A DNA stretch of 64,000 bases. It comes from Streptomyces sp. NBC_00539 (GTDB lineage: Bacteria > Actinomycetota > Actinomycetes > Streptomycetales > Streptomycetaceae). The notes beneath the pieces are model-generated. The model did not search any database, was not told the DNA's origin, and worked only from the letters and a program-made list of their open reading frames with translations. Below are positions 1 through 64,000 of the stretch, in pieces. The translations under genes and the position numbers were made by a program. The stretch is from contig NZ_CP107811.1 of the NCBI RefSeq assembly GCF_036346105.1, forward strand, positions 5,971,501 to 6,035,500, given 5' to 3'. Within the stretch, counting starts at the first letter, position 1, and each line of letters starts with the position of its first letter.

Positions 1-1
1 G

Positions 2-79
2 CCGATCACGCTCGGTCCCGACGGTACGGCCTACGTCGGCGTGTTCAACGGGATCGTCGCGGTCCGCGACGGAGGCTGA
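2..79 (+). CDS. C-terminal end of a beta-propeller (PQQ-like repeat) protein, 5' truncated
   Basis: Only the last 25 codons lie in the window, ending at a TGA at 77-79. The readable residues include LGPDGTAYVGV followed by GIVAVRDGG, the pattern of a closing PQQ-enzyme-like or YVTN-like propeller blade, in which a GPDGTxYVG strand pair is followed by a short strand. The rest of the gene lies upstream, so neither length nor function can be judged. A secreted or membrane-anchored propeller is possible but not shown. Confidence 0.55.
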   Translation, partial: PITLGPDGTAYVGVFNGIVAVRDGG

Positions 80-121
80 CGGGCCGGGCGGCGGGCGCCG
101 GGCGGCGGGTAGGACGGTCCG

Positions 122-166
122 GCGGGGGGCGGGGGGCGGGGGGCGGGGGGCGGGGGGCGGGTGGCG
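122..166. repeat. G-rich tandem tract, potential G-quadruplex
   Basis: Five consecutive CGGGGGG units followed by CGGGTGGCGGG lie on the + strand in the gap between two convergent genes. Runs of six Gs separated by single Cs meet the sequence requirement for stable intramolecular G-quadruplexes. The position just after two 3' ends would allow a role as a roadblock or terminator, but that is inference. Confidence 0.6.
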
Positions 167-203
167 GGCGGTGGGCTGCCCCGTGTCCGTGGCGTGCCGC
201 CCG

Positions 204-857
204 TCACCCGCCGTGCCGCCAGAGCGGGTGTTCGCGCTCCGCCCAACGCCGGTCGACGGAACCCGTGCGCAGGCCGCGCCGGGCTTCCGGATCGCGCAGG
301 GCCATGCCGATGTGCCCGGCGACGACGATGCCCAGCGTCAGGGCCAGCCAGTCGTGCACGAAGGTGGCACCGGTCCGCAGGACCAGCGGGGCGAGCCCGG
401 TCAGCCACATCAGCAGCCCGGTGCCCAGCATCACCAGCACCGCCCCGGCCAGCCAGCCCGCGTACACCTTCTGCCCGGCGTTGAACTTCCCGGCCGGCCG
501 CTCGCCACTCCGCCGCAGGGCGCTGCGCAGCCACACCCCGTCGTGCGGACCGAACCGCCCCAGGCGGCCGAGGTCGGCGCGCAGGGCACGGGACGCCAGG
601 CCGAACAGGACCGGGACCAACAGCAGCAGCCCCGACCACTCGTGAACGGTGACGACCAGACGGCGGCGCCCCACCAGCTCCGCGAGCTGCGGCAGGTAGA
701 GGCACCCCGCGGAGGCCACGCACACGCCCATCAGGACGGCCGTGGCGCGGTGGACCCACCGCTGGGCCCTGCCGAACCGGCGTACCCGCACGGGCGTTTC
801 AGACAGTAGGGGCATCATCGCGTCCGTTCGATCGGCCGACCCACGCGTCGACGTCAT
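204..857 (-). CDS. Cytochrome b561/b6-type membrane protein (heme b subunit)
   Basis: The 217-residue protein has four membrane segments, near residues 35-58, 68-90, 130-152 and 165-187. Histidines sit in or beside them (H36 in WVHR, H72 in VHEW, then FVHDW and GHIGM), the arrangement of a b-type cytochrome that holds heme between helices. It follows the molybdopterin oxidoreductase on the same strand and overlaps its end, so it is probably the membrane electron-transfer partner, similar in principle to MsrPQ (YedYZ). ATG at 857 has a GGGAG sequence upstream. ATGs at 818 and 815 would shorten the overlap to about 20 bases and are equally plausible starts. Confidence 0.75.
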   Translation of the reverse strand: MTSTRGSADRTDAMMPLLSETPVRVRRFGRAQRWVHRATAVLMGVCVASAGCLYLPQLAELVGRRRLVVTVHEWSGLLLLVPVLFGLASRALRADLGRLGRFGPHDGVWLRSALRRSGERPAGKFNAGQKVYAGWLAGAVLVMLGTGLLMWLTGLAPLVLRTGATFVHDWLALTLGIVVAGHIGMALRDPEARRGLRTGSVDRRWAEREHPLWRHGG

Positions 858-1557
858 AGCCGAGCCGCTCCCAGTAGCCGGGTTCCACCTCGTCGGTGAC
901 GGTGATGCCCGAGAGCCACTTCGCGGACTTGTAGAAGTACATCGGGGCCACGTACAGCCGTGCCGGCCCGCCGTGGGCGTGGCCCAGCGGCTCGTCCTGC
1001 ATCCGCAAGGCCACCATCACGTCGTCCCGGCGCGCCTGGGGGAGGGTGAGGCTCTCGGTGTAGGCGCCGTCGAAGCAGCTGAACCGGATGGCGCGCGCCT
1101 GCGGCCGTACGCCTGCGGCGTCGAGCAGCCGTGACACCGGGACGCCCTCGAAGGCGGTACCCGGTACGCGCCAGCCGGTGACGCACTGGACGTCCCGCAC
1201 CACACGGGTCTGCGGGAGCCGCCGCAGCGCGTCGAGATCGTACGTGGCCGGGCGCTCGACCAGGCCGTCGACGGTCAGCCGGTAGTCGGCGGGACCGCGT
1301 TCGGGCACCGAGGAGGCGACCGAGTAGTACCGGAACCCGCCGCCGTTCGGCAGCAGCCCCGTGAGGCCCGTCGGATCCTTGTCGGCCGCCGCGCCGAGTG
1401 CGGATTCCAGGGCGCGCTGCAGAACGGGCGCACCCAGCAGCCCGGCGGCGCCGAGCCCGACCATGCCGAGGACCAGTCGTCGGCCCAGGGGCGTGCCGGT
1501 CTCGTCGGGGTCGGGGTCCGCGAGTGGCGGTGTCGGGCCGGTCTGCTCTGTGCTCAC
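799..1557 (-). CDS. Molybdopterin-dependent oxidoreductase, sulfite-oxidase fold
   Basis: The protein of about 252 residues has an N-terminal Arg-Arg followed by a hydrophobic segment (GRRLVLGMVGLG), consistent with Tat export or a membrane anchor. The Moco-binding core follows, with the expected cysteine in DVQCVTGW near residue 125, then the HGGPARL and KSAKWLSGI motifs of the sulfite oxidase/YedY superfamily. The substrate cannot be read from sequence; protein-methionine-sulfoxide reduction or sulfite oxidation are options. The chosen GTG at 1557 starts VSTEQTG. An upstream ATG at 1590 is possible, and neither has a clear ribosome site. The cytochrome b gene follows immediately, suggesting a two-subunit redox unit. 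Confidence 0.8.
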   Translation of the reverse strand: MSTEQTGPTPPLADPDPDETGTPLGRRLVLGMVGLGAAGLLGAPVLQRALESALGAAADKDPTGLTGLLPNGGGFRYYSVASSVPERGPADYRLTVDGLVERPATYDLDALRRLPQTRVVRDVQCVTGWRVPGTAFEGVPVSRLLDAAGVRPQARAIRFSCFDGAYTESLTLPQARRDDVMVALRMQDEPLGHAHGGPARLYVAPMYFYKSAKWLSGITVTDEVEPGYWERLGYDVDAWVGRSNGRDDAPTV

Positions 1558-1733
1558 GCACCGATTCGACCATCGCCCGGCGCCGGCCACCAGGGGAAAC
1601 GGCGCGTCGTCAGACTTCCGTCACATCCGGCTGCGAAGGCCGCCCCGGCCGGGCAGGAGCCGAGGCCCTGCCCGGCGGGGCTCCGGCTCGGCCGGGCAGG
1701 GCGTCGGCACACCTGGAACCGACGGGCCGTCAG

Positions 1734-1780
1734 GTCAATCGTCCCGGACTATTGACTCTTGTGGCGGCAGTCGGGATTCT
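1734..1780 (+). promoter_or_regulatory. Candidate promoter with GTCAAT/ATTGAC inverted repeat
   Basis: A six-base inverted repeat, GTCAAT at 1734-1739 and ATTGAC at 1751-1756, lies upstream of the secreted hydrolase gene. The right arm overlaps TTGACT at 1752-1757, which is followed after 17 bases by GATTCT at 1775-1780. This is a plausible -35/-10 pair with an operator over the -35 box. Confidence 0.35.
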
Positions 1781-1834
1781 CGGTTGACCTTGCGCGGGAC
1801 ATGACAATCCACCCGCCGTCCGCCGACCGGAGAC

Positions 1835-3907
1835 ATGGTGATCACCGTGACCCGACAGCCGCACAGCGGAGGCAGGCCGATCGCGGTCCTGTCCCTGCTC
1901 CTGGCCATGCTCGCCATGGTCCTCGGCCCCACCCAAGGGGCCGCCGCGGCCGACCCCGGCTGGTGGGACCCCGTAGCCCGGCCGGCGCCGGACTCCGCCG
2001 TCAACGTCACCGGCGAGCCCTTCAAGGGCACCGACGCGCAAGGCAACGTACGCGGCTTCGTCGACGCCCACGACCACATCATGGCGAACGAGGGCTTCGG
2101 CGGCCGCCTCATCTGCGGCAAGGCCTTCTCCGACCTCGGTGTCGCCGACGCCCTCAAGGACTGCCCCGAGCACTACCCCGACGGCTCGCTCGCCGTCTTC
2201 GACTTCATCACCAAGGGCGGCGACGGCAAGCACGACCCCACCGGCTGGCCCACTTTCAAGGACTGGCCCGCCCACGACTCCCTGACCCACCAGCAGAACT
2301 ACTACGCCTGGATCGAACGCGCCTGGCGCGGCGGCCAGCGGGTGCTCGTCAACGACCTCGTCACCAACGGGGTCATCTGCTCGGTCTACTTCTTCAAGGA
2401 CCGCGGCTGCAACGAGATGGACGCCATCCGCCTCGAAGCGCAGAAGACGTACGACATGCAGGCCTTCATCGACAAGATGTACGGCGGCCCCGGAAAGGGC
2501 TGGTTCCGCATCGTCACCGACTCCGCCCAGGCCCGTGACGTCGTCAAACAGGGCAAGCTCGCCGTCGTCCTCGGCGTCGAGACCTCCGAGCCGTTCGGCT
2601 GCAAGCAGATCCTCGACGTCGCCCAGTGCAGCAAGGCGGACGTCGACCGGGGCCTGGACGAGCTCTACCGCCTCGGCGTCCGCAGCATGTTCCTCTGCCA
2701 CAAGTTCGACAACGCCCTCTGCGGCGTCCGCTTCGACGGAGGCGCCCTGGGCACGGCCATCAACGTCGGACAGTTCCTGTCGACGGGCACCTTCTGGCAG
2801 ACCGAGAAGTGCGCCGGCCCGCAGCACGACAACCCCATCGGCCTGGCCCCGGCGCCGCAGGCGCAGAAGGAACTGCCGCCGGGCGTCAGCGTTCCGTCGT
2901 ACGCGGCCGACGCCCAGTGCAACACCAGGGGCCTGACGGCACTCGGCGAGTACGCGGTGCGCGGCATGATGAAACGCAAGATGATGCTCGAAGTCGACCA
3001 CATGAGCGTCAAGGCCGCCGGGCAGGCCTTCGACATCCTGGAGACCGAGTCCTACCCGGGCGTGATCTCCTCGCACAGCTGGATGGACCTCGGCTGGACC
3101 GAGCGGCTCTACAAGCTCGGAGGTTTCGCCGCCCAGTACATGAACGGCTCCGAGGGTTTCACCGCGGAGGCCAAGCGTACGCAGGCCCTGCGCGAGAAGT
3201 ACGGCGTCGGCTACGGCTACGGCACCGACATGAACGGCGTCGGCGGCTGGCCCGGCCCGCGCGGCGCCAACACCCCGAACCCCGTCACCTACCCGTTCCG
3301 CAGCACCGACGGCGGTTCCGTCATCGACCGGCAGACCGCCGGACAGCGCACCTGGGACCTCAACACCGACGGAGCCGCGCACTACGGCCTGGTCCCGGAC
3401 TGGATCGAGGACATCCGGATCGTCGGGGGACAGGGCATCGTGGACGACCTCTTCCGCGGCGCCGAATCGTATCTCCGCACGTGGGGCGCGTCCGAACACC
3501 ACCAGGCCGGGGCCAACCTCGCCGCGGGTGCGGCGGCGACGGCCAGTGCCTCGGAGTGGAACCCGTTCACCAGCTACGCGCCCGGCCGGGCCGTCGACGG
3601 CGACCGGGGAACCCGCTGGGCCAGCGGCTGGAGCGACGACCAGTGGCTCAGCGTCGACCTCGGCTCCTCCAAGCTGGTCAAGCGCGTCACCCTGGACTGG
3701 GAACGCGCGTACGGCAGGGCCTACCGCATCGAGACCTCCGCCGACGGCACCGACTGGCAGACGGTCTGGTCCACCACCACCGGTGACGGCGGCCTGGACA
3801 CCGCCCTGTTCGCCGGCGTCCCGGCCCGCTACGTCCGCATCCACGGGCAGGGGCGCGGCACGCAGTGGGGCTACTCCCTGAACGAGGTCGGCGTCTACAG
3901 CAGCTGA
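1835..3907 (+). CDS. Secreted metal-dependent hydrolase with C-terminal F5/8 type C (discoidin) domain
   Basis: The 690-residue protein starts with a signal peptide of about 38 residues ending near GAAAA. The body has amidohydrolase/dipeptidase-like signatures: an HxH-type motif in VDAHDHIM near residue 78, a long cysteine-containing middle, EVDHMS and ISSHSW farther on, and a YGTD segment near residue 465. The last 140 residues (from about 550) form a galactose-binding-like domain with NPFTSYAPGRAVDGD, GTRWASGW and QWLSVDLG, the usual F5/8 type C pattern for sugar or polymer binding. The enzyme probably acts outside the cell on a substrate bound by that domain; the reaction is unknown. GTG at 1838 has better spacing from GGAG than ATG at 1835. 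Confidence 0.75.
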   Translation: MVITVTRQPHSGGRPIAVLSLLLAMLAMVLGPTQGAAAADPGWWDPVARPAPDSAVNVTGEPFKGTDAQGNVRGFVDAHDHIMANEGFGGRLICGKAFSDLGVADALKDCPEHYPDGSLAVFDFITKGGDGKHDPTGWPTFKDWPAHDSLTHQQNYYAWIERAWRGGQRVLVNDLVTNGVICSVYFFKDRGCNEMDAIRLEAQKTYDMQAFIDKMYGGPGKGWFRIVTDSAQARDVVKQGKLAVVLGVETSEPFGCKQILDVAQCSKADVDRGLDELYRLGVRSMFLCHKFDNALCGVRFDGGALGTAINVGQFLSTGTFWQTEKCAGPQHDNPIGLAPAPQAQKELPPGVSVPSYAADAQCNTRGLTALGEYAVRGMMKRKMMLEVDHMSVKAAGQAFDILETESYPGVISSHSWMDLGWTERLYKLGGFAAQYMNGSEGFTAEAKRTQALREKYGVGYGYGTDMNGVGGWPGPRGANTPNPVTYPFRSTDGGSVIDRQTAGQRTWDLNTDGAAHYGLVPDWIEDIRIVGGQGIVDDLFRGAESYLRTWGASEHHQAGANLAAGAAATASASEWNPFTSYAPGRAVDGDRGTRWASGWSDDQWLSVDLGSSKLVKRVTLDWERAYGRAYRIETSADGTDWQTVWSTTTGDGGLDTALFAGVPARYVRIHGQGRGTQWGYSLNEVGVYSS

Positions 3908-3965
3908 CCACGCGCGGCATGCGTCCCGGCGGCGAACGCGTACGACGCGGACGAAAGGAACACGC

Positions 3966-4568
3966 ATGGGACGCATGCCCCTGGCCGACCGGCGGCGCCA
4001 GCTGACCGAGGCGGCGATCCGGGCGATGACCCGCGACGGCGTCGCCCGGACGACCACCCGGTCCATCGCCGCCGAGGCCGGGCTGTCGCTGAGCGTCTTC
4101 CACTACTGCTTCGACTCGAAGCAGGCGCTGCTGGAATCCGTCATCGAGACGATCACCGAACACTGCATCCGGGTGGTCCGGGAGGCGCTCCGCCCCCGGG
4201 CCACCCTCCACGAGACGATCCGGGCCGGTTTCCAGGCCTACTGGGACCACGTGGTGGCCCACCCGGGCGAGCACATGCTCACCTACGAACTCACCCAGTA
4301 CGCCCTGCGCCAGCCCGGCTTCGCCCACCTCGCGCGACGGCAGCACCAGCTGTACTCCGACACCTACGGTGACCTCATCGACCGGCTCCGCACGGCCATG
4401 GCCTTCGAACTCGCCGCCCCTACCGAGGTCCTCGCCCGGTACCTCGCCGCCATGACGGACGGCCTGACCCTGCGTTTCCTCGTCCTCGGGGACGAAGGGG
4501 CCGCCTCCGAGATCCTGGACATGATCACCGACCACGTCACCGGACTGGTACGCGTTCCCGCCCCCTGA
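3966..4568 (+). CDS. TetR/AcrR family transcriptional regulator
   Basis: This 200-residue protein has the TetR N-terminal helix-turn-helix (RRQLTEAAIRAMTRDG, then TTRSIAAEAGLSLSVFHYCFDSKQALL) in the first 60 residues and an all-helical ligand-binding region after it. It starts 58 bases after the secreted hydrolase gene, with an AAAGGA ribosome site, so the two may be cotranscribed and the regulator may control that gene. The ligand is unknown. The gene end is unusual: the stop codon lies in the loop of a strong hairpin. Confidence 0.85.
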   Translation: MGRMPLADRRRQLTEAAIRAMTRDGVARTTTRSIAAEAGLSLSVFHYCFDSKQALLESVIETITEHCIRVVREALRPRATLHETIRAGFQAYWDHVVAHPGEHMLTYELTQYALRQPGFAHLARRQHQLYSDTYGDLIDRLRTAMAFELAAPTEVLARYLAAMTDGLTLRFLVLGDEGAASEILDMITDHVTGLVRVPAP

Positions 4569-4580
4569 GGGGCGGGAACG
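4553..4580 (+). terminator. Hairpin overlapping the end of the TetR gene
   Basis: CGTTCCCGCCCC at 4553-4564 and GGGGCGGGAACG at 4569-4580 form a perfect 12-base-pair stem with a four-base loop CTGA. The TGA stop codon (4566-4568) is inside the loop, so the last four sense codons lie in the stem. No T-run follows, as is usual in Streptomyces terminators. Confidence 0.7.
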
Positions 4581-4638
4581 TATGGCGGGGGTCACGCGTT
4601 GAAGGGGCAGTGGCCGAGGCAGAAGGAGGTGTCCGCAG

Positions 4639-4821
4639 ATGTCCACAGGCGGAAAGGTCGCGGTTGCCGGCGTGGTGGCAGCCATCGTGCTGTTCGCGAC
4701 GGTCGGATTCTGGGCCGGGCTCCTGGTTCTGATCGGGGTGCCCACAGCGGCGTACTTCATGCTGGACTCCTCCCAGCGGCGTCGGCTCCGCGGCATATCC
4801 AGGAAGCAGATCGGCCGCTGA
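4639..4821 (+). CDS. Small two-segment membrane protein
   Basis: The 60-residue protein has two hydrophobic stretches, about residues 7-24 and 24-43, with very little between them, and a basic C-terminal tail (RRRLRGISRKQIGR) expected to face the cytoplasm. A strong AAGGAGGT ribosome site lies about nine bases upstream of the ATG, which supports a genuine gene despite its size. It lies between the TetR gene and the MOSC gene on the same strand, 20 bases before the latter. No function can be assigned. Confidence 0.7.
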   Translation: MSTGGKVAVAGVVAAIVLFATVGFWAGLLVLIGVPTAAYFMLDSSQRRRLRGISRKQIGR

Positions 4822-4841
4822 CGGCGGCCAGGGGGTTGTAC

Positions 4842-5387
4842 ATGGGCAGCGCACAGGTGACGGCGGTCAGCAGCAACGGCGTCTACTCCTTCACCAAGCC
4901 CCGGCGGGAGAGCATCACGCTGCTCGCCGGGCTCGGCGTCGAGGGAGACGTCCACGCCGGGGTCACCGTCAAACACCGCTCACGCGTGGCCCAGGACCCG
5001 ACCCAGCCGAACCTGCGGCAGGTCCACCTGATCCACCGCGAGCTCTTCGACGAGGTCGCCGGAGCCGGCTTCACCGTCGGACCGGGCCAGCTGGGGGAGA
5101 ACGTCACCACGGAGGGCGTGGACCTCCTCGCCCTGCCCGTCGGGACGCTGCTGCGCCTCGGTGAGGAGGCGGTGGTGGAGGTGACCGGCCTGCGCAACCC
5201 GTGCCTGCAGATCGACAATTTCCGCAAGGGGCTGCTCAAGCAGGTCGTAGGCAGGGACGAGGAAGGCCGCCGGGTGCTCAAGGCCGGCGTCATGGGCGTG
5301 GTCCGGCACGGCGGCACCATCCGCCCGGGCGACCCCATCACCGTCACCCTGCCGCCGGCCCCGCACGTACCGCTCGAACGCGTCTGA
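4842..5387 (+). CDS. MOSC domain protein
   Basis: The 181-residue protein is a stand-alone MOSC (molybdenum cofactor sulfurase C-terminal) domain. Visible landmarks are GVEGDVHAG near residue 32, PGQLGENVTTEG near residue 85, and the conserved cysteine in LRNPCLQI near residue 123, which in this family carries sulfur or contacts a metal-sulfur group. Related stand-alone proteins act in molybdenum-cofactor sulfur chemistry or N-hydroxylated base reduction. A molybdoenzyme gene is present about 3 kb upstream, but there is no evidence for a direct link. The start at ATG 4842 gives the normal N-terminus (V-x-A-V-S-S-N-G). Confidence 0.85.
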   Translation: MGSAQVTAVSSNGVYSFTKPRRESITLLAGLGVEGDVHAGVTVKHRSRVAQDPTQPNLRQVHLIHRELFDEVAGAGFTVGPGQLGENVTTEGVDLLALPVGTLLRLGEEAVVEVTGLRNPCLQIDNFRKGLLKQVVGRDEEGRRVLKAGVMGVVRHGGTIRPGDPITVTLPPAPHVPLERV

Positions 5388-5421
5388 CGCAGCGGGCGCG
5401 GGGGCGGAGCCCGCGGGGGCC

Positions 5422-6222
5422 TCAGACAGGTCGCACGGCGATACGGGTCAGGGCCGCCAGCAAATCGGGCAGCTTCGGCAGCTCCGGGTGGTCCGGATGG
5501 CCGTCCCCCGGGACCGGAAGCACCTCGCCCGGCGCCTCGTCGAGCAGGACGAACGCCGTCTCACCGGTGCGCGCCACCAGTGACCACCCGGGGCCGTCAG
5601 CCCGGAGCGTCCGCGCGTCCTCCTCCGCGAAGGAGGAACGCACCCGGCCCGGCGGCGGCGCCTGCTCCGCGTAGCCCGCGGCTTCCGCCAGCGCCCGCGC
5701 CAGCCCCGGGTGCGCCACGGCAGCCGCCCCGCCGTCCGGGGCCACCCGCTCGCGCCAGTCGGCCCAGTCCCGGGCGATCTGGTCCGCGCCGAGCCTGCGC
5801 TGCACGGGTCCCCAGACCTCCGCGGAGGGCGGGGCCAGCGGCACGCGACCCGTACCGTCCGCGCCCTGCTCGGGATCGTGCGGCTCGGGGAGCCCGGAGG
5901 CGGAGACGGTCAGCTCCAGCGGCCAGCCCGCCAGGGAGACCACGATGGTCCGCTCGTCCGGGGACAGGTCGTACTCCATGCCGCAGTCCCATGAGGCGAT
6001 CGCGGTGGCCACCAGCGCGACGTCGTCCACGACGACCGTCCAGCGCGCGCCTTCCTCGTCCTGCCCGAGCACCAGCCCGTACCCGTCCAAGGCCGGCTTC
6101 ACGCCCAGGAGCGCGCACGCCTCGGGGTAGTCGTCGCCGAGGACGGCCGGGAACCGGGTGGGGGTCACCAGCACCGCGGTCAGCACGTACAGCGAACCCC
6201 CGTCATCCTCCGCTTGTGACAC
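5422..6222 (-). CDS. Conserved hypothetical protein, 266 residues
   Basis: GTG at 6222 is preceded by a clear GGGAGGAGG ribosome site. The protein has no membrane segments or recognisable catalytic motif. Its N-terminal half (residues 10-90) looks like an alternating beta/alpha fold with AVLGDDYPEACALLGV and a strand-rich CGMEYDLSPDERTIVVS region. A proline-rich linker near residue 120 leads to a second half containing RARRWADW-like helices and a final beta segment (WSLVARTGETAFVLLDEA). The family is not recognised; secretion- or phage-related immunity-type folds are possible but unsupported. Confidence 0.6.
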   Translation of the reverse strand: MSQAEDDGGSLYVLTAVLVTPTRFPAVLGDDYPEACALLGVKPALDGYGLVLGQDEEGARWTVVVDDVALVATAIASWDCGMEYDLSPDERTIVVSLAGWPLELTVSASGLPEPHDPEQGADGTGRVPLAPPSAEVWGPVQRRLGADQIARDWADWRERVAPDGGAAAVAHPGLARALAEAAGYAEQAPPPGRVRSSFAEEDARTLRADGPGWSLVARTGETAFVLLDEAPGEVLPVPGDGHPDHPELPKLPDLLAALTRIAVRPV

Positions 6223-6369
6223 GTGGCCTCCTCCCGATCCGGTCGCTCGCTCGTCGGCGCACCTTAACCAGTGGGTAACTCGCCCGTCGAGAGCCCGCGG
6301 GACTCGATTTTCAAGCCGGGCGGGGGCGTGAGGAGTTGAGGTCCGGCCGGGCCGGTGGCGGGCGCGGGG

Positions 6370-6969
6370 TCAGGGGCGGCGGGCGGCCAGGGCCAGGAAA
6401 CGGTCGTCCTCGTCCGCGTACGAGATCATCTCCCAGCCCGCCGCCGACAGCAGCGGGCCCAAATTGTGGGCGGCCCTCAGATCGTCCGGGCTGAGCTCGC
6501 GGCCCTGGCGCGCGGCCAGGGCCGCCCGCCCGATCGGGTGGAACAGCACGAGGCGCCCGGCCGGGCGGACCACACGGGCGAGCTCGATCAGGTTCGACTC
6601 CGGATCGGGCAGGTGCGCGATCAGGCCGGCCGCGAACACCGCGTCCAGCACCCCGTCACGAAGCGGCAGCCGCGCCACGTCCGTGAGCAGCAGCGCCGCC
6701 GCTCCGCCCCGGCCGGCGTCCCGCGCGGCGGTGAGCATCTGCGGGGTGAGATCCGCGCCGATCACCGTCCCCGAGGGCCCGACGGCCGCGCGCAGTACCG
6801 GCAGGGCGCGCCCGGTGCCGCAGCCCGCGTCGAGCACCCTGTCTCCCGGTCGCAGACCGGACTGGGCCACGGCGCGCGCGAAGGCGGGGCCGTCACCCGG
6901 AAACTTGCGGTCCCAGTCCGCGGCGCGCGCCCCGAAGAACTCCCGGACATGCGTGTGGTCTTCGCTCAT
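6370..6969 (-). CDS. Class I SAM-dependent methyltransferase
   Basis: The 199-residue protein carries the Rossmann-type methyltransferase motifs: VLDAGCGTGR (motif I, near residue 45), GADLTPQML (acidic motif II), LPLRDGVLDAVFA (motif IV) and LARVVRPAGRLVLFHP (post-motif IV). It resembles UbiE/Methyltransf_11 enzymes, with no feature that shows the acceptor. ATG at 6969 gives the expected N-terminus (HTHVREFFGARAADWD). Upstream in-frame starts would add a low-complexity tail. Confidence 0.85.
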   Translation of the reverse strand: MSEDHTHVREFFGARAADWDRKFPGDGPAFARAVAQSGLRPGDRVLDAGCGTGRALPVLRAAVGPSGTVIGADLTPQMLTAARDAGRGGAAALLLTDVARLPLRDGVLDAVFAAGLIAHLPDPESNLIELARVVRPAGRLVLFHPIGRAALAARQGRELSPDDLRAAHNLGPLLSAAGWEMISYADEDDRFLALAARRP

Positions 6970-7176
6970 GAGGCCATGATCTCCCAACGCCGGCGCCGCA
7001 CGGGTCCCGCCCGCCCGCACCCGTCCCACGCACCCGCCCCACGTGCTGGTCCCGTGGACAAGGTGACACGCGGCCTGATCGAAGACGAACCCAGCTCTGT
7101 CATATTCCAGCAGTTGCAGCGGCTTTCGAAATGCGCCCCTTGTTCGCGCCCTCACCCGCACTAGCGTCCGTGGGCC

Positions 7177-7956
7177 ATGGGACACCTGCACCACGCCGCC
7201 TATGGCTGGCTGACACCCGCGCTGTCATATGTGATGGCCTGCATCGGCGCCGCCCTCGGGCTGCGCTGCACCGTCCGCGCCCTCGCCGCGACCGGATCCA
7301 CCCGCCGCAACTGGCTCCTCACCGCCGCCTCCGCCATCGCAGCCGGCATCTGGACGATGCACTTCGTCGCCATGCTCGGATTCGAGGTGACGGGGACCGA
7401 CATCCACTACGACGTCCCGCTGACCGTCCTCAGCCTCCTCGTCGCCGTGCTCGTCGTAGGCGCGGGCGTCTTCACCGTCGGCTACGGCCAGGGCCGCGGC
7501 CGCGCCCTGCTCCTCGGCGGTCTCACCACCGGCCTGGGTGTCGCCAGCATGCACTACCTCGGGATGGCCGCCCTGCGCCTGCACGGCACGGTCTCCTACC
7601 GGCCGCTCGCCGTCGCGCTCTCGATCGCCATCGCCGTCCTCGCCGCGACCGTCGCCCTGTGGGCCGCTCTCCACACCAGGTCGCCGCAGGCCGTCGCCCT
7701 CGCCTCGCTCGTCATGGGCGCCGCCGTCAGCAGCATGCACTACACCGGGATGCTGGCCGTCGCCGTCCGCGTCACCCCCTCCGACGCCGCCCTGCCCGGT
7801 GCGACCGCCATGCAGTTCGTCTTCCCCCTCGCGGTCGGGCTCGGCTCCTACCTCTTCCTCACCTGCGCGTTCGTGGCCCTGTCCCCGACCGCCGGTGAAC
7901 GGGCCGCCTCGGCGTCGGCGCGCAGCCTCGGGGAGGGCGCCGTGGGAGCCCGCTGA
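7177..7956 (+). CDS. MHYT-domain integral membrane sensor
   Basis: The 259-residue protein is almost entirely membrane-embedded, with about seven helices, and contains the three repeats that define the MHYT domain: MHFVAML near residue 62, MHYLGMA near 126 and MHYTGML near 190. The family is predicted to bind a metal such as copper and to sense O2, CO or NO. Here no output domain is fused, unlike MHYT-GGDEF-EAL proteins. It ends 82 bases before the conservon histidine kinase on the same strand, so it may feed that signalling system. TAGCGT at 7162-7167 lies just upstream, so the transcript leader is probably very short. Confidence 0.85.
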   Translation: MGHLHHAAYGWLTPALSYVMACIGAALGLRCTVRALAATGSTRRNWLLTAASAIAAGIWTMHFVAMLGFEVTGTDIHYDVPLTVLSLLVAVLVVGAGVFTVGYGQGRGRALLLGGLTTGLGVASMHYLGMAALRLHGTVSYRPLAVALSIAIAVLAATVALWAALHTRSPQAVALASLVMGAAVSSMHYTGMLAVAVRVTPSDAALPGATAMQFVFPLAVGLGSYLFLTCAFVALSPTAGERAASASARSLGEGAVGAR

Positions 7957-8038
7957 ACGGCCCTGCCCCCACTGCCGGGCGCCGCCCGCACACATCGCCC
8001 GCCCGCACCCCGCGTACAGCCCCGGAACGAGGAGTCCC

Positions 8039-10510
8039 ATGCGCACACCCCGCAGGAGACCGCAAGCAGCGCCCCCGGCGCGCGGCCGCCGGGCGCACGC
8101 CGGGCCACCTGCCGACGAGCCGCCGGACGGGGCGCGCAGCGACGCCCCGGGGTCCTCGGCCCCGGACAAGCGGCCCCGGATCCGCCTGCGCCCCGGCACC
8201 GTGCGCGCCAAGGTCGTCTCCCTGCTGATGGTCCCGGTCGTCTCGCTGCTCGGGCTGTGGGGCTTCGCCACGGTGAGCACCGCCCAGGACATCGCCCGCC
8301 TCGGCCGCGTCCAGCGGATCGACGCACAGATACGCACCCCCCTGACGGCCGCCCTCACCGAACTCCAGGCCGAGCGGCGCGCAGCCGTCCGCTTCCTGGC
8401 GGACCCCGCGGCCGAGCAGGGCGCCGCCCTGGAGCAGCAGGCCCGGCGCACCGACGCGGCCGTACGGCGCCTGCGGCTCGGCGACCGGAACACGGTGGCC
8501 GACTCCGGTGACCACCCGAGGGAGGTGGTCGCCCGGCTCGGTGCCTTCGTGGCCGCGGCCGAGCAGCTCGGCCCGTTCCGCGGGCAAGTCGCCGGCCGGG
8601 CCACCGGCGCCGACACCGCCTACGAGACCTACACCCGGGTGGCCGACGCCGCTCTCGCCGCAGCCGGGTCCCTCTCCGGCGGCCGGGAGCCCGAGCTCGG
8701 GGCCGGGGACAGGGTGCTGCTGGAGTTCGGCCGGGCCGGGGAACTGCTGTCCCGCGAAGACGCGCTGCTCGCCCTGCCCGGTGCGTCCGGTGCGTCCGGT
8801 GCGTCCGGTGGGCAGGCGCTGCGCCGCCTGACCGGTGTCATCGAGACCCGGAGGGCGGTGACCGACTCGGCCGCGCGTGACCTGCCCGACGCCGGGCGGC
8901 GTGCCTGGGAGGCGGTGACCGGGAGCGCCCCGTACGCCGCGCTCACCGGCGCCGAGGAACGGGCGCTGGGGACTGCCGCCCCGGGGAACGGGAGTGCGGC
9001 GAAGGAGGCCCACGGGGTGCCCGCCGGATGGGACTCCGCGTACGCCGAAGTCGGCGCCTCCCTGCGGGAGATCGCGGACGCCGCCCACGCGGGAGCCACC
9101 GGCCGCACAGGAGCCGCAGGCCGCTCGGGCGCGTTCGCCGAGGGTGCGTTCGGTGCGTCGGGTGCCGCCGTGCTCCTGGGCCTGGCCGCCGTCGCCGCCT
9201 CCCTCGTCATCTCCGTGCGCATCGGACGCGCCCTCGTCGTAGAGCTGGTCTCGCTGCGCAACACCGCACTGGAGATCGCGCACCGCAAGCTCCCGCACGC
9301 CATGGAGCGGCTGCGGTCCGGACAGGAGATCGACATCGACGCCGAGACCACGCCCGGGCCGGCCGCGGACGACGAGATCGCCCAGGTCGGCGAGGCGCTG
9401 TCCACCGTCCACCGGGCCGCCCTGAGCGCCGCCGTCGAGCGCGCCGAACTCGCCGACGGCGTCAGCGGCGTCTTCGTCAACCTCGCCCGGCGCAGCCAGG
9501 TCCTGGTGCACAAGCAGCTCACCCTGCTCGACTCGATGGAACGGCGCGCCGAAGACCCGAGCGAGCTCGGAGACCTCTTCCGGCTCGACCACCTCACCAC
9601 CCGGATGCGCCGGCACGCCGAGAGCCTGATCATCCTTTCCGGCGCCGCCCCCGGCCGGGCGTGGCGGGTGCCGGTACCACTGACCAACGTCGTCCGCGCC
9701 GCCGTCTCCGAGATCGAGGACTACCCGCGCGTAGAGGTCCGCCGGCTCGCCGAGGCCGCCATCGTGGGCGGCGCCGTGGCCGACCTCACCCACCTGCTCG
9801 CCGAACTGATCGAAAACGCGGCGCAGTTCTCACCGCCGCACACCAAGGTCCGGGTCACCGGTGAGCCGGTGGGGGCCGGATACGTCGTCGAAGTGGAGGA
9901 CCGTGGGCTCGGCATGGGCAGTGCCGCACTCGACGAGGCGAACCGCCGCATCGAGCAGTCCGAGGCACTCGACCTCTTCGACAGCGACCGTCTCGGGCTG
10001 TTCGTCGTCAGCCGGCTCGCGGCCCGGCACGGGATCCGGGTGCAGCTGCGCACGTCCCCCTACGGGGGGACCACCGCGGTGGTCCTGTTGCCCAACTCCG
10101 TGATCCAGGGCGTGAGCACCGCTGTCCCTCCGCAGCCGGCCGAGGAACCGGAGCTCCGGCGTCCGGCTCCGGCGCCTCCCGAAGAGCCGGAGCCCCGGCG
10201 TCCCGCCCCGGTGGCGTCGCTCCGGCCGCGCGGCCCCGGTGGCGGTGACACCAGCAGGAAGGCCCCGGCGGCCGCGTCGCCCCCACCCGCGGCGGTGACC
10301 GAACTGCCGCGCAGGGTCCGCCAGGCCAGCCTGGTCCCGCAGCTGCGCGAGGTCCCCGCCCCGGCGGAGGCCGCCGGGGCGCCCCGGACCGGTGAGCCGC
10401 CGGGCCTCAGCCCGGAGCAGGCGCGGGACCGGATGGCGGCGTACCGGGCCGGCTGGGCGCGCGGCGCCCGGGAGAAGTCCCCTCACCACGACAGCGAAGG
10501 AGAATCCTGA
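8039..10510 (+). CDS. cvnA: Conservon sensor histidine kinase (CvnA type), nitrate/sulfite-sensing domain
   Basis: The 823-residue protein has a short basic N-terminus, a membrane helix near residue 60, and an extracytoplasmic helical region of about 300 residues matching the nitrate/nitrite-sensing (NIT) type. A second membrane helix lies near residue 375, followed by a HAMP-like stretch. The C-terminal ATPase domain has the N-box LIENAAQF near residue 590, the G1 box VEDRGLGMG and GLFVVSRLAARHGI. A long proline/alanine-rich tail follows. It starts at ATG 8039, with CGAGGAG upstream. It is the first gene of a four-gene conservon; in such operons the kinase associates with the roadblock, DUF742 and GTPase proteins at the membrane. 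Confidence 0.88.
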   Translation: MRTPRRRPQAAPPARGRRAHAGPPADEPPDGARSDAPGSSAPDKRPRIRLRPGTVRAKVVSLLMVPVVSLLGLWGFATVSTAQDIARLGRVQRIDAQIRTPLTAALTELQAERRAAVRFLADPAAEQGAALEQQARRTDAAVRRLRLGDRNTVADSGDHPREVVARLGAFVAAAEQLGPFRGQVAGRATGADTAYETYTRVADAALAAAGSLSGGREPELGAGDRVLLEFGRAGELLSREDALLALPGASGASGASGGQALRRLTGVIETRRAVTDSAARDLPDAGRRAWEAVTGSAPYAALTGAEERALGTAAPGNGSAAKEAHGVPAGWDSAYAEVGASLREIADAAHAGATGRTGAAGRSGAFAEGAFGASGAAVLLGLAAVAASLVISVRIGRALVVELVSLRNTALEIAHRKLPHAMERLRSGQEIDIDAETTPGPAADDEIAQVGEALSTVHRAALSAAVERAELADGVSGVFVNLARRSQVLVHKQLTLLDSMERRAEDPSELGDLFRLDHLTTRMRRHAESLIILSGAAPGRAWRVPVPLTNVVRAAVSEIEDYPRVEVRRLAEAAIVGGAVADLTHLLAELIENAAQFSPPHTKVRVTGEPVGAGYVVEVEDRGLGMGSAALDEANRRIEQSEALDLFDSDRLGLFVVSRLAARHGIRVQLRTSPYGGTTAVVLLPNSVIQGVSTAVPPQPAEEPELRRPAPAPPEEPEPRRPAPVASLRPRGPGGGDTSRKAPAAASPPPAAVTELPRRVRQASLVPQLREVPAPAEAAGAPRTGEPPGLSPEQARDRMAAYRAGWARGAREKSPHHDSEGES
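8781..8807 (+). repeat. Three tandem 9-bp GTGCGTCCG units inside the kinase gene
   Basis: Three exact copies of GTGCGTCCG encode Gly-Ala-Ser three times in the extracytoplasmic region of the kinase. Short in-frame repeats of this kind vary in number by slippage and probably form a flexible loop. Confidence 0.8.
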
Positions 10511-10956
10511 TGTCCGAGCAGCGCAGACCCGGCCTGGGCGCGGTACACGGATCCGGCGGCGAACTGGACTGGCTGCTGGACGACCTGGTGGTGCGGGTCC
10601 GGGAGGTCCGTCACGTCGTGGTCCTGTCCGACGACGGCCTCGCCGTCGGTTCCTCCAGCCGACTGAGCCGCGAGGACGCCGAGCACCTGGCCGCCGTCGC
10701 GTCGGGCTTCCAGAGTCTCGCCAAGGGCGCGGGGCGGCACTTCCACGCCGGAGGCGTGCGCCAGACGATGGTGGAGATGGAGGACGGGTTCCTGTTCGTC
10801 GCGGCTGCCGGGGAAGGCTCCTGCATGGCCGTCCTCAGCGCAGCGAACGCCGACATCGGGCTGATCGCCTACGAGATGGCCCGGCTGGTCAAGCGCGTCG
10901 GTGAACACCTCCACACCCCGCCGAGGTTCACGGCGCGGCCCCCGGCCGCGGGTTGA
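10510..10956 (+). CDS. cvnB: Roadblock/LC7 domain protein (CvnB type)
   Basis: The 148-residue protein is a roadblock/LC7 domain from about residue 15 to 115 (LDWLLDDLVVRVREVRHVVVLSDDGLAVGSSS, then MVEMEDGFLFVAAAG). ATG overlaps the TGA of the kinase gene by one base, indicating translational coupling. In conservons this protein is thought to interact with the GTPase, much as MglB does with MglA. A second, closely similar gene lies at 12228-12626. Confidence 0.9.
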   Translation: MSEQRRPGLGAVHGSGGELDWLLDDLVVRVREVRHVVVLSDDGLAVGSSSRLSREDAEHLAAVASGFQSLAKGAGRHFHAGGVRQTMVEMEDGFLFVAAAGEGSCMAVLSAANADIGLIAYEMARLVKRVGEHLHTPPRFTARPPAAG

Positions 10957-10973
10957 GGGCGGCGGGCGCACGG

Positions 10974-11354
10974 ATGGAAGGCCACTGGTACGACGCGGAG
11001 GCGGGCCCGCTCGTGCGTCCCTACGCCATGACGGGAGGGCGCACCAAGCCGGGCCCGCACGGGGTCAGGTTCGACCTGATCGCCCTGGTCGTGGTGGACG
11101 GGGCGACCGCGGCCGCGGGGGACGAGGCGCTGCTGGGCCCCGAGCACCGTGCACTGCTCGGGCTCTGCCGGGCGCAGACGCAGTCGGTGGCGGAACTGGC
11201 GGCCGACGCCGACCTGCCGGTGGGCGTCGTGCGGGTCCTGTTGGGAGACCTGTTGGAGGGCGGCCACGTGTCGGTCAGCCGCCCGGTACCGCCCGCCCGG
11301 CTCCCCGACGAGCGGATTCTGCGGGAAGTCATCGAAGGATTGCGAGCACTGTGA
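10974..11354 (+). CDS. cvnC: DUF742 protein (CvnC type)
   Basis: The protein of about 126 residues has the DUF742 start (HWYDAEAGPLVRPYAMTGGRT) and a C-terminal winged-helix-like half (QTQSVAELAADADLPVGVVRVLLGDLLEGGHVSV). A possible TTG start at 10953 would overlap the roadblock gene by four bases, but ATG at 10974 gives the family-typical N-terminus. It sits between the roadblock and GTPase genes as in other conservons. Its molecular role is not established. Confidence 0.88.
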   Translation: MEGHWYDAEAGPLVRPYAMTGGRTKPGPHGVRFDLIALVVVDGATAAAGDEALLGPEHRALLGLCRAQTQSVAELAADADLPVGVVRVLLGDLLEGGHVSVSRPVPPARLPDERILREVIEGLRAL

Positions 11355-11992
11355 TGGGACTGCAGGACGACGGACCGGCCCTGGACGACGGAGCGGACGC
11401 GGAGTCGGCTCCGCTGGCGCTGAAGATCCTCGTGGCGGGTGGTTTCGGGGCGGGCAAGACCACCCTGGTCGGGTCGGTCAGCGAGATCAGGCCGCTGCGG
11501 ACCGAGGAACTGCTCAGCCGGGCGGGGGAGCTCGTCGACGACACGGGAGGCGTCGGCCGCAAGACGACCACGACGGTGGCCATGGACTTCGGGCGGATCA
11601 CCATCAGGGACGGGTTGTCGCTGTACCTGTTCGGGACGCCGGGTCAGGACCGGTTCTGGTTCCTCTGGGACGAGTTGTCGCAGGGCGCACTGGGCGCGGT
11701 GGTGCTCGCGGACACCCGGCGGCTGGAGGACTGCTTTCCGGCCGTCGACTACTTCGAGCACCGCCGGATCCCCTTCCTGGTGGCCGTCAACTGTTTCACC
11801 GAAGCCCGGCGGTACGGGGCGAACGAGGTGGCGCGGGCCCTGGACCTGGAGCAGGGGACGCCGGTGGTGCTGTGCGACGCACGGGACAAGGACTCGGGGA
11901 AGGAAGTGCTGGTCAGGCTGGTGGAGTACGCCGGGCGTGTGCACACCGCCCGACTGCTCGACTCCGTCGGTCCGCCGACGGGGCCGCACTGA
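11354..11992 (+). CDS. cvnD: Conservon Ras-like GTPase (CvnD type)
   Basis: The 212-residue protein has a P-loop GGFGAGKTTL near residue 30 and a switch/Walker B region with LFGTPGQDRFWF near residue 93. In the guanine-recognition position it has VAVNCF rather than NKxD, as in other CvnD/MglA-like proteins. ATG at 11354 overlaps the TGA of the DUF742 gene (GTG at 11351 is also possible), continuing the coupled operon. It is expected to switch nucleotide state under control of the roadblock and kinase proteins. No cytochrome P450 (CvnE) gene follows here. Confidence 0.9.
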   Translation: MGLQDDGPALDDGADAESAPLALKILVAGGFGAGKTTLVGSVSEIRPLRTEELLSRAGELVDDTGGVGRKTTTTVAMDFGRITIRDGLSLYLFGTPGQDRFWFLWDELSQGALGAVVLADTRRLEDCFPAVDYFEHRRIPFLVAVNCFTEARRYGANEVARALDLEQGTPVVLCDARDKDSGKEVLVRLVEYAGRVHTARLLDSVGPPTGPH

Positions 11993-12227
11993 AGGGCGGC
12001 TGTGTCGACCGGTCCGCGGCGGTGCGCGGGCTTGCGCCGTCGGCCGGAAGTGTCCGGCAGCCCCCGTGCGGGCGGCGCCGGGACGAAGCCCGCCATTCCT
12101 CTTGAGTCATCTTCTGCGCCGGGGGTCCGTCCTCCTTGCCGGGAAGCAGCTGGTGGGGAAGGCTTGCGGACGACCGAGCAGAGTGGGGCGCGGCCACGTG
12201 GGCCGCGCCGACGGGGAGGGGCTCTAC

Positions 12228-12626
12228 ATGGCATTGGACAAGCAGCTCGACTGGCTGCTCGACGACCTGACGCGCAGGGTGCCGCAAGTGCGGCACGCGG
12301 TGGTGCTGTCCAACGACGGGCTGGTCACAGGAGCGAGTGCCGGGCTGGCGCGGGAGGACGCCGAGCACCTGGCGGCGGTCGCGGCCGGACTGCAGAGCCT
12401 GGCGAAGGGGTCGGGGCGGCACTTCCGCGCGGGTGACGTCCGGCAGACGATGGTCGAGTACGACGAGGGGTTCCTGTTCGTCGTGGCCGCGGGCGCGGGC
12501 AGTTGCTTGTGCGCGCTGAGCGCCGCCGAGGCGGACATCGTGCAGGTCGCGTACGAGATGACGCTGATGGTGAACCGGGTCGGCGAGCACTTGGGCGTCA
12601 CCGAGCGGCGGATCACGGGAGGCTGA
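12228..12626 (+). CDS. Second roadblock/LC7 domain protein
   Basis: This 132-residue protein is clearly paralogous to the roadblock protein at 10510-10956. Shared blocks are QLDWLLDDL, VRHAVVLSNDGL, EDAEHLAAVA, LQSLAKG, GRHFRAG, VRQTMVEYDEGFLFVVAAGAGS and YEMTLMVNRVGEH. ATG at 12228 has GGGGAGGGG upstream. It stands 235 bases after the conservon GTPase gene with no other conservon members, so it is an extra roadblock subunit. It could compete with or replace CvnB on the same kinase or GTPase, or serve an unlinked system. Confidence 0.88.
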   Translation: MALDKQLDWLLDDLTRRVPQVRHAVVLSNDGLVTGASAGLAREDAEHLAAVAAGLQSLAKGSGRHFRAGDVRQTMVEYDEGFLFVVAAGAGSCLCALSAAEADIVQVAYEMTLMVNRVGEHLGVTERRITGG

Positions 12627-12729
12627 GGGCTCGCCCGGGACGCCCCTGAGAGGCACGGCCGACTGCCGGGTCCGGAGTTATCCACAGGCCCTGCGCCCTT
12701 CCGTCGCTCTCGGTTACGGTCTTCACACA

Positions 12730-12744
12730 GAGTGATCGCCACTC
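12730..12744 (+). promoter_or_regulatory. GAGTG-N5-CACTC inverted repeat before the DUF6397-like gene
   Basis: GAGTG (12730-12734) and CACTC (12740-12744) form a five-base inverted repeat 13 bases upstream of the GTG start of the next gene, just before its GGGGGAGG ribosome site. It may be an operator or the start of an mRNA leader hairpin. Confidence 0.3.
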
Positions 12745-12757
12745 GTGGGGGAGGACC

Positions 12758-13627
12758 GTGATGAAGAGTGATGTGCAGGGCTGCGCCGTACTGGACGAAC
12801 CCGGGCGGATGATGCCCGAGGTGCGCGCGCAGGCAGGGGCGGAGGTACCGGCGGACGCGTCGCAGGACCAGCTGCTCGGCGCCGTCCGGGCGGCCCGGGA
12901 ACTGGGGCTCAAACGGGGCGAGTTCGCCCGGGCCGTCCAGCTGGGGCTGGTGCGCGCGGGACCACGGGCGCCGAGCGGGGCAGCCCGCTTCACCCCGGGC
13001 GAGCTGGAGCGTGTCCGCGCGGGCGAGGGATTTCCGCAGGCGCTGCGCGCGCGGGTCGAGACCGTGGCGGGTGCGGACGCCGCGGCCGAGGTGCTGGGGG
13101 TCGGGCCGAGCCGGTTGACCCGGCTCGCGCGTTGCGGGCACCTCGTCCCGGTCGGTTACCGGATCAACCGGTACCGGGCCGTGGTGTGGCTCTATCTGGC
13201 GGCAGAACTGAGGGAGTTCGCCGTCCGGGAGGCCGGGATGCTGAGGGGCATCGCGTCCCCTGGGGACCGCGAGCTGATCGCGGCCAGGACGGACCTGCGG
13301 CCGCGGGCGTGGCGCGGGCGGCACGTGGGGCTGCTGTTGAGACGAACCGTCGACCCCTGGGAGCGGGCGGCCGTACTGGCCTCCGTCCTCCCGGAGGAAG
13401 AGGTACGGGCGGTGGTGCCCGATCCGGCGGAGCGGATCGTCCTGGCGGCCCTCGCACCGCCCCCGCCGTACGGGCATCCGCAGCTGCCGGCGGCCGCGGC
13501 CGTGGCGCTGCCGCTGCTACGGGCGCAGGAGCCGGATGAGGTCCACTGGTACCGCACCAGCCTGGAGTTCGCCTTGACCGGGGCGCGTGGTCAGTCGAAG
13601 TCGACGGGGGAGAGGGGGCCGACGTAG
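12758..13627 (+). CDS. Conserved Streptomyces protein with HTH-like segments (DUF6397-like)
   Basis: The 289-residue protein starts at a GTG with a good GGGGGAGG ribosome site. It has two helix-turn-helix-like stretches, RELGLKRGEFARAVQLGLV near residue 48 and AAAEVLGVGPSRLTRLARCGHLVPVGYRINRYR near residue 115, then a helical C-terminal half. It resembles a Streptomyces-only family that I recall as DUF6397; that name was not checked. A nucleic-acid-binding or developmental role is possible. Its last 12 codons overlap the 3' end of the convergent YchJ-like gene by 37 bases. Confidence 0.6.
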   Translation: MMKSDVQGCAVLDEPGRMMPEVRAQAGAEVPADASQDQLLGAVRAARELGLKRGEFARAVQLGLVRAGPRAPSGAARFTPGELERVRAGEGFPQALRARVETVAGADAAAEVLGVGPSRLTRLARCGHLVPVGYRINRYRAVVWLYLAAELREFAVREAGMLRGIASPGDRELIAARTDLRPRAWRGRHVGLLLRRTVDPWERAAVLASVLPEEEVRAVVPDPAERIVLAALAPPPPYGHPQLPAAAAVALPLLRAQEPDEVHWYRTSLEFALTGARGQSKSTGERGPT

Positions 13628-13992
13628 ACCCAGGCCCCTTCCTCCCGGGAGAAGGCGCTGCGTTCGTGCAGGGACCCGGTGTGCCGGCCCTCGCGGTAGT
13701 GCGCCCGGAACTCCACCGATCCCTCCGTCTCGAACATCCCGCCGCGCTCGGTGGCGAGGACCTCCAGCCGCTCCCAGCGCTGGCCGGGGTGCAGTTCGAG
13801 CCCGGCCGGGCGGGTCGAGGAGTGCCAGGAGCGCAGCAGGTAGGCGGTGTCGCCGACGGCGAACGCGCTGAACCGGGAGCGCATGAGCAGTTCGGCGGTG
13901 GGGGCCTGCCGCTCACCGGAGTGGAAGCGGCCGCAGCACTGCGGATAGGCGGCGGGCAGCCCGCAGGGACAGGGGAGGGCCGGCGTGGACAT
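13591..13992 (-). CDS. YchJ-like protein with SEC-C-type cysteine motif
   Basis: The 133-residue protein begins with a cysteine-rich zinc-binding segment (CPCGLPAAYPQCCGRFH, residues 9-25). The YchJ-like NTF2 fold follows, recognisable by LMRSRFSAFAVGDTAYLLRSWH and VEFRAHYR. Function is unknown; the SEC-C segment suggests zinc-dependent protein contact. It lies directly downstream of the thioesterase gene on the same strand, eight bases after it. Confidence 0.85.
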   Translation of the reverse strand: MSTPALPCPCGLPAAYPQCCGRFHSGERQAPTAELLMRSRFSAFAVGDTAYLLRSWHSSTRPAGLELHPGQRWERLEVLATERGGMFETEGSVEFRAHYREGRHTGSLHERSAFSREEGAWVYVGPLSPVDFD

Positions 13993-14000
13993 GATGGGGC

Positions 14001-14894
14001 TCAGTTCTTCGGGGATGACGGAGAGGACGGGTACGGGCGGAAGAGGCCTTCTTGGACCACCGAGACCAGCAGCTTGCCCTCCAGGTCGTAGATGCGACCG
14101 CGGGCCAGGCCCCGGCCGCCGTGCGAGATGGGCGACTCCTGGTCGTACAGGAACCACTCGTCCGCCCGGAACGGCCGGTGGAACCACATGGCGTGGTCGA
14201 GGGAGGCCATGTCGAAACCGCGCATGCCCCACAGGGGTTCCACGGGGATGCGCACGGCGTCGAGGAGGGTCATGTCACTGGCGTAGGTGAGGGCGCAGGT
14301 GTGGACGAGAGGGTCGTCGCCCAGCGGGCCGACGGCGCGCATCCACACGGCGCTGCGCGGATCTGCGTCCTTGAGCTCCTGCGGGGTCCAGCGGAGCCGG
14401 TCCACGTACCGGATGTCGAAGGGCTGACGGCGGGCCATCCGTTCCAGCGCCTCGGGCAGCGCGCCCAGGTGCTCGCGGATCTCGTCGACCACCTTCGGCA
14501 GCGTGTCCGGGTGCGGGAAGTCGAGGCGAGGAGGCAGCTGGTGCTCGATGCCGCCCTCCTCCGGGTGATGGAAGGAAGCGGTCAGGTTGAAGATGGTCTT
14601 GCCCTGCTGGACCGCGGTGACGCGGCGCGTGGTGAAGGAACGCCCGTCGCGCACCCGCTCCACCTGGTACACGATCGGTACCCCCGGGATGCCGGGGCGC
14701 AGGAAGTACGCGTGCAGCGAGTGGACGGGACGGTCGCTCTCGGTGGTGCGGCCGGCCGCCACCAGCGCCTGGCCGGCGACCTGCCCGCCGAACACGCGCT
14801 GGAGGGACTCCTGGGGGCTCGCGCCCCGGAAGATGTTGACCTCGATCTGCTCCAGATCGAGCAGATCGACCAGTCTCTCGGCGGGGTTGGTCAT
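14001..14894 (-). CDS. tesB: Acyl-CoA thioesterase II
   Basis: The 297-residue protein is a double hot-dog thioesterase of the TesB family, normal in length. It hydrolyses acyl-CoA to free fatty acid and CoA in the cytoplasm. Landmarks are FRGASPQESLQRVFGGQVAGQAL near residue 22, HSLHAYFLRPG near residue 58, the SDMTLLDA segment with the catalytic aspartate near residue 208, and SLDHAMWFHRPFRADEWFLYDQESP near residue 235. It lies between the helicase gene and the YchJ-like gene on the minus strand. Confidence 0.93.
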   Translation of the reverse strand: MTNPAERLVDLLDLEQIEVNIFRGASPQESLQRVFGGQVAGQALVAAGRTTESDRPVHSLHAYFLRPGIPGVPIVYQVERVRDGRSFTTRRVTAVQQGKTIFNLTASFHHPEEGGIEHQLPPRLDFPHPDTLPKVVDEIREHLGALPEALERMARRQPFDIRYVDRLRWTPQELKDADPRSAVWMRAVGPLGDDPLVHTCALTYASDMTLLDAVRIPVEPLWGMRGFDMASLDHAMWFHRPFRADEWFLYDQESPISHGGRGLARGRIYDLEGKLLVSVVQEGLFRPYPSSPSSPKN

Positions 14895-14952
14895 CAGGGG
14901 TTCTCCGTTGTCGGGTCCGGCGGGTCCGGTGGCGCTGGCTTACGCGGGCAGG

Positions 14953-17484
14953 TCAGAGCGCGCCGAGCTCGCCGACCGAGGTGACGCGGATGACCGCCCG
15001 GCCCTCCTCGTCGGAGGCCGCGAGGTCGACCTCGGCGCTGATGCCCCAGCCATGGTCCCCGTTCGGGTCGGCGAAGGTCTGCCGGACGCGCCACAAGCCG
15101 TGTGCCGCGTCCTCCTCGATCTGCAGGAGCTTCGGTCCCCGCGCGTCGGGGCCGGTGCCCAGGTCGTCGTACTCGTCCCAGTAGAGGTCCATGGCCTCGC
15201 CCCAGGCGTCTGCGTCCCAGCCGGAGTCGCCGTCCAGCTCTCCCAGCACGTTGACGTGGTCCAGGGCGGCCAGCTCGACCCGGCGGAACATGGCGTTGCG
15301 GACGAGGACCCGGAAGGCGCGCGAGTTCGCGGTGACGGGCTTGACCTGGTCGGCCTTCTCCTGGGCCTCCTCCGCCGTCTCCACCTCCGGGTTCGCCAGC
15401 TGCTCCCACTCGTCCAGCAGGCTGGAGTCCACTTGGCGCACCAGCTCGCCCAGCCAGGCGATGAGGTCCTGGAGGTCCTCGGACTTGAGGTCGTCGGGGA
15501 TGGTGTGGTCCAGGGCCTTGTAGGCACTGGCCAGATAACGCAGCACGATGCCCTCGGTGCGGGCCAGCTCGTAGTAGGAGGTGAACTCGGTGAAGGTCAT
15601 CGCCCGCTCGTACATGTCGCGGATGATCGACTTCGGGGAGACCGGGTGGTCGCGGACCCAGGGGTGGCTCTTGCTGTACACGTCGTAGGCGTGCAGGAGC
15701 AGCTCTTCGAGCGGCTTGGGGTACGTCACGTCCTGGAGCCGCTCCATCCGCTCCTCGTACTCGATCCCGTCGGCCTTCATCGCGCCCACGGCCATGCCGC
15801 GTTCCTTGTTCTGCTGCGCGGCCAGGATCTGGCGCGGGTCGTCAAGGGTCGACTCGACGACCGACACCATGTCCAGGGCGTAGGAGGGGGACTCCGGGTC
15901 CAGCAGGTCGAAGGCGGCGAGCGCGAAGGTGGACAGCGGCTGGTTCAGCGCGAAGTCCTGCTGGAGGTCGACGGTGAGCCGGATGCTGCGGCCCTCCGCG
16001 TCCGGGGTGTCGAGCTGTTCGACGACGCCGCCGTCCAGCAGCGAGCGGTAGATGGCGATCGCCCGGCGGATGTGGCGCAGCTGGGCCTTGCGCGGCTCGT
16101 GGTTGTCCTCCAGGAGGTGGCGCATCGCCTGGAAGGCGTCGCCCGGCCGGGCGATCACCGAGAGCAGCATGATGTTGGTGACCTTGAAACGCGAGGTGAG
16201 CGGCTCCGGGTCGGCGGCGATCAGCTTCTCGAACGTGGTGTCCGACCACGCCACGAAGCCCTCGGGCGCCTTCTTGCGGACCACCTTGCGGCGCTTCTTC
16301 GGGTCGTCGCCCGCCTTGGCGAGGGCCTTCTCGTTCTCGATGACGTGCTCGGGCGCCTGCGCGACGACATAACCCGCCGTGTCGAAGCCGGCCCGTCCGG
16401 CCCGGCCGGCGATCTGGTGGAACTCGCGGGCGCGCAGCGTCCGTACCCGGTTGCCGTCGTACTTGGTGAGGGCGGTGAACAGCACCGTGCGGATCGGGAC
16501 GTTGACACCCACCCCGAGGGTGTCGGTACCGCAGATCACCTTCAGCAGACCGGCCTGCGCCAGCTTCTCCACCAGGCGGCGGTACTTGGGCAGCATGCCC
16601 GCGTGGTGCACGCCGATGCCGTGGCGGACGTAGCGGGAGAGGTTCTGCCCGAACTTCGTGGTGAAGCGGAAGTTGCCGATCAGCTCCGCGATCTTGTCCT
16701 TCTCCTCGCGGGTGCACATGTTGATGCTCATCAGCGACTGCGCCCGCTCGACCGCCTGGGCCTGGGTGAAGTGCACGATGTACACCGGAGCCTGCCGGGT
16801 TTCCAGCAGCTCGGTGATGGTGTCGGTGATCGGCGTGGTGACGTACTCGTACGACAGCGGTACCGGCCGGGTTGCGGAGCGGACCACCGAGGTCGGCCGC
16901 CCGGTGCGCCGGGTCAGGTCCTCCTCGAACCGCTTCATGTCACCGAGCGTCGCCGACATGAGGACGAACTGCGCCTGCGGCAGCTCCAGCAACGGGATCT
17001 GCCAGGCCCAGCCGCGGTCCGGCTCGGCATAGAAGTGGAACTCGTCCATCACGACCTGGCCGATGTCGGCGTACTTCCCGTCACGCAGGGCGATCGAGGC
17101 CAGCACCTCGGCGGTGCAGCAGATCACCGGCGCGTCCGCGTTCACGGAGGCGTCACCGGTCAGCATGCCGACGTTCTCGGTGCCGAAGAGCTTGCACAGG
17201 TCGAAGAACTTCTCCGACACCAGCGCCTTGATCGGAGCGGTGTAGAAGGTGACCTTGTCCTGGGCCAGGGCGGTGAAGTGCGCGCCGGCCGCGACGAGGC
17301 TCTTGCCGGAACCGGTCGGGGTGGACAGGACCACGTTCGCCCCGGAGACGACCTCGATCAGGGCCTCCTCCTGCGCCGGGTACAGGGTGATGCCCTGGTC
17401 CTGCGCCCACGAGGAGAAAGCCTCGAAGAGGGCGTCGGGGTCGGCGGTCGGCGGGAGCTGATCAATGAGGGTCACACCCCCCAT
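14953..17484 (-). CDS. DEAD/DEAH-box helicase with DUF3516 C-terminus
   Basis: The 843-residue protein is a Ski2-like superfamily 2 helicase. It has a Q-like region, Walker A TPTGSGKS near residue 55, motif Ia TAPIKALV, motif II DEFH near residue 150, motif III SAT near 180, and motif VI QIAGRAGRAGFDT near 350. The C-terminal half matches the DUF3516 region found in actinobacterial members. RNA processing or DNA repair roles have been proposed for relatives, and none is proved here. It starts 137 bases from the divergently transcribed hydrolase gene. Confidence 0.9.
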   Translation of the reverse strand: MGGVTLIDQLPPTADPDALFEAFSSWAQDQGITLYPAQEEALIEVVSGANVVLSTPTGSGKSLVAAGAHFTALAQDKVTFYTAPIKALVSEKFFDLCKLFGTENVGMLTGDASVNADAPVICCTAEVLASIALRDGKYADIGQVVMDEFHFYAEPDRGWAWQIPLLELPQAQFVLMSATLGDMKRFEEDLTRRTGRPTSVVRSATRPVPLSYEYVTTPITDTITELLETRQAPVYIVHFTQAQAVERAQSLMSINMCTREEKDKIAELIGNFRFTTKFGQNLSRYVRHGIGVHHAGMLPKYRRLVEKLAQAGLLKVICGTDTLGVGVNVPIRTVLFTALTKYDGNRVRTLRAREFHQIAGRAGRAGFDTAGYVVAQAPEHVIENEKALAKAGDDPKKRRKVVRKKAPEGFVAWSDTTFEKLIAADPEPLTSRFKVTNIMLLSVIARPGDAFQAMRHLLEDNHEPRKAQLRHIRRAIAIYRSLLDGGVVEQLDTPDAEGRSIRLTVDLQQDFALNQPLSTFALAAFDLLDPESPSYALDMVSVVESTLDDPRQILAAQQNKERGMAVGAMKADGIEYEERMERLQDVTYPKPLEELLLHAYDVYSKSHPWVRDHPVSPKSIIRDMYERAMTFTEFTSYYELARTEGIVLRYLASAYKALDHTIPDDLKSEDLQDLIAWLGELVRQVDSSLLDEWEQLANPEVETAEEAQEKADQVKPVTANSRAFRVLVRNAMFRRVELAALDHVNVLGELDGDSGWDADAWGEAMDLYWDEYDDLGTGPDARGPKLLQIEEDAAHGLWRVRQTFADPNGDHGWGISAEVDLAASDEEGRAVIRVTSVGELGAL

Positions 17485-17620
17485 CTTGCCTGGCTTCCCG
17501 CCGGATCAGGCAACCGGCGACCGGAGGCAAGATCATCGACTGTACGCTGTGCCGTCGACGCGGCCCGAACGAATCAGTCACCGGGGCCCGAGACGACCGA
17601 ACCGGGGCGGGAAAAGAAAC

Positions 17621-18412
17621 ATGATGGGTCCGGCGCATTCCCTGTCCGGCGCGGCGGCCTGGCTGGGGGTGGGTGCGGCGGCCGCGGCCGCGGGGCACCC
17701 GATGCCGTGGCCCGTCCTCGTCGTCGGCGCGCTCATCTGCGCCGGCGCTGCCCTCGCCCCCGACCTCGACCACAAGTCGGCGACGATCTCGCGCGCCTTC
17801 GGGCCGTTGTCCCGAGGGCTGTGCGAGGTGGTCGACAAGATCTCTTACGCCGTCTACAAGGCGACGCGCGCCCCGCGCGACGCCCGCCGCAGCGGCGGGC
17901 ACCGCACCCTGACCCACACCTGGCTGTGGGCCGTCCTCGTCGGCGCCGGCTCCTCCGCCCTGGCGGTGACCACCGACCGCTGGGGCGTGCTCCTCCTCCT
18001 CTTCGTCCACCTGGTACTCGCCGTGGAAGGCCTGCTGTGGCGGGCCGCCAGGATGTCCAGTGACATCCTGGTGTGGCTGCTGGGGGCCACGAGCGCCTGG
18101 ATCCTGGCCGGTGTGCTCGACCAGCCCGGCAACGGCGCGGGATGGCTGTTCACGGAACCCGGCCAGGAGTACCTGTGGCTCGGTCTGCCGATCCTGCTCG
18201 GCGCCCTCGTCCATGACATCGGCGACGCGCTGACCGTCTCGGGCTGCCCGGTCCTGTGGCCGATCCCCATCGCCGGCAAGCGCTGGTACCCGATCGGTCC
18301 GCCCAAGATGATGCGCTTCCGGGCGGGCAGCTGGGTGGAGCTCAAGGTCCTCATGCCGGTGTTCATGCTGTTCGGCGCGGTGGGCGGCGCCGGCGCGCTG
18401 AACTTCATCTAG
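17621..18412 (+). CDS. Membrane-bound metal-dependent hydrolase (YdjM/DUF457 type)
   Basis: The 263-residue protein has about six membrane helices and the family's metal-binding pattern: HS near residue 6 (GPAHSLSGAAAW), the APDLDH motif near residue 47, GGHRTLTHTW near residue 89 and LVHDIGDALT near residue 200. Relatives include YdjM/LexA-regulated inner-membrane hydrolases and the YfhO/YvsG group; the substrate is unknown, probably lipid. Two ATGs stand at 17621 and 17624. The gene is divergent from the helicase gene. Confidence 0.85.
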   Translation: MMGPAHSLSGAAAWLGVGAAAAAAGHPMPWPVLVVGALICAGAALAPDLDHKSATISRAFGPLSRGLCEVVDKISYAVYKATRAPRDARRSGGHRTLTHTWLWAVLVGAGSSALAVTTDRWGVLLLLFVHLVLAVEGLLWRAARMSSDILVWLLGATSAWILAGVLDQPGNGAGWLFTEPGQEYLWLGLPILLGALVHDIGDALTVSGCPVLWPIPIAGKRWYPIGPPKMMRFRAGSWVELKVLMPVFMLFGAVGGAGALNFI

Positions 18413-18741
18413 GCCACCCCGGGCCCCCGAACCCTCGGGCCCCGGGAACGGCGGACCGCCCGGTGTGCCGTCACGGTCGTCCGCGGAGCCCGCGGGGGTG
18501 CGGTTCGCGCCGTTTCGCCGCGGGTGGGCCGGGGCGGACCGCGGCCCCGCTGCTCCGGGGGAAGGGCGCGCGTACGGGTTCGCCCGGCGCCCGGAAAGGC
18601 CGGATGTCCCTGCGCCTGGGCGACCGCGACGTGGCGCGTACCGGCTCATTACGGCCAAAGACCGGGCAGAGCCCGATCCTCCGGGATGTATAACGTTCGG
18701 CGGGCGTGACGACCGCCCGCACGGGGGGCGAGGAGCAGGCT
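18413..18741. other. 329-base intergenic region
   Basis: Just after the hydrolase stop is a GC-rich imperfect inverted repeat (about 18416-18447, built from CCCGGGCCC and GGGCCCCGGG) that may end that transcript. Near the right end, TATAAC at 18689-18694 is a reasonable -10 box for the FHA/kinase pair, with no clear -35. No small gene with codon bias and a ribosome site was found. Confidence 0.4.
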
Positions 18742-19596
18742 GTGAGCGGGATAGTGATCTACCTGCCGCCGGGGAGCGGCGGCGCGGGTGGCGCGGAGCC
18801 GGGCGACGGGGCGGTGACGTTACGGCTCGGCCCGGGGGAAGTGGCCCGGTTCGGGCGGGGATCGGCCACGACGCCGGTCGAACTCCGCCTCGTCGACGAC
18901 GCGATCTCCCGCCTGGCCGGCGAGATCCGGGTGACCGACGACCACTGGCAGCTCAGCAACCTCAGCGCGACACACAGCTACCTCGTGGAGAACCCCGAAG
19001 GGGCCGGCGAGTACCTGCGGGTCCCGCCACGCCGGGCCGGAGCCCCCATCCCCTTCGAGTTCTCCCGCGTGGTGCTGCCCACCCGACACGACACCACCGT
19101 CTCCTTCCAGGTCTTCGCCCCCGACCACGTCTACCTCGACCCGGACGGCCTGGGCGGCGCCGGCGGGCAGTGGGGCGGTCGCACGGTCACCGCGTACTCC
19201 CTGGACGAGACGGCCACCTACTTCCTCGTCCTGGTGGCGCTCTGCGAACCCCGGCTGCGCGACGAGTCACCGGTCGCGGTGCCGACCACACCCCAGATCG
19301 TCGAACGGCTCAGGGACCACGCGGCCTGCGGCAGGCTGACGGCCCGTGCGGTCAGCTCCCACATCGACTACCTCGCCGAGGAGAAGATGCGCGTCGCCCC
19401 GCCGGCCGAGCAGGACCCCGGCCGCGGCGCCCGCCGCAACGGCAAGCGGGAGTCGATCGTCGGCCTCGCCCTGCGGTTCGGGCTCGTACGGGAAGAGCAC
19501 CTGGCGCTGCTGCCGCCCCGCAGCGGGGCGGCCCCGCGCAACGAGCAGACCGGAGGAGGGGAAGGTGCACGGCCCGGCCGACACCTCGGGAAGTGA
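18742..19596 (+). CDS. FHA-domain protein paired with a Ser/Thr kinase
   Basis: The protein of about 284 residues has an FHA-like domain in its first 110 residues: FGRGS near residue 37, ISRLAG near 55 and LSNLSATHS near 72, which match the conserved GR, SxxxG/SR and N positions that bind phosphothreonine. A middle beta-rich segment and a helical C-terminus (residues 180-270) follow. GTG at 18742 is chosen because AGGAG precedes it by six bases; GTG at 18706 would add 12 residues. The 3' end overlaps the start of the kinase gene by 32 bases, so the FHA protein is probably the kinase's recruited substrate or scaffold. Confidence 0.78.
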   Translation: MSGIVIYLPPGSGGAGGAEPGDGAVTLRLGPGEVARFGRGSATTPVELRLVDDAISRLAGEIRVTDDHWQLSNLSATHSYLVENPEGAGEYLRVPPRRAGAPIPFEFSRVVLPTRHDTTVSFQVFAPDHVYLDPDGLGGAGGQWGGRTVTAYSLDETATYFLVLVALCEPRLRDESPVAVPTTPQIVERLRDHAACGRLTARAVSSHIDYLAEEKMRVAPPAEQDPGRGARRNGKRESIVGLALRFGLVREEHLALLPPRSGAAPRNEQTGGGEGARPGRHLGK

Positions 19597-20962
19597 CTGC
19601 ACGCAGCTGCTCGCGCCCGGCTACCGCGTCGGGAGCTGGGAAGTCACCGAGCCCATCGCGGCCGGCGGCTGGGGGACCGTCTACGCGGGACGCGCGGTCG
19701 GCGGGGACCGGCCCGCGCAGGAGGTGGTCGCGCTCAAGTTCCTGCCGACCTCCGGGCTCGCCCCGCGGCAGGCCCGCAACGTCGTGGACACCGCCCGGCG
19801 CGAGGTCGAACTGGGCCGCCGAGCGGGCCACCCCCGGCTGATCCGGCTCCTGGACTCCGTCGTGCTCAGCGAGCCGGACCATCCGCTCCTGGACGGTGCG
19901 CTCGTCCTGGTGATGGAGCGGGCCCACCGCAGCCTGCGGGACCGCCTGCGAGCAGGCCCGGTGGGCGAAGCCGAAGGGGCCCGTCTGATCACCGGGATCT
20001 GCGAGGGCCTCGCCCACCTGCACCGCACCGGCTGGGTGCACGGCGACCTCAAACCGGACAACATCCTGCTCATGGCGGACGGTTCCGTCAGACTCTCCGA
20101 CTTCGGCCTCGCCGCCGAACTCACCGGCACCCACGGCACCCACGGCTACGCGCCCCCGATGGGCACCTTCGACTACCTCCCGCCCGAGCGCTGGAGGGCC
20201 CCCCTCGGCGAGCACGGCGTCCAGGTCCGCCCGAGCGCCGACATCTGGGCCCTCGGCATCGTGATCCACGAGGTGTTCACGGGCGGCACCCCACCGTTCC
20301 CCGGCGCCACCCCCATGGCCCGCGGCGCGGCGGTACAGGAGTACGCCGACGGACGGGCCCCCCTGCGCCTGGACCCCGCCGTACCGCACTTCTGGCGCGA
20401 GCTGGCCGCGGACTGCCTGGCCCCCTCCCACGCCGCCCGCGCCGCCCACACGGCCCAGAGCCTCCTGGCCCGCGTCACCGCCCGGCCGCGACCGGGCAAG
20501 GATCGCCCGGCGGGCCGCACGCGCAGGGCCGTCCACGCCGCCCTCGTCTCCGCGCTGATGTGCGGGGCGGCTGCGGGGAGCACCCCGTACGCCGCACTCG
20601 ACGGCACCTTCGCCCCGCCCGGGGCGGCCGGCCGGATCCGGGTGTTCAACGCCGAACCGAGCTGCACGACCCGCACCGACCGGGACCCGGACTGCAGCCT
20701 CGGTCTCGCCATCGACCCCCAGCGGCCCTACACCGCGGACAACGTCGTCCCGACCCGGGTGTGGCAGGGCGACGAGCTGGCCGTCGACTGCCTCCTCGCA
20801 CACGGCATCCCCATCATCGACGAGGGGGACGCCTGGTCACCCCAGTGGTTCCGCGTCCGGCTGGCCGCCGGCTCGCCGCGGCCCACCGCCTGGCTGCCCG
20901 CCGTACGCACGAAGGACCGCCCCCGCGTCCCCGCCTGCCCGGCGCCCGCCTCCGGACGCTGA
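19565..20962 (+). CDS. Membrane-anchored Ser/Thr protein kinase
   Basis: The 465-residue protein has a kinase domain in residues 15-300: G-loop AAGGWGTVY near 31, VALKFLP with the ATP lysine near 56, the catalytic loop HGDLKPDN near 158 (HGD in place of HRD), DFG near 178 and a PPE motif (YLPPERW) near 200. A membrane helix around 325-345 places the last 115 residues outside the cell. That part has three or four cysteines and an IIDEGDAWSPQWFRVRL segment and is not a PASTA domain. HGD instead of HRD suggests activity without activation-loop phosphorylation. It is translationally coupled to the FHA gene. Confidence 0.88.
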   Translation: MHGPADTSGSDCTQLLAPGYRVGSWEVTEPIAAGGWGTVYAGRAVGGDRPAQEVVALKFLPTSGLAPRQARNVVDTARREVELGRRAGHPRLIRLLDSVVLSEPDHPLLDGALVLVMERAHRSLRDRLRAGPVGEAEGARLITGICEGLAHLHRTGWVHGDLKPDNILLMADGSVRLSDFGLAAELTGTHGTHGYAPPMGTFDYLPPERWRAPLGEHGVQVRPSADIWALGIVIHEVFTGGTPPFPGATPMARGAAVQEYADGRAPLRLDPAVPHFWRELAADCLAPSHAARAAHTAQSLLARVTARPRPGKDRPAGRTRRAVHAALVSALMCGAAAGSTPYAALDGTFAPPGAAGRIRVFNAEPSCTTRTDRDPDCSLGLAIDPQRPYTADNVVPTRVWQGDELAVDCLLAHGIPIIDEGDAWSPQWFRVRLAAGSPRPTAWLPAVRTKDRPRVPACPAPASGR

Positions 20963-21208
20963 TCCGGGGCCGCCCCCGCCCCTGTCCGGGCCCATCCCCA
21001 TCCCCGTCCCGCCCCATCCCATCCCCCCACCCGACCCATCCCTATCGGGGACTCTCCGGCGCTGTCACTCCGGAACGTTGCGGATGCCCCGCCCGCCGCG
21101 CACGCGGCTAGCTTGCGGACGTTCGGTGGGCCGACCGCGCACAGTTCGCTCCGGCACGCCGAACGCCCGTACACCGCAAGGTGACTGACGAAGCGAAGGA
21201 GCTGGAAC

Positions 21209-22231
21209 GTGCGTGGCACAACAGCTGGGCGCGCGAGATCCGTGACGGCGGCCCTCCTGGTCGCGGCGGTGATGTCCGCCCTGGGCGGCGGCCCCGCCAC
21301 CGCGCGGAACGCGGTGCCCGGACCCCTCGGGCACGCCATGACGGCCGAGTTCTACTGCGACATCCCCCCGGAGCGGGACATTGCCGTAACCCGCAAGGTC
21401 TACGAAGTCGGACAGCGCCGGGGAGTGTCCGACAAGGTCATGCTCGCCGGGTTCGAGACGGGCTGGGTCGAATCCCGGATGAACAACCTCGACTGCGGGG
21501 ACCGGGATTCGCTGGGCGTCTTCCAGCAGCGTCCCTCCCAGGGCTGGGGCTCCCCCGAACAGGTCATGGACGTCGACTACGCGGCGAACAAGTTCTTCGA
21601 GGTGGCCCAGCAGATGGAGCCGGGGATGGAGGGCAGCAGCGCCGGCGAACTCGCCCAGGCGGTCCAGCGGTCCGGCTACCCCGAGCGCTACCCGCAGGCC
21701 GAGGGCATCGCCCGGCAGATGCGGGACGAGGCCTTCCAGCCCTACGGGACGATCGGCGCCAAGTACTACGGCACCGGCGGACCCGACGGCCCCCTCGGCC
21801 GGCCGCTGCGCGCGGAGGAACCCGCCCAGTCGGGCGGACGGTTCCAGCTGTTCCAGCACGGGATCGTGATCTGGCATCCGGATGCGGCGTTCGCGGTGTA
21901 CGGGGAGATCCTGGACAAGTTCTGGGCGACGGACGCGGAGCGTCGTTGGGGTTTCCCGACGATGGACGAGGCGGATGCGTCGCAGGCGCCGAACGGGACG
22001 CGGGGCCGGTACCAGTTCTTCGAGCAGGGCTTGTTCATGTGGTCGCCGCAGACCGGTACGCACGTCGTCCACGGTGCGATCTACCAGGCGTTCCACGCGG
22101 GTGGTCATGAGGGCGTGTTCGGCTACCCGGTCGGTGACGAGGCCGACGAGCCGGGCGGCAAGGTTCAGAAGTTCCAGAACGCCAGCATCCACTGGAACCC
22201 CGACCGGGGCACCTGGACCACCACCAACTGA
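21209..22231 (+). CDS. Secreted lysozyme/transglycosylase-like protein with LGFP repeats
   Basis: The 340-residue protein starts at GTG with AAGGAG upstream and has a signal peptide of about 33 residues. Residues 45-150 form a lytic-transglycosylase-like domain found in secreted actinobacterial peptidoglycan enzymes (VMLAGFETGWVESRM with a candidate catalytic glutamate, then SLGVFQQRPSQGWG). From residue 185 there are LGFP-type repeats with cores LGRP, WGFP and FGYP, a module linked to envelope binding in corynebacteria and relatives. The last 124 codons are identical in DNA to the next gene. It is the first gene of a three-gene secreted operon, and it probably cleaves peptidoglycan while bound to the wall. 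Confidence 0.82.
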   Translation: MRGTTAGRARSVTAALLVAAVMSALGGGPATARNAVPGPLGHAMTAEFYCDIPPERDIAVTRKVYEVGQRRGVSDKVMLAGFETGWVESRMNNLDCGDRDSLGVFQQRPSQGWGSPEQVMDVDYAANKFFEVAQQMEPGMEGSSAGELAQAVQRSGYPERYPQAEGIARQMRDEAFQPYGTIGAKYYGTGGPDGPLGRPLRAEEPAQSGGRFQLFQHGIVIWHPDAAFAVYGEILDKFWATDAERRWGFPTMDEADASQAPNGTRGRYQFFEQGLFMWSPQTGTHVVHGAIYQAFHAGGHEGVFGYPVGDEADEPGGKVQKFQNASIHWNPDRGTWTTTN

Positions 22232-22232
22232 C
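21858..22232 (+). repeat. Exact 375-bp direct repeat, copy 1
   Basis: Every base from 21858 to 22232 recurs at 22878-23252, offset by 1,020 bases. The block covers the last two LGFP repeats, the stop codon and one base beyond. The sequence on either side differs at once. Codons inside the block include more GAT, CGT, GGT and GCG than the flanking parts of either gene. Confidence 0.97.
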
Positions 22233-22243
22233 CGGGAGACGGC

Positions 22244-23251
22244 ATGAGATCGTTGATCCTCCGGCGCGCGGTCAAAGCCGCGGCGCCACTGCTCGCAGCC
22301 CTCGCGCTCACCTTCTTCATGGCGCCCGCGGCGACCGCCTCCGAACCGGACGGCTCGATCGGACGCGGTGAGGTCATGGACCGGGCCTGGTCCTGGGTCG
22401 CCGAGCAGGTGCCCTACAGCCAGAGCGGCTGCTACGCCAACCAGTTCGGCTGCTACCGCCCCGACTGCTCGGGCTTCGTGTCGATGGCCTGGCACCTGGG
22501 GTCGTCACTGACGACCTGGAGCCTGTGGAACGTCACCTTCGACATCCCGGCCGCGGACCTGCAGCCCGGCGACGCCCTGCTGCGCGACTCGGACGGCACC
22601 GACCACGTGGCGCTGTTCGTCCGGTGGGCCGACGCCGCCCACACCCAGCCGGTGGTGCGCGAGACGTACGACTTCGGGCACGTGGCCGAGGAACGGGTGT
22701 GGGGCAACGGCCTGCGCGGATTCACGCCCCGCCGCTACAACGTGCTCGACGACCTGATGCCGTACGGCGCGATCAGGGCCAAGTACGACAGCATGGGAGG
22801 CCTGGACAGCGTGCTGGGCCCGCCGACCTCCGGGGAACGCGACTCCATGATGGGCGGCCGCTTCCAGGGCTTCCGCAACGGGATCGTGATCTGGCATCCG
22901 GATGCGGCGTTCGCGGTGTACGGGGAGATCCTGGACAAGTTCTGGGCGACGGACGCGGAGCGTCGTTGGGGTTTCCCGACGATGGACGAGGCGGATGCGT
23001 CGCAGGCGCCGAACGGGACGCGGGGCCGGTACCAGTTCTTCGAGCAGGGCTTGTTCATGTGGTCGCCGCAGACCGGTACGCACGTCGTCCACGGTGCGAT
23101 CTACCAGGCGTTCCACGCGGGTGGTCATGAGGGCGTGTTCGGCTACCCGGTCGGTGACGAGGCCGACGAGCCGGGCGGCAAGGTTCAGAAGTTCCAGAAC
23201 GCCAGCATCCACTGGAACCCCGACCGGGGCACCTGGACCACCACCAACTGA
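22244..23251 (+). CDS. Secreted NlpC/P60-like peptidase with LGFP repeats
   Basis: The 335-residue protein has a signal peptide of about 32 residues and an NlpC/P60-like (CHAP-fold) domain. The nucleophile cysteine is in YRPDCSGFVSMAWH near residue 74, and the catalytic histidine is in TDHVALFV near residue 121. The C-terminal half carries LGFP-type repeats with cores LGPP, WGFP and FGYP, the last two encoded by the block shared with the previous gene. It starts 12 bases after that gene with a GGGAG ribosome site. It probably cleaves peptide stems or amide bonds of peptidoglycan. Confidence 0.8.
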   Translation: MRSLILRRAVKAAAPLLAALALTFFMAPAATASEPDGSIGRGEVMDRAWSWVAEQVPYSQSGCYANQFGCYRPDCSGFVSMAWHLGSSLTTWSLWNVTFDIPAADLQPGDALLRDSDGTDHVALFVRWADAAHTQPVVRETYDFGHVAEERVWGNGLRGFTPRRYNVLDDLMPYGAIRAKYDSMGGLDSVLGPPTSGERDSMMGGRFQGFRNGIVIWHPDAAFAVYGEILDKFWATDAERRWGFPTMDEADASQAPNGTRGRYQFFEQGLFMWSPQTGTHVVHGAIYQAFHAGGHEGVFGYPVGDEADEPGGKVQKFQNASIHWNPDRGTWTTTN

Positions 23252-23252
23252 C
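22878..23252 (+). repeat. Exact 375-bp direct repeat, copy 2
   Basis: This is the second copy of the block described at 21858-22232. It encodes the C-terminal 124 residues and the stop of the NlpC/P60-like gene. Recombination between the copies would delete 1,020 bp and yield one intact chimera: the N-terminus of the first gene with the same C-terminus. Confidence 0.97.
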
Positions 23253-23286
23253 GTACTCACCCACAACCATCGACCAGGAGGTCACC

Positions 23287-24273
23287 GTGAACGAGCACGG
23301 CCCCACCCGCAGGAGCATCCTCAAGTCCGTCGGCGGGCTCTCCGCCGCCATGGCCCTCGGCGGTGCGGGCGTCCTCGGGACGGCATCGGCGGCGAGCGCG
23401 GCCGGCGACGGTTTCGGACTGCACATCGTCGACCACAACGAGGGCGACGCCCGCATGTGGTACTACCGCTTCCAGACCGACGCGATCGGCTGGCAGCCCG
23501 CCGTCAACGTCCTGCTCCCCGACGACTACCACACCAGCGGACGCACCTACCCCGTCCTCTACCTCTTCCACGGGGGCGGCACGGACCAGGACTTCATCAC
23601 CTTCGACCGCCTCGGCATCCGTGCCTGGACCACCGGGCGGCCGCTCATCGTCGTGATGCCGGACGGCGGCCACGCGGGCTGGTACTCCAACCCCGTCAGC
23701 TCCAACACCGGCCCCCGCAACTGGGAGCACTTCCACATCAACCAGCTCCTGCCCTGGGTCGAGGCGAACTTCCGGACCTTCGCCGAGTACGACGGCCGCG
23801 CCGTCGGCGGGTTCTCGATGGGCGGCTTCGGCGCCCTCAAGTACGCGGCCAAGTACTGGGGCCACTTCGCCTCGGTCAGCGCCCACTCGGGACCCGCCAG
23901 CGTGCGCCGTGACGGCGGGGCGGTCGTGCACTGGGCCAACCTGTCCTCCGCGGCCCTCGACCTGGGCGGCGGCACCGTCTACGGCGTGCCCTGGGACCAG
24001 GCCCGCGTCAGCGCGGACAACCCCGTCGAGCGCATCGAGAGCTACCGCAACAAGCGGGTCTTCCTCGTCGCGGGGACCAGCCCCGACCCGACCAACCCGT
24101 TCGACTCGTTCAACGAAACCCAGGTCCTCGCGGGCCAGCGGGAGTTCCGCGGCCTCCTCGACCAGGCCGGCATCCCGCACGAATGGCACGAGGAGCCCGG
24201 TGGCCACTTCGTCCGCGACTACATGATGTGGCGCGACCTCGACGGCATCATCGACCGCCTCCGCAAGGCGTAG
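23287..24273 (+). CDS. Secreted esterase, antigen 85/EstD-like alpha-beta hydrolase
   Basis: The 328-residue protein begins with a Tat-like signal (TRRSILKSVGG, then a hydrophobic stretch ending at ASAA). It is an alpha/beta hydrolase of the esterase D/antigen 85 group: YLFHGGG near residue 95, the nucleophile elbow GGFSMGGFGAL with serine near 176, and a catalytic histidine in EPGGHFVRDY near 310. In mycolate-containing bacteria such enzymes transfer mycolates; a Streptomyces enzyme probably hydrolyses or transfers other acyl groups on the envelope. GTG has AGGAGGT upstream. It follows the LGFP genes by 35 bases. Confidence 0.85.
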   Translation: MNEHGPTRRSILKSVGGLSAAMALGGAGVLGTASAASAAGDGFGLHIVDHNEGDARMWYYRFQTDAIGWQPAVNVLLPDDYHTSGRTYPVLYLFHGGGTDQDFITFDRLGIRAWTTGRPLIVVMPDGGHAGWYSNPVSSNTGPRNWEHFHINQLLPWVEANFRTFAEYDGRAVGGFSMGGFGALKYAAKYWGHFASVSAHSGPASVRRDGGAVVHWANLSSAALDLGGGTVYGVPWDQARVSADNPVERIESYRNKRVFLVAGTSPDPTNPFDSFNETQVLAGQREFRGLLDQAGIPHEWHEEPGGHFVRDYMMWRDLDGIIDRLRKA

Positions 24274-24289
24274 CGGCGCCCCCGGACGG

Positions 24290-24329
24290 CCTCGCGGACG
24301 CCGCCGACCCACGCGTGGCGTCCGCGAGG
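24290..24329. terminator. Bidirectional terminator between esterase and ABC exporter genes
   Basis: CCTCGCGGACGCC (24290-24302) and GGCGTCCGCGAGG (24317-24329) form a perfect 13-base-pair stem with a 14-base loop. It lies between two convergent genes, so it can end both transcripts. Confidence 0.85.
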
Positions 24330-24336
24330 TCCCCCC

Positions 24337-26118
24337 TCACCCGTGCCAGGACCGCCACAGCGCCGCGTAGGCGCCGTCCGCCGCCACGAGGTCCTCGTGG
24401 GAGCCGAACTCACTGATCCGGCCGCCCTCGACCACCGCGATGACGTCCGCGTCGTGCGCGGTGTGCAGCCGGTGGGCGATCGCGATGACCGTGCGGCCGT
24501 CCAGCACCCGGGCCAGGGAACGCTCCAGGTGCCGGGCCGCGCGCGGGTCGAGCAGCGAGGTGGCCTCGTCCAGTACGAGCGTGTGCGGATCCGCCAGGAC
24601 CAGCCGGGCCAGCGCCACCTGCTGCGCCTGGGCCGGGGTCAGCGCCGCGGCTCCCGATCCGACCTCCGTGTCCAGCCCGGCCGCCAGCGCACGCGCCCAG
24701 CCGTCCGCGTCCACCGCCTCCAGCGCCGCCCACAGGTCGGCGTCCCCGGCGCCCGTCCTGGCCAGGCGCAGGTTGTCCCGGAGCGAGCCCACGAACACGT
24801 GGTGCTCCTGGTTGACCAGCGCCACCTGCTCCCGCACCCGCTCGGCCTGCATCCGCGACAGGCGTGCCCCGCCGAGGGTGACCTCGCCGGCCCGCGGCGC
24901 GTAGATGCCCGCCAGCAGCCGGCCCAGCGTCGACTTGCCCGCGCCCGACGGCCCGACCAGCGCCATCCGGGTGCCCGGCGGCACGGACATCGACACCCGG
25001 TGCAGGACGTCCACGCCCTCCCGGTAGCCGAACCGCACCTCATCGGCCCGCATCTCCCGGCCCTTCGGCGAGACGGACGCGTCACCCCCGTCGGGCTCGA
25101 TCTCGTGGATGCCGACCAGCCGGCCCAACGACACCTGCGCTACCTGCAGTTCGTCGTACCAGCGCAGGATCAGGCCGATCGGGTCGACCATCATCTGCGC
25201 CAGCAGCGCACCCGTCGTCAGCTGCCCCACCGACATCCAGCCGCGCAGGACGCAGTAGCCGCCGATCATCAGCACCGAGCCGAGGATCGTCACGTAGGTG
25301 ACGTTGATGACGGGGAAGAGCACGGACCGCAGGAACAGCGTGTACCGCTCCCACTGGGTCCACTGCCGGATGCGCTGTTCCGACAGCGCCACCCGGCGCC
25401 GCCCGAGCCGGTGCGCCTCGATCGTGCGCCCCGCGTCCACCGTCTCCGTCAGCACCGCCGAGACCGCCGCGTAACCGGCCGCCTCCGAGCGGTACGCGGA
25501 CGGCGCCCGCCGGAAGTACCAGTGGCAGCCGATCACCAGCACCGGCAGCGCCACCAGCGCCGCCGCGGCCAACGGCGGCGCGGTCACCGCCAGCGCCCCG
25601 AACAGCAGCCCCGCCCACACCACGCCGACGGACAGCTGCGGCACGGCCTCCCGCATCGCGTTCGCCAGCCGGTCGATGTCGGTGGTGATCCGCGACAGCA
25701 GGTCACCGGTCCCGGCCCGCTCCAGCACGCCGGGCGGCAGCCCGACCGAACGCACGAGGAAGTCCTCGCGCAGGTCGGCCAGCATCTCCTCGCCGAGCAT
25801 CGCCCCGCGCAGCCGGACCATCCGCACGAAGCAGGTCTGGACGGCGAGCGCCAGCGCGAACAGCAGGCTCACCCGCAGCAGGTGGAGCTCGCGCACCCCT
25901 GCCGCGAGGTCGTCCACGACCCGCCCCAGCAGGTACGGGCCGACCATGGAGGCGATCACCGCGACCGCGTTGGCGCTCACGAGCGCCACGAAGGGCCGCC
26001 GGTGGCGCCGGAACAGGCCGCGTACGTAGCCCCGTACGGTCGCCGACGTGCCGACGGGCAAGGTCGCGGCCGACTCCGGGGCGGCCGGATCGTATTGCGG
26101 CGGTGCCACGCCGATCAT
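24337..26118 (-). CDS. ABC exporter half-transporter with intact Walker A but degenerate signature
   Basis: The 593-residue protein has a six-helix exporter membrane domain (about residues 30-320) and a C-terminal ATPase. Walker A GPSGAGKST is intact near residue 385, the Q-loop LVNQEHH is present, and Walker B is VLDEATS with its glutamate. The H-loop IAHRLHT is present, but the signature motif reads LTPAQ in place of LSGGQ. Its start overlaps the end of the partner gene by four bases. It is expected to form a heterodimer in which it supplies the ATP-binding half of the single competent site. The exported compound is unknown. Confidence 0.9.
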   Translation of the reverse strand: MIGVAPPQYDPAAPESAATLPVGTSATVRGYVRGLFRRHRRPFVALVSANAVAVIASMVGPYLLGRVVDDLAAGVRELHLLRVSLLFALALAVQTCFVRMVRLRGAMLGEEMLADLREDFLVRSVGLPPGVLERAGTGDLLSRITTDIDRLANAMREAVPQLSVGVVWAGLLFGALAVTAPPLAAAALVALPVLVIGCHWYFRRAPSAYRSEAAGYAAVSAVLTETVDAGRTIEAHRLGRRRVALSEQRIRQWTQWERYTLFLRSVLFPVINVTYVTILGSVLMIGGYCVLRGWMSVGQLTTGALLAQMMVDPIGLILRWYDELQVAQVSLGRLVGIHEIEPDGGDASVSPKGREMRADEVRFGYREGVDVLHRVSMSVPPGTRMALVGPSGAGKSTLGRLLAGIYAPRAGEVTLGGARLSRMQAERVREQVALVNQEHHVFVGSLRDNLRLARTGAGDADLWAALEAVDADGWARALAAGLDTEVGSGAAALTPAQAQQVALARLVLADPHTLVLDEATSLLDPRAARHLERSLARVLDGRTVIAIAHRLHTAHDADVIAVVEGGRISEFGSHEDLVAADGAYAALWRSWHG

Positions 26119-27989
26119 GCGGATCCCTCGATTTCGGTGAGTTCTTCCTCAAGCCGGTCGGTGAGGCCCTCGTCCAGCGCGGTCCGGGGCAGCGCGTCCA
26201 GGCGCTGTTCCTCCTCGGTCTCCCGCGTGACGACCGCGCGGTAGCGCGGCTCGTCCCGCAGCAGGTCGCGGTGGGTGCCGGCCGGCAGGGCGACGCCCTC
26301 GTGAACGAGGACGACCCGGTCGGCCCGGTCCAGCACCAGCGGTGAAGAGGCCAGGACCACCGTCGTGCGCCCGGCGCGCAGCGCCGCGATGCCGTCCGCG
26401 ATGCGTGCCTCGGTGTGCGAGTCGACGGCCGAGGTCGGCTCGTCCAGTACCAGCACCTCCGGATCGGCGACCAGCGAGCGGGCCAGCGCGAGCCGTTGGC
26501 GCTGACCGCCGGAGAGCGAGCGGCCCCGCTCGGTGATCCGGGCGTCCATCGGGTCCTCCACCCCCTCGGGCGCCGACTGCAGCACGGCCTCCAGTACGTC
26601 ACCGCACTGGGCGGCCTCCAGCGCGGCCGCGGGGGTCACCGCCCCGGACGCCGGTACGTCGAACAGCTCGCGCAGCGTGCCGGACAGCAGCACCGGACCC
26701 TTGTCCTGCACGAGGACCAGCGCTCGCGCCGTGTCCAGCGCGAGCTCGTCCAGCGCCACGCCTCCCAAAAGCACCGGGGCGCGGTCCGCGGCGCGCTCAC
26801 CGGCGTCTTCCCCGTCGCCCGGCGGGTGCCCGCCCAGGCGTTCCGCCAGCCGTCCCGCGAGGTCGGGGTCCCCGCAGACCACGGCGGTGAACCGGCCCGC
26901 GGGAACCAGCAGCCCGGTTTGCGGGTCGTACAGGTCCCCGCCCGGGGCAGGGGCCCGGACGGCGCCTTCGGCCGCCGCCGGCGCCGGGCCGTCGTCACGC
27001 GTCAGGCGCAGCACCCGGGCAGCGCGGGTGGCGGAGGGCCGGGAGAACGAGTAGGCCATGGCGATCTCCTCCACGCTGCGCAGCGGGTACAGCAACAGCG
27101 ACACGGCGCTGAACACCGCGACGAGTTCACCGACCGAGAGCCGTCCGTCCAGGACGAGCGAGGAGCCGTACCAGACCACCGTGATCAGCAGTACCCCCGG
27201 CAGGAACACCTGGACGGCGGAGATCAGCGCCCACATGCGCGCACTGCGCACCGCGGCGGTGCGTACCTCCTGCGAGGCCTCGCGGTACCGGCCGAGGAAC
27301 AGTTCCTCGCCGCCGATGCCGCGCAGCACCCGCAGACCGGCCACGGTGTCGGAGGCCAGTTCGGTCGCCTTGCCCGCCTTCTCCCGCTGGATGTCCGCGC
27401 GTTGTGTGGCGCGGGGGAGCAGGGGCAGGGAGGAGAGCGCCAGCAGCGGCATCCCGACGGCGACGACGACGCCGAGGGACGGCGCGTACACGACCAGGGC
27501 CACGCAGACGACGACGATGGCGACAGCCGCCGCGAGGAAGCGGGAGACCGCCTCGACGAACCAGCCGATCTTCTCCACGTCCCCCGTTGATACGGAGACC
27601 ACTTCGCCGGCCGCCACCCGGCGGGTCAGGGCGGAGCCCAGATCGGCGGTCTTACGGGCGAGGAGCTGCTGCACCCGGGCGGCGGCGGTGATCCAGTTCG
27701 TGACGCTGGTCCGGTGCAGCATGGTGTCGCCGAGGGAGATGGCGACGCCGAGCAGTGCGATCAACGCGCCGACGAGCAGCAGCCGGTGACCGTCGCCGTC
27801 TACGGCCGCCTCCACGCCCAGGCCGACCGCGAACGGCAGCCCGGCGATGGCACAGTGGTGGACCAGCCCCCAGCACAGGCTCTTGGCCTGCCCGCCCAGT
27901 TGGGTGCCGCCCAGCCAGAGCAGGAAGCGTGGGCCGGAGCGGGCGTCGGGTACTCCGGGATCCGGATGCGGAAGATCGCTGATCTGCAT
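26115..27989 (-). CDS. ABC exporter half-transporter with degenerate Walker A but intact signature
   Basis: The 624-residue protein has an exporter membrane domain (residues 25-325) and an ATPase domain whose Walker A position reads VCGDPDLAG, lacking the GxxGxGKS/T lysine and serine. The signature LSGGQRQR and Walker B VLDEPTS are intact. The H-loop histidine is replaced (LASSPLV). This half is therefore unlikely to hydrolyse ATP itself but can complete the partner's site. It is the first gene of the pair, and the partner begins within its last codons. A GTGGTT/AACCAC palindrome lies 20 bases upstream of its ATG. Confidence 0.9.
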   Translation of the reverse strand: MQISDLPHPDPGVPDARSGPRFLLWLGGTQLGGQAKSLCWGLVHHCAIAGLPFAVGLGVEAAVDGDGHRLLLVGALIALLGVAISLGDTMLHRTSVTNWITAAARVQQLLARKTADLGSALTRRVAAGEVVSVSTGDVEKIGWFVEAVSRFLAAAVAIVVVCVALVVYAPSLGVVVAVGMPLLALSSLPLLPRATQRADIQREKAGKATELASDTVAGLRVLRGIGGEELFLGRYREASQEVRTAAVRSARMWALISAVQVFLPGVLLITVVWYGSSLVLDGRLSVGELVAVFSAVSLLLYPLRSVEEIAMAYSFSRPSATRAARVLRLTRDDGPAPAAAEGAVRAPAPGGDLYDPQTGLLVPAGRFTAVVCGDPDLAGRLAERLGGHPPGDGEDAGERAADRAPVLLGGVALDELALDTARALVLVQDKGPVLLSGTLRELFDVPASGAVTPAAALEAAQCGDVLEAVLQSAPEGVEDPMDARITERGRSLSGGQRQRLALARSLVADPEVLVLDEPTSAVDSHTEARIADGIAALRAGRTTVVLASSPLVLDRADRVVLVHEGVALPAGTHRDLLRDEPRYRAVVTRETEEEQRLDALPRTALDEGLTDRLEEELTEIEGSA

Positions 27990-28008
27990 GACGCCCCATG
28001 ACGGTCGA

Positions 28009-28022
28009 GTGGTTCAAACCAC
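28009..28022. promoter_or_regulatory. Palindrome upstream of the heterodimeric ABC exporter
   Basis: GTGGTT (28009-28014) and AACCAC (28017-28022) form perfect six-base arms with a two-base centre, 20 bases before the start of the exporter operon. The position suits a repressor site over the transcription start. It shares no arm sequence with the MarR palindrome at 28737-28765. Confidence 0.45.
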
Positions 28023-28142
28023 ACAAGGTTCGTCTTCCGGACCGGGGCCCGGCAACCGAATTTCTCGCGGCGCCGGGCGGCGGCAGCGAGGTTTACGGGC
28101 GCGCGGGTTCGCGTACGGGCTGCTCAACCGGCTTGCGGAGGT

Positions 28143-28201
28143 GGGGCGGTGCTCAGCGGGAGGCGGGGCGGGGCTCAGCCGGACGCGGGGCGGTGCTCAG
28201 C
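28143..28201. repeat. Three 15-bp direct repeats at 22-bp period
   Basis: GGGGCGGTGCTCAGC occurs at 28143-28157 and 28187-28201, with a one-base variant (GGGGCGGGGCTCAGC) at 28165-28179. The starts are exactly 22 bases apart. The array sits at and just beyond the 3' end of the MarR gene, and its last copy includes the MarR stop codon. Confidence 0.75.
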
Positions 28202-28691
28202 AGCCGCGCTCCGCCGGGGCGTCGGAGAGGGTGTCGAGCAGGCCGCCGAGCACCCCGCGCTGTGCGGCGGTCAGGGGGGCCAGGATCTCCTCCGCGGCGG
28301 CCGTCCGCGCGTTGCGCAGGCGGCGCAGGGTGGCGCGGCCGGTGCCGGTGAGCTCGATCCGGATGACCCGCCGGTTCGCGGGGTCGGGCGCGCGGCGCAC
28401 GCAGTCGGCCGCCTCCAGACCGTCGACCAGCGTGGTCACGGCCCGGGGGACGACTTCGAGGCGGGCGGCCAGCTCCGCCATCCGGGGTGGCTCGCCGCCG
28501 TCGTAGTGCGAGACCAGCCGGAGCAGCCTTGACTGGGCTGGAGTGATTCCGAGGGGTTCGAGATGACGCTTCTGGATGCGGTGAAGCCGACGGGTCAGGC
28601 GCAGCAGCTGCTCGGCGAGGACGCCGTCGTCGCTGTCGGGCGAGTCGACGCCGTCCGCACTGGTCAGGGCGGGTTCGGAAGCGGTGCTCAT
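28197..28691 (-). CDS. MarR family transcriptional regulator
   Basis: The 164-residue protein has a winged helix with the MarR pattern: ITPAQSRLLRLVSHYDGGEPPRMAELAARLEVVPRAVTTLVDGLEAADCVRR around residues 48-100, and the wing with DPANRRVIRIELTGTG. MarR proteins bind palindromes as dimers and let go when a small molecule or oxidant is present. It is transcribed away from an ABC exporter gene across 99 bases containing two nested inverted repeats, so it very probably represses that exporter and itself. Confidence 0.9.
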   Translation of the reverse strand: MSTASEPALTSADGVDSPDSDDGVLAEQLLRLTRRLHRIQKRHLEPLGITPAQSRLLRLVSHYDGGEPPRMAELAARLEVVPRAVTTLVDGLEAADCVRRAPDPANRRVIRIELTGTGRATLRRLRNARTAAAEEILAPLTAAQRGVLGGLLDTLSDAPAERGC

Positions 28692-28731
28692 GCTGCGGTC
28701 CTCATAATGGGAAGAGTATCAGGACCAGATT

Positions 28732-28765
28732 CATTGTGAGCATAGGTAACAATGAGCTATGCTCA
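28732..28765. promoter_or_regulatory. Nested inverted repeats, probable MarR operator
   Basis: TGAGCATAG (28737-28745) and CTATGCTCA (28757-28765) are perfect nine-base arms with an 11-base spacer. A second pair, CATTGT (28732-28737) and ACAATG (28749-28754), also has an 11-base spacer and interleaves with the first. TAGAAT at 28767-28772, just right of the array, is a plausible -10 box for the exporter gene, so bound repressor would block it. Confidence 0.8.
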
Positions 28766-28790
28766 GTAGAATCTCGTCAGAAGGAGGCCC

Positions 28791-30764
28791 ATGCGCCCCA
28801 AAGAACCCGAATGGACGCCGTCCAAAGAATCCCTCGATCCCAGCCGCCCGGTGCCGGCGGAGCAGCCGCGCCAGCTGCGCCGCATCATGGGTCTGTTCCG
28901 GCCCTACCGCGGCCGCCTCGCCGTGGTCGGCGCGCTGGTCGCCGCCTCCTCGCTGGTCGCCGTCGCCTCGCCGTTCCTGCTCAAGGAAATCCTCGACGTG
29001 GCGATCCCCCAGGGGCGGACGGGCCTGCTGAGCCTGCTCGCCCTCGGCATGATCCTCACCGCCGTGGTCACCAGCGTGTTCGGCGTCCTCCAGACCCTGA
29101 TATCCACCACGGTCGGCCAGCGCGTGATGCACGACCTGCGCACCGCCGTCTACGCCCAGCTCCAGCGCATGCCGCTGGCCTTCTTCACCCGCACCCGTAC
29201 GGGCGAGGTCCAGTCCCGGATAGCCAACGACATCGGCGGCATGCAGGCCACCGTCACCTCCACCGCGACCTCCCTGGTCTCCAACCTCACGGCGGTGATC
29301 GCCTCCGTCGTCGCCATGCTCGCCCTCGACTGGCGGCTGACCCTCGTCTCGCTCCTGCTGCTGCCCGTCTTCGTGTGGATCAGCCGGCGGGTCGGGCGCG
29401 AGCGCAAGAAGATCACCACCCAGCGGCAGAAGCAGATGGCGGCCATGGCCGCCACCGTCACCGAGTCCCTCTCGGTCAGCGGCATCCTGCTCGGCCGCAC
29501 CATGGGCCGCGCCGACTCCCTGACCCGGTCCTTTTCGGAGGAGTCCGAGAAGCTGGTCGGCCTGGAAGTGCGTTCCAGCATGGCCGGGCGCTGGCGGATG
29601 TCCACCATCGGCATCGTGATGGCCGCCATGCCGGCACTGATCTACTGGGCCGCCGGCATAGCACTCCAGACCGGCGCGCCGTCGCTGTCCGTGGGTACCC
29701 TCGTCGCCTTCGTCACCCTCCAGCAGGGACTGTTCCGGCCCACGGTGAGCCTGCTGTCGACCGGTGTGCAGATCCAGACCTCGCTCGCCCTGTTCGCGCG
29801 CATCTTCGAGTACCTCGACCTGCCGGTGGACATCACCGAACGCGAGGACCCGGTGCGCATCGGCCGGGCGAAGGGCGAGATACGGCTCGAGGACGTGCAC
29901 TTCGCCTATGACGGCAAGAACGGTCCCACGCTGGCCGGTATCGACCTCACGGTCCCCGCCGGCGGCTCACTCGCCGTGGTCGGACCGACCGGATCGGGCA
30001 AGAGCACCCTCAGCTACCTGGTGCCCCGGCTGTACGACGTCACGGGCGGACGGGTCGCCCTCGACGGGATCGATGTCCGCGACCTCGACTTCGACTCGCT
30101 GGCCCGGTCGATCGGCGTGGTCTCCCAGGAGACCTACCTCTTCCACGCCTCCGTCGCCGACAACCTGCGCTTCGCCAAGCCGGACGCGACCGACGAGGAG
30201 ATAGCCGAGGCCGCCCGCGCCGCCCAGATCCACGACCACATCGAGTCCCTGCCCGACGGGTACGACACGCTGGTCGGTGAGCGCGGCTACCGGTTCTCCG
30301 GCGGGGAGAAGCAGCGTCTGGCCATCGCCCGCACCATCCTGCGCGACCCGCCGGTCCTGATCCTCGACGAAGCGACCAGCGCGCTCGACACCCGTACGGA
30401 GCACGCGGTGCAGCAGGCCATCGACAAGCTGTCCGCGGGCCGCACCACCATCACGATCGCGCACCGGCTCTCCACCGTGCGCGACGCCGACCAGATCGTC
30501 GTCCTGGACGCCGGGCGCATAGCCGAACGCGGTACGCACGAGGAACTCCTCGCCGCCGGCGGCCGCTACGCCGCCCTGGTCCGCCGTGACCGGGACGCCG
30601 AGACGGCGCCGCGGCCGGCCGACGGCGAGCCGGCCGGTCAGGAAGCGACGGCCCCGGCCAGTGCCGGAGTGCCGGAGGTTTCGCGGGCCAGCAGACGGCG
30701 GATCTCTCGGACGGCCGCGCCGCCCGCACGGTTGGCCCCGATGGTGGAAGCCGAAGGGCCGTAG
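28791..30764 (+). CDS. ABC exporter, fused membrane and ATPase domains
   Basis: The 657-residue protein has six membrane helices (about residues 40-330) and a complete ATPase domain: Walker A GPTGSGKST near residue 396, Q-loop VVSQETYLF, signature FSGGEKQR near 503, Walker B LILDEATSALD and H-loop IAHRLSTV. It should function as a homodimer, exporting lipids, drugs or peptides. The start has GAAGGAGG upstream. About 43 residues beyond the normal end of the domain are encoded antisense to the C-terminal coding region of the convergent monooxygenase gene. MarR control is likely from the operator upstream. Confidence 0.92.
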   Translation: MRPKEPEWTPSKESLDPSRPVPAEQPRQLRRIMGLFRPYRGRLAVVGALVAASSLVAVASPFLLKEILDVAIPQGRTGLLSLLALGMILTAVVTSVFGVLQTLISTTVGQRVMHDLRTAVYAQLQRMPLAFFTRTRTGEVQSRIANDIGGMQATVTSTATSLVSNLTAVIASVVAMLALDWRLTLVSLLLLPVFVWISRRVGRERKKITTQRQKQMAAMAATVTESLSVSGILLGRTMGRADSLTRSFSEESEKLVGLEVRSSMAGRWRMSTIGIVMAAMPALIYWAAGIALQTGAPSLSVGTLVAFVTLQQGLFRPTVSLLSTGVQIQTSLALFARIFEYLDLPVDITEREDPVRIGRAKGEIRLEDVHFAYDGKNGPTLAGIDLTVPAGGSLAVVGPTGSGKSTLSYLVPRLYDVTGGRVALDGIDVRDLDFDSLARSIGVVSQETYLFHASVADNLRFAKPDATDEEIAEAARAAQIHDHIESLPDGYDTLVGERGYRFSGGEKQRLAIARTILRDPPVLILDEATSALDTRTEHAVQQAIDKLSAGRTTITIAHRLSTVRDADQIVVLDAGRIAERGTHEELLAAGGRYAALVRRDRDAETAPRPADGEPAGQEATAPASAGVPEVSRASRRRISRTAAPPARLAPMVEAEGP

Positions 30765-31747
30765 CCCACCAGGTGGATCCGCTCGTCGCGGACCGCCCGG
30801 GTGCCTTCGAGCCGGATGCCGCCGCCCGGTTCCCGCAGCCGCAGCGGCGCCAGGTGGTCGACTGCCGCCCGGAAGCCGGTGGCCCACAAGATCACGTCGG
30901 CGTCGACGCTCCGCCCGTCGGCCCAGCCGACGCCGGTCGGGGTGATGCGGTCGAACATCGGCCTGCGCTCCAGCACCCCCGAATCCAGCCCGGCCCGTAC
31001 GGCGTCGTTCAGCGCCAGCCCGGTCACACTGACCACGCTCTGCGGGGGCAGGCCCCTGCGCACCCGCTCCTCCACCAGGGCCACCGCCGCCCGGCCCTCG
31101 GCTTCGCCGAAGCGGGAGTCGCGGAACACCGGCGGACGGCGTGTCACCCAGGTGGTCGCTGCCGCCACCTCGGAGATCTCCAGCAGGTGCTGCACCGCCG
31201 AAGTGCCACCGCCCACGACCACCACGCGGGCGCCGGCGAACGTGGCCGGTCCCGGATAGTCCGCGGTGTGCAGTTGGCGGCCCCGGAAGGTTTCCTGTCC
31301 CCGATAGCGGGGCCAGAAAGGACGGTCCCAGGTACCCGTGGCGTTGATCAGGGCCCGGGCCGACCACCGGTCGCCGGACGCCGACTCCACCAGCAGCCGC
31401 CCGTCCGCACCGTTGCGCACGGCCGTGACGTCCACGGGGCGGCGCACGCGCAGCCCGAAGCGCTCCTCGTAGGTGGCGAAGTACTCCCCGATGACCTCCG
31501 ACGACGGCCGCAGCGGATCGGCGTCGGCCAGCTCCATGCCGGGCAGTGCGTGCATGCCGTGCACCTTGCCGTACGTCAGCGAGGGCCAGCGGAACTGCCA
31601 GGCGCCACCCGGAGCCGGCGAGTGGTCCAGGACGACGTGGCCGATGCCCGCCCGGGCCAGGTGGTAGGCGCCGGACAGGCCCGCCTGCCCCGCGCCGATG
31701 ACCACGACGTCCACCGCTGCCGGGTCCCGCTCCACAAAGTCGTTCAC
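30638..31747 (-). CDS. Flavin-dependent monooxygenase/NAD(P)-binding oxidoreductase
   Basis: The 369-residue protein has an FAD-binding GxGxxG (VIGAGQAGLSGAYHL) near residue 16 and a second dinucleotide motif VVVGGGTSAVQHLLE near residue 172, as in group B flavoprotein monooxygenases. A VILWATGF segment near residue 280 is typical of this family. Relatives in this short class (YdhS/CzcO-like) oxidise small organic or metal-related substrates; the substrate here is unknown. Its 3' end overlaps the exporter gene by 127 bases. The HAD gene is 52 bases upstream on the same strand. Confidence 0.85.
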   Translation of the reverse strand: MNDFVERDPAAVDVVVIGAGQAGLSGAYHLARAGIGHVVLDHSPAPGGAWQFRWPSLTYGKVHGMHALPGMELADADPLRPSSEVIGEYFATYEERFGLRVRRPVDVTAVRNGADGRLLVESASGDRWSARALINATGTWDRPFWPRYRGQETFRGRQLHTADYPGPATFAGARVVVVGGGTSAVQHLLEISEVAAATTWVTRRPPVFRDSRFGEAEGRAAVALVEERVRRGLPPQSVVSVTGLALNDAVRAGLDSGVLERRPMFDRITPTGVGWADGRSVDADVILWATGFRAAVDHLAPLRLREPGGGIRLEGTRAVRDERIHLVGYGPSASTIGANRAGGAAVREIRRLLARETSGTPALAGAVAS

Positions 31748-31799
31748 GGTTCTACCAACCCGGGACCGGCCCGCCCTCTTCCCCCGGAGCCCCCCGAAG

Positions 31800-32477
31800 T
31801 CAGGCCGCCCGGTGTTCGCCGAGCCATTCGTAGGCGGTCTCCGCGTCGAAGGCCGCCGGTCCGCCGCGGAAGAGGAGGCCGGCCGAGGCGAAGGCGGGGT
31901 GGGTGGCGGTGGTGGCCACGGAGGGGATCGCCAGGCACTCCATTCCGGCTGCGCGAGCGGCCTCCGCGCCCGGCGCCGCGTCCTCGACGACCACGCAGTC
32001 GGCGGGGTCCGCGCCGAGCCGGCGGGCTGCCTCCAGGAACACGTCGGGGGCGGGCTTGCCGTGCGCCACTTCCTCGGCGGAGACCGCGACGCTCAGCAGC
32101 GTGTCCAGGCCGGTCCCGGCCAGTACGGCCTCGATCGCCTCCCGCGAGGAACCGGACGCCACCGCCATCGGAACCCCGTCTGCGTGCAGCCGCTCGACGA
32201 ACCTGCGCATCTCCGGGAAGGCCTCTGTCCCTGCGCGGGCAAGCTCCAGATAGGCGGCGTTCTGCTCCGCCAGCAGCCGCGCGACCGGCGCGCGAAGCCC
32301 GTACCGCTCCTTGAGGATCTCCAGCGTCTCCATCGTCCCGATGCCGATGAAGGGGGAGTGCTGCTCCCAGGTGAAGTCGGGCACGCCGTGCCGTTCCAGG
32401 GTGCGTCGCCCGGACTCGTAGTAGTTCGGCTCGCTGTCCACGAGGGTGCCGTCGAGATCGAATATGACGGAAAGCAT
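31800..32477 (-). CDS. HAD-superfamily phosphatase (beta-phosphoglucomutase-like subfamily)
   Basis: The 225-residue protein has all HAD motifs: DLDGTLVDS with the nucleophile aspartate at residue 8, VASGSS near residue 107, K in AHGKPAPDVF near 143, and VVEDAAPG near 165. The cap domain lies between motifs I and II (subtype IA). Substrate is not readable from sequence; sugar phosphates or phosphoglycolate are typical. It lies between the Lrp/AsnC gene and the monooxygenase gene on the same strand. Confidence 0.9.
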   Translation of the reverse strand: MLSVIFDLDGTLVDSEPNYYESGRRTLERHGVPDFTWEQHSPFIGIGTMETLEILKERYGLRAPVARLLAEQNAAYLELARAGTEAFPEMRRFVERLHADGVPMAVASGSSREAIEAVLAGTGLDTLLSVAVSAEEVAHGKPAPDVFLEAARRLGADPADCVVVEDAAPGAEAARAAGMECLAIPSVATTATHPAFASAGLLFRGGPAAFDAETAYEWLGEHRAA

Positions 32478-32524
32478 TCCGTTCAGCCCGTCCTGCCGGT
32501 CGAGTGCGTGTCACGGCCATTTTG

Positions 32525-33004
32525 TCAGGGTTTGGCCGCTGCTCTTCCCACCGCTTCGACCAGGGGCAGCAGCCGGTGCGCAACCCGCTCGCGCAGAGCG
32601 ACCTCGGTACGGGTACGCACGACGCCCGGAAGCCGGATGAGGCCCTGGATGACGTCCTCCAGATGCGCGTTGTCCCGGGCCGCCACCCGGGTCAGCAGGT
32701 CCCCGCCGCCGGTGATCGAGAACGCCTCGATGATCTCGGGTACGGCCGCGAGTGCGTCACCCACCTCGTCCAGGTGCCCCTGGGTGACCTCGATGTGGAC
32801 GAAGGCCAGCACCGGGTGCCCGAGCGCGGCGGGGGAGAGGACCGGACCCGTCCCGGTGATCACCCCGGTGCGCTCCAGCCGGTCGAGCCGGGCCTGCAGG
32901 GTGCCGCGCGCGACGCCCAGCAGCCGGGCGTACTCGCGCACGCTGGTGCGCGGCTGCTCGATCAGCAGGCGCAGGATCCGGGTGTCGAGCTCGTCCACCG
33001 CCAT
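32525..33004 (-). CDS. Lrp/AsnC family transcriptional regulator
   Basis: The 159-residue protein has the AsnC-type N-terminal helix-turn-helix (LDTRILRLLIEQPRTSVREYARLLGVARGTLQARLDRLERTGVI, residues 4-50) and the C-terminal RAM ligand-binding domain (FVHIEVTQGHLDEVGDAL, then ITGGGDLLTRV). Such regulators bind amino acids or related compounds and control transport or metabolism genes. ATG at 33004 is chosen as the normal N-terminus (MAVDELDTRIL). The HAD and monooxygenase genes follow on the same strand and may be controlled with it. Confidence 0.9.
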   Translation of the reverse strand: MAVDELDTRILRLLIEQPRTSVREYARLLGVARGTLQARLDRLERTGVITGTGPVLSPAALGHPVLAFVHIEVTQGHLDEVGDALAAVPEIIEAFSITGGGDLLTRVAARDNAHLEDVIQGLIRLPGVVRTRTEVALRERVAHRLLPLVEAVGRAAAKP

Positions 33005-33017
33005 GCCGCGACTGTAC

Positions 33018-33752
33018 TCACCGCAGGCCCTCCTGCGGATCGTGACGGGGCCGCGGGCGCACCGGCAGCCCGCGCAGCCACAGCCGGACACGGTGGTAGC
33101 GGATGCCCACCGCCACGGCGGCGGTCGGCCAGGGGTGGCGCAGAGATGCCCGCAGGAGCCCCCGTAGGCCGGATGCCCGGCGGCGGCCCCGCACCGTCGC
33201 CGTCAGCCGGGCACCGTCCGCCCCGCCCGAAAGGCACACGCTCAGGGCGAGGTGCTCGCCCGGCACCGGGAGCCGCATCCGGTAGTCGCCGTCCACCTCC
33301 AGGAAGGGGGACGCGTAGAACTCCTTGGCCACCCGGGCCGTGCCCTGCGCGGCCTGCGGGCCCAGGAGGTAGCAGTGCCGCTCGCCGTACGTGTTGTGCA
33401 CCTCGGCGACGACCTGCAGCAGGGCCCCGTCCGGGCCGTGGCACCAGTACACGGACAGCGGGTTGAAGACGAAACCCAGCACCCGGGCGTGGGCCAGCAT
33501 CAGCACCCGGGAGCCCGGCGGAAGCCCGGCGCCGCGCGCGGAGAGGAACCGCTCCAGCCCTGCCCGGATGGTCGGCGCCCCGCCACCGAAGTGGTCCCGC
33601 GCCTCGAACCGGGCGAGGGGGCACAACGGCGCCGGGAGGCGGGGGAGTTCGTCGAGGTCCACCAGCCACAGGTACGTCCGGTGGCGCAGGGCGTACGCCC
33701 GCTCCCCGGACCGCACGTGCCGCAGCTCGGCCTCGTACACCACCGCCCTCAC
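33018..33752 (-). CDS. DUF1365 protein
   Basis: The 244-residue protein shows the DUF1365 signatures: YEAELRHVRSGERAYALRHRTYLW at the start, GFVFNPLSVYWC near residue 95, AEVHNTYGERHCYLL near 118 and KEFYASPFLEVDGDYRMRL near 143. The GTG at 33752 overlaps the TGA of the FAD gene by four bases. In many bacteria DUF1365 genes sit with an FAD oxidoreductase, photolyase and LitR/ChrR-type regulator in photo-oxidative stress loci, where they act in unsaturated or furan fatty acid formation. That role is inferred from context here. Confidence 0.87.
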   Translation of the reverse strand: MRAVVYEAELRHVRSGERAYALRHRTYLWLVDLDELPRLPAPLCPLARFEARDHFGGGAPTIRAGLERFLSARGAGLPPGSRVLMLAHARVLGFVFNPLSVYWCHGPDGALLQVVAEVHNTYGERHCYLLGPQAAQGTARVAKEFYASPFLEVDGDYRMRLPVPGEHLALSVCLSGGADGARLTATVRGRRRASGLRGLLRASLRHPWPTAAVAVGIRYHRVRLWLRGLPVRPRPRHDPQEGLR

Positions 33753-35044
33753 CAGACCACCCCGAGCGCGGCGGCCGCCTCCACGCCCGAGCGGCAGCCG
33801 TCCTCGTGGAACCCCCACCCGTGGTAGGCCCCCGCGAACGCCGTCACCGGACCCGACAGGCCGGGCAGCAGCCGCTGGGCGGCCACCGACTCCGGTGTGA
33901 AGACGGGGTGTTCGTAGGCCATCTCGGCCAGCACCAGCTCCGGCCGCACCCGGTCGTCCGCGTTGAGGGTCACCACGTACCGCTGCGGCGCGTCGAGCCC
34001 CTGCAGACGGTTCATGTCGTAGCTGACGAGGACCCGCGCGTCGTACGGGTCGCAGCCGGACAGCCGGAAGTTCCAGCAGCCCTGCGCGGCCGCCGAGCGC
34101 GGCAGCACCGAGGCATCGGTGTGCAGCACCGTCCGGTCGCGGGAGTACAGGAAGGCGCCGAGCACCGCCCGCTCGGCGTCCGTCGGGTCGGCCAGCAGCC
34201 GCAGCGCCTGATCGGCGTGGACGGCCACGACCACCGAGTCGTAGGTGACGGCGCCGTCGGCGGTGCTCACGCGGACCCCCTCCGGGGTGCGCGCGAGCGC
34301 CCGTACGGGGGTCCCCGCACGGACCGCGGCCGCGCCGAGCCGCTCCCGCAGCCGCTCGACGTAGCGCGCCGAACCGCCTTCGACCGTGCGCCAGCGCGCC
34401 GAGCCGTCCACCGGACCGCCCACCGCGAGCATCCCGTGGTGGGCCAGGAAGCGGAACAGGTACCGGGCGGGGTAGCGCAGCGCCGTACGGGGCGGGCAGG
34501 ACCACACCGACGCCACCAGCGGAATCGCGAAGTGGGCGGTGAAGTACGGCCCGAAGCCGCACTCGCGCAGGAAGTCGCCCAAGGTCACCTCCGCCGAGAC
34601 GGCGGGAGTGGCCAGCAGCAGCCGGGCCTGCCGGCGGAACAGCGGCACCTGCGCCAGCATCCGCAGGTAGCCGGGCCACGCCGCCGACCTCGGCCGGGCC
34701 GCCGGCCCCCGCGGTCCCCGCGCGCCCGCGTACTCCAGCCCGCAGCCCTCGCACTGCACCGAGAGGCTCATCGTGGTCGCCCGGGTGGCCACGCCGAGCT
34801 CCCCGAACAGCCGCCGCAGATGGGGGTAGGTGAGGTCGTTGTGCACGATGAACCCGGAATCCACCCCGCGTACGCGGCCGTCCGGGCCCGTCACCTCGTG
34901 GGTGTGGGCGTGGCCGCCCAGCCGGTCCTCGGCCTCGTACACGGTCACCTCGTGCGAGCGCGCCAGCACGTAGGCCGCCGTCAGCCCCGAGACACCCGCG
35001 CCGACGACGGCCGTTCGCGGCCTTGGTCCTCCTCGCTCCGTCAT
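33749..35044 (-). CDS. FAD-dependent amine-oxidase-like oxidoreductase
   Basis: The 431-residue protein has the FAD-binding start AVVGAGVSGLTAAYVLARSHEVTVYEAEDRLGGHAHTH (GxGxxG at residue 14, then the E at the end of beta-2). A conserved GVDSGFIVHN segment lies near residue 60, and a C-terminal FAGAYHGWGFHEDG motif completes FAD binding. This flavoprotein family is the usual partner of DUF1365 and is related to desaturase/isomerase-like enzymes of fatty acids. It is the first gene of the minus-strand pair, divergent from the SDR gene. The LitQ-type oxidoreductase of Streptomyces lit loci may be the relevant comparison, but this was not checked. Confidence 0.88.
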   Translation of the reverse strand: MTERGGPRPRTAVVGAGVSGLTAAYVLARSHEVTVYEAEDRLGGHAHTHEVTGPDGRVRGVDSGFIVHNDLTYPHLRRLFGELGVATRATTMSLSVQCEGCGLEYAGARGPRGPAARPRSAAWPGYLRMLAQVPLFRRQARLLLATPAVSAEVTLGDFLRECGFGPYFTAHFAIPLVASVWSCPPRTALRYPARYLFRFLAHHGMLAVGGPVDGSARWRTVEGGSARYVERLRERLGAAAVRAGTPVRALARTPEGVRVSTADGAVTYDSVVVAVHADQALRLLADPTDAERAVLGAFLYSRDRTVLHTDASVLPRSAAAQGCWNFRLSGCDPYDARVLVSYDMNRLQGLDAPQRYVVTLNADDRVRPELVLAEMAYEHPVFTPESVAAQRLLPGLSGPVTAFAGAYHGWGFHEDGCRSGVEAAAALGVVW

Positions 35045-35244
35045 CGTGTCCTCCTTCCGGTGGTTGCTTCGTAGCCGAAGGGCGCCCGGATGGGCTTGCG
35101 CAGGGCCCCGTGAAACGGGCCGTGCGGTCGCAGGTGCATCCGGACGCGCCCGCCCCGCGGAATCCCTCACGGAATGCCGAGCGCGGACCCGTGCGGAATC
35201 CTGTACGGGGGCACGAGAGCGGAGAGCGCCATGACGGGACGGCG

Positions 35245-36813
35245 ATGACGGGCGCGGCGGCAAGGCACTGCCTGGTCACCGGGGCCACCGGCTACATCGG
35301 CGGCCGGCTGGTGCCGGAGCTCCTCGCTGCCGGTCACCGGGTGCGCTGCCTGGCCCGGACGCCGGAGAAACTGCGCGACCACCCCTGGGCGGGCCGCGCC
35401 GAGGTCGTACGGGGCGACGTCACCGACCCCGGATCGGTCGCCGGGGCGATGCAGGGCATCGACGTCGCCTACTACCTCGTGCACGCCCTCGGCTCGGGCT
35501 CCGGCTTCGAGGGCCGCGACCGCGAGGCCGCCCGCGTCTTCGCGGAGCAGGCCCGGGCGGCCGGGGTCCGGCGCATCGTCTACCTCGGCGGGCTCACCCC
35601 CGAGGGCATCCCGCTGCGGGAACTCTCCCCGCACCTGCGCTCCCGCGCCGAGGTCGGCGAGATCTTCCTCGGCTCCGCCGTACCGGCCACCGTCCTGCGC
35701 GCAGCCGTCATCATCGGCTCCGGGTCCGCCTCCTTCGAGATGCTGCGCTACCTGACCGAGCGGCTCCCCGTGATGGTCACCCCCAGCTGGGTCGGCACGC
35801 GCTGCCAGCCCATCGCCGTCCGCGACGTGCTGCGCTACCTCGTCGGCAGCGCCGGCATGCCGCCCGAGGTCGACCGCGCCTTCGACATCGGCGGCCCGGA
35901 CGTGGTCACCTACGAGGAGATGATGCGCCGCTACGCGGAGGTCGCGGAGCTGCCCAAACGGCTCATCATGCGGGTCCCGATGCTCACCCCCGGCCTCTCC
36001 AGCCACTGGATCGGCCTGGTCACCCCGGTCCCGCGGGCGCTGGCCCGGCCGCTCGCCGAGTCGCTGCGGCACGAGGTGGTCTGCCGCGAGCACGACATCG
36101 CCGCCCACGTCCCCGACCCGCCCGGGGCGCCGCTCGGCTTCGACCAGGCCCTGGTCCTCGCCCTCCAGCGGGTGCGGGAGGCCAAGGTGACCACTCGCTG
36201 GTCCTCCGCCGGTTTCCCCGGCGCCCCCAGCGACCCGCTGCCCACCGACCCCGACTGGGCGGGCGGCAGCCTCTACACCGACCGGCGGGAGCTGCCCGTC
36301 GACGCGTCACCCGCCGCGCTGTGGCGGGTGGTGGAGGGCATCGGCGGGGACAACGGCTGGTACTCCTTCCCGCTCGCCTGGGCGGTACGGGGCTGGCTGG
36401 ACCGGCTCGTCGGCGGGGTCGGCATCCGGCGCGGCCGCCGGGACGCGGCCCGGCTCCGGGTCGGCGACAGTCTCGACTTCTGGCGGGTGGAGGAGATCGA
36501 GCCGGGGGCGCTGCTGCGGCTGCGCGCCGAGATGCGGCTGCCGGGCCTGGCCTGGCTGGAGCTGCGCGCCGACCCCGATCCGGCGGACCGCCGCCGCGCA
36601 CGCTTCCGCCAGCGCGCCCTGTTCCACCCGCACGGGCTGCTCGGCCACCTGTACTGGTGGAGCGTGTCCCCCTTCCACGCCGTGGTCTTCGGCGGGATGG
36701 CGCGCAACATCGCCAAGGCCGCCGAACGGCTGGAACGCGATGGCCCGCGGGGCGCATCCACCCCGGCGCCCGCCGCCGAAGTACCGGGTGCGAGCAGCAC
36801 CCCACAGCCCTGA
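35245..36813 (+). CDS. SDR NAD(P)-binding protein fused to DUF2867
   Basis: The 522-residue protein has an atypical short-chain dehydrogenase domain (LVTGATGYIGGRLVPELL near residue 9, then CLARTPEKL and YYLVHALGSG) in residues 1-300. A DUF2867 domain runs from about residue 345 (LPVDASPAALWRVVEGIGGDNGWYSF) to 510 (HLYWWSVSPFHAVVFGGMARNIAKAAE). The fusion is a known actinobacterial architecture of unknown chemistry. ATG at 35245 is in frame; an ATG at 35231 is out of frame. It begins a three-gene rightward run with photolyase and LitR-like genes. Confidence 0.87.
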   Translation: MTGAAARHCLVTGATGYIGGRLVPELLAAGHRVRCLARTPEKLRDHPWAGRAEVVRGDVTDPGSVAGAMQGIDVAYYLVHALGSGSGFEGRDREAARVFAEQARAAGVRRIVYLGGLTPEGIPLRELSPHLRSRAEVGEIFLGSAVPATVLRAAVIIGSGSASFEMLRYLTERLPVMVTPSWVGTRCQPIAVRDVLRYLVGSAGMPPEVDRAFDIGGPDVVTYEEMMRRYAEVAELPKRLIMRVPMLTPGLSSHWIGLVTPVPRALARPLAESLRHEVVCREHDIAAHVPDPPGAPLGFDQALVLALQRVREAKVTTRWSSAGFPGAPSDPLPTDPDWAGGSLYTDRRELPVDASPAALWRVVEGIGGDNGWYSFPLAWAVRGWLDRLVGGVGIRRGRRDAARLRVGDSLDFWRVEEIEPGALLRLRAEMRLPGLAWLELRADPDPADRRRARFRQRALFHPHGLLGHLYWWSVSPFHAVVFGGMARNIAKAAERLERDGPRGASTPAPAAEVPGASSTPQP

Positions 36814-36829
36814 CCCGGAGCGAGAACCC

Positions 36830-38203
36830 ATGAACATCGCGGTGGTCCTGTACACCTCCGACCTGCGCGTGCACGATCATCCGCCGCTGCGCGCCGCCCT
36901 GTCCTCCTGCGACCAGGTGGTTCCGCTCTTCGTGCGCGACCGGGCCATCGAGCGGTCCTCCTTCGCCGCGCCCAACCGCCGGGCCTTCCTCGCCGACTGC
37001 CTCGCGGGACTGGACGCCGCGCTGCGCGAGCGCGGCGGCCGCCTGGTGATCCGCTCCGGTGACGCAGTCGGAGAAGTGCTCGCCCTCGTACGGGAGACGG
37101 ACGCCGACGAGGTGCACATGGCGGCCGGGGTGAGCGCCTACGCCCACGCGCGCGAGGAACGGCTGCGCGCCGCCCTGGAAGCGGAGGGCCGGCGCCTGTA
37201 CGTGCACGACATGGTGGTGACGGCCGTGGCCCCCGGTGCGCTGCGGCCCTCGGCCTCCGACCACTTCGCCGTCTTCACCCCCTACCTGCGCCGCTGGACC
37301 GAACTGCCGCCGCGTGCCGTCACCGCCGCCCCGCGCGTGGTCAGGGTTCCCGCGTCCCCGCGCTCGGAACCGCTGCCCGAGCGCTCCGCCGTCACGGGCG
37401 TCTCCCCGGGCCTCGCGCGCGGCGGCGAGCGCGAGGGCCGCCGGCTGCTGGGCGCCTGGCTGCGCGGGGGTGTCGACCGGTACCACGACGTCCACGACGA
37501 CCTGGCCGGCGACGCCACCTCCCGTCTCTCCCCCCACCTGCACTTCGGCACCCTCTCGCCCGCCGAAGCCGTCCACCGCGCCCGCGCGGCCGAAGGCCCC
37601 GGCGCCGAGGCGTTCGTCCGGCAGCTGTGCTGGCGCGACTTCCACTACCAGGTCCTCGCCGCCCGCCCCGACTCGGCCACCCGCGACTACCGGACCCGGC
37701 ACGACCGCTGGCGCACCGACGCGGGCGCGCAGGAGGAGATCCAGGCCTGGAAGGAGGGCCGGACGGGCTACCCCGTCGTCGACGCGGCCATGCGCCAGCT
37801 GCGCCACGAGGGGTGGATGCACAACAGGGGCCGGCTGCTGGCCGCGAGCTTCCTCGCCAAGACCCTGTACGTGGACTGGCGGATCGGCGCCCGCCACTTC
37901 CTGGACCTCCTCGTGGACGGGGACCTGGCCAACAACCAGATGAACTGGCAGTGGGTCGCCGGCACGGGCACGGACACCCGGCCGGGCCGCGTCCTCAACC
38001 CGGTCCGCCAAGGCCTGCGCTACGACCCCGAAGGTGCCTACGTGCACCGGTGGGTGCCGGAGCTGGCGGGGCTGCCCGCGCCGCGGGTGCACGAACCGTG
38101 GCGGCTGCCGGCGGCGGAGCGCGCCCGGTACGACTATCCCGAGCCGGTAGTCGAACTCGCCGAGGGGCTCGCCCGTTTCCGGCAGGGGCGGGGCATCGAG
38201 TGA
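36830..38203 (+). CDS. phr: Deoxyribodipyrimidine photolyase (class I CPD photolyase)
   Basis: The 457-residue protein repairs cyclobutane pyrimidine dimers using blue light. The N-terminal alpha/beta domain begins VVLYTSDLRVHDHPPL, and the C-terminal FAD domain contains LSPHLHFGTLSP near residue 235, LCWRDFHYQV near 265, TGYPVVDAAMRQLRHEGWMHNRGRL near 315 and LANNQMNWQWVAGTG near 365. All FAD- and DNA-contact regions look intact. The start is 16 bases after the SDR gene, with GGAGCGAG upstream, so the two are probably cotranscribed. Confidence 0.95.
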   Translation: MNIAVVLYTSDLRVHDHPPLRAALSSCDQVVPLFVRDRAIERSSFAAPNRRAFLADCLAGLDAALRERGGRLVIRSGDAVGEVLALVRETDADEVHMAAGVSAYAHAREERLRAALEAEGRRLYVHDMVVTAVAPGALRPSASDHFAVFTPYLRRWTELPPRAVTAAPRVVRVPASPRSEPLPERSAVTGVSPGLARGGEREGRRLLGAWLRGGVDRYHDVHDDLAGDATSRLSPHLHFGTLSPAEAVHRARAAEGPGAEAFVRQLCWRDFHYQVLAARPDSATRDYRTRHDRWRTDAGAQEEIQAWKEGRTGYPVVDAAMRQLRHEGWMHNRGRLLAASFLAKTLYVDWRIGARHFLDLLVDGDLANNQMNWQWVAGTGTDTRPGRVLNPVRQGLRYDPEGAYVHRWVPELAGLPAPRVHEPWRLPAAERARYDYPEPVVELAEGLARFRQGRGIE

Positions 38204-38227
38204 TCCGGTCGTGGTGCTCCGGCGTCC

Positions 38228-38242
38228 TAGGGTGAACGGGTG
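38228..38242 (+). promoter_or_regulatory. TAGGGT box six bases before a GTG start (leaderless promoter candidate)
   Basis: TAGGGT at 38228-38233 is followed after six bases by the GTG of the LitR-like gene. In Streptomyces this spacing of -10 box and start codon marks transcripts that begin at the start codon. There is no ribosome site, which agrees. Confidence 0.45.
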
Positions 38243-39352
38243 GATCCAGTGCAGCCCCATGACCGCGAGCCGCCCGACGAGCCCGTGCCGTCCCACGAGC
38301 CCGTGCCGCCCCGTGGCCCGGTGCCGCCCCGCGCACCCGTGACGCCGGCCGATCCCGCGCCGCTGCCCGCCGCCGCGTTGAGTACCGGCGCCGTCGCCCG
38401 CCGCCTCGGGGTGTCGCCGACCACGCTGCGGTCCTGGGAGCGCCGGTACGCCATCGGCCCGGCCCGCCGGGAGGACGGCCGCCACCGCCGCTGGACCCCC
38501 GCCGACATCGCCCGCCTGGAGCTGATGTGCCGGCTCACCGCGCAGGGCGTGCCCCCCTCGGCGGCGGCCAGGGCCGCGCTCGACGCAGCCGCCGGCGGCT
38601 CCGGGGCGGCCCGGGCGGCGACCGTGACGCCGGGCGGGTCCACCGCCCTTCCGCTCGGGGAGGTGCGGACGGAATGCAGGGGGCTCGCACGGGCCGCCGT
38701 ACGACTGGACGCGCCGGCGGTGGAGCGACTGCTGGACACCGCGCTGACGGAGCTCGGCCTGGTCGTGGCGTGGGAGGAGGTCATCGCGCCGACCCTGCAC
38801 GCGGTCGGCCGCAAGTGGGCCTCCGCCGGGGAGCGTTACGTGGAGGTGGAGCACCTGCTGTCCTGGCACGTCTCCGGCGCCCTGCGCAGTCGGCGGCCCG
38901 CGCCCCGCCGGTACGAGGCGCCGCCGGTGCTCCTGGCCTGCGCCCCGGACGAGCAGCACAGCCTGCCCATCGAGGCACTGACCGCCGCCCTCGGGGAGCG
39001 CGGCCTGCCCACCCTGATGTTCGGCCCGGCCCTGCCCGCCGAGGCGCTGCGCGAGGCGGTGCGCCGTACGGGCCCCCGCGCCGCCGTGCTCTGGGCCCAG
39101 TCGGCTGCGACCGCGGACCGCGCCCTGGCCAGGGCGGTCGCCGGCATCGAATGGGGGCCGCACGGCGCCCGAGGGCATTCGGTGCTGCTGCTGGCGGGGC
39201 CCGGCTGGGGTGCGGGTACGTCCGGTCCGCGCACCGAGCGGCTGTTCGGCCTGCGCTCGGGCCTCGCCGTCATCGAGCGGCTGTGGGGCGCGCCGCCGGA
39301 TCCCCCAGCGAGCGGCGCAGCACCTGCAGCGCCCGGCGCATGTGGCTCTTGA
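38240..39352 (+). CDS. MerR-family regulator with B12-binding domain, LitR/CarH-like
   Basis: The 370-residue protein has a proline-rich N-terminus of about 45 residues and a MerR helix-turn-helix (GAVARRLGVSPTTLRSWERRYAIGP, then GRHRRW) near residues 50-85. A B12-binding fold follows: a helical cap with WHVSGALRSRR near residue 210, then LLACAPDEQHSLPIEAL near 232. The EQH motif keeps the histidine that contacts cobalt in the DxHxxG motif, but the following G is P. In Streptomyces, LitR with a B12 chromophore controls the light-induced sigma factor LitS. The gene follows photolyase, and its 3' end overlaps the convergent ECF sigma gene by 83 bases. Confidence 0.85.
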   Translation: MDPVQPHDREPPDEPVPSHEPVPPRGPVPPRAPVTPADPAPLPAAALSTGAVARRLGVSPTTLRSWERRYAIGPARREDGRHRRWTPADIARLELMCRLTAQGVPPSAAARAALDAAAGGSGAARAATVTPGGSTALPLGEVRTECRGLARAAVRLDAPAVERLLDTALTELGLVVAWEEVIAPTLHAVGRKWASAGERYVEVEHLLSWHVSGALRSRRPAPRRYEAPPVLLACAPDEQHSLPIEALTAALGERGLPTLMFGPALPAEALREAVRRTGPRAAVLWAQSAATADRALARAVAGIEWGPHGARGHSVLLLAGPGWGAGTSGPRTERLFGLRSGLAVIERLWGAPPDPPASGAAPAAPGACGS

Positions 39353-39896
39353 CGGTGCCCAGCGGCAGACCGGTGCGGGCCGCGATCTGCGTCTGGGTCA
39401 GGTCGCCGTAGAACGCCAGCCACATCACGCTCCGCTGGGCGGGGGGCAGCCGGGACAGTTCGCCGAGCACCAGCAGCCGGTCCAGCGCCTGCTCGGGCTC
39501 CGGCGGTGCGTGGGCGGCGGGGGACCGGGTGCGTTCGTGGAGCGCGTGCGCGGCGGCCGAGGCGGCCCGGGTCCGCCGGGTCCTGGCCTCCAGCGCGTCG
39601 GCCACCTTGTGGCGGGTGATGCCGGTGAGCCAGGCCCCGAGGCCGCCCGGGCCGGGGCGGTAGTGGTGCCGGCCTCGCCAGGCGGCGAGGAACACCTGCT
39701 GCGTCACGTCCTCCGCCTCGCGTTCGTCACCCAGAGCGCGGCGTGCGAGGGACTGCACCAGCGGCCGCCAGCGGCGGTAGGCCGCCTCCATGGAACGTTC
39801 GTCGCCCGCCGCGAACCCGGCGGCGTCGGGATCGTCCCGGTCCGGACCGCCGTTCGGACGGACCGCCCGGGCCCGTTGGTGGATCAGGTCGTCCAT
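39270..39896 (-). CDS. ECF RNA polymerase sigma factor
   Basis: The protein of about 208 residues has region 2 (MEAAYRRWRPLVQSLARRALGDEREAEDVTQQVFLAAW, residues 38-75) and region 4 with a helix-turn-helix (LSRLPPAQRSVMWLAFYGDLTQTQIAARTGLPLGTVKSHMRRAL) near 145-190. ATG at 39896 gives the shortest sensible start; ATGs at 39950 and 39989 would add a low-conservation tail. No anti-sigma gene is adjacent. Its position tail to tail with the LitR-like gene suggests a LitS-like factor that would read the photolyase and neighbouring genes in light or oxidative stress. That link is inference. Confidence 0.85.
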   Translation of the reverse strand: MDDLIHQRARAVRPNGGPDRDDPDAAGFAAGDERSMEAAYRRWRPLVQSLARRALGDEREAEDVTQQVFLAAWRGRHHYRPGPGGLGAWLTGITRHKVADALEARTRRTRAASAAAHALHERTRSPAAHAPPEPEQALDRLLVLGELSRLPPAQRSVMWLAFYGDLTQTQIAARTGLPLGTVKSHMRRALQVLRRSLGDPAARPTAAR

Positions 39897-40011
39897 GGAC
39901 CGAGGGTGGCGAGCCGGTCCGCTCCCCTCCAAGTCGCATCGTTTCCGCATCGGATCGCTGCGGTGGCGTACATGACACGCTGCGCTCACCCCATCGGTGC
40001 GGCCGACCGTC

Positions 40012-40026
40012 TAAGGTCCAAGGATG
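40012..40026 (+). promoter_or_regulatory. TAAGGT box six bases before an ATG (leaderless promoter candidate)
   Basis: TAAGGT at 40012-40017 lies six bases before the ATG of the histidine phosphatase gene. The arrangement is the same as before the LitR-like gene, with no strong ribosome site needed if the transcript starts at the ATG. Confidence 0.45.
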
Positions 40027-40617
40027 AGCGACTTGTTGCTGGTGAGACATGGTGAGACGGCCTGGAGCGCGAGCGGGCGGCACACCGGCCTGACCGACGT
40101 ACCGCTGGCCCCCCGCGGCGTCGAGGAAGCCATCTCCCTCGCCCCGTTCTTCCACGACCGCCGTCCCGCCCTGGTCCTGACCAGCCCGTCGCGCCGGGCC
40201 GTGGCCACCGCCGAACTCGCCGGACTGACCGGCGGCATCCCCGACCCCGACCTGCACGAATGGGACTACGGCGGCTACGAGGGCATCACCACGGCCGAGA
40301 TCCGGCGCACCCGGCCGGACTGGTCGCTGTGGACCGACGGGGTCCCGCCGGGCGACGCCGGGCACCCCGGGGAGGACGCGGAACAGGTCGGCGCCCGCGC
40401 GGACCGCGCGCTGGCCCGGGTCGACAAGGTCCTGCGCGAGGACCGGGGCGACGCCGTCGTGGTGGCCCACGGCCACTTCCTGCGCGTCCTGACGGCCCGC
40501 TACCTCGGTCTCGCCCCGCAGGACGGGCGCCTGTTCCTGCTGCGCACCGGCACGCTCGGCGTCCTGTCCACGGAACACGGTCTGCCGGTCGTCGCGGGCT
40601 GGAACACCCGCCCCTGA
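40024..40617 (+). CDS. Histidine phosphatase family protein (phosphoglycerate-mutase-like)
   Basis: The 197-residue protein has the RHG motif LLVRHGETAWS with catalytic histidine at residue 8, the arginine in SPSRRAVATAEL near residue 57, the acid catalyst region DLHEWDYGGYEG near 79-88, and the second histidine in VVAHGHFLRVL near 150. All residues for phosphate transfer or hydrolysis are present. The family includes broad phosphatases, and the substrate is unclear. It is divergent from the sigma factor gene. Confidence 0.88.
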   Translation: MSDLLLVRHGETAWSASGRHTGLTDVPLAPRGVEEAISLAPFFHDRRPALVLTSPSRRAVATAELAGLTGGIPDPDLHEWDYGGYEGITTAEIRRTRPDWSLWTDGVPPGDAGHPGEDAEQVGARADRALARVDKVLREDRGDAVVVAHGHFLRVLTARYLGLAPQDGRLFLLRTGTLGVLSTEHGLPVVAGWNTRP

Positions 40618-40690
40618 GACCCGCGCGGCGGCGTTCGCGCCGCGCCCTCCCCGTCTCGCGCCCCGCCGCCTCGTGCCCGAGCATGCGTAT

Positions 40691-42214
40691 ATGGCGCAGG
40701 ACGGTAAGGGCGGCGGCGACGGGCAGCGCACCGCGCCGGCCGAGGCGGGGCTGAGGCCCGACGCGATCGGTTTCCTCGAAGCGCTCGTCATCGGCCTGAA
40801 CTCCACCTCGCCCGCCTACTCGCTGGCCGCCGTGATCGGGCCGATCGTCGCGGTGGCCGGCATCTACGCACCGGGCGTGATGCTGGCCTCCTTCGTACCG
40901 ATGCTGCTGATCGCCGCCGCCTTCTACTACCTCAACAAGGTCGACCAGGACTGCGGGACCACCTTCTCGTGGGTGACGCGGGCGATGGGCCCCTGGGCGG
41001 GCTGGCTCGGCGGCTGGGCGATCACCATGACCGGGGTCCTCGTCATCGGGTCGCTCGCCGACGTCGCGGTGCGCTTCGGGCTGCTCGCGGTCGGCCTCGA
41101 CGGCCTGGCCTCGAACGAGCCGGTCCGCCAGACGCTCGCCGTCGTGGTCATCCTGGCCATGACCGCCGTCTGCGTGATCGGCACCGAGATGTCCGCCCGG
41201 GTCCAGGACGTGCTGATCCTGGCCCAGGTGTTCTTCCTCCTGGCCTTCGCGGTGGTCGCCCTCTACCGCGTCTACGCCGGCACCAGCAGCCTCGACGCGA
41301 TCGAGCCGTCCGTCGGCTGGCTCAACCCCTTCGGAGCGGGCGGCGCCGCGCTCACCGGCGGACTGCTCCTCGGCGTGTTCATCTACTGGGGCTGGGAGTC
41401 CGCCGTCAACCTGACCGAGGAGGTCGAGGACTCCGCCACCGCGCCCGGCAAGGCGGGCATCTGGTCGACGGTCGTGCTGCTGGTGACCTACCTGTCGGTC
41501 GGGTTCGCCGTCGTCGCTTACGCGGGGACCACGTTCCTGGCTCAGCACGCGGGCCAGGAGGAAGCGGTCTTCGGCGTGCTCGCCCACGAGGTGATGGGCG
41601 GCTGGGACTGGATGGTGCTCCTCGCGGTCTGCACCTCCGCGCTCGCCTCCACCCAGACCACGATCATCCCCGCCTCCCGCACCGCCCTGTCGATGGCCCG
41701 CCGGCACGCGCTGCCGCACGGGCTGGCGCGCATCCACCCCCGGTTCCGGACCCCGGACGTGAGCACCTGGTGGGTGGCCGTCATCGCGATCTGCTGGTAC
41801 CTCGCGGTCAACCAGATCAGCGAGAACGCGCTCCTCGACTCGCTGACCGCACTCTCGCTCCTCATCGCCTTCTACTACGCGCTCACCGGCCTGGCCTGCG
41901 CCGTCTACTACCGGCGCCACCTGCTGGAGAGCCCGCGCAACTTCCTGCTCATCGGGCTGGGCCCGGTCGTCGGCGCCGGACTGCTGACCTGGCTACTGGT
42001 GGAGTCCGTCAACGACATGTCGGAGCCGCAGAACTCGGCCGGGGGCGTCTCCTGGCTGGGCATCAGCCCACCGCTGCTCATCGGCATCGCCATCGCGCTC
42101 GCCGGGGTGCTGATCATGTGCTTCTGGAGGGTGCGGGACGGTCGCTTCTGGCAGGAGCGGCGCGGGGTGGCCGACCCGGCGCTCGTCCCGGGCCGGCACC
42201 GCCGGCCTCGCTGA
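40691..42214 (+). CDS. APC-superfamily amino acid permease
   Basis: The protein of about 507 residues is an integral membrane transporter with 12-14 helices. The N-terminal APC signature reads IGFLEALVIGLNSTSPAYSLAAVIGPIVA near residue 22, and other conserved stretches are SWVTRAMGPWAGWLGGW near 96 and YWGWESAVNLTEEV near 232. It probably takes up an amino acid or amine by proton symport. ATG at 40691 is chosen; GTG at 40673 is possible. The universal stress protein gene follows by 28 bases, a common pairing in which the stress protein modulates the transporter. Confidence 0.88.
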   Translation: MAQDGKGGGDGQRTAPAEAGLRPDAIGFLEALVIGLNSTSPAYSLAAVIGPIVAVAGIYAPGVMLASFVPMLLIAAAFYYLNKVDQDCGTTFSWVTRAMGPWAGWLGGWAITMTGVLVIGSLADVAVRFGLLAVGLDGLASNEPVRQTLAVVVILAMTAVCVIGTEMSARVQDVLILAQVFFLLAFAVVALYRVYAGTSSLDAIEPSVGWLNPFGAGGAALTGGLLLGVFIYWGWESAVNLTEEVEDSATAPGKAGIWSTVVLLVTYLSVGFAVVAYAGTTFLAQHAGQEEAVFGVLAHEVMGGWDWMVLLAVCTSALASTQTTIIPASRTALSMARRHALPHGLARIHPRFRTPDVSTWWVAVIAICWYLAVNQISENALLDSLTALSLLIAFYYALTGLACAVYYRRHLLESPRNFLLIGLGPVVGAGLLTWLLVESVNDMSEPQNSAGGVSWLGISPPLLIGIAIALAGVLIMCFWRVRDGRFWQERRGVADPALVPGRHRRPR

Positions 42215-42242
42215 GCCGTGCCGAGAAACGGAGGAGTACGCG

Positions 42243-42665
42243 ATGTCCGTGGTCCTGGGGTACGACGAATCGCCCGGCGCGGAACGCGCCCTCGGTGTCG
42301 CCCTGGAGGTCGCCGCAGCCTTCGGCGAGCCCCTCGTCCTCGTCTACGGTGCGGCCGCGCCCGGCGCCGCGGGCGAGGAGTCCCGGGCCCACCGCGAAGC
42401 CGTCCGCCAGGCCGGCCGCGACGCACTGGCCCGGGCCGTCGCGGCGGCGGACGAGGCGGGAGTCCCCTCGGCGGTGGAGGTCGTCGACGAGAAGCCCGCC
42501 CAAGCCCTCCTGGATGCCGCCGAACGCCACGGGGCGCGGGTCGTCATCGTCGGCACCTGGGGCGACAGCCCCCTGCGCGGCGCCCTCCTCGGCTCGACGC
42601 CGCACAAGCTGCTGCACCTGTCGCCGGTACCGGTGCTGTGCGTGCCGACCGGGCAGCCCGGGTAG
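42243..42665 (+). CDS. Universal stress protein (UspA family), ATP-binding type
   Basis: The 140-residue single-domain protein has the start VVLGYDESPGAERAL and the nucleotide-binding pattern GTWGDSPLRGALLGSTPHKLLH near residues 101-122 (G-2x-G-9x-G/S/T), so it probably binds ATP. GGAGGAG precedes the ATG. It is next to the permease gene on the same strand. Confidence 0.9.
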   Translation: MSVVLGYDESPGAERALGVALEVAAAFGEPLVLVYGAAAPGAAGEESRAHREAVRQAGRDALARAVAAADEAGVPSAVEVVDEKPAQALLDAAERHGARVVIVGTWGDSPLRGALLGSTPHKLLHLSPVPVLCVPTGQPG

Positions 42666-42714
42666 CACCGGGGGCGGGGAGCGGGGAGCGGGCGGTCGGG
42701 TCACACGGGTCGGG

Positions 42715-42924
42715 TCACTCGGCGATCTCCGTGCGCTCCCACCACTCGTAGACGGGAACCCGTCCCTGCGCGGCGTCCTGGAAGCGGGACGTGGCCTTGA
42801 AGTGCTCGTATCCGCCGCGGTGCGCCACTTTCACGTCCTCACCCGGCGCGGGGGCCGGAACGAGGCGCTCCGGAAGATCGTCCGGGCCGCCCTCAAGGGC
42901 CGCCATGGTCGCCATGGTCGTCAT
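42715..42924 (-). CDS. Small DUF5988-like protein
   Basis: The protein of about 69 residues has a core KVAHRGGYEHFKATSRFQDAAQGRVPVYEWWERTEIAE that matches a Streptomyces family of small soluble proteins I recall as DUF5988, often found in secondary-metabolite regions. That name was not checked. Several ATGs (42924, 42915, 42906) occur close together because of an ATGACGACC-like start repeat; the longest is used. No function is known. The gene is convergent with the stress protein gene. Confidence 0.65.
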   Translation of the reverse strand: MTTMATMAALEGGPDDLPERLVPAPAPGEDVKVAHRGGYEHFKATSRFQDAAQGRVPVYEWWERTEIAE

Positions 42925-43112
42925 GGGACCAGTTTCGCCACCCACCCGGCGGGGCGCACTTCGGCGGGCCGCTCCCCGGGGCGGCGGGCAGAATTGAAGG
43001 GGCCGCCCGGGCCATCCGCGCGGCGCACGACAGCCGCCGTCGCGCGCGGCGCGCAAAAGCTCGGGCTGCGGAAACTCGGGTGCAGCAGCTCGGCGTGCAG
43101 AAGGGGGCAGCG

Positions 43113-45185
43113 ATGCCACCGGACCCGCAGGGGGGTGGCGACGCCGATCCCGGCCCGATACGGTCGGAACCGGGCTCGCTGCTCGAACACGTGGTGGTCG
43201 CCGTCCTCGGCATCGACGACGAGGACCGGATCTGCTACTGGGGTCCCGGCGCGCGCAACCTCTTCGGCCACGACGCCGCGGCCGTACTGGACCGGCCCGC
43301 TTCGACGCTCTTCCCCGGACGGGATCCCGGCGCGGCCGCGCGGCTCGCCGAGCGCGCCCGCACCCTCGGCTACTGGCGCGTCCGGATGCCCGCGCTCCAC
43401 CGGGACGGCACGGTGTTCGACTGCGGCTTCCGCGTCTTCCCGCTCACCGGCAGCACGGGCCGTTCCGTGGTGATGGGACTGGCGAGCCGCAGCGTCGAAC
43501 TGGACCGGGTCAAGACCAACCTGGCCTTCCTCGACGCGCTCTTCGAGACCTGCCCGATCGGCCTGGTCATGCTCGACGAGGACCTGCGGTACGTCCACCT
43601 CAACCAGGCCCTCGCCGACATGGACGGCCTCGCCCTGGCCGACCACCTCGGCCGCCGCATGACGGACATCATGCTCACCTCCGACGGCGGCGAGTACCAG
43701 CGCCTGCTGCGGAGCGTCGCCCAGGAGGGCCGGACCGTGGTGGACACCCTCGTCGGACTGCGCACCCCCGGCCACCCCGACCGCGACCAGGTGCGGTCGG
43801 TGAGCCTGTTCCCGCTCAGCGGCGCGGTGGGCAGCCGGCGCGGCGTGGGCGGCCTGCTGGTGGACGTCACCGACCGCGAACGGGCCATCGTGGAGGCCAC
43901 CGCGGCCCGGCAGCGGCTCGCGCTCCTGGACCGCGCCGCCGCCCGCATCGGCACCACCCTCGACGTGGACGTGACCGCGCGCGAGCTGGTCCGGTCCGCG
44001 GTCCCGGAGTTCAGCGACGCCTCCGTGGTGGAACTGGTGGAGTGGATGCACGAGCCGGAGGTCTTCGACCCCCGGCTGCCGCTCGTCACCCGCAGGATCG
44101 CGTGGGGCACGACCCTGCCGCCGCCCGCCGACGAGCTGCTCGGCGGCCTGGAGCGGGTCACGTACCCGCCCGGCTCCGGCATCCACACCATGCTCGAAAC
44201 GGGCCGCCCGCTCTGGTTCCCGGTGAACGACGACTTCGTGACCAGCACCGTCGCCCACGAGGAACGGGCCCGGCTGCTCATGGAAAGCGGCCTCGCGTGC
44301 ATCCTCATCGCCCCGCTGGTCGCCCGCGGCACCGTCCAGGGCATCACGATGTTCGGCCGCGCCGCGTCCCGCCCGGCCTTCTCCGAGCCCGACCTCAGCC
44401 TCGCGGGCGAGCTGGCCTCCCGCGCCGCCCTGTGCCTGGACAACGCCCGCCTCTACAGCCGCGTCCAGGACATCGCGCTCACCCTCCAGCGCGCCCTGCT
44501 GCCCAGCGCCCCCGCGGCGGGCCCCCACGCCGACGTCGCCCACCGCTACCTGCCCGGGAGCCGGCTCACGGAGGTCGGCGGCGACTGGTACGACGTCATC
44601 CCCCTGCCCGGCGACGAGCTGGCCCTGCTCGTCGGGGACGTGATGGGACACGGCGTGCCGGCCGCCGCCGCCATGGGACGGCTGCGCATCACGGCCAAGG
44701 CCCTCGCCCGGCACACCCGGGACCCCGCGGCCCTGCTCGCGGAGCTCGACACCTGCGCCCAGGAGGCGGGCATCGAGCTCGCGACGTGCCTGTGCATCTT
44801 CTACGACCCCCACACCGGCCACGCCCGCGTCGCCAGCGCCGGCCACCCCCCGCCCCTGCTGCGCCACCCGGACGGCACGGTGGAGAGGATCGGCGACGTC
44901 CTGGGGGTCCCCCTCGGGGTGGGCGGCGTACCGTTCCGCTCGACCGGGACGCGGATCCCCGAGGGCGCCGTCGTGGCGCTCTACACCGACGGGCTCGTCG
45001 AGGCCCGCGGCCAGGACATCGACACCGGCATCGACGCCCTGTGCGACCAGCTGCGGGCCCCCGTGGACCGTCTGGAGGAGGCCGCGGACCGGATCCTGTC
45101 CGGCCTGCTGCCCGACACCGCGACCGACGACACGGTCCTGGTCCTCGCACGGCTGCGCCGCGCCCCTCCCGCGGGGCCACAATGA
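43113..45185 (+). CDS. PAS-PAS-GAF-SpoIIE (PP2C-type) phosphatase
   Basis: The 690-residue protein has an N-terminal PAS-like domain (LLEHVVVAVLGIDDEDRICYWGPGARNLFGHDA), a second PAS (FETCPIGLVMLDEDLRYVHLN near residue 150), a GAF domain (residues 280-450) and a C-terminal SpoIIE phosphatase. The phosphatase has its metal sites in GGDWYDVIPL near 489, VGDVMGHGVPAAAAM near 509, YTDGLVEAR near 627 and DDTVLVLARL near 672. No ATPase (anti-sigma kinase) domain is present. Such proteins dephosphorylate anti-sigma-factor antagonists. The start has AAGGGGG upstream. The PP2C gene is translationally coupled to its end. Confidence 0.9.
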   Translation: MPPDPQGGGDADPGPIRSEPGSLLEHVVVAVLGIDDEDRICYWGPGARNLFGHDAAAVLDRPASTLFPGRDPGAAARLAERARTLGYWRVRMPALHRDGTVFDCGFRVFPLTGSTGRSVVMGLASRSVELDRVKTNLAFLDALFETCPIGLVMLDEDLRYVHLNQALADMDGLALADHLGRRMTDIMLTSDGGEYQRLLRSVAQEGRTVVDTLVGLRTPGHPDRDQVRSVSLFPLSGAVGSRRGVGGLLVDVTDRERAIVEATAARQRLALLDRAAARIGTTLDVDVTARELVRSAVPEFSDASVVELVEWMHEPEVFDPRLPLVTRRIAWGTTLPPPADELLGGLERVTYPPGSGIHTMLETGRPLWFPVNDDFVTSTVAHEERARLLMESGLACILIAPLVARGTVQGITMFGRAASRPAFSEPDLSLAGELASRAALCLDNARLYSRVQDIALTLQRALLPSAPAAGPHADVAHRYLPGSRLTEVGGDWYDVIPLPGDELALLVGDVMGHGVPAAAAMGRLRITAKALARHTRDPAALLAELDTCAQEAGIELATCLCIFYDPHTGHARVASAGHPPPLLRHPDGTVERIGDVLGVPLGVGGVPFRSTGTRIPEGAVVALYTDGLVEARGQDIDTGIDALCDQLRAPVDRLEEAADRILSGLLPDTATDDTVLVLARLRRAPPAGPQ

Positions 45186-45997
45186 ACGGGGACGGGACAA
45201 GGGCAAGGGCCGACGACGGGACGCTTGCCGCGGGCGCCGGAGAGGCGGAACCGATGCCGTACGCAGCCGTCAGCGCACTGAGCCACGCCGGGCTGCTGCG
45301 CGAGCACAACGAGGACAGCCTGGTCATCGGGCCGTGGACGCTGTGCGCCACCGAGACCCGCAACCCGCAGATGCTGGTGTTCCCGCTCGGCTCGCCGCTC
45401 GTCGTCGCGGTCGCCGACGGCATCGGCGGACAGCCGGCCGGCGAGGTGGCCAGTGCGCTCGTCGTACGGCGCCTCGCGCAGCTCGGGCCTTCGCTGGACG
45501 GCGAGGAGGCCGTCCGTGAGGCCCTGGAACTGTGCAACCGTGCCGTGTACGACGCCGCCGACCGCGAGCCGGAGCTGGCCGGCATGGGCACCACCGTCGC
45601 CGGCGCGGTCGTCCTGCCCGAGTCGGTGCTGACCTTCAACGTCGGCGACAGCAGGGTCCTCGACGCCTCGGACGCGGCGCTGCGCCAGGTGAGCGTCGAC
45701 GACAGCCCGCCGCTGCCGCCGGGCCGCCGGACGACCTCCCTGCTCACCCAGGCCCTCGGCGGCGCCCGGGGCTTCCACGCCGTCACGCCGCACGTCCGTA
45801 CCTCCCCCCTCGCCGTCGGGGCCCGCTACCTGATCTGCACGGACGGGCTGACCGACCCGGTGCCCGAGGACGTGCTGGACGGCCTGCTGGGGGACCACGA
45901 CGACGGCCGGGCCGCCTTCGAGCTGTGGAAGGCCGCCATCGACGCGGGAGGGCCCGACAACATCACCCTGGCCCTCGTGCGCATCGGCGAGGCGTGA
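45182..45997 (+). CDS. PP2C Ser/Thr protein phosphatase
   Basis: The 271-residue protein has the bacterial PP2C motifs: REHNEDS near residue 42, VADGIGGQPAGEVAS near 79, GMGTTVAGAVV near 137, NVGDSRVL near 155, CTDGLTDPVPEDVL near 220 and GGPDNITLALV near 257. All metal-binding aspartates are there. ATG overlaps the TGA of the SpoIIE-phosphatase gene by four bases, so the two phosphatases are made together. It probably reverses Ser/Thr kinase phosphorylation. Confidence 0.9.
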   Translation: MNGDGTRARADDGTLAAGAGEAEPMPYAAVSALSHAGLLREHNEDSLVIGPWTLCATETRNPQMLVFPLGSPLVVAVADGIGGQPAGEVASALVVRRLAQLGPSLDGEEAVREALELCNRAVYDAADREPELAGMGTTVAGAVVLPESVLTFNVGDSRVLDASDAALRQVSVDDSPPLPPGRRTTSLLTQALGGARGFHAVTPHVRTSPLAVGARYLICTDGLTDPVPEDVLDGLLGDHDDGRAAFELWKAAIDAGGPDNITLALVRIGEA

Positions 45998-46004
45998 ACC
46001 TGGT

Positions 46005-46021
46005 CCGTTGGCGTCCAACGG
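46005..46021 (+). terminator. Small hairpin after the PP2C gene
   Basis: CCGTTGG (46005-46011) and CCAACGG (46015-46021) form a seven-base-pair stem with a CGT loop, eight bases after the PP2C stop codon. It may end the phosphatase operon. Confidence 0.55.
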
Positions 46022-46040
46022 CCGAAGAACCGCCCGCGCG

Positions 46041-46059
46041 GCTGTGCCAATGGCACAGC
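46041..46059. promoter_or_regulatory. Perfect 9+1+9 palindrome upstream of the FUSC gene
   Basis: GCTGTGCCA (46041-46049) and TGGCACAGC (46051-46059) are perfect arms around a single A. A one-base centre does not favour an RNA hairpin, so a dimeric repressor site is likelier. It lies about 200 bases before the FUSC gene start. Confidence 0.6.
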
Positions 46060-46256
46060 GCCCCGGGGCCCGGTTGAGCCAGTGGGCCTCCGGATGGTTA
46101 TCTGTGTCCTATCCATGTACTTACGGCGCCGCGCAGCGCCGGACGGCAACGAAGCCGTTCCGGACCGCGGCGCCTTCGCCGTGCCTGTACGCCGCCCACC
46201 ACCCCGGGCGGACACCGGCCCGGCGCGCACCATCGCGAGGGGGGCGGCACACCGCC

Positions 46257-47765
46257 GTGAAGAGGATGTTCGTGGCTCCGGACCCGGGGCTGATGAGGCT
46301 CAGGAACTCGCTGCGCGCGGTCGTCGGCGTGGGGCTCGCCGTCGCCGCGGCCCAAGCCGTGGGGCTCTCGCTGACCGCCTCGATCACCGGGGGGCTCGCC
46401 GCCCTGCTGGCGCTGTTCACCGTGCTCGACGCGACCGTGCGCGCCCAGCGGGTGACCACGGCCCTGCTGCCCGTGGCCGGATTCCCGGTCCTCGCCGCGG
46501 CCACCGCCCTGCACGGCCTGCCGCTCGCCCGCGACCTCTCCTTCCTCGCCGTCGTCTTCGCCGGTGTCTACGCACGGCGCTGGGGGCCCCGCGGCCACGC
46601 CCTCGGCATCTTCGCGTTCATGAACTTCTTCATCACGCAGTTCCTGCACGCGGTGCCCGCGCAACTGCCCGAGCTGTTCGCCGCCGTCGGGCTGGCCCTG
46701 CTCGCCGCGGGCGCCGCCCGGTTCGTGCTCTGGCCGATCGAGCGCCGTACGCCGCCGCCCGCCGCGCCGCCCGGCCTGCCGGGCACCGGCCTGGCCCGGC
46801 CCACCACCCGGCAGGCCTTCCAGGCCACGGCCGCCTGCGCCTTCGCGCTCGGCATCGGCCAGGTCCTCTCCGAGGACCGCTGGTACTGGGCCGTGGGCAC
46901 CGCCTGGTGGATCTTCGTCAACACCGCCTCGCGGGGCGAGACCCTGGTCCGCGGCTTCCGCCGGGTCGTGGGCACCGTCACCGGCATCGCCGCCGGGCTG
47001 CTGGTCGCCGTACCGCTGCACGGTGCGCCGACGCCGACCGCCGCCCTGGTCGCCGTATGCGTCTTCGGGATCTTCTACACCGCCGCGCCGTCGTACTCCT
47101 GGATGATGTTCTTCGTCACCGTCATGGCCGGCCTGCTCTACGGACTCCTCGGCGTGCTGCACCCCGGCCTGCTCCTGCTGCGCTTCCAGGAGACCGCCAT
47201 CGGCGCGCTCGGCGCCGCGCTCGCCGTGGTGCTGGTGCTGCCCGTCACCACGCACGCGGCCAACGACGCCTGGATCCAGCGCGCCCTGCACTGCGTACGG
47301 GCCTCCACGGCGGCCTCCCTCGACCGCCTCGCCGGACATCCCTCCGCCGACCCGGCCCCCCACGCCGCCGAACTGGAACTGCTCCTGGGCCGGGTACGGA
47401 TGGCGCTCGCGCCCCTGGTGCACCCGCTCAGCCCGCTGCGCGCCCGCAAGGCCCGCGCACGGCAGGTGCTGGAGCTGCTCGACGCGTGCGCGCGCGAGGT
47501 GCGGGGCCTGGTGGCCGTCGCCGCCGACCCGCAGGCCTCGCACGACGCCCGGCTCGCCGCGGCGTGCTGGCGGGTCGAGGCGGCGGTGGAGGCGCTGACC
47601 GCGCCGCAGGACGGCCACCTGCCCGCCGCCCCGGAGAACACCTCCCGGCCGCCGGCCCCGGCGGAGCCCGTCCTGGCCCACCTGCACGGCCTGGAGCACG
47701 CCCTCGTAGCGCTGCACGTCCCGCTGCGCACGCACCCTCGCGCCCCGCTCGTCGTCAGCGCCTGA
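46257..47765 (+). CDS. FUSC-family membrane protein (aromatic acid exporter type)
   Basis: The 502-residue protein has two groups of membrane helices, about residues 18-160 and 185-335, and a soluble helical C-terminal third. This matches the FUSC/aromatic-acid exporter architecture. The second bundle starts with TTRQAFQATAACAFALGIGQVLSEDRWYWAVGTAWWIFVNTASRGETLVRGFRR, the usual FUSC core. Substrate is not known; aromatic acids and fusaric acid are exported by relatives. GTG 46257 is used; ATG at 46266 is possible. A 19-base palindrome and hairpin lie upstream. Confidence 0.82.
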   Translation: MKRMFVAPDPGLMRLRNSLRAVVGVGLAVAAAQAVGLSLTASITGGLAALLALFTVLDATVRAQRVTTALLPVAGFPVLAAATALHGLPLARDLSFLAVVFAGVYARRWGPRGHALGIFAFMNFFITQFLHAVPAQLPELFAAVGLALLAAGAARFVLWPIERRTPPPAAPPGLPGTGLARPTTRQAFQATAACAFALGIGQVLSEDRWYWAVGTAWWIFVNTASRGETLVRGFRRVVGTVTGIAAGLLVAVPLHGAPTPTAALVAVCVFGIFYTAAPSYSWMMFFVTVMAGLLYGLLGVLHPGLLLLRFQETAIGALGAALAVVLVLPVTTHAANDAWIQRALHCVRASTAASLDRLAGHPSADPAPHAAELELLLGRVRMALAPLVHPLSPLRARKARARQVLELLDACAREVRGLVAVAADPQASHDARLAAACWRVEAAVEALTAPQDGHLPAAPENTSRPPAPAEPVLAHLHGLEHALVALHVPLRTHPRAPLVVSA

Positions 47766-47998
47766 TCCCGGCCGGTCGCCGGCCCCGTAGCCCCCGCCCG
47801 GGGCCGCCGAGCCGGCGCGGATGGTACGCCACTTGAAGACGCCCGTTCCGGCCGATCCGCGCAGATCACCCGGAGGAGTGTTCCGGCCGTCGCCCACCCG
47901 CGCCGCTGACCTGCCCCGTGTACAACGGGTGATGTTCACGGCACATTCATTCGGCATGTACAGGGTGGATCTGAACGGACAGGGGGTAACGGCCCGGA

Positions 47999-49159
47999 AT
48001 GGAAATCCTTCAACAGCGCTCGGGCACGGCTCGGGAGCGCTCGGGTACCGCTCAAGTGTGGGAGGCCGCCGAGGAGTTCATCCGGCTCTTCCACCGGGAG
48101 AACCCGGATGCCGGTGATCTCGACGCCCGGCTGGCGGCCGTGCGCGCCGAAATCGCCCAGGCCGGCACCTACCGGCACACCCCGGACGAGCTCGTCCACG
48201 GTGCCCGGGTGGCCTGGCGCAACAGCAACCGCTGCATAGGCAGGCTCTACTGGAACTCGCTGCGGGTCCGCGACCGCCGTGGGCTCACCGACGGCGACGG
48301 CATCGCCGAAGAGTGCTTCGCGCACCTGCGGGAAGCCACCAACGGCGGCCGGGTACGGCCCACCATCACCGTCTTCGCACCCGACGCCCCGGACCGCCCC
48401 GGGCCGCTCATCTGGAGCGAGCAGCTCATCCGCTACGCCGGGTACGGCGACCACCCCTCCATAACCGTCGGCGACGCCCGCAACGCGCCGCTCACCAGGG
48501 CGCTGCTCGACCTGGGCTGGCCGGGCGGCCCCGGTACCCCCTTCGACCTCCTGCCGCTCGTCGTCCAGGGCGTGGACGACAAGCCCCGCTGGTTCGACAC
48601 CCCGGCGGACGCCGTGCTGGAGGTGCCGATCCGCCACCCGGACGGGCCCGACCACTGGGACGACTGGGGCCTGCGCTGGCACGCGGTCCCCGCCATCTCC
48701 AACATGTGCCTGGAGATCGGCGGCATCCACTATCCGGCCGCGCCGTTCAACGGCTGGTACATGGGCACCGAGATCGGCGCCCGCAACCTCGCCGACACCG
48801 ACCGGTACAACCTGCTCCCCGCCGTCGCCCGCAGGCTGGGGCTCGACACCTCCAGCGACCGCTCGCTCTGGAAGGACCGGGCGCTGGTCGAGCTGAACCG
48901 TGCGGTCCTGCACTCCTTCGACGAGGCCGGCGTGAGCATCTCCGACCACCACACCGAGTCCCGGCGGTTCCTCTCGCACCTGGAGCGCGAGGAGCGCAAG
49001 GGACGGGAGGTGGGCGCCGACTGGTCCTGGATCGTGCCGCCGATCTCCGGGGCGGCGACCCCCGTCTTCCACCGCACGTACGAGGACCGGCCGAGCGCCA
49101 CCGCGTACGTCCACCACGCCGGGGCCCACGAACGGGCCAAGGGACGGGACTTGGTCTAG
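47999..49159 (+). CDS. nos: Bacterial nitric oxide synthase, oxygenase domain
   Basis: The 386-residue protein is a stand-alone NOS oxygenase, which makes NO and citrulline from arginine with electrons from a separate reductase. The heme-thiolate cysteine is C79 in WRNSNRCIGRLYW. The substrate-binding region is NMCLEIGGIHYPAAPFNGWYMGTEIGARNL near residues 238-265, and the C-terminal SWIVPPISGAATPVFHRTYE segment is intact. There is no reductase domain, as in other Bacillus/Streptomyces enzymes. The 20-residue N-terminus carries short repeats (three GCTCGGG units). The lactonase gene follows by 54 bases. There is no secondary-metabolite gene cluster in view. Confidence 0.93.
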   Translation: MEILQQRSGTARERSGTAQVWEAAEEFIRLFHRENPDAGDLDARLAAVRAEIAQAGTYRHTPDELVHGARVAWRNSNRCIGRLYWNSLRVRDRRGLTDGDGIAEECFAHLREATNGGRVRPTITVFAPDAPDRPGPLIWSEQLIRYAGYGDHPSITVGDARNAPLTRALLDLGWPGGPGTPFDLLPLVVQGVDDKPRWFDTPADAVLEVPIRHPDGPDHWDDWGLRWHAVPAISNMCLEIGGIHYPAAPFNGWYMGTEIGARNLADTDRYNLLPAVARRLGLDTSSDRSLWKDRALVELNRAVLHSFDEAGVSISDHHTESRRFLSHLEREERKGREVGADWSWIVPPISGAATPVFHRTYEDRPSATAYVHHAGAHERAKGRDLV

Positions 49160-49213
49160 ACCTTCTGTTACCGTCGTTGCGACCGGATCCGGGACGGCGG
49201 AATAGGGGCACCT

Positions 49214-50284
49214 GTGGATGGCGCGCGCAGCACGGACCAGGGCGGCGGACACCGGGCCTACATCGGCTCGTTCACCTCGGGGGGCGGCCGCGGCATCACC
49301 ACCGCGGCCGTGGATCCGGCCACCGGGGCGCTGACGCCCCTCGCGGTTACCGGGACCGCCGAGAACCCCTCCTGCCTCACCCTCGCGCGCGAGCCGGGCG
49401 TGCTCTACGCGGTGAGCGAGGCGGAGCACGGAGCGGTCGCGGCGTTCCGGACCGGGGCCGACGGGCTCACCGCCCACGGACCGCTCGTCCCCGTCGGCGC
49501 GTCGGGCCCCACCCACCTCAGCCTGGCGGGGCAGCGACTGCTGACCGCCAACTACACCTCGGGCAGCGTCAGCTGCATCCCGCTCGCCACGGACGGCGCC
49601 CCCGGTGGTCCTCCGGCCGTCCTGGCCCACCAGGGCTCGGGACCCGACGCGGAGCGGCAGCAGGGGCCGCACGCCCACCAGGTGCTGCCCGACCCCAGCG
49701 GCCGCTGGGTCCTCAGCGTGGACCTCGGAACCGACTCCGTAAGGGTCTGCGCCCTCGGCCCGGCCGACGGCCCGCTGCGCCTTCACGCGGAGACGAAGCT
49801 GCGGGCCGGGTCAGGACCCCGCTACCTGGCCTTCCACCCGGACGGGGAGACGGTCTACGTCATCCACGAGCTGGAGCCGCTGCTGAGCGTGTGCCGCTGG
49901 AACGCGCGGACCGGGCGGCTGGAGGCCACCGCCGAGGTCGCGGTGCTCCCCGAGGACGTCCCGGCGGACCCCCGGCCCTACCCCTCGGTCGTCGCCGTGT
50001 CGCCCGACGGGCGGTTCGCATGGGCTGCCGTACGGGGAGTGAACACCATCGCCGCGTTCTCCCTCGCCGACGGGCCCGCCAAGCCCCGGCTCACCGGGAG
50101 CACGGACTGCGGGGGCAGTTGGCCGCGCGACCTCGTCGTGGACGGGGCGGGGCGCAGGCTGTACGTGGCCAACGAATGGTCCGGCGACGTCACCTGGTTC
50201 GACGTGGACCCCCTGACCGGCGAGCCCCGGGCAGCGGGTTCGATCGAGGTCCCGGCCGCCGCATGCGTGGTCTTCGGGCCCTAG
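49214..50284 (+). CDS. Lactonase family beta-propeller protein
   Basis: The 356-residue protein is a seven-bladed propeller of the YkgB/6-phosphogluconolactonase-like family (YIGSFTSGGGRGI at the start, then PSCLTLAREPGVLYAV, HAHQVLPDPSGRWVLSVDLG near 155 and YVANEWSGDVTWF near 320). It probably hydrolyses a sugar lactone. It begins at GTG with AGGGGC upstream, 54 bases after the nitric oxide synthase gene, so they may be cotranscribed, though a functional link is not obvious. Confidence 0.83.
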   Translation: MDGARSTDQGGGHRAYIGSFTSGGGRGITTAAVDPATGALTPLAVTGTAENPSCLTLAREPGVLYAVSEAEHGAVAAFRTGADGLTAHGPLVPVGASGPTHLSLAGQRLLTANYTSGSVSCIPLATDGAPGGPPAVLAHQGSGPDAERQQGPHAHQVLPDPSGRWVLSVDLGTDSVRVCALGPADGPLRLHAETKLRAGSGPRYLAFHPDGETVYVIHELEPLLSVCRWNARTGRLEATAEVAVLPEDVPADPRPYPSVVAVSPDGRFAWAAVRGVNTIAAFSLADGPAKPRLTGSTDCGGSWPRDLVVDGAGRRLYVANEWSGDVTWFDVDPLTGEPRAAGSIEVPAAACVVFGP

Positions 50285-50353
50285 GCCGTCTCTTCAGCAT
50301 CTTGCCGGGCGGCGCGTGTCAGGCAAGATCCGGAAAAAGACGGCCCGGGGACG

Positions 50354-50389
50354 CGTGAAGGGCCCGTGCCGCGGCGCGGGCCCTTCACG
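50354..50389. terminator. Bidirectional terminator hairpin
   Basis: CGTGAAGGGCCCG (50354-50366) and CGGGCCCTTCACG (50377-50389) form a perfect 13-base-pair stem with a ten-base loop. It lies between the convergent lactonase and CbiX-like genes. Confidence 0.85.
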
Positions 50390-50414
50390 GCGCTCCGAGA
50401 AGCGGGGAGCCGGG

Positions 50415-51335
50415 TCAGTGGGCGGAGGCGCCCAGGGTGAGACCGAGGGCGGCGCTGTACTGGGCGACGGCCAGCTTGCCGAGCGCCGGGTAGGCCCCCA
50501 GCACCTCGGCGGTGGCGCAGTCGGCCTCCTTGCACGCCGTGTCCAGCAGCCCGTCGGCCGCCTCCGGGCCGATCAGGTACGGCGCCAGGGCCAGCTGGGT
50601 CGAGCCTTCGGTGCGCAGCTGGTCGGCGATGCCGGCCACCGACCCCTCCTGGTCCAGTGCGGCGGCCTTCACCGGCACCGCGAGGCGCGCGGCCAGCAGC
50701 ATGCCGGTGATCCCGGCGGCCTGGACGGCCTCCTCGCCACCGGTGGTGGCCAGGATGATGCCGTCGGCGGCGGTGGTGACGGTGAACAGCCGGGCCCGGT
50801 CGGCGCGGGCCAGCCCCGCCTCGGAGAGCCGCACGTGCAGTCCCTCGGCGAGCAGCGGGTGCGGGCCCAGTACGTCGGCCAGCTCGGCGGCGGCCGAGGA
50901 GTCCATCAGCGCCTGGCGGACGCGCCGCAGCAGGTCGCCGTCGGGACCGACGAGCAGGGGCACGACCACGGCGTCCGGGCCGGTCGCCTGCGCCACCTCG
51001 TGGCCGGCGGCGCGGGCGAACTCGGCGCGCGCGGCGCGCTCGTGCGCGACGGCGGTCAGCACGCCGGCCAGGGACGGGAACTGCGAGCCTTCGGAGTCGT
51101 CACCCTCCAGGTAGCCGATCCGGCCGTCCAGGCCGGGCAGCTCGGAGCGGCCGATGCTCAGGATCTCTTCCGCGAGCCCGCGCGAGGCGGCGGAAGGGGC
51201 ACCGGGCACGGCGAGCACCAGCGCGGGCGCGCCCTCGGGCGCCACCGCGGGCTCGGGGCGGCGGTGCCGTCCGGCAGGGCGGGGTCGCGGCATTCGTACG
51301 GGCAGGCCATTTGCGGGCCCAGTGGGGGAGCTCAT
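50415..51335 (-). CDS. CbiX/sirohydrochlorin ferrochelatase-like protein
   Basis: The 306-residue protein has a basic N-terminal tail of about 38 residues, then two similar halves of a chelatase fold (VLAVPGAPSAASRGLAEEI near residue 40, VVVPLLVGPDGDLLRRVRQAL near 122, and LALAPYLIGPEAADGLLDTA near 253). It belongs to the actinobacterial CbiX-like group; metal insertion into sirohydrochlorin is the family role. The catalytic histidine expected in the first half (VAHGS type) is replaced by VPGAP, so activity is uncertain. Confidence 0.7.
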   Translation of the reverse strand: MSSPTGPANGLPVRMPRPRPAGRHRRPEPAVAPEGAPALVLAVPGAPSAASRGLAEEILSIGRSELPGLDGRIGYLEGDDSEGSQFPSLAGVLTAVAHERAARAEFARAAGHEVAQATGPDAVVVPLLVGPDGDLLRRVRQALMDSSAAAELADVLGPHPLLAEGLHVRLSEAGLARADRARLFTVTTAADGIILATTGGEEAVQAAGITGMLLAARLAVPVKAAALDQEGSVAGIADQLRTEGSTQLALAPYLIGPEAADGLLDTACKEADCATAEVLGAYPALGKLAVAQYSAALGLTLGASAH

Positions 51336-51465
51336 GGCGCCGCATGCTACTGGTTTATCGGAACCCGTTGTTCGGGCAGGGTCATTTCCGGCGGCTTCTG
51401 TCCGTATTTATCCGCTGAATGTGCGACAGGGTCGCCTGTACCGGCCACCTATCGGCCGAAACGGT

Positions 51466-52152
51466 TCAACCGGCCGTCGGCAGGCGCCAGTCCACCGGAG
51501 CCGCGCCCTGACGCACCAGAAGGTCGTTCACCTTGCTGAACGGCCTGGACCCGAAGAATCCGCCCGCGGCCGACATGGGGGAGGGGTGCACGGACTCCAC
51601 CGCCGGCAGCTCGCCCAGCAGCGGCCGCAGGTTACGCGCGTCGCGCCCCCACAGCACCGACACCAGCGGCTTCCCGCGCGCGGCCAGTGCCCGGATCGCC
51701 TGTTCGGTGACCGCCTCCCAGCCCTTGCCCCGGTGGCCGCCGGTCTTGCGCGGGGCGGTGGTGAGCGCGCGGTTGAGGAGCAGCACGCCCTGGCGGGTCC
51801 ACGGCGTCAGGTCGCCGTTGGCCGGCCGCGGCACGCCGAGGTCAGCGTTCAGCTCGCGGAAGATGTTGTCCAGGCTCGGCGGCCAGGGGCTGACCTCGGG
51901 CGCGACGGAGAACGACAGGCCCATCGCGTGGCCCGGGGTGGGGAAGGGGTCCTGCCCGACGATCAGCACCTTGACCTCGTCGAAGGGCTGCTGGAAGGCG
52001 CGCAGCACGTTCGGCCCGGCGGGCAGGTAGGTTCTGCCCGCCGCGATCTCGGCGCGCAGGAAGTCGCCCATCGCGGCGACCTGCGCCGCCACCGGCTCCA
52101 GAGCCCGGGCCCAGCCCGGCTCGACGATCTCGTTCAACGGTCGTGCTGCCAC
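51466..52152 (-). CDS. ung: Uracil-DNA glycosylase, family 1
   Basis: The 228-residue protein removes uracil from DNA. Motifs seen are [22 protein letters not shown] with the catalytic aspartate near residue 79, LLLNRALTT near 139 and [21 protein letters not shown] near 203. Residues after GQDP are FPTPGH, the actinobacterial form (PTPGH), but with F in place of the usual Y. Ends with the DWRLP tail of the family. Upstream, ATG at 52152 is 31 bases from the end of the propeller gene. Confidence 0.93.
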
Positions 52153-52183
52153 GGGCAGTCACTCTACTGGCCCATCGGCGGTC

Positions 52184-53275
52184 CTACCCAGGCAGGACCG
52201 CCGCCCGCACGCAGAGCACGTCCGGCAGGTGCTCGGCCAGCAGTTGCCAGCTGTCCCCGTCGTCGTGGCTGGCGTACAGCTCGCCGTTGCGGTTGCCGAA
52301 GTAGATGCCCGCCGGATCCGCGTCGTCCGTGCAGAGCGCGTCCCGCAGCACCGTGCCGTAATGCTCCCCGGCCGGCAGGCCCTTCGAGAGCGGTTCCCAG
52401 TTCGCCCCCGCGTCCTCGGTGCGAAAGACCCGGCAGCGGTGCTCCGCCGGGACCCGGTCGGAGTCGGCGTTGAGGGGGAAGACGTACGCGGTGCCCGGGC
52501 GGTGCGGGTGGGCGGCCACCGCGAAGCCGAAGTCGGAGGGCAGTCCGGAGCCGATGTCGCTCCAGGCGTCCCCGGCGTCGTCGCTGCGGTAGACCCCCCA
52601 GTGGTTCTGGAGGTACAGCCGGTCGGGGTCGGCGGCGTCCCGGGCGACCTTGTGGACGCACTGCCCGAACTCGGGCTGCGGGTCGGGCAGGAACACCGCG
52701 GAGACCCCCCGGTTGGACGGGTCCCAGCTCGCGCCGCCGTCCTTCGTCCGGAAGACGCCGGCCGTGGAGACGGCCACCGTGACCGAGTCCGGGTCACCCG
52801 GATGGGTGATCACCGTGTGGAGCCCCTCGCCACCGCCGCCCGGTACCCAGCGCGAGCGGGTGGGGTGTTCCCACAGGGCGCGGACCAGTTCGAAGGACTC
52901 CCCGCGGTCGGTCGAGCGGAACAGTGCGGCCGGCTCCGTCCCGGCGTAGACCACGTCGGGGGCCTCCGGTCCGGCCGGTTGCAGTTGCCAGACCCGCTCC
53001 AGCGAGGCGCCGGTGTCCTGCGGGAACTTCACCGCGGCGGCGGTCGGCTCGCGCCAGGTGACGCCGAGGTCGTCGGAGTGGAAGACGGACGGCCCCCAGT
53101 GGGAGCTGTCTCCGCCCGCCAGCAGGCGCGGCGTGGAGCCCCGTACGTCGATGGCGACGGCCGAGACCGCCTGGGCGTTGAAGTGCGGCCCTTCGAACTT
53201 CCAGGGACCGGCCCCGTCGCGCCGGCCGATGAAGAGCCCCTTGCGGGTGCCCGCGAGCAGTAGCACATCGGACAT
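52184..53275 (-). CDS. Sialidase/BNR-repeat beta-propeller protein
   Basis: The 363-residue protein contains several Asp-box (S/D-x-D-x-G-x-x-W) repeats: SDDLGVTWRE near residue 67, STDRGESFEL near 116, TKDGGASW near 177, SDDAGDAWSD near 230, TEDAGANWEP near 284 and SHDDGDSWQL near 332. This matches the exo-alpha-sialidase/BNR or Ycf48-like propeller group. There is no signal peptide. Catalytic residues for sialidase are not apparent, so it is probably a non-enzymatic or unknown propeller. It is divergent from the Old Yellow Enzyme gene across an operator array. Confidence 0.82.
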   Translation of the reverse strand: MSDVLLLAGTRKGLFIGRRDGAGPWKFEGPHFNAQAVSAVAIDVRGSTPRLLAGGDSSHWGPSVFHSDDLGVTWREPTAAAVKFPQDTGASLERVWQLQPAGPEAPDVVYAGTEPAALFRSTDRGESFELVRALWEHPTRSRWVPGGGGEGLHTVITHPGDPDSVTVAVSTAGVFRTKDGGASWDPSNRGVSAVFLPDPQPEFGQCVHKVARDAADPDRLYLQNHWGVYRSDDAGDAWSDIGSGLPSDFGFAVAAHPHRPGTAYVFPLNADSDRVPAEHRCRVFRTEDAGANWEPLSKGLPAGEHYGTVLRDALCTDDADPAGIYFGNRNGELYASHDDGDSWQLLAEHLPDVLCVRAAVLPG

Positions 53276-53392
53276 GGCCGATACCTCCGGAAGTCCGTCA
53301 CGGCAGCCTTTCGGCCAGTGTGCACCCGGGCCGCTGACAGCGGCGTGCAACGCCGGCCCCCGGTGCGGTCCGCGCGGCGCAGCGGGAATTAG

Positions 53393-53442
53393 TACGAAGG
53401 GCTTCGTAGTACGAAGGAATTCGTAGTACGGTGACTCTCGTA
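53393..53442. promoter_or_regulatory. Three tandem 16-bp palindromic operators at 17-bp spacing
   Basis: TACGAAGGGCTTCGTA (53393-53408, seven-base arms), TACGAAGGAATTCGTA (53410-53425, six-base arms) and TACGGTGACTCTCGTA (53427-53442, four-base arms) follow each other with one base between. They lie about 50-100 bases before the Old Yellow Enzyme start. A fourth copy of the same form precedes the ArsR gene at 54639-54654. Confidence 0.85.
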
Positions 53443-53491
53443 CTTGCCGCCGGAGTCCCGGCGCGCGTCCCCGGTCACCCTGGAGAGCCTG

Positions 53492-54592
53492 ATGACTGCC
53501 GCCCCGGCTGCCTTCGCCGCCCTGTTCCAGCCCTACACCGTGCGATCGGTGACCATTGCCAACCGCGTGTGGATGGCCCCGATGTGCCAGTACAGCGCCG
53601 AGCCCGCCGGCCCCCGCGCGGGCGTGGCCAACGAGTGGCACGTAGCGCACTACGCGGCCCGCGCCGTCGGCGGCACCGGCCTGATCATCCAGGAGGCCAC
53701 CGCAGTCTCCCCGGAGGGCCGGATCACCCCCTACGACCTCGGCCTCTGGAACGACACCCAGACCGAGGCGCTGCGCCCGATCACCGCCTTCATCAAGGCG
53801 CAGGGGGCCGTGCCCGGCATCCAGATCGCGCATGCGGGCCGCAAGGGCTCCACCGAGCGCCCCTGGAAGGGCGGCCGGCCGGTCGGAGCCGAGGCGCACG
53901 GCTGGCAGCCCCTCGCGCCGAGCGCGGTGCCGTTCGGCGAAGGCGACCCCGTGCCCCACGAGCTGACGGCCGAGGAGATCCGTGCGGTCGTCGGCCAGTT
54001 CGCCGACACCGCCCGGCGCGCCCTGGCGGCCGGCTACGAACTGCTGGAGATCCACGGTGCCCACGGCTACCTGATCGGCGAGTTCCTCTCCCCGCACAGC
54101 AACCTGCGCACCGACGAGTACGGCGGCTCCTTCGAGAACCGCACCCGCCTCGCCCTCGACGTCGTGGACGCCGTACGGGCGGTGTGGCCCGAGGAACTCC
54201 CGCTGTTCTTCCGCGTCTCCGCGACCGACTGGCTGGAGGAGGGGGGCTGGACCGCCGACGACACCGTCCGGCTGGCCGGACTGCTCAAGGAGCACGGCGT
54301 GGACCTGCTGGACGTCTCCACGGGCGGGCTCGCGCCGCACGTGAGGATCCCGGTCGGCCCCGGCTACCAGGTGCCCTTCGCGGCGCGCGTCAAGCGCGAG
54401 ACCGGCCTGCCGGTCGCCGCGGTGGGTCTGATCACCGAGCCCGTCCAGGCGGAGAAGATCCTGGCCAACGGAGAGGCCGACGCGGTCCTGCTCGGCCGCG
54501 AACTGCTCCGCGACCCCTACTGGGCCCGGCGGGCGGCCGGCGAACTGGGCGTGGAGCCCCGCACCCCCGCCCCTTACCACCGCGGCTGGTGA
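53492..54592 (+). CDS. NADH:flavin oxidoreductase, Old Yellow Enzyme (YqjM-like)
   Basis: The 366-residue FMN enzyme reduces activated alkenes or nitro compounds. It has the thermophilic-like/YqjM features: cysteine C32 in APMCQYS that tunes the flavin, IAHAGRKGS near residue 110 and EIHGAHGYLIGEFLSPHSNLRTDEYGGSFENRTRL near 184. It also has FRVSATDW near 240 and a C-terminal HRGW. The start is ATG 53492, 5 bases after GGAGA. It is followed 131 bases later by the ArsR gene, with matching operator sites at both promoters, so substrate-type electrophiles probably induce it. Confidence 0.92.
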   Translation: MTAAPAAFAALFQPYTVRSVTIANRVWMAPMCQYSAEPAGPRAGVANEWHVAHYAARAVGGTGLIIQEATAVSPEGRITPYDLGLWNDTQTEALRPITAFIKAQGAVPGIQIAHAGRKGSTERPWKGGRPVGAEAHGWQPLAPSAVPFGEGDPVPHELTAEEIRAVVGQFADTARRALAAGYELLEIHGAHGYLIGEFLSPHSNLRTDEYGGSFENRTRLALDVVDAVRAVWPEELPLFFRVSATDWLEEGGWTADDTVRLAGLLKEHGVDLLDVSTGGLAPHVRIPVGPGYQVPFAARVKRETGLPVAAVGLITEPVQAEKILANGEADAVLLGRELLRDPYWARRAAGELGVEPRTPAPYHRGW

Positions 54593-54638
54593 ACCGTGGG
54601 CGGCGCCGGTCACCGCCCGCCCGGCGCCGCAGGTGTCC

Positions 54639-54654
54639 TACGATGGTTCTCGTA
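54639..54654. promoter_or_regulatory. Fourth TACGA-type 16-bp operator before the ArsR gene
   Basis: TACGATGGTTCTCGTA has five-base arms and the same length and outer sequence as the three palindromes at 53393-53442 (form TACGA-N6-TCGTA). It lies 70 bases before the ArsR gene start, so the regulator probably controls itself too. Confidence 0.75.
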
Positions 54655-54723
54655 CCTCGGTGCGGTGCGCCGGTGTACGCCGAGGTGCGAGGGCGCCGAG
54701 TGAACGAGTGAGTGGAGGAGCAG

Positions 54724-55095
54724 ATGCCGCAGCCGGCCGCCACCACGCGCCCGCTCGCCCATCCCGGGAGTGCCGAGATCCGCCTGGAAGGGGTCCTGCA
54801 CGCCCTCTCGGACCCCGTCCGGCTGTCGATCGTCCGCGAACTGGCCGCGGCCGCCGAGGAGCTGGCCTGCTCGCACTTCGTGCTGCCGGTCACCAAGTCC
54901 ACCACCACCCACCACTTCCGGGTCCTGCGCGAGGCCGGGGTCGTGCGGCAGACCTACCGCGGCACCACCAAGCTGAACGACCTGCGCCGCGCCGACCTGG
55001 AAGCCCTCTTCCCGGGCCTCCTGGACACCGTCCTGACGGCGGCCGGCGCCGAAGCGGCCCGCCTGGACGCGGCGGGCGCGGGCGCGCGCCCCTGA
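54724..55095 (+). CDS. ArsR/SmtB family transcriptional regulator
   Basis: The 123-residue protein has an ArsR-type winged helix: RLEGVLHALSDPVRLSIVRELA near residue 22, recognition helix VTKSTTTHHFRVLREAGVVRQTYRGTTK near 60. It lacks a CxC or CxxC metal site, having one cysteine (LACSHF). This subgroup is usually redox- or small-molecule-responsive. ATG 54724 has GGAGGAG five bases upstream; GTG 54712 is possible. It lies downstream of the Old Yellow Enzyme gene on the same strand and very probably binds the TACGA operators. Confidence 0.9.
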   Translation: MPQPAATTRPLAHPGSAEIRLEGVLHALSDPVRLSIVRELAAAAEELACSHFVLPVTKSTTTHHFRVLREAGVVRQTYRGTTKLNDLRRADLEALFPGLLDTVLTAAGAEAARLDAAGAGARP

Positions 55096-55110
55096 GGGCC
55101 GCCGCCTCCC

Positions 55111-55130
55111 GGCCGCGCGTCCTTGCGGCC
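55111..55130. terminator. Possible bidirectional terminator between ArsR and FprA genes
   Basis: GGCCGC (55111-55116) and GCGGCC (55125-55130) can pair across an eight-base loop in the gap between these convergent genes. The stem is only six base pairs and the region is GC-rich, so this is tentative. Confidence 0.35.
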
Positions 55131-55191
55131 GCCCGTTGCGGGCCCGTGCCCTTGGGCGCCGTCGGGTCCGTCCGCGCAACTCCTCGGTACG

Positions 55192-56547
55192 CTACGTTCC
55201 GGCCGCGCCCAGCAGGCCCGCCCAGTCCGGGATCTTGACCGAGCGGCGTCCCAGGGAGCGGCCCAGATCGGCCTCCGCGTTCTCGATGGCCAGCCAACCG
55301 GGCCACTGCACCGGCCTGAGTCCTGCCGCGCGCAGCGCCTCCAGGGGATCCTGCTCCAGCTCGCGGCGGGCCAGCGCCCCCGCGTCCTGGAGCAGGGAGG
55401 ACGCCGTCTCCTTCGCACACGGCCGGTTGGTGCCGATCACCCCGGTCGGGCCGCGCTTGATCCACCCCGCGACGTACTCGCCGACCGAGGCCCGGCCCTC
55501 GCGCAGCACCCGGCCCGCCGCGTGCGGGACCGTGCCCGTCGCCGGGTCGAAGGGCAGCCCGGGCAGTGGCACGCCCCGGTACCCCACCGACCGCAGCACC
55601 AGCTGCGCCGGGACGTCCTCGTACACGCCGGTGCCGCCCACCCCGCCACGACCGTCGGGGGCGGTCCGCTCGAAGCGCACCGCGGCGACCCCGCCGCCGG
55701 GCCCCGCCAGCACCTCCACGGGCCGCAGGAAGAACCGCAGCGTGATGTTCCGCTCCGCCTCGCCGGGGGCCGCCACGGCCCAGGCGCGCAGCACCTCCAG
55801 GTTCCGCCGGGCCACCGCGGGCAGGGCGGCCGCCGCACCGGGGTCCTCGTAGGCGGGGTCCAGCGCGAGTTCGGCAGGGTCCACCCGTACGCCCACGCCC
55901 GGCAGGGTGCCCAGCTCCCGGAGCTCCTTGGTGGTGAACTTGCCCTGCGAAGGCCCCCGCCGGGCCACCATCGACACCGCGCGCACCCCGCTCGCCGCGA
56001 GAGCGCCCAGGGCGGCCTGCGGCATGTCGGTGGGCGCCAGTTCGGGCACGCCCCGGGCCAGGATCCGGGTCACGTCGACCGCCACGTTGCCCGCGCCGAC
56101 CACCACCGCCGACCCGACTCCGGAGAGGTCGAAGGCCTCCTCCGCCGCGTCGGGATGTCCGCTGTACCAGGACACGAACGCCGTCGCGGAGTGGACGCCG
56201 GGCAACTCCTCGCCGGGAATGCCCAGGCGCCGGTCCCGGGCGGCGCCGACGCAGTACACCACCGCGTGGTACATCTCGCGCAGCCGGGCCGTCGGCAGGG
56301 CGGGACCGCCCACCTCCACGTTGCCGAGGAAGCGGATCCCTTCGTCCTCCAGCACCGAGCGCAGACTTCCGGTCAGGGATTTGATCTTCTCGTGGTCGGG
56401 GGCCACCCCGTACCGCACGAGCCCGTACGGAGCCGGCAGCCGGTCCAGGACGTCCACCAGGACGCCCGGCACCTCGCGCTGCTGGACCAGGGTCTGCGCG
56501 GCGTAGACCCCGCTGGGGCCCGAACCGACGACGGCGACACGAAGCAC
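55192..56547 (-). CDS. fprA: Ferredoxin-NADP+ reductase, FprA/adrenodoxin reductase type
   Basis: The 451-residue FAD protein passes electrons from NADPH to ferredoxin. It starts VAVVGSGPSGVYAAQTLVQ (FAD GxGxxG at residues 8-13), then RLPAPYGLVRYGVAPDHEKIKSL near 40, the NADP-binding VVVGAGNVAVDVTRILARG near 150 and a C-terminal GWIKRGPTGVIGTNRPCAKET near 365. It begins at GTG 56547 with GGGAGGAG upstream. It could supply electrons to the nitric oxide synthase or other heme enzymes, but no direct evidence links them. Confidence 0.92.
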   Translation of the reverse strand: MLRVAVVGSGPSGVYAAQTLVQQREVPGVLVDVLDRLPAPYGLVRYGVAPDHEKIKSLTGSLRSVLEDEGIRFLGNVEVGGPALPTARLREMYHAVVYCVGAARDRRLGIPGEELPGVHSATAFVSWYSGHPDAAEEAFDLSGVGSAVVVGAGNVAVDVTRILARGVPELAPTDMPQAALGALAASGVRAVSMVARRGPSQGKFTTKELRELGTLPGVGVRVDPAELALDPAYEDPGAAAALPAVARRNLEVLRAWAVAAPGEAERNITLRFFLRPVEVLAGPGGGVAAVRFERTAPDGRGGVGGTGVYEDVPAQLVLRSVGYRGVPLPGLPFDPATGTVPHAAGRVLREGRASVGEYVAGWIKRGPTGVIGTNRPCAKETASSLLQDAGALARRELEQDPLEALRAAGLRPVQWPGWLAIENAEADLGRSLGRRSVKIPDWAGLLGAAGT

Positions 56548-56600
56548 GGCGGAGCTCCTCCCGCAGGTGCCTCCCAGCATGACACCGGGTGCCGCAACCG

Positions 56601-57269
56601 TCAGCCCATGGCGCGCATCCGGTCGATCTCGGCGCTCTGCGTGGCCACCAGCTCGGTCGCCATCTCCTCGACTGCGACGTTGTTGCCCTGGGCGAGCGCC
56701 TCGCCGGCCATCTTCAAGGCGCCTTGGTGGTGGGCGGTCATCAGGCTCAGGAAGAGCCGGTCGAACTCCGGCCCCGTGGCGCCGGTCAGCTCCCCCAGCT
56801 GCCGTTCCGTCGCCATCCCCGGCATCGCCCCGTGGTCGTGGCCGGCCGCGGCGCCGTCGGCGGGGGAGGGCTCGGGGTAGCGCGCCAGCCACTTCTCCAT
56901 CGCCCCGATCTCGGGCCCCTGTGCCGCCGCGATCCGTTCGGCGAGGCGCTTGACCCCGTCCGCCGAGGCCCGTCCCGGTGCCAGCGCGCTCATCGCCAGG
57001 GCCTGGCGGTGGTGCTCGATCATGTGGCGTACGTAGGCGTGGTCGGCGGCGTTGGGGGTGTCGTCGGGCCGCTCCTTCGCGGCCCGGCCGGGCGAGAGCG
57101 TCCGGGCCTGCTCGCCCGGTCTGCCGGGGGCGATCACCACCGGCCCGGCGTCGTCCGCCCGGTCGTCACCCTGGCAGCCGGTGAGGGTGAACAGGAGTCC
57201 GGCGGCCAGGGCCGCCGCCCCGAGGAATCGGCCGAGTAACGCATTTGCCATGTCCATGAAAAGCAACAT
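56601..57269 (-). CDS. DUF305 lipoprotein
   Basis: The protein of about 222 residues has a signal peptide with lipobox LTGC near residue 34, so it is probably a lipid-anchored extracytoplasmic protein. Two DUF305 repeats follow, with conserved histidine pairs in HMIEHHRQALAMS near residue 95 and LMTAHHQGALKMA near 180, and a histidine-rich GHDHGAMPGM linker between them. Metal binding is likely. Starts at 57269, 57257 and 57251 are all possible and none has a good ribosome site. It is divergent from the LVIVD gene. Confidence 0.85.
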   Translation of the reverse strand: MLLFMDMANALLGRFLGAAALAAGLLFTLTGCQGDDRADDAGPVVIAPGRPGEQARTLSPGRAAKERPDDTPNAADHAYVRHMIEHHRQALAMSALAPGRASADGVKRLAERIAAAQGPEIGAMEKWLARYPEPSPADGAAAGHDHGAMPGMATERQLGELTGATGPEFDRLFLSLMTAHHQGALKMAGEALAQGNNVAVEEMATELVATQSAEIDRMRAMG

Positions 57270-57335
57270 ACTGCCGGGGTCCAGGTTCCGTTCCCCGTAC
57301 GAACGCCGAAAGCGCGGACCCCCACGGGAGGCACA

Positions 57336-58835
57336 GTGACCTCGTTGCACACCACCGGAGCGCGGCCCCGGAGTCTGGGGGCGGCGCTCGCCGCCGCCGG
57401 ACTCCTCACGACGCTCCTGGCGGGCGCCGGACCGGCGTCCGCGACCCCCGACCCCGGCGACCTGACGCCCGGATCCTCGTTCGGCGCCGTCGGCCCCCGG
57501 AGCGCCGCCACCGCCCCGGACCGCGAGCTCGCCCCCGGCGAGATCCCCGGACAGGACGAGATCGTGCACAGCAAGAACGTCACGCCCCTGGCCAACGTCC
57601 CCAGCAGCCACCCGGGCGGGATCAACTCCGACCTGGCCTTCCAGGACCAGTACGCCTACGCGGGCAGCTACGACGGCTTCACCATCTACGACATCGGCAA
57701 CCCCAAGGCGCCCAAGACCGTCGCCACGGTGCTCTGCCCCGGCGGCCAGAACGACGTCTCCGTCTACGGCGACCTGCTCTTCCTCTCCACCGACTCCTCC
57801 CGCAGCGACGACTCCTGCCACAGCGTCTCGCAGCCCGCGACGGAGAAGTCCTCCTGGGAGGGCATCAAGATCTTCGACATCAAGGACAAGAAGAACCCCA
57901 GGTACATCAAGTCCGTCGAGACCTCGTGCGGTTCCCACACCCACACCCTGGTGCCGGGCGGCCGTGACGTCTACCTCTACGTCTCCTCGTACTCGCCGAG
58001 CGAGGCCTTCCCCGACTGCCAGCCGCCGCACGACGGCATCTCGGTCGTCAAGGTCCCGAGGAAGGACCCGACCCGGGCCGCGGTCGTCGCCTTCCCCGTC
58101 CTCTTCCCGGACGGCGGCAACCCGGGCGCGCCCGCCAACCCCGGCGTCTCCAAGACGACCGGCTGCCACGACATCACCGTGCTGCCCTCCAAGAACCTCG
58201 CCGCCGGCGCCTGCATGGGCGACGGCATCCTCTTCGACATCACCGACCCCGAGCAGCCGCGCGTCATCGACCGCGTCCAGGACAACGTCAACTTCTCGTT
58301 CTGGCACTCCGCCACCTTCAACGAACGTGCGGACAAGGTGGTGTTCACCGACGAACTGGGCGGGGGCGGCAGCGCCACCTGCAACGAGGCGACCGGCCCC
58401 GACCGGGGGGCCGACGGCATCTACGACATCACCGGCCGCGGCGACCAGCGCAAACTCGTCTTCAAGAGCTACTTCAAGATCCCGCGCCGGCAGGCGGACA
58501 CCGAGAACTGCGTGGCCCACAACGGCTCGTTGGTCCCGGTCGGCGGCGGCCGCGACGTCATGGTCCAGGCCTGGTACCAGGGCGGAGTCTCCGTGTGGGA
58601 CTTCACCGACTCCACCCGCCCCGTGGAGATCGGCTACTTCGAGCGCGGCCCGCTGACCACCGACACGCTGGGACTGGGCGGCTCGTGGTCGGCGTACTAC
58701 TACCGCGGCCACATCTACTCGAACGACATCGTCAAGGGCCTCGACGTGCTCCGGCTCGACGACCGGCGCACCGAGAGCGCCAAGTGGGTACGGATGGACC
58801 GGCTCAACGTGCAGAGCCAGCCCGCCTATCACTGA
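57336..58835 (+). CDS. Secreted LVIVD-repeat beta-propeller protein
   Basis: The 499-residue protein has a signal peptide (about residues 1-37, ending ASA). It carries repeats of the LVIVD/propeller form such as GFTIYDIGNPKAPK near residue 113, GIKIFDIKDKKNPRYI near 185, GILFDITDPEQPRVI near 297 and VSVWDFTDSTRPVEIG near 420. Six cysteines suggest disulfides. GTG has GGGAGG upstream. Together with the divergent DUF305 lipoprotein it forms a conserved-looking extracytoplasmic pair of unknown role. Its last seven bases overlap the convergent TetR gene. Confidence 0.85.
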   Translation: MTSLHTTGARPRSLGAALAAAGLLTTLLAGAGPASATPDPGDLTPGSSFGAVGPRSAATAPDRELAPGEIPGQDEIVHSKNVTPLANVPSSHPGGINSDLAFQDQYAYAGSYDGFTIYDIGNPKAPKTVATVLCPGGQNDVSVYGDLLFLSTDSSRSDDSCHSVSQPATEKSSWEGIKIFDIKDKKNPRYIKSVETSCGSHTHTLVPGGRDVYLYVSSYSPSEAFPDCQPPHDGISVVKVPRKDPTRAAVVAFPVLFPDGGNPGAPANPGVSKTTGCHDITVLPSKNLAAGACMGDGILFDITDPEQPRVIDRVQDNVNFSFWHSATFNERADKVVFTDELGGGGSATCNEATGPDRGADGIYDITGRGDQRKLVFKSYFKIPRRQADTENCVAHNGSLVPVGGGRDVMVQAWYQGGVSVWDFTDSTRPVEIGYFERGPLTTDTLGLGGSWSAYYYRGHIYSNDIVKGLDVLRLDDRRTESAKWVRMDRLNVQSQPAYH

Positions 58836-59461
58836 CCCGGCAGCGCGGGGCTCCCGCCGGGCGGCCCTCCGTCCGGCGGGGTACCGAGCTCCCACTCCAG
58901 CCCGTACCGCTGGAACAGCTCGGCCCGCAGCCGGGAGGCCGGCATCGGCGCCCCCGGCAGCAGGACCGCCACCACGGCGCCCATCAGCAGGGCACGCAGC
59001 AACGGGTAGTCGGTGTCCACGTCCGTCGAGCCGTACCGGACGACGGTGTCGCTCAGCAGCTCCGCGAGGCGCTGCTGCTCCGCGCACCGGACGAACCCCT
59101 CCGCCTGGAGGATGCCCGCCATGTGCGTGCGCATCAGCCGGGGCCGGTCCACGGCCAGCCCGAGGATCGCGTCGATGGCCCGCGCCAGGCGTTCACGGCC
59201 GTCGTCGGTACGGGGCGGCCGCTCCAGGGCCGCCTCCAGGGTCAGGTGCATCAGCCGGTGGACCGCGGACTGCAGCAGCTGGCGTTTGCCCGGGAAGTAG
59301 TACGAGATCAGGCCCCGGGCGGCACCGGCCCGGTCGGCGATGTCGCCGAGGGTGGTGGCTTCGTAGCCACGCTCGCCGACGAGCTCCACCGTCGCCTGGA
59401 GCAGCCGTTCCCGGGAACGTCTGCGCAATTCTTCATTGACCGATGCGCTGCGCGGGACCAT
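58829..59461 (-). CDS. TetR/AcrR family transcriptional regulator
   Basis: The 210-residue protein has the TetR helix-turn-helix (RRSRERLLQATVELVGERGYEATTLGDIADRAGAARGLISYYFPGKRQLL, residues 13-62) and a ligand-binding C-terminus. A CAGGAG ribosome site precedes the ATG. A perfect 13-base palindrome lies 18 bases upstream, which is probably its own operator. The target besides itself is not obvious. Confidence 0.88.
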   Translation of the reverse strand: MVPRSASVNEELRRRSRERLLQATVELVGERGYEATTLGDIADRAGAARGLISYYFPGKRQLLQSAVHRLMHLTLEAALERPPRTDDGRERLARAIDAILGLAVDRPRLMRTHMAGILQAEGFVRCAEQQRLAELLSDTVVRYGSTDVDTDYPLLRALLMGAVVAVLLPGAPMPASRLRAELFQRYGLEWELGTPPDGGPPGGSPALPGQ

Positions 59462-59479
59462 GCTTACTCCTGCGTTGAC

Positions 59480-59492
59480 TGGCTCCGAGCCA
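59480..59492. promoter_or_regulatory. Palindromic operator before the TetR gene
   Basis: TGGCTC-C-GAGCCA is a perfect palindrome with six-base arms, immediately left of AATATA on this strand (TATATT for the TetR gene). A repressor there would cover the transcription start, so autoregulation is likely. Confidence 0.7.
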
Positions 59493-59515
59493 ATATACTC
59501 AGCGCGCGGTTCTAC

Positions 59516-59548
59516 TGCTCTGGGTGACGCGGGGGATCACCCAGAGCA
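59516..59548 (-). terminator. Terminator hairpin after the 59573-59992 gene
   Basis: TGCTCTGGGTGA (59516-59527) and TCACCCAGAGCA (59537-59548) form a perfect 12-base-pair stem with a nine-base loop, 25 bases beyond the end of the minus-strand gene that it would terminate. Confidence 0.8.
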
Positions 59549-59572
59549 GAGCTCCGCACACGGCGGGTGCGC

Positions 59573-59992
59573 TCAGTCCTGCCCGCGGCCGGACAGCTCG
59601 AAGTAGGCGCCGGTGCCCGCACCGTCCACGTGGACGACGTGCCGGCCGACGCGGACGATCTGCGCTCCGCCGGCGCGCCATGAACCCTCGGGGCCCCGGT
59701 CGCCGCTCAGGGGCGTCCACACTTCCAGGAACGTGCTTCCGTCGGTGTTCGTGCCGGTTTCGACCAGGCCGCTGCCCTTTGGCCGCAATGTCCCGACGTC
59801 CTCGCCGGGGGAGCCGACCTCGTGGTGGAAGGTGACCTGCCTGCCGTCGTAGGTGGTCGTGCCGGCGAAGCCACGGCTGTCGGCGTAGCAGGCGCCGCTC
59901 TGGAGCCAGACGACGTGCTCGTCCTCGCGCAGGGGGCCGCCGTCGCGGCTGATTCCGGCGCGCAGCCAGGCGCCTGGGGTGGGTGCGTCCAT
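59573..59992 (-). CDS. Uncharacterised protein, 139 residues
   Basis: The protein has no signal peptide or membrane segment. It begins PTPGAWLRAGISRDGGPLREDEHVVWLQSGACYADSRGF and continues as alternating beta strands ending VVHVDGAGTGAYFEL, which suggests a small beta-barrel or lipocalin-like fold. The WLQSGxxYADxR stretch recurs in uncharacterised bacterial proteins, but I cannot name the family. It lies 51 bases downstream of the M56 peptidase gene on the same strand and may be cotranscribed. A strong terminator follows. Confidence 0.6.
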   Translation of the reverse strand: MDAPTPGAWLRAGISRDGGPLREDEHVVWLQSGACYADSRGFAGTTTYDGRQVTFHHEVGSPGEDVGTLRPKGSGLVETGTNTDGSTFLEVWTPLSGDRGPEGSWRAGGAQIVRVGRHVVHVDGAGTGAYFELSGRGQD

Positions 59993-60043
59993 GGCCCCAG
60001 CCTGCCAGGCGGCGGCGTGGAGGCCGGTGAGCGCGGCCGGGGG

Positions 60044-60982
60044 TTACGCGAGCGCGCTCAGGCCCGGTACGAAGGCCACCGCCAGCGGCAGCGCGGGCAT
60101 CAGCGTCGCCAGCGCCGTCAGCCGCAGCCGCCTGGCCGGGGACAGCCGCGGGGTGGCGGACAGCAGCCGCCGCACCCGCTGGGGGACGTGCGCCTCTGGG
60201 GCGGCGCCCAGGCCGAACACCCCGCGGTCCTCGTTCAGCCCGACCAGGGCCAGCGCGACCGTGAGCCGCCCGAACCGTCGTGAAGCCACGTCGTCGGCGG
60301 CGAGCTCCACCAGGCGGTGCATCTCCTCCTCGAACGCCGCGAACACCGGCACCTGGGGGAAGCCCCCGGCCAGCGCCCGCGAGCAGTGCAGCAGCCAGTC
60401 GTGCCGGGCCGCGACGTGCCCCTGCTCGTGGGCCAGCACGGCATCCAGTTGGCTGCCCTTCAGCCGGCCCAGCGCGGCCGTCGTGACCACCAGCTGCGGG
60501 ACCGTACCCGGCTGCCACCACGCCTCGGGCCGGGGTCCCTCCAGTACGACCAGCCGCGCGGCCTGCGGGTCCTCCCCGGGCAACAGCGGAGCGCGCTCCA
60601 GCAGTTCGGCCCCGCGGGCACGCCGCCCGGCCCGCGCCCGCAGCACCTCGCGGGTCAGCATCGCGCCCGTCCACAGGCCGCCGCCCGCCAGTGCCAGCGC
60701 GGTGACCGCGGCCCACATGCCGCCCGCCGCGCCGAGCCCGTAGGCGTCGACCACCCCGTGCGGGGCGGCGGCGAAGAGCCGCCCCCGTACCGCCTGCCAG
60801 GCCGCCGCGGCGCTCAGCAGCATCGACAGCGCGAGGCACAGCAGCACCGCCCCCACCACGCACTGCCACACCCACAGCGCGACGACCGGCTCACGGTCGG
60901 GCCACTCGGCCCGCGCCAGCAGGCGGGGGGCGAGCAGCGCGGTCAGTGCGCCGAGCAGCAGGAGAGCGGCGGGGACCATCAT
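60044..60982 (-). CDS. M56-family (BlaR1-like) membrane metallopeptidase
   Basis: The 312-residue protein has membrane helices near residues 5-22, 36-62, 85-108 and 285-305 and the zinc-metallopeptidase motif HEQGH with H185. The third ligand probably lies in EMHRLVELAADDVASRR. M56 enzymes usually pair with a BlaI/MecI-type repressor that they cleave, but no BlaI gene is present near it. It follows a DUF5134 membrane protein gene by 79 bases. There is no penicillin-binding sensor domain. Confidence 0.85.
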   Translation of the reverse strand: MMVPAALLLLGALTALLAPRLLARAEWPDREPVVALWVWQCVVGAVLLCLALSMLLSAAAAWQAVRGRLFAAAPHGVVDAYGLGAAGGMWAAVTALALAGGGLWTGAMLTREVLRARAGRRARGAELLERAPLLPGEDPQAARLVVLEGPRPEAWWQPGTVPQLVVTTAALGRLKGSQLDAVLAHEQGHVAARHDWLLHCSRALAGGFPQVPVFAAFEEEMHRLVELAADDVASRRFGRLTVALALVGLNEDRGVFGLGAAPEAHVPQRVRRLLSATPRLSPARRLRLTALATLMPALPLAVAFVPGLSALA

Positions 60983-61061
60983 GGCCGTCAGCCTATGAGC
61001 GAGGCGCTACCTGCGGGTAGGGCCCGCGCCATTGGTGACGCAGGACACGTTTCGCCGTCAC

Positions 61062-61775
61062 TCACATGCTCAGCAGCATCGCCAACATCCCGATCCCCAT
61101 GGTCAGTCGGCAGGCCCTGGTCAACTCGCCCGCGGCACCCGCGGCACCCGCGGCACCCGCGGCACCCGCGGCACCCGCGGCACCCGCGGCACCCGCGGCA
61201 CCCGCGGCACCCGCGGCACCCGCGGCACCCGCGGCACCCGCGGCCCCCGCGGCCCCCGCAGCGCCCGCGGCACCCGCAGCGTCCCCGGCCGGCGCCACCG
61301 GGACCGGCGCAGCCCCGCCTCCCGCCACCAGCCGGGCCCCGCCCAGCAGGACGTACCCCGCGAAGTAGGCGAGCAGCGTCCCCGTCACCAGGGGCAGCCC
61401 CGCGCCCTGGCCGTGCGCGTGCCCGGAGCCCGCCACGAGCCCGAGGTACGCCATGTAGGCCATCGCCAGGCAGCCGACCGCGTGGTGCGCGTGGTGGCGC
61501 AGGCCCGGGCCGCCCCGCAGCAGCCACAGCGCGTGCGCGGCGGCCGCGCAGAAGACGGCCAGCAGGATCGCCGGACCCCACGCGCCGGTGCCGGACGGCG
61601 CGGCCATCACGGCCATCCCGAACCCCATGAGGGCCTCGCCCATCGCCGCGCCGCGCGCCGCCCGGCCCGCTCTGCGCGCCCGCAGCAGGCAGTACGTACC
61701 GCTGGTGGCGCAGAGCGCGACGAGCAGCCAGCCGGAGACGGCTGAGGCGGCGGACGGCAGCGCGGATCCGTGCAC
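61062..61775 (-). CDS. DUF5134-like membrane protein with a long Ala-Ala-Gly repeat
   Basis: The protein of about 237 residues has five or six membrane helices ([18 protein letters not shown] near residue 15, then [26 protein letters not shown] and others). Histidines lie in [11 protein letters not shown] and SGHAHGQG. Between the fifth helix and a final hydrophobic segment ([12 protein letters not shown]) is a run of 16 Ala-Ala-Gly triplets, encoded by a 9-bp tandem repeat. GTG at 61775 has GGGAGGT upstream. It resembles DUF5134, which is often next to M56 peptidase genes, as here. Confidence 0.8.
61131..61274. repeat. 9-bp minisatellite, 16 units
   Basis: Twelve exact copies of CGCGGCACC (61131-61238) are followed by four variant copies (two CGCGGCCCC, CGCAGCGCC, one CGCGGCACC) up to 61274. 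On the minus strand each unit reads Ala-Ala-Gly in frame. Copy number should vary by slippage without breaking the frame. Confidence 0.95.
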
Positions 61776-61906
61776 GGCGGAACCTCCCGGTTCGTCGGCG
61801 TCACGGGAAGAGATGCCCCTGTGGACGGGCCCGCACGCCGCCCCGGGATAGGCTCTCCGTGCCGTACCCGGCATGTCATATGCCGATCAGATGAACGGAG
61901 TCGTCC

Positions 61907-62446
61907 ATGCCGACCGTCCACCCCGCCGCCCTGAGTTTCCGGCCCGCTGTCGAGGCGGACGTACCGGAACTGGTGGCGCTCGTCGAGTCGGCCTACCGCG
62001 GTGACGCCAGCCGGGCCGGCTGGACCACGGAAGCGGACTACCTGGACGGCCAGCGCACCGACCCGGAGGGCGTCCGGCAGATCATCGGAGCGCCCGACGG
62101 CGTGCTGCTCGTCGTGGAGCGCGCGGGCGAACTCGTCGCCTGCTGCCAGCTCGAACACCGCGGCGACCACGCCTACTTCGGGATGTTCGCCGTGCGCCCC
62201 GGGCTGCAGGGCGGCGGCCTCGGCAAGGAGGTCCTCGCCGAGGCCGAGCGGCGCGCCCGCGAGGAGTGGGGCGCCACGGAGATGCGGATGACGGTGGTCA
62301 ACGTACGGGAGGAACTCATCGCCTACTACGAGCGCCGCGGCTACCGGCGCACCGGCGAACTGAGCCCCTTCCCGTACGGCGACGAGCGTTTCGGCATCCC
62401 GCTCCGCACCGACCTCGCCTTCGAGCTGCTGGTCAAGCCGCTGTAG
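61907..62446 (+). CDS. GNAT-family N-acetyltransferase
   Basis: The 179-residue protein has the GNAT fold with the acetyl-CoA loop near residue 103 (MFAVRPGLQGGGLGKEVLAEAERRARE, R/Q-x-x-G-x-G/A), preceded by a beta strand pair, and the C-terminal MTVVNVREELIAYYERRGYRRTGE. The acceptor is unknown. ATG at 61907 lies in an intergenic gap and is divergent from the DUF5134 gene. Confidence 0.88.
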   Translation: MPTVHPAALSFRPAVEADVPELVALVESAYRGDASRAGWTTEADYLDGQRTDPEGVRQIIGAPDGVLLVVERAGELVACCQLEHRGDHAYFGMFAVRPGLQGGGLGKEVLAEAERRAREEWGATEMRMTVVNVREELIAYYERRGYRRTGELSPFPYGDERFGIPLRTDLAFELLVKPL

Positions 62447-62465
62447 CGGACGACCGGCCGCCCGC

Positions 62466-63149
62466 TCAGGCGGTGAAGCGGCCGGTGCTGCGGATCTCCG
62501 GGAAGCCGGTGAGCACGCCGTCCAGTTCGAGCGCGCGCGCCAGCCGCAGCTGGTCGAGGGAGTCGACCGTCCAGCCGGTCACCCGCAGCCCGGCCGCGTG
62601 CGCCGCCTCCACCGTCTCCAGGGTGATCCGGCGCAGCCTGAGGGCCACCGTGCGGGCGCGTGCGGCGAGCGCCCGGTCCACCACGTCGGACCCGTGGGGG
62701 TCCGCGTACAGGGTGGTGCGCAGGCCCGGCACCCGCCGGGCCGCCCCGGCCAGGACCGCGTCCTGGAACGAGGCCACCTCGACACGGGCGCTCAGATCGC
62801 GGCGCACGACCAGTTCCGTGAGCACCCCGGCGGCGGCCTCGTCCTGCACCGCGACCTGGAGCGGGGTGCGCACCGCCTCCAGCACCTCGTCCAGGACCGG
62901 TAGGCGTTCGCCGTGACCGGCGTCCAGCTCGCGCAGTTCGGCCAGGGTCAGTTCGGCCACGGCGCCCGCTCCGTCGGTCGTGCGGTCCACTTCGCCGTCG
63001 TGCAGGACGACGAGCGCGCCGTCCTTGCTCAGGCGCACGTCCAGCGCGATGACGTCCATGCCGCAGCGTTCCGCGCGGACGAAGGACCGCAGGGTGTTCT
63101 CCGGCTCCACACCCATGACCCCGCGATGACCGATGGTGAGGAAAGTCAA
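62466..63149 (-). CDS. Glycerophosphodiester phosphodiesterase-like protein with altered metal site
   Basis: The 227-residue protein has the GDPD TIM-barrel pattern: IGHRG at residues 6-10, PENTLRSF near 16 and VLHDGEVDRTTDG near 47. Two metal-binding glutamates of the family are replaced: the usual E-x-D strand reads ALD (IALDVRLSKDG) and the usual I-E-I-K strand reads VAVQ (LQVAVQDE). The remaining histidines are in place. The usual reaction hydrolyses glycerophosphodiesters to glycerol 3-phosphate; this copy may be inactive or work differently. It is convergent with the GNAT gene. Confidence 0.8.
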   Translation of the reverse strand: MTFLTIGHRGVMGVEPENTLRSFVRAERCGMDVIALDVRLSKDGALVVLHDGEVDRTTDGAGAVAELTLAELRELDAGHGERLPVLDEVLEAVRTPLQVAVQDEAAAGVLTELVVRRDLSARVEVASFQDAVLAGAARRVPGLRTTLYADPHGSDVVDRALAARARTVALRLRRITLETVEAAHAAGLRVTGWTVDSLDQLRLARALELDGVLTGFPEIRSTGRFTA

Positions 63150-63503
63150 GGTTCTCTCGCTTCCGTCGACGGCGGCTGCCGCGCGGTCGCGGTGTCCCGA
63201 CCGGCCGCGCGGTGAGGACGCATGCTAGTGCGCCACGGGTGCGATGGGACCGGCCGTGCAGTGCCCGGAAAGGCCCCCGAGGCCGCTTCCCGCCAGGGCT
63301 CGGTCCCCGGTCGCGGCGCCGTGGCGTCACCCACGGGTGGGCGCGTCCTCCAGGCGTTGACGCGGACGGCGCGGTGCGCCGCGCGGACGCGGCCGGTCCC
63401 GGGTCTTGCTACTTCTACCTATGACTACTAGTCATATTCCTATTCGAAGCAAGCCCTGGCGTGCGGCGCGTCCGCACGCGACCGCGCGACATCTGGAGGC
63501 ATC
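63150..63503. other. 354-base intergenic region
   Basis: The region separates divergent genes for the GDPD-like protein and the luciferase-like oxidoreductase. It contains the 17-base palindrome at 63420-63436 and a TTGCTA at 63406-63411 that could be a -35 box. No small gene with a clear ribosome site was found. Confidence 0.4.
63420..63436. promoter_or_regulatory. 17-bp perfect palindrome upstream of the luciferase-like gene
   Basis: TATGACTA-C-TAGTCATA (63420-63436) has eight-base arms and a single central base, about 68 bases before the GTG. Its AT-richness stands out in this genome and suits a MarR- or HxlR-type repressor. Confidence 0.75.
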
Positions 63504-64000
63504 GTGAAATTCTCCGTGATCTTCGAAGCGCAACTGGCCGATCCGACCGTGGAGCGGGAGCACCAGGTCATCCGCGACTGCGTCGAACAGGCCGTGCTCG
63601 CCGAACGCGTGGGATTCGACCGGATCTGGGCGGTCGAGCACCACGCGCTCAAGTGGTACGCCCACATGTCCGCACCGGAGATCTTCCTGACCTGGGTCGC
63701 GGCGCGGACGCGGTCCATCCGCATCGGCCACGGCGTCGTCTGCATGCCGTTCCGCTTCAACCACCCGGTCCGGGTCGCCGAGCGGGCCGCGATGCTCGAC
63801 CTGCTCTGCGGCGGACGGCTCGACCTGGGTGCCGGGCGCGGCGGCACCACGCAGGAGACCTCGTTGTTCGGGGTGGACAAGGAGCGCACCACCGCCGAGG
63901 TGGAGGAGGCGCTGCGGATCATCGGGCGGGCCTGGCGGGAGGAGGAGCTGGAGTACCACGGGGAGCTGCTGGACATCGGCCCGCACCCGGTGCTGCCCCG
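63504..64000 (+). CDS. LLM-class flavin-dependent oxidoreductase, 3' truncated
   Basis: The window contains the first 165 codons from GTG 63504 (TGGAGG upstream). The sequence KFSVIFEAQL, then VLAERVGFDRIWAVEHHALKW near residue 38, GHGVVCMPFRFNHPVRVAERAAMLDLL near 80 and GRLDLGAGRGG is the bacterial luciferase-like monooxygenase pattern, which binds reduced FMN or F420. The rest lies outside the window. Its palindromic promoter region suggests tight control. Confidence 0.88.
   Translation, partial: MKFSVIFEAQLADPTVEREHQVIRDCVEQAVLAERVGFDRIWAVEHHALKWYAHMSAPEIFLTWVAARTRSIRIGHGVVCMPFRFNHPVRVAERAAMLDLLCGGRLDLGAGRGGTTQETSLFGVDKERTTAEVEEALRIIGRAWREEELEYHGELLDIGPHPVLP

Follow-up and report, generated by a model that had tools for sequence, protein, structure and literature searches.

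The closest described counterpart of the locus analysed here is the CyeR-Cye1 pair of Corynebacterium glutamicum, which Ehira et al. reportedly described in 2010 and in which CyeR is said to act as a repressor. In the available parts of two sources, CyeR is given as an ArsR-family redox regulator of an Old Yellow Enzyme (OYE) gene (PMC8960804, PMC7532634). Its critical cysteine sits at the position of Cys41 in RexT, and a second cysteine lies seven residues away (PMC8960804, excerpt). An intramolecular disulfide has been suggested for CyeR. According to the same excerpt, RexT of Nostoc controls thioredoxin, switches by a vicinal Cys40-Cys41 disulfide and has ATTCG-N15-CGAAT as its reported operator, while some RexT homologs lack Cys40 (PMC8960804). 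OYEs are widespread, and their physiological roles are, in the accessible portion of PMC5891007, described as not fully resolved.

Here, we show that the window (i.e., the whole 64-kb stretch of DNA analysed) carries a pair like CyeR-Cye1, a putatively redox-responsive ArsR-family regulator with an OYE gene. The putative target is an OYE gene of YqjM/NamA type (53492-54592, + strand; PF00724, E = 8.5 × 10−77), followed by a gene for an ArsR-fold regulator of CyeR/RexT type (54724-55095, + strand; alternative GTG start at 54712), whose 123-residue product has a single cysteine, Cys49. It is very probable, in our view, that this adjacent regulator is a CyeR/RexT-type repressor responsive to redox change or electrophiles, which binds four palindromes and controls both the OYE gene and itself; binding, repression, cooperativity, inducer and reset are steps that we infer. 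This locus of a soil bacterium is thus probably a redox regulon of CyeR type and adds a clear new case to a known class of switches. CyeR-type control of an OYE is already known from Corynebacterium. An earlier reading based on the letters of the window (hereafter, the sequence-only reading) had not recognised the array, whereas the regulator-OYE pair proves to be of the CyeR-Cye1 kind. In the literature searched, which did not extend to the original CyeR study, we found no description of the operator in Streptomyces, nor of the 17-bp operator code, the promoter-like boxes within it and the one-cysteine sensor.

Upstream of the OYE gene, three palindromes of the form TACGA-N6-TCGTA follow one another at a period of exactly 17 bp. 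Unit 1 (53393-53408, TACGAAGGGCTTCGTA) has 7-bp arms, perfect as in all four sites, and shows the exact pattern, which is confined to this locus; unit 2 (53410-53425, TACGAAGGAATTCGTA) has 6-bp arms and is a full site in the window; unit 3 (53427-53442, TACGGTGACTCTCGTA) has 4-bp arms and one mismatch to the core. A single operator with 5-bp arms (54639-54654, TACGATGGTTCTCGTA) ends 69 bp 5' of the ArsR ATG and is a putative autoregulatory site; none of the four is assigned a strand. The end of unit 3 lies 49 bp from the OYE ATG, and the start of the array 117 bp from the start of a BNR/Asp-box gene (52184-53275, − strand) that is upstream of and divergent from the OYE gene. The sequence-only reading had proposed three 16-bp palindromes at a 17-bp period, with arms declining from seven to four bases, between the OYE gene and a divergent BNR propeller gene, as well as a fourth copy before the ArsR gene, and both the arm lengths and the locations bear it out. 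Units 1 and 2 form a further palindrome with 7-bp arms across their junction, which makes the register ambiguous in the array. A palindrome centred between these units was rejected, and the register was fixed as TACGA-N6-TCGTA because isolated single sites before regulator genes show that form.

We rejected chance palindromes as an explanation on the basis of shuffles, genome counts, a first-order model, conservation of the locus and a tandem search against a control. At ≤1 mismatch, the window contains four matches, which are exactly the four sites (shuffle mean 0.14), and 0 of 100 shuffles reached that number. Relaxing the scan to two mismatches gave an unexceptional result (9 matches vs 7.16 expected), and a window-only search at this setting would have missed the signal. 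The sequence-only reading had suggested a genome-wide search and had regarded frequent random occurrence of the sites as evidence against it. In the 7.5-Mb genome, the exact pattern is confined to three places, each of them at the OYE/ArsR locus, with 0 occurrences of the reversed control pattern; under a first-order model with the composition of the window, 0.55 exact matches and 4 × 10−8 exact pairs at 17-bp spacing are expected per genome. At one mismatch, 34 places were recovered against 10 for the control pattern, and isolated imperfect matches therefore carry little meaning.

Other genomes were searched with a tandem query (two sites 34 bp apart, two mismatches allowed), which matched in 199 of 296 same-genus genomes, the control scoring 0 in every genome row. 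All 30 of the tandem arrays fetched lie beside an OYE gene. Across the 37 same-genus genomes common to the regulator and tandem searches, the 34-bp array was present in 27 of 28 genomes with a regulator ortholog and in 0 of 9 without (Fisher P = 8 × 10−8), where orthologs were defined by at least 60% identity, a cut-off chosen after the result of the regulator search was seen. The sole ortholog-bearing genome that lacks the array (G010) has a 17-bp pair instead. A search of 61 genomes for the single exact motif gave 135 forward and 21 control matches, and 16 of the 30 loci fetched have no ArsR or OYE relative within ~1.5 kb; the single motif was therefore rejected as a specific mark in other genomes, that role falling to the tandem array.

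Starting from the regulator protein, we fetched 195 loci, namely 30 from relatives, 30 from the class, 30 from one other family, 25 from inferred Corynebacterium and 80 from named genomes, the last being among the matches listed. An OYE gene is present in the fetched stretch of 122 of them (121 distinct, as one, L085, repeats the window locus; it was dropped from distinct counts and is still within 122 of 122 and 124 of 128 below). Only 120 different OYE sequences entered the OYE tree from these 122 rows, so that the named and unnamed sets overlap slightly. With OYE starts estimated from alignment, the motif (≤1 mismatch) lies within ~300 bp upstream of the OYE in 122 of 122 OYE-linked loci, against a background of ~0.009 per 330 bp in the remainder of the same loci. 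Of 128 distances from one site to the next, 124 measure 17, 34, 51 or 68 bp (122 of 126 once the repeat is removed), and the 121 distinct loci carry one (13 loci), two (94), three (12) or five (2) sites upstream of the OYE. At a locus from another family (L033), the stretch that separates regulator and OYE contains six units in 17-bp register, one of them with two mismatches.

The motif is also found at 32 of the 73 regulator loci without an OYE in the fetched stretch, distributed as 7 of 7 among relatives, 1 of 1 in the class, 8 of 27 in the other family, 2 of 23 in inferred Corynebacterium and 14 of 15 in named genomes. Since the two other-group sets together show any motif at only 10 of 50 such regulator-like loci, the code is not common to all relatives; it is kept by OYE-linked regulators and by some, not all, of their relatives. 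One ArsR group of another actinobacterial family (L161, L163 and L166-L168) has sites 34 bp apart and no OYE nearby; in L161 and L163, the only two read, a glycosyltransferase-like gene lies nearby according to an ORF reading. Another ArsR relative (L038, L059, L131) has an upstream motif paired with an imperfect one at a distance of 28 bp, rather than 17 or 34, near a transporter-like ORF.

These counts bear on whether the sites could belong to a different regulator encoded elsewhere (e.g., of TetR or MarR type), with the ArsR gene being one more target. The binding protein cannot be told from a palindrome by itself, and the exact single motifs lying away from CyeR-like genes in the 61 genomes, including the 16 loci without an ArsR or OYE relative, would suit such a regulator; against this, the array and the ArsR ortholog occur together (27 of 28 vs 0 of 9), and some ArsR relatives that lack an OYE carry the motif upstream, several at 34-bp spacing. 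We regard a different regulator as improbable.

Genomes in which the two genes lie apart point to the adjacent regulator as well. The OYE is 83 kb from the regulator in one genome (G036) and 4 kb in another (G019), and in both the OYE keeps the array and the regulator keeps a single site. At one locus with convergent genes (L086), one imperfect site precedes the OYE and none the regulator. Because the sites are conserved, are kept when the genes separate and co-occur with the regulator, a putative local ArsR/OYE regulon with a dedicated operator, as the sequence-only reading had it, is strongly supported.

Comparison of the arrays revealed promoter-like boxes inside them. In 80 of the 83 opposite-strand arrays with a 34-bp pair, unit 2 contains a -35-like TTGAC and unit 3 contains TAnnnT, separated by a 19-bp spacer. 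Neither box occurs in any of the eight same-strand loci with a 34-bp pair, the window included, where unit 2 shows 0 to 2 mismatches to the operator. Two further same-strand loci outside this count (L098 and L101) still have TTTGAC in the array, so the flip of the OYE and the loss of the boxes need not coincide. In the window, TACGGT in unit 3 might serve as a -10 box, which is a guess from its letters. In relatives that have the boxes, a repressor bound to units 2 and 3 would lie over such a promoter. The sequence-only reading had taken the array as a series of strong and weak sites; the declining symmetry is there, while the low-symmetry units are mostly explained in relatives by promoter-like boxes. 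That is, in most relatives the lesser symmetry of units 2 and 3 reflects boxes laid over them and not only graded affinity.

The window array itself lacks both TTGAC and TAnnnT where these boxes usually lie, and no promoter emerged from a sigma-70-type scan of 53276-53500, which is what might be expected if the oxidised regulator activated the OYE gene, rather than the reduced regulator repressing it. However, operator units overlie promoter-like boxes in most relatives, an arrangement suited to occlusion, and a site ahead of the regulator gene is in keeping with autorepression, so activation appears very unlikely to us.

The regulator protein resembles RexT more than any other structure compared. 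RexT is its best PDB sequence match (E = 1.4 × 10−26), and RexT chains occupy the top six places in a Foldseek search with its AlphaFold model (pLDDT 88.8; best E = 1.1 × 10−11, rmsd ~1 Å), with SrnR, CadC, HlyU, BigR and SmtB structures at E = 10−3 or worse. As in RexT (PDB 7txm, 7txn, 7txo), equivalents of R26, C41, K50, R61 and N77 are present in the window protein (RexT numbers were derived from chain numbering with an offset of two, consistent with all residues named). Cys49, its sole cysteine, aligns with the peroxidatic Cys41, a position occupied by Cys in all 120 OYE-linked relatives; R26, K50 and R61 equivalents are kept in 120, 119 and 120 of the 120, respectively, and the Asn77 position, Asn in the window, holds Asn in 76 relatives and Ser in the other 44. 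Invariance extends from the cysteine to DNA-contact residues. The excerpt of PMC8960804 places the critical cysteine of CyeR at the Cys41 position, and the window protein has its only cysteine there. Unlike CyeR in that description, the window protein has no second cysteine seven residues off; unlike RexT, it has Ala at the Cys40 position, which is Cys in 0 of 120 relatives. Its operator also differs from the one reported for RexT in that excerpt (TACGA-N6-TCGTA vs ATTCG-N15-CGAAT). That no second cysteine is available for an intramolecular disulfide says more about mechanism than about membership of the group, since Cys40 itself is missing from some RexT homologs. At the other-family locus with six operator units, the regulator has two cysteines seven residues apart and a further one; the first of the pair, not the second, aligns with RexT Cys41.

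The absence of an obvious metal site, claimed in the sequence-only reading, fits a protein with one cysteine in its whole length, and an oxidant or electrophile as candidate signal fits the alignment of that cysteine with RexT Cys41. That the regulator is instead a metal sensor, with the OYE serving metal stress, draws on its ArsR/SmtB fold, an NCBIfam HTH_metalloreg match of 42.6 bits (below the cut-off of 55) and PDB relatives of the OYE named chromate reductase, but we do not favour it and consider it the remotest of the alternatives, given a single cysteine aligned with the peroxidatic residue of RexT and a fold match to RexT at E = 10−11 against 10−3 or worse for other ArsR-family structures.

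The OYE is NamA-like (E = 6.8 × 10−122), with its nearest relatives in the YqjM class. It belongs to the same family as the YqjM/NamA-type OYEs (PDB 1z41), but its score against the NCBIfam NamA profile (406.7 bits) is below the cut-off of 431.

Under the preferred reading of a CyeR/RexT-type repressor, dimers in unstressed cells would sit both on the 17-bp-period array upstream of the OYE gene and on the single site ahead of the regulator gene, and so hold down both genes. With a helical repeat of 10.5 bp, each unit is rotated by ~223° around the helix relative to the next, and dimers on opposite faces may therefore bind cooperatively. If Cys49 were oxidised or alkylated, DNA binding would weaken; the OYE would then be made and would reduce quinones, enals or related electrophiles, after which the repressor would reset. 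Without a second cysteine, an intramolecular disulfide like that suggested for CyeR or the Cys40-Cys41 bond of RexT would not form, making a sulfenic acid, a mixed disulfide (e.g., with mycothiol) or alkylation the likelier modification.

A more ambitious joint reading is possible, although we lean against it as a whole. The 17-bp-period array would be a tunable cooperative operator, with dimers alternating around the helix on one to six units and with boxes inside the array in most species. A single-cysteine sensor of electrophiles or mycothiolation would turn it into a sharp switch. The OYE would destroy the inducing electrophile and close the loop, and an OYE that in some lineages was flipped or moved would take its array along.

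The tandem operator, a conserved mark of OYE promoters across many actinobacteria, provides a handle on the stress that these enzymes serve, and it is also a compact promoter for a redox reporter. With a lone cysteine at the RexT Cys41 position in all 120 relatives and the second one absent, switching by a one-cysteine ArsR protein becomes directly testable.

Among the named-genome matches listed, none is from Corynebacterium glutamicum, and in the inferred Corynebacterium set an OYE is present at only 2 of 25 loci. The 16-bp sites, including two at a distance of 17 bp, occur at the two regulator-OYE loci of that set (L173 and L174, in genomes G970 and G944), where regulator and OYE are divergent; in the window both genes are on the same strand, with three in-register units and a separate single site. 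The L174 regulator has cysteines seven residues apart, at 36 and 43 counted from the ATG, which we take to be the numbers of the CyeR cysteines. The best-match stretches of two other genomes (G852 and G799) contain an ArsR gene whose product lacks the cysteine, and neither an OYE nor a site, and a strong regulator match in G1001 (L175) has neither OYE nor motif in its stretch.

The same-strand layout is the minority arrangement. The OYE and regulator are on opposite strands at 109 of 121 distinct loci (the convergent L086 included) and on the same strand at 12, the latter layout being that of the window and of Streptomyces such as S. griseus BIG105, S. clavifer, S. fulvorobeus and S. virginiae. 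A check of 16 same-strand loci placed a site before the regulator in 13 (one with one mismatch) and none within 260 bp of it in three. Parsimony on a quick OYE tree requires four changes of orientation, of which the starred branches force only one.

The BNR gene, a candidate member of the regulon, is downstream of the OYE and on its strand at 18 of the 20 distinct loci whose fetched stretch shows it, against the upstream, divergent position seen in the window; it is upstream on the other strand at 2 of 121 distinct loci and absent from the fetched stretch at 101, among which the window locus (L004) is counted because its fetched stretch is too short to reach the BNR gene. Beyond the BNR gene, an ORF at 50415-51335 (− strand) resembles, by reading, a sirohydrochlorin-chelatase-type protein and has no Pfam match at E = 0.001. 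Farther out, a gene with a bacterial nitric oxide synthase oxygenase domain (47999-49159, + strand; PF02898, E = 1.4 × 10−144) has a lactonase-type propeller gene (49214-50284; PF10282) on its 3' side. On the opposite flank, a pyridine-nucleotide-disulphide oxidoreductase gene (55192-56817, − strand) is convergent with the ArsR gene, and a relative of it lies near the regulator in many of the fetched loci too.
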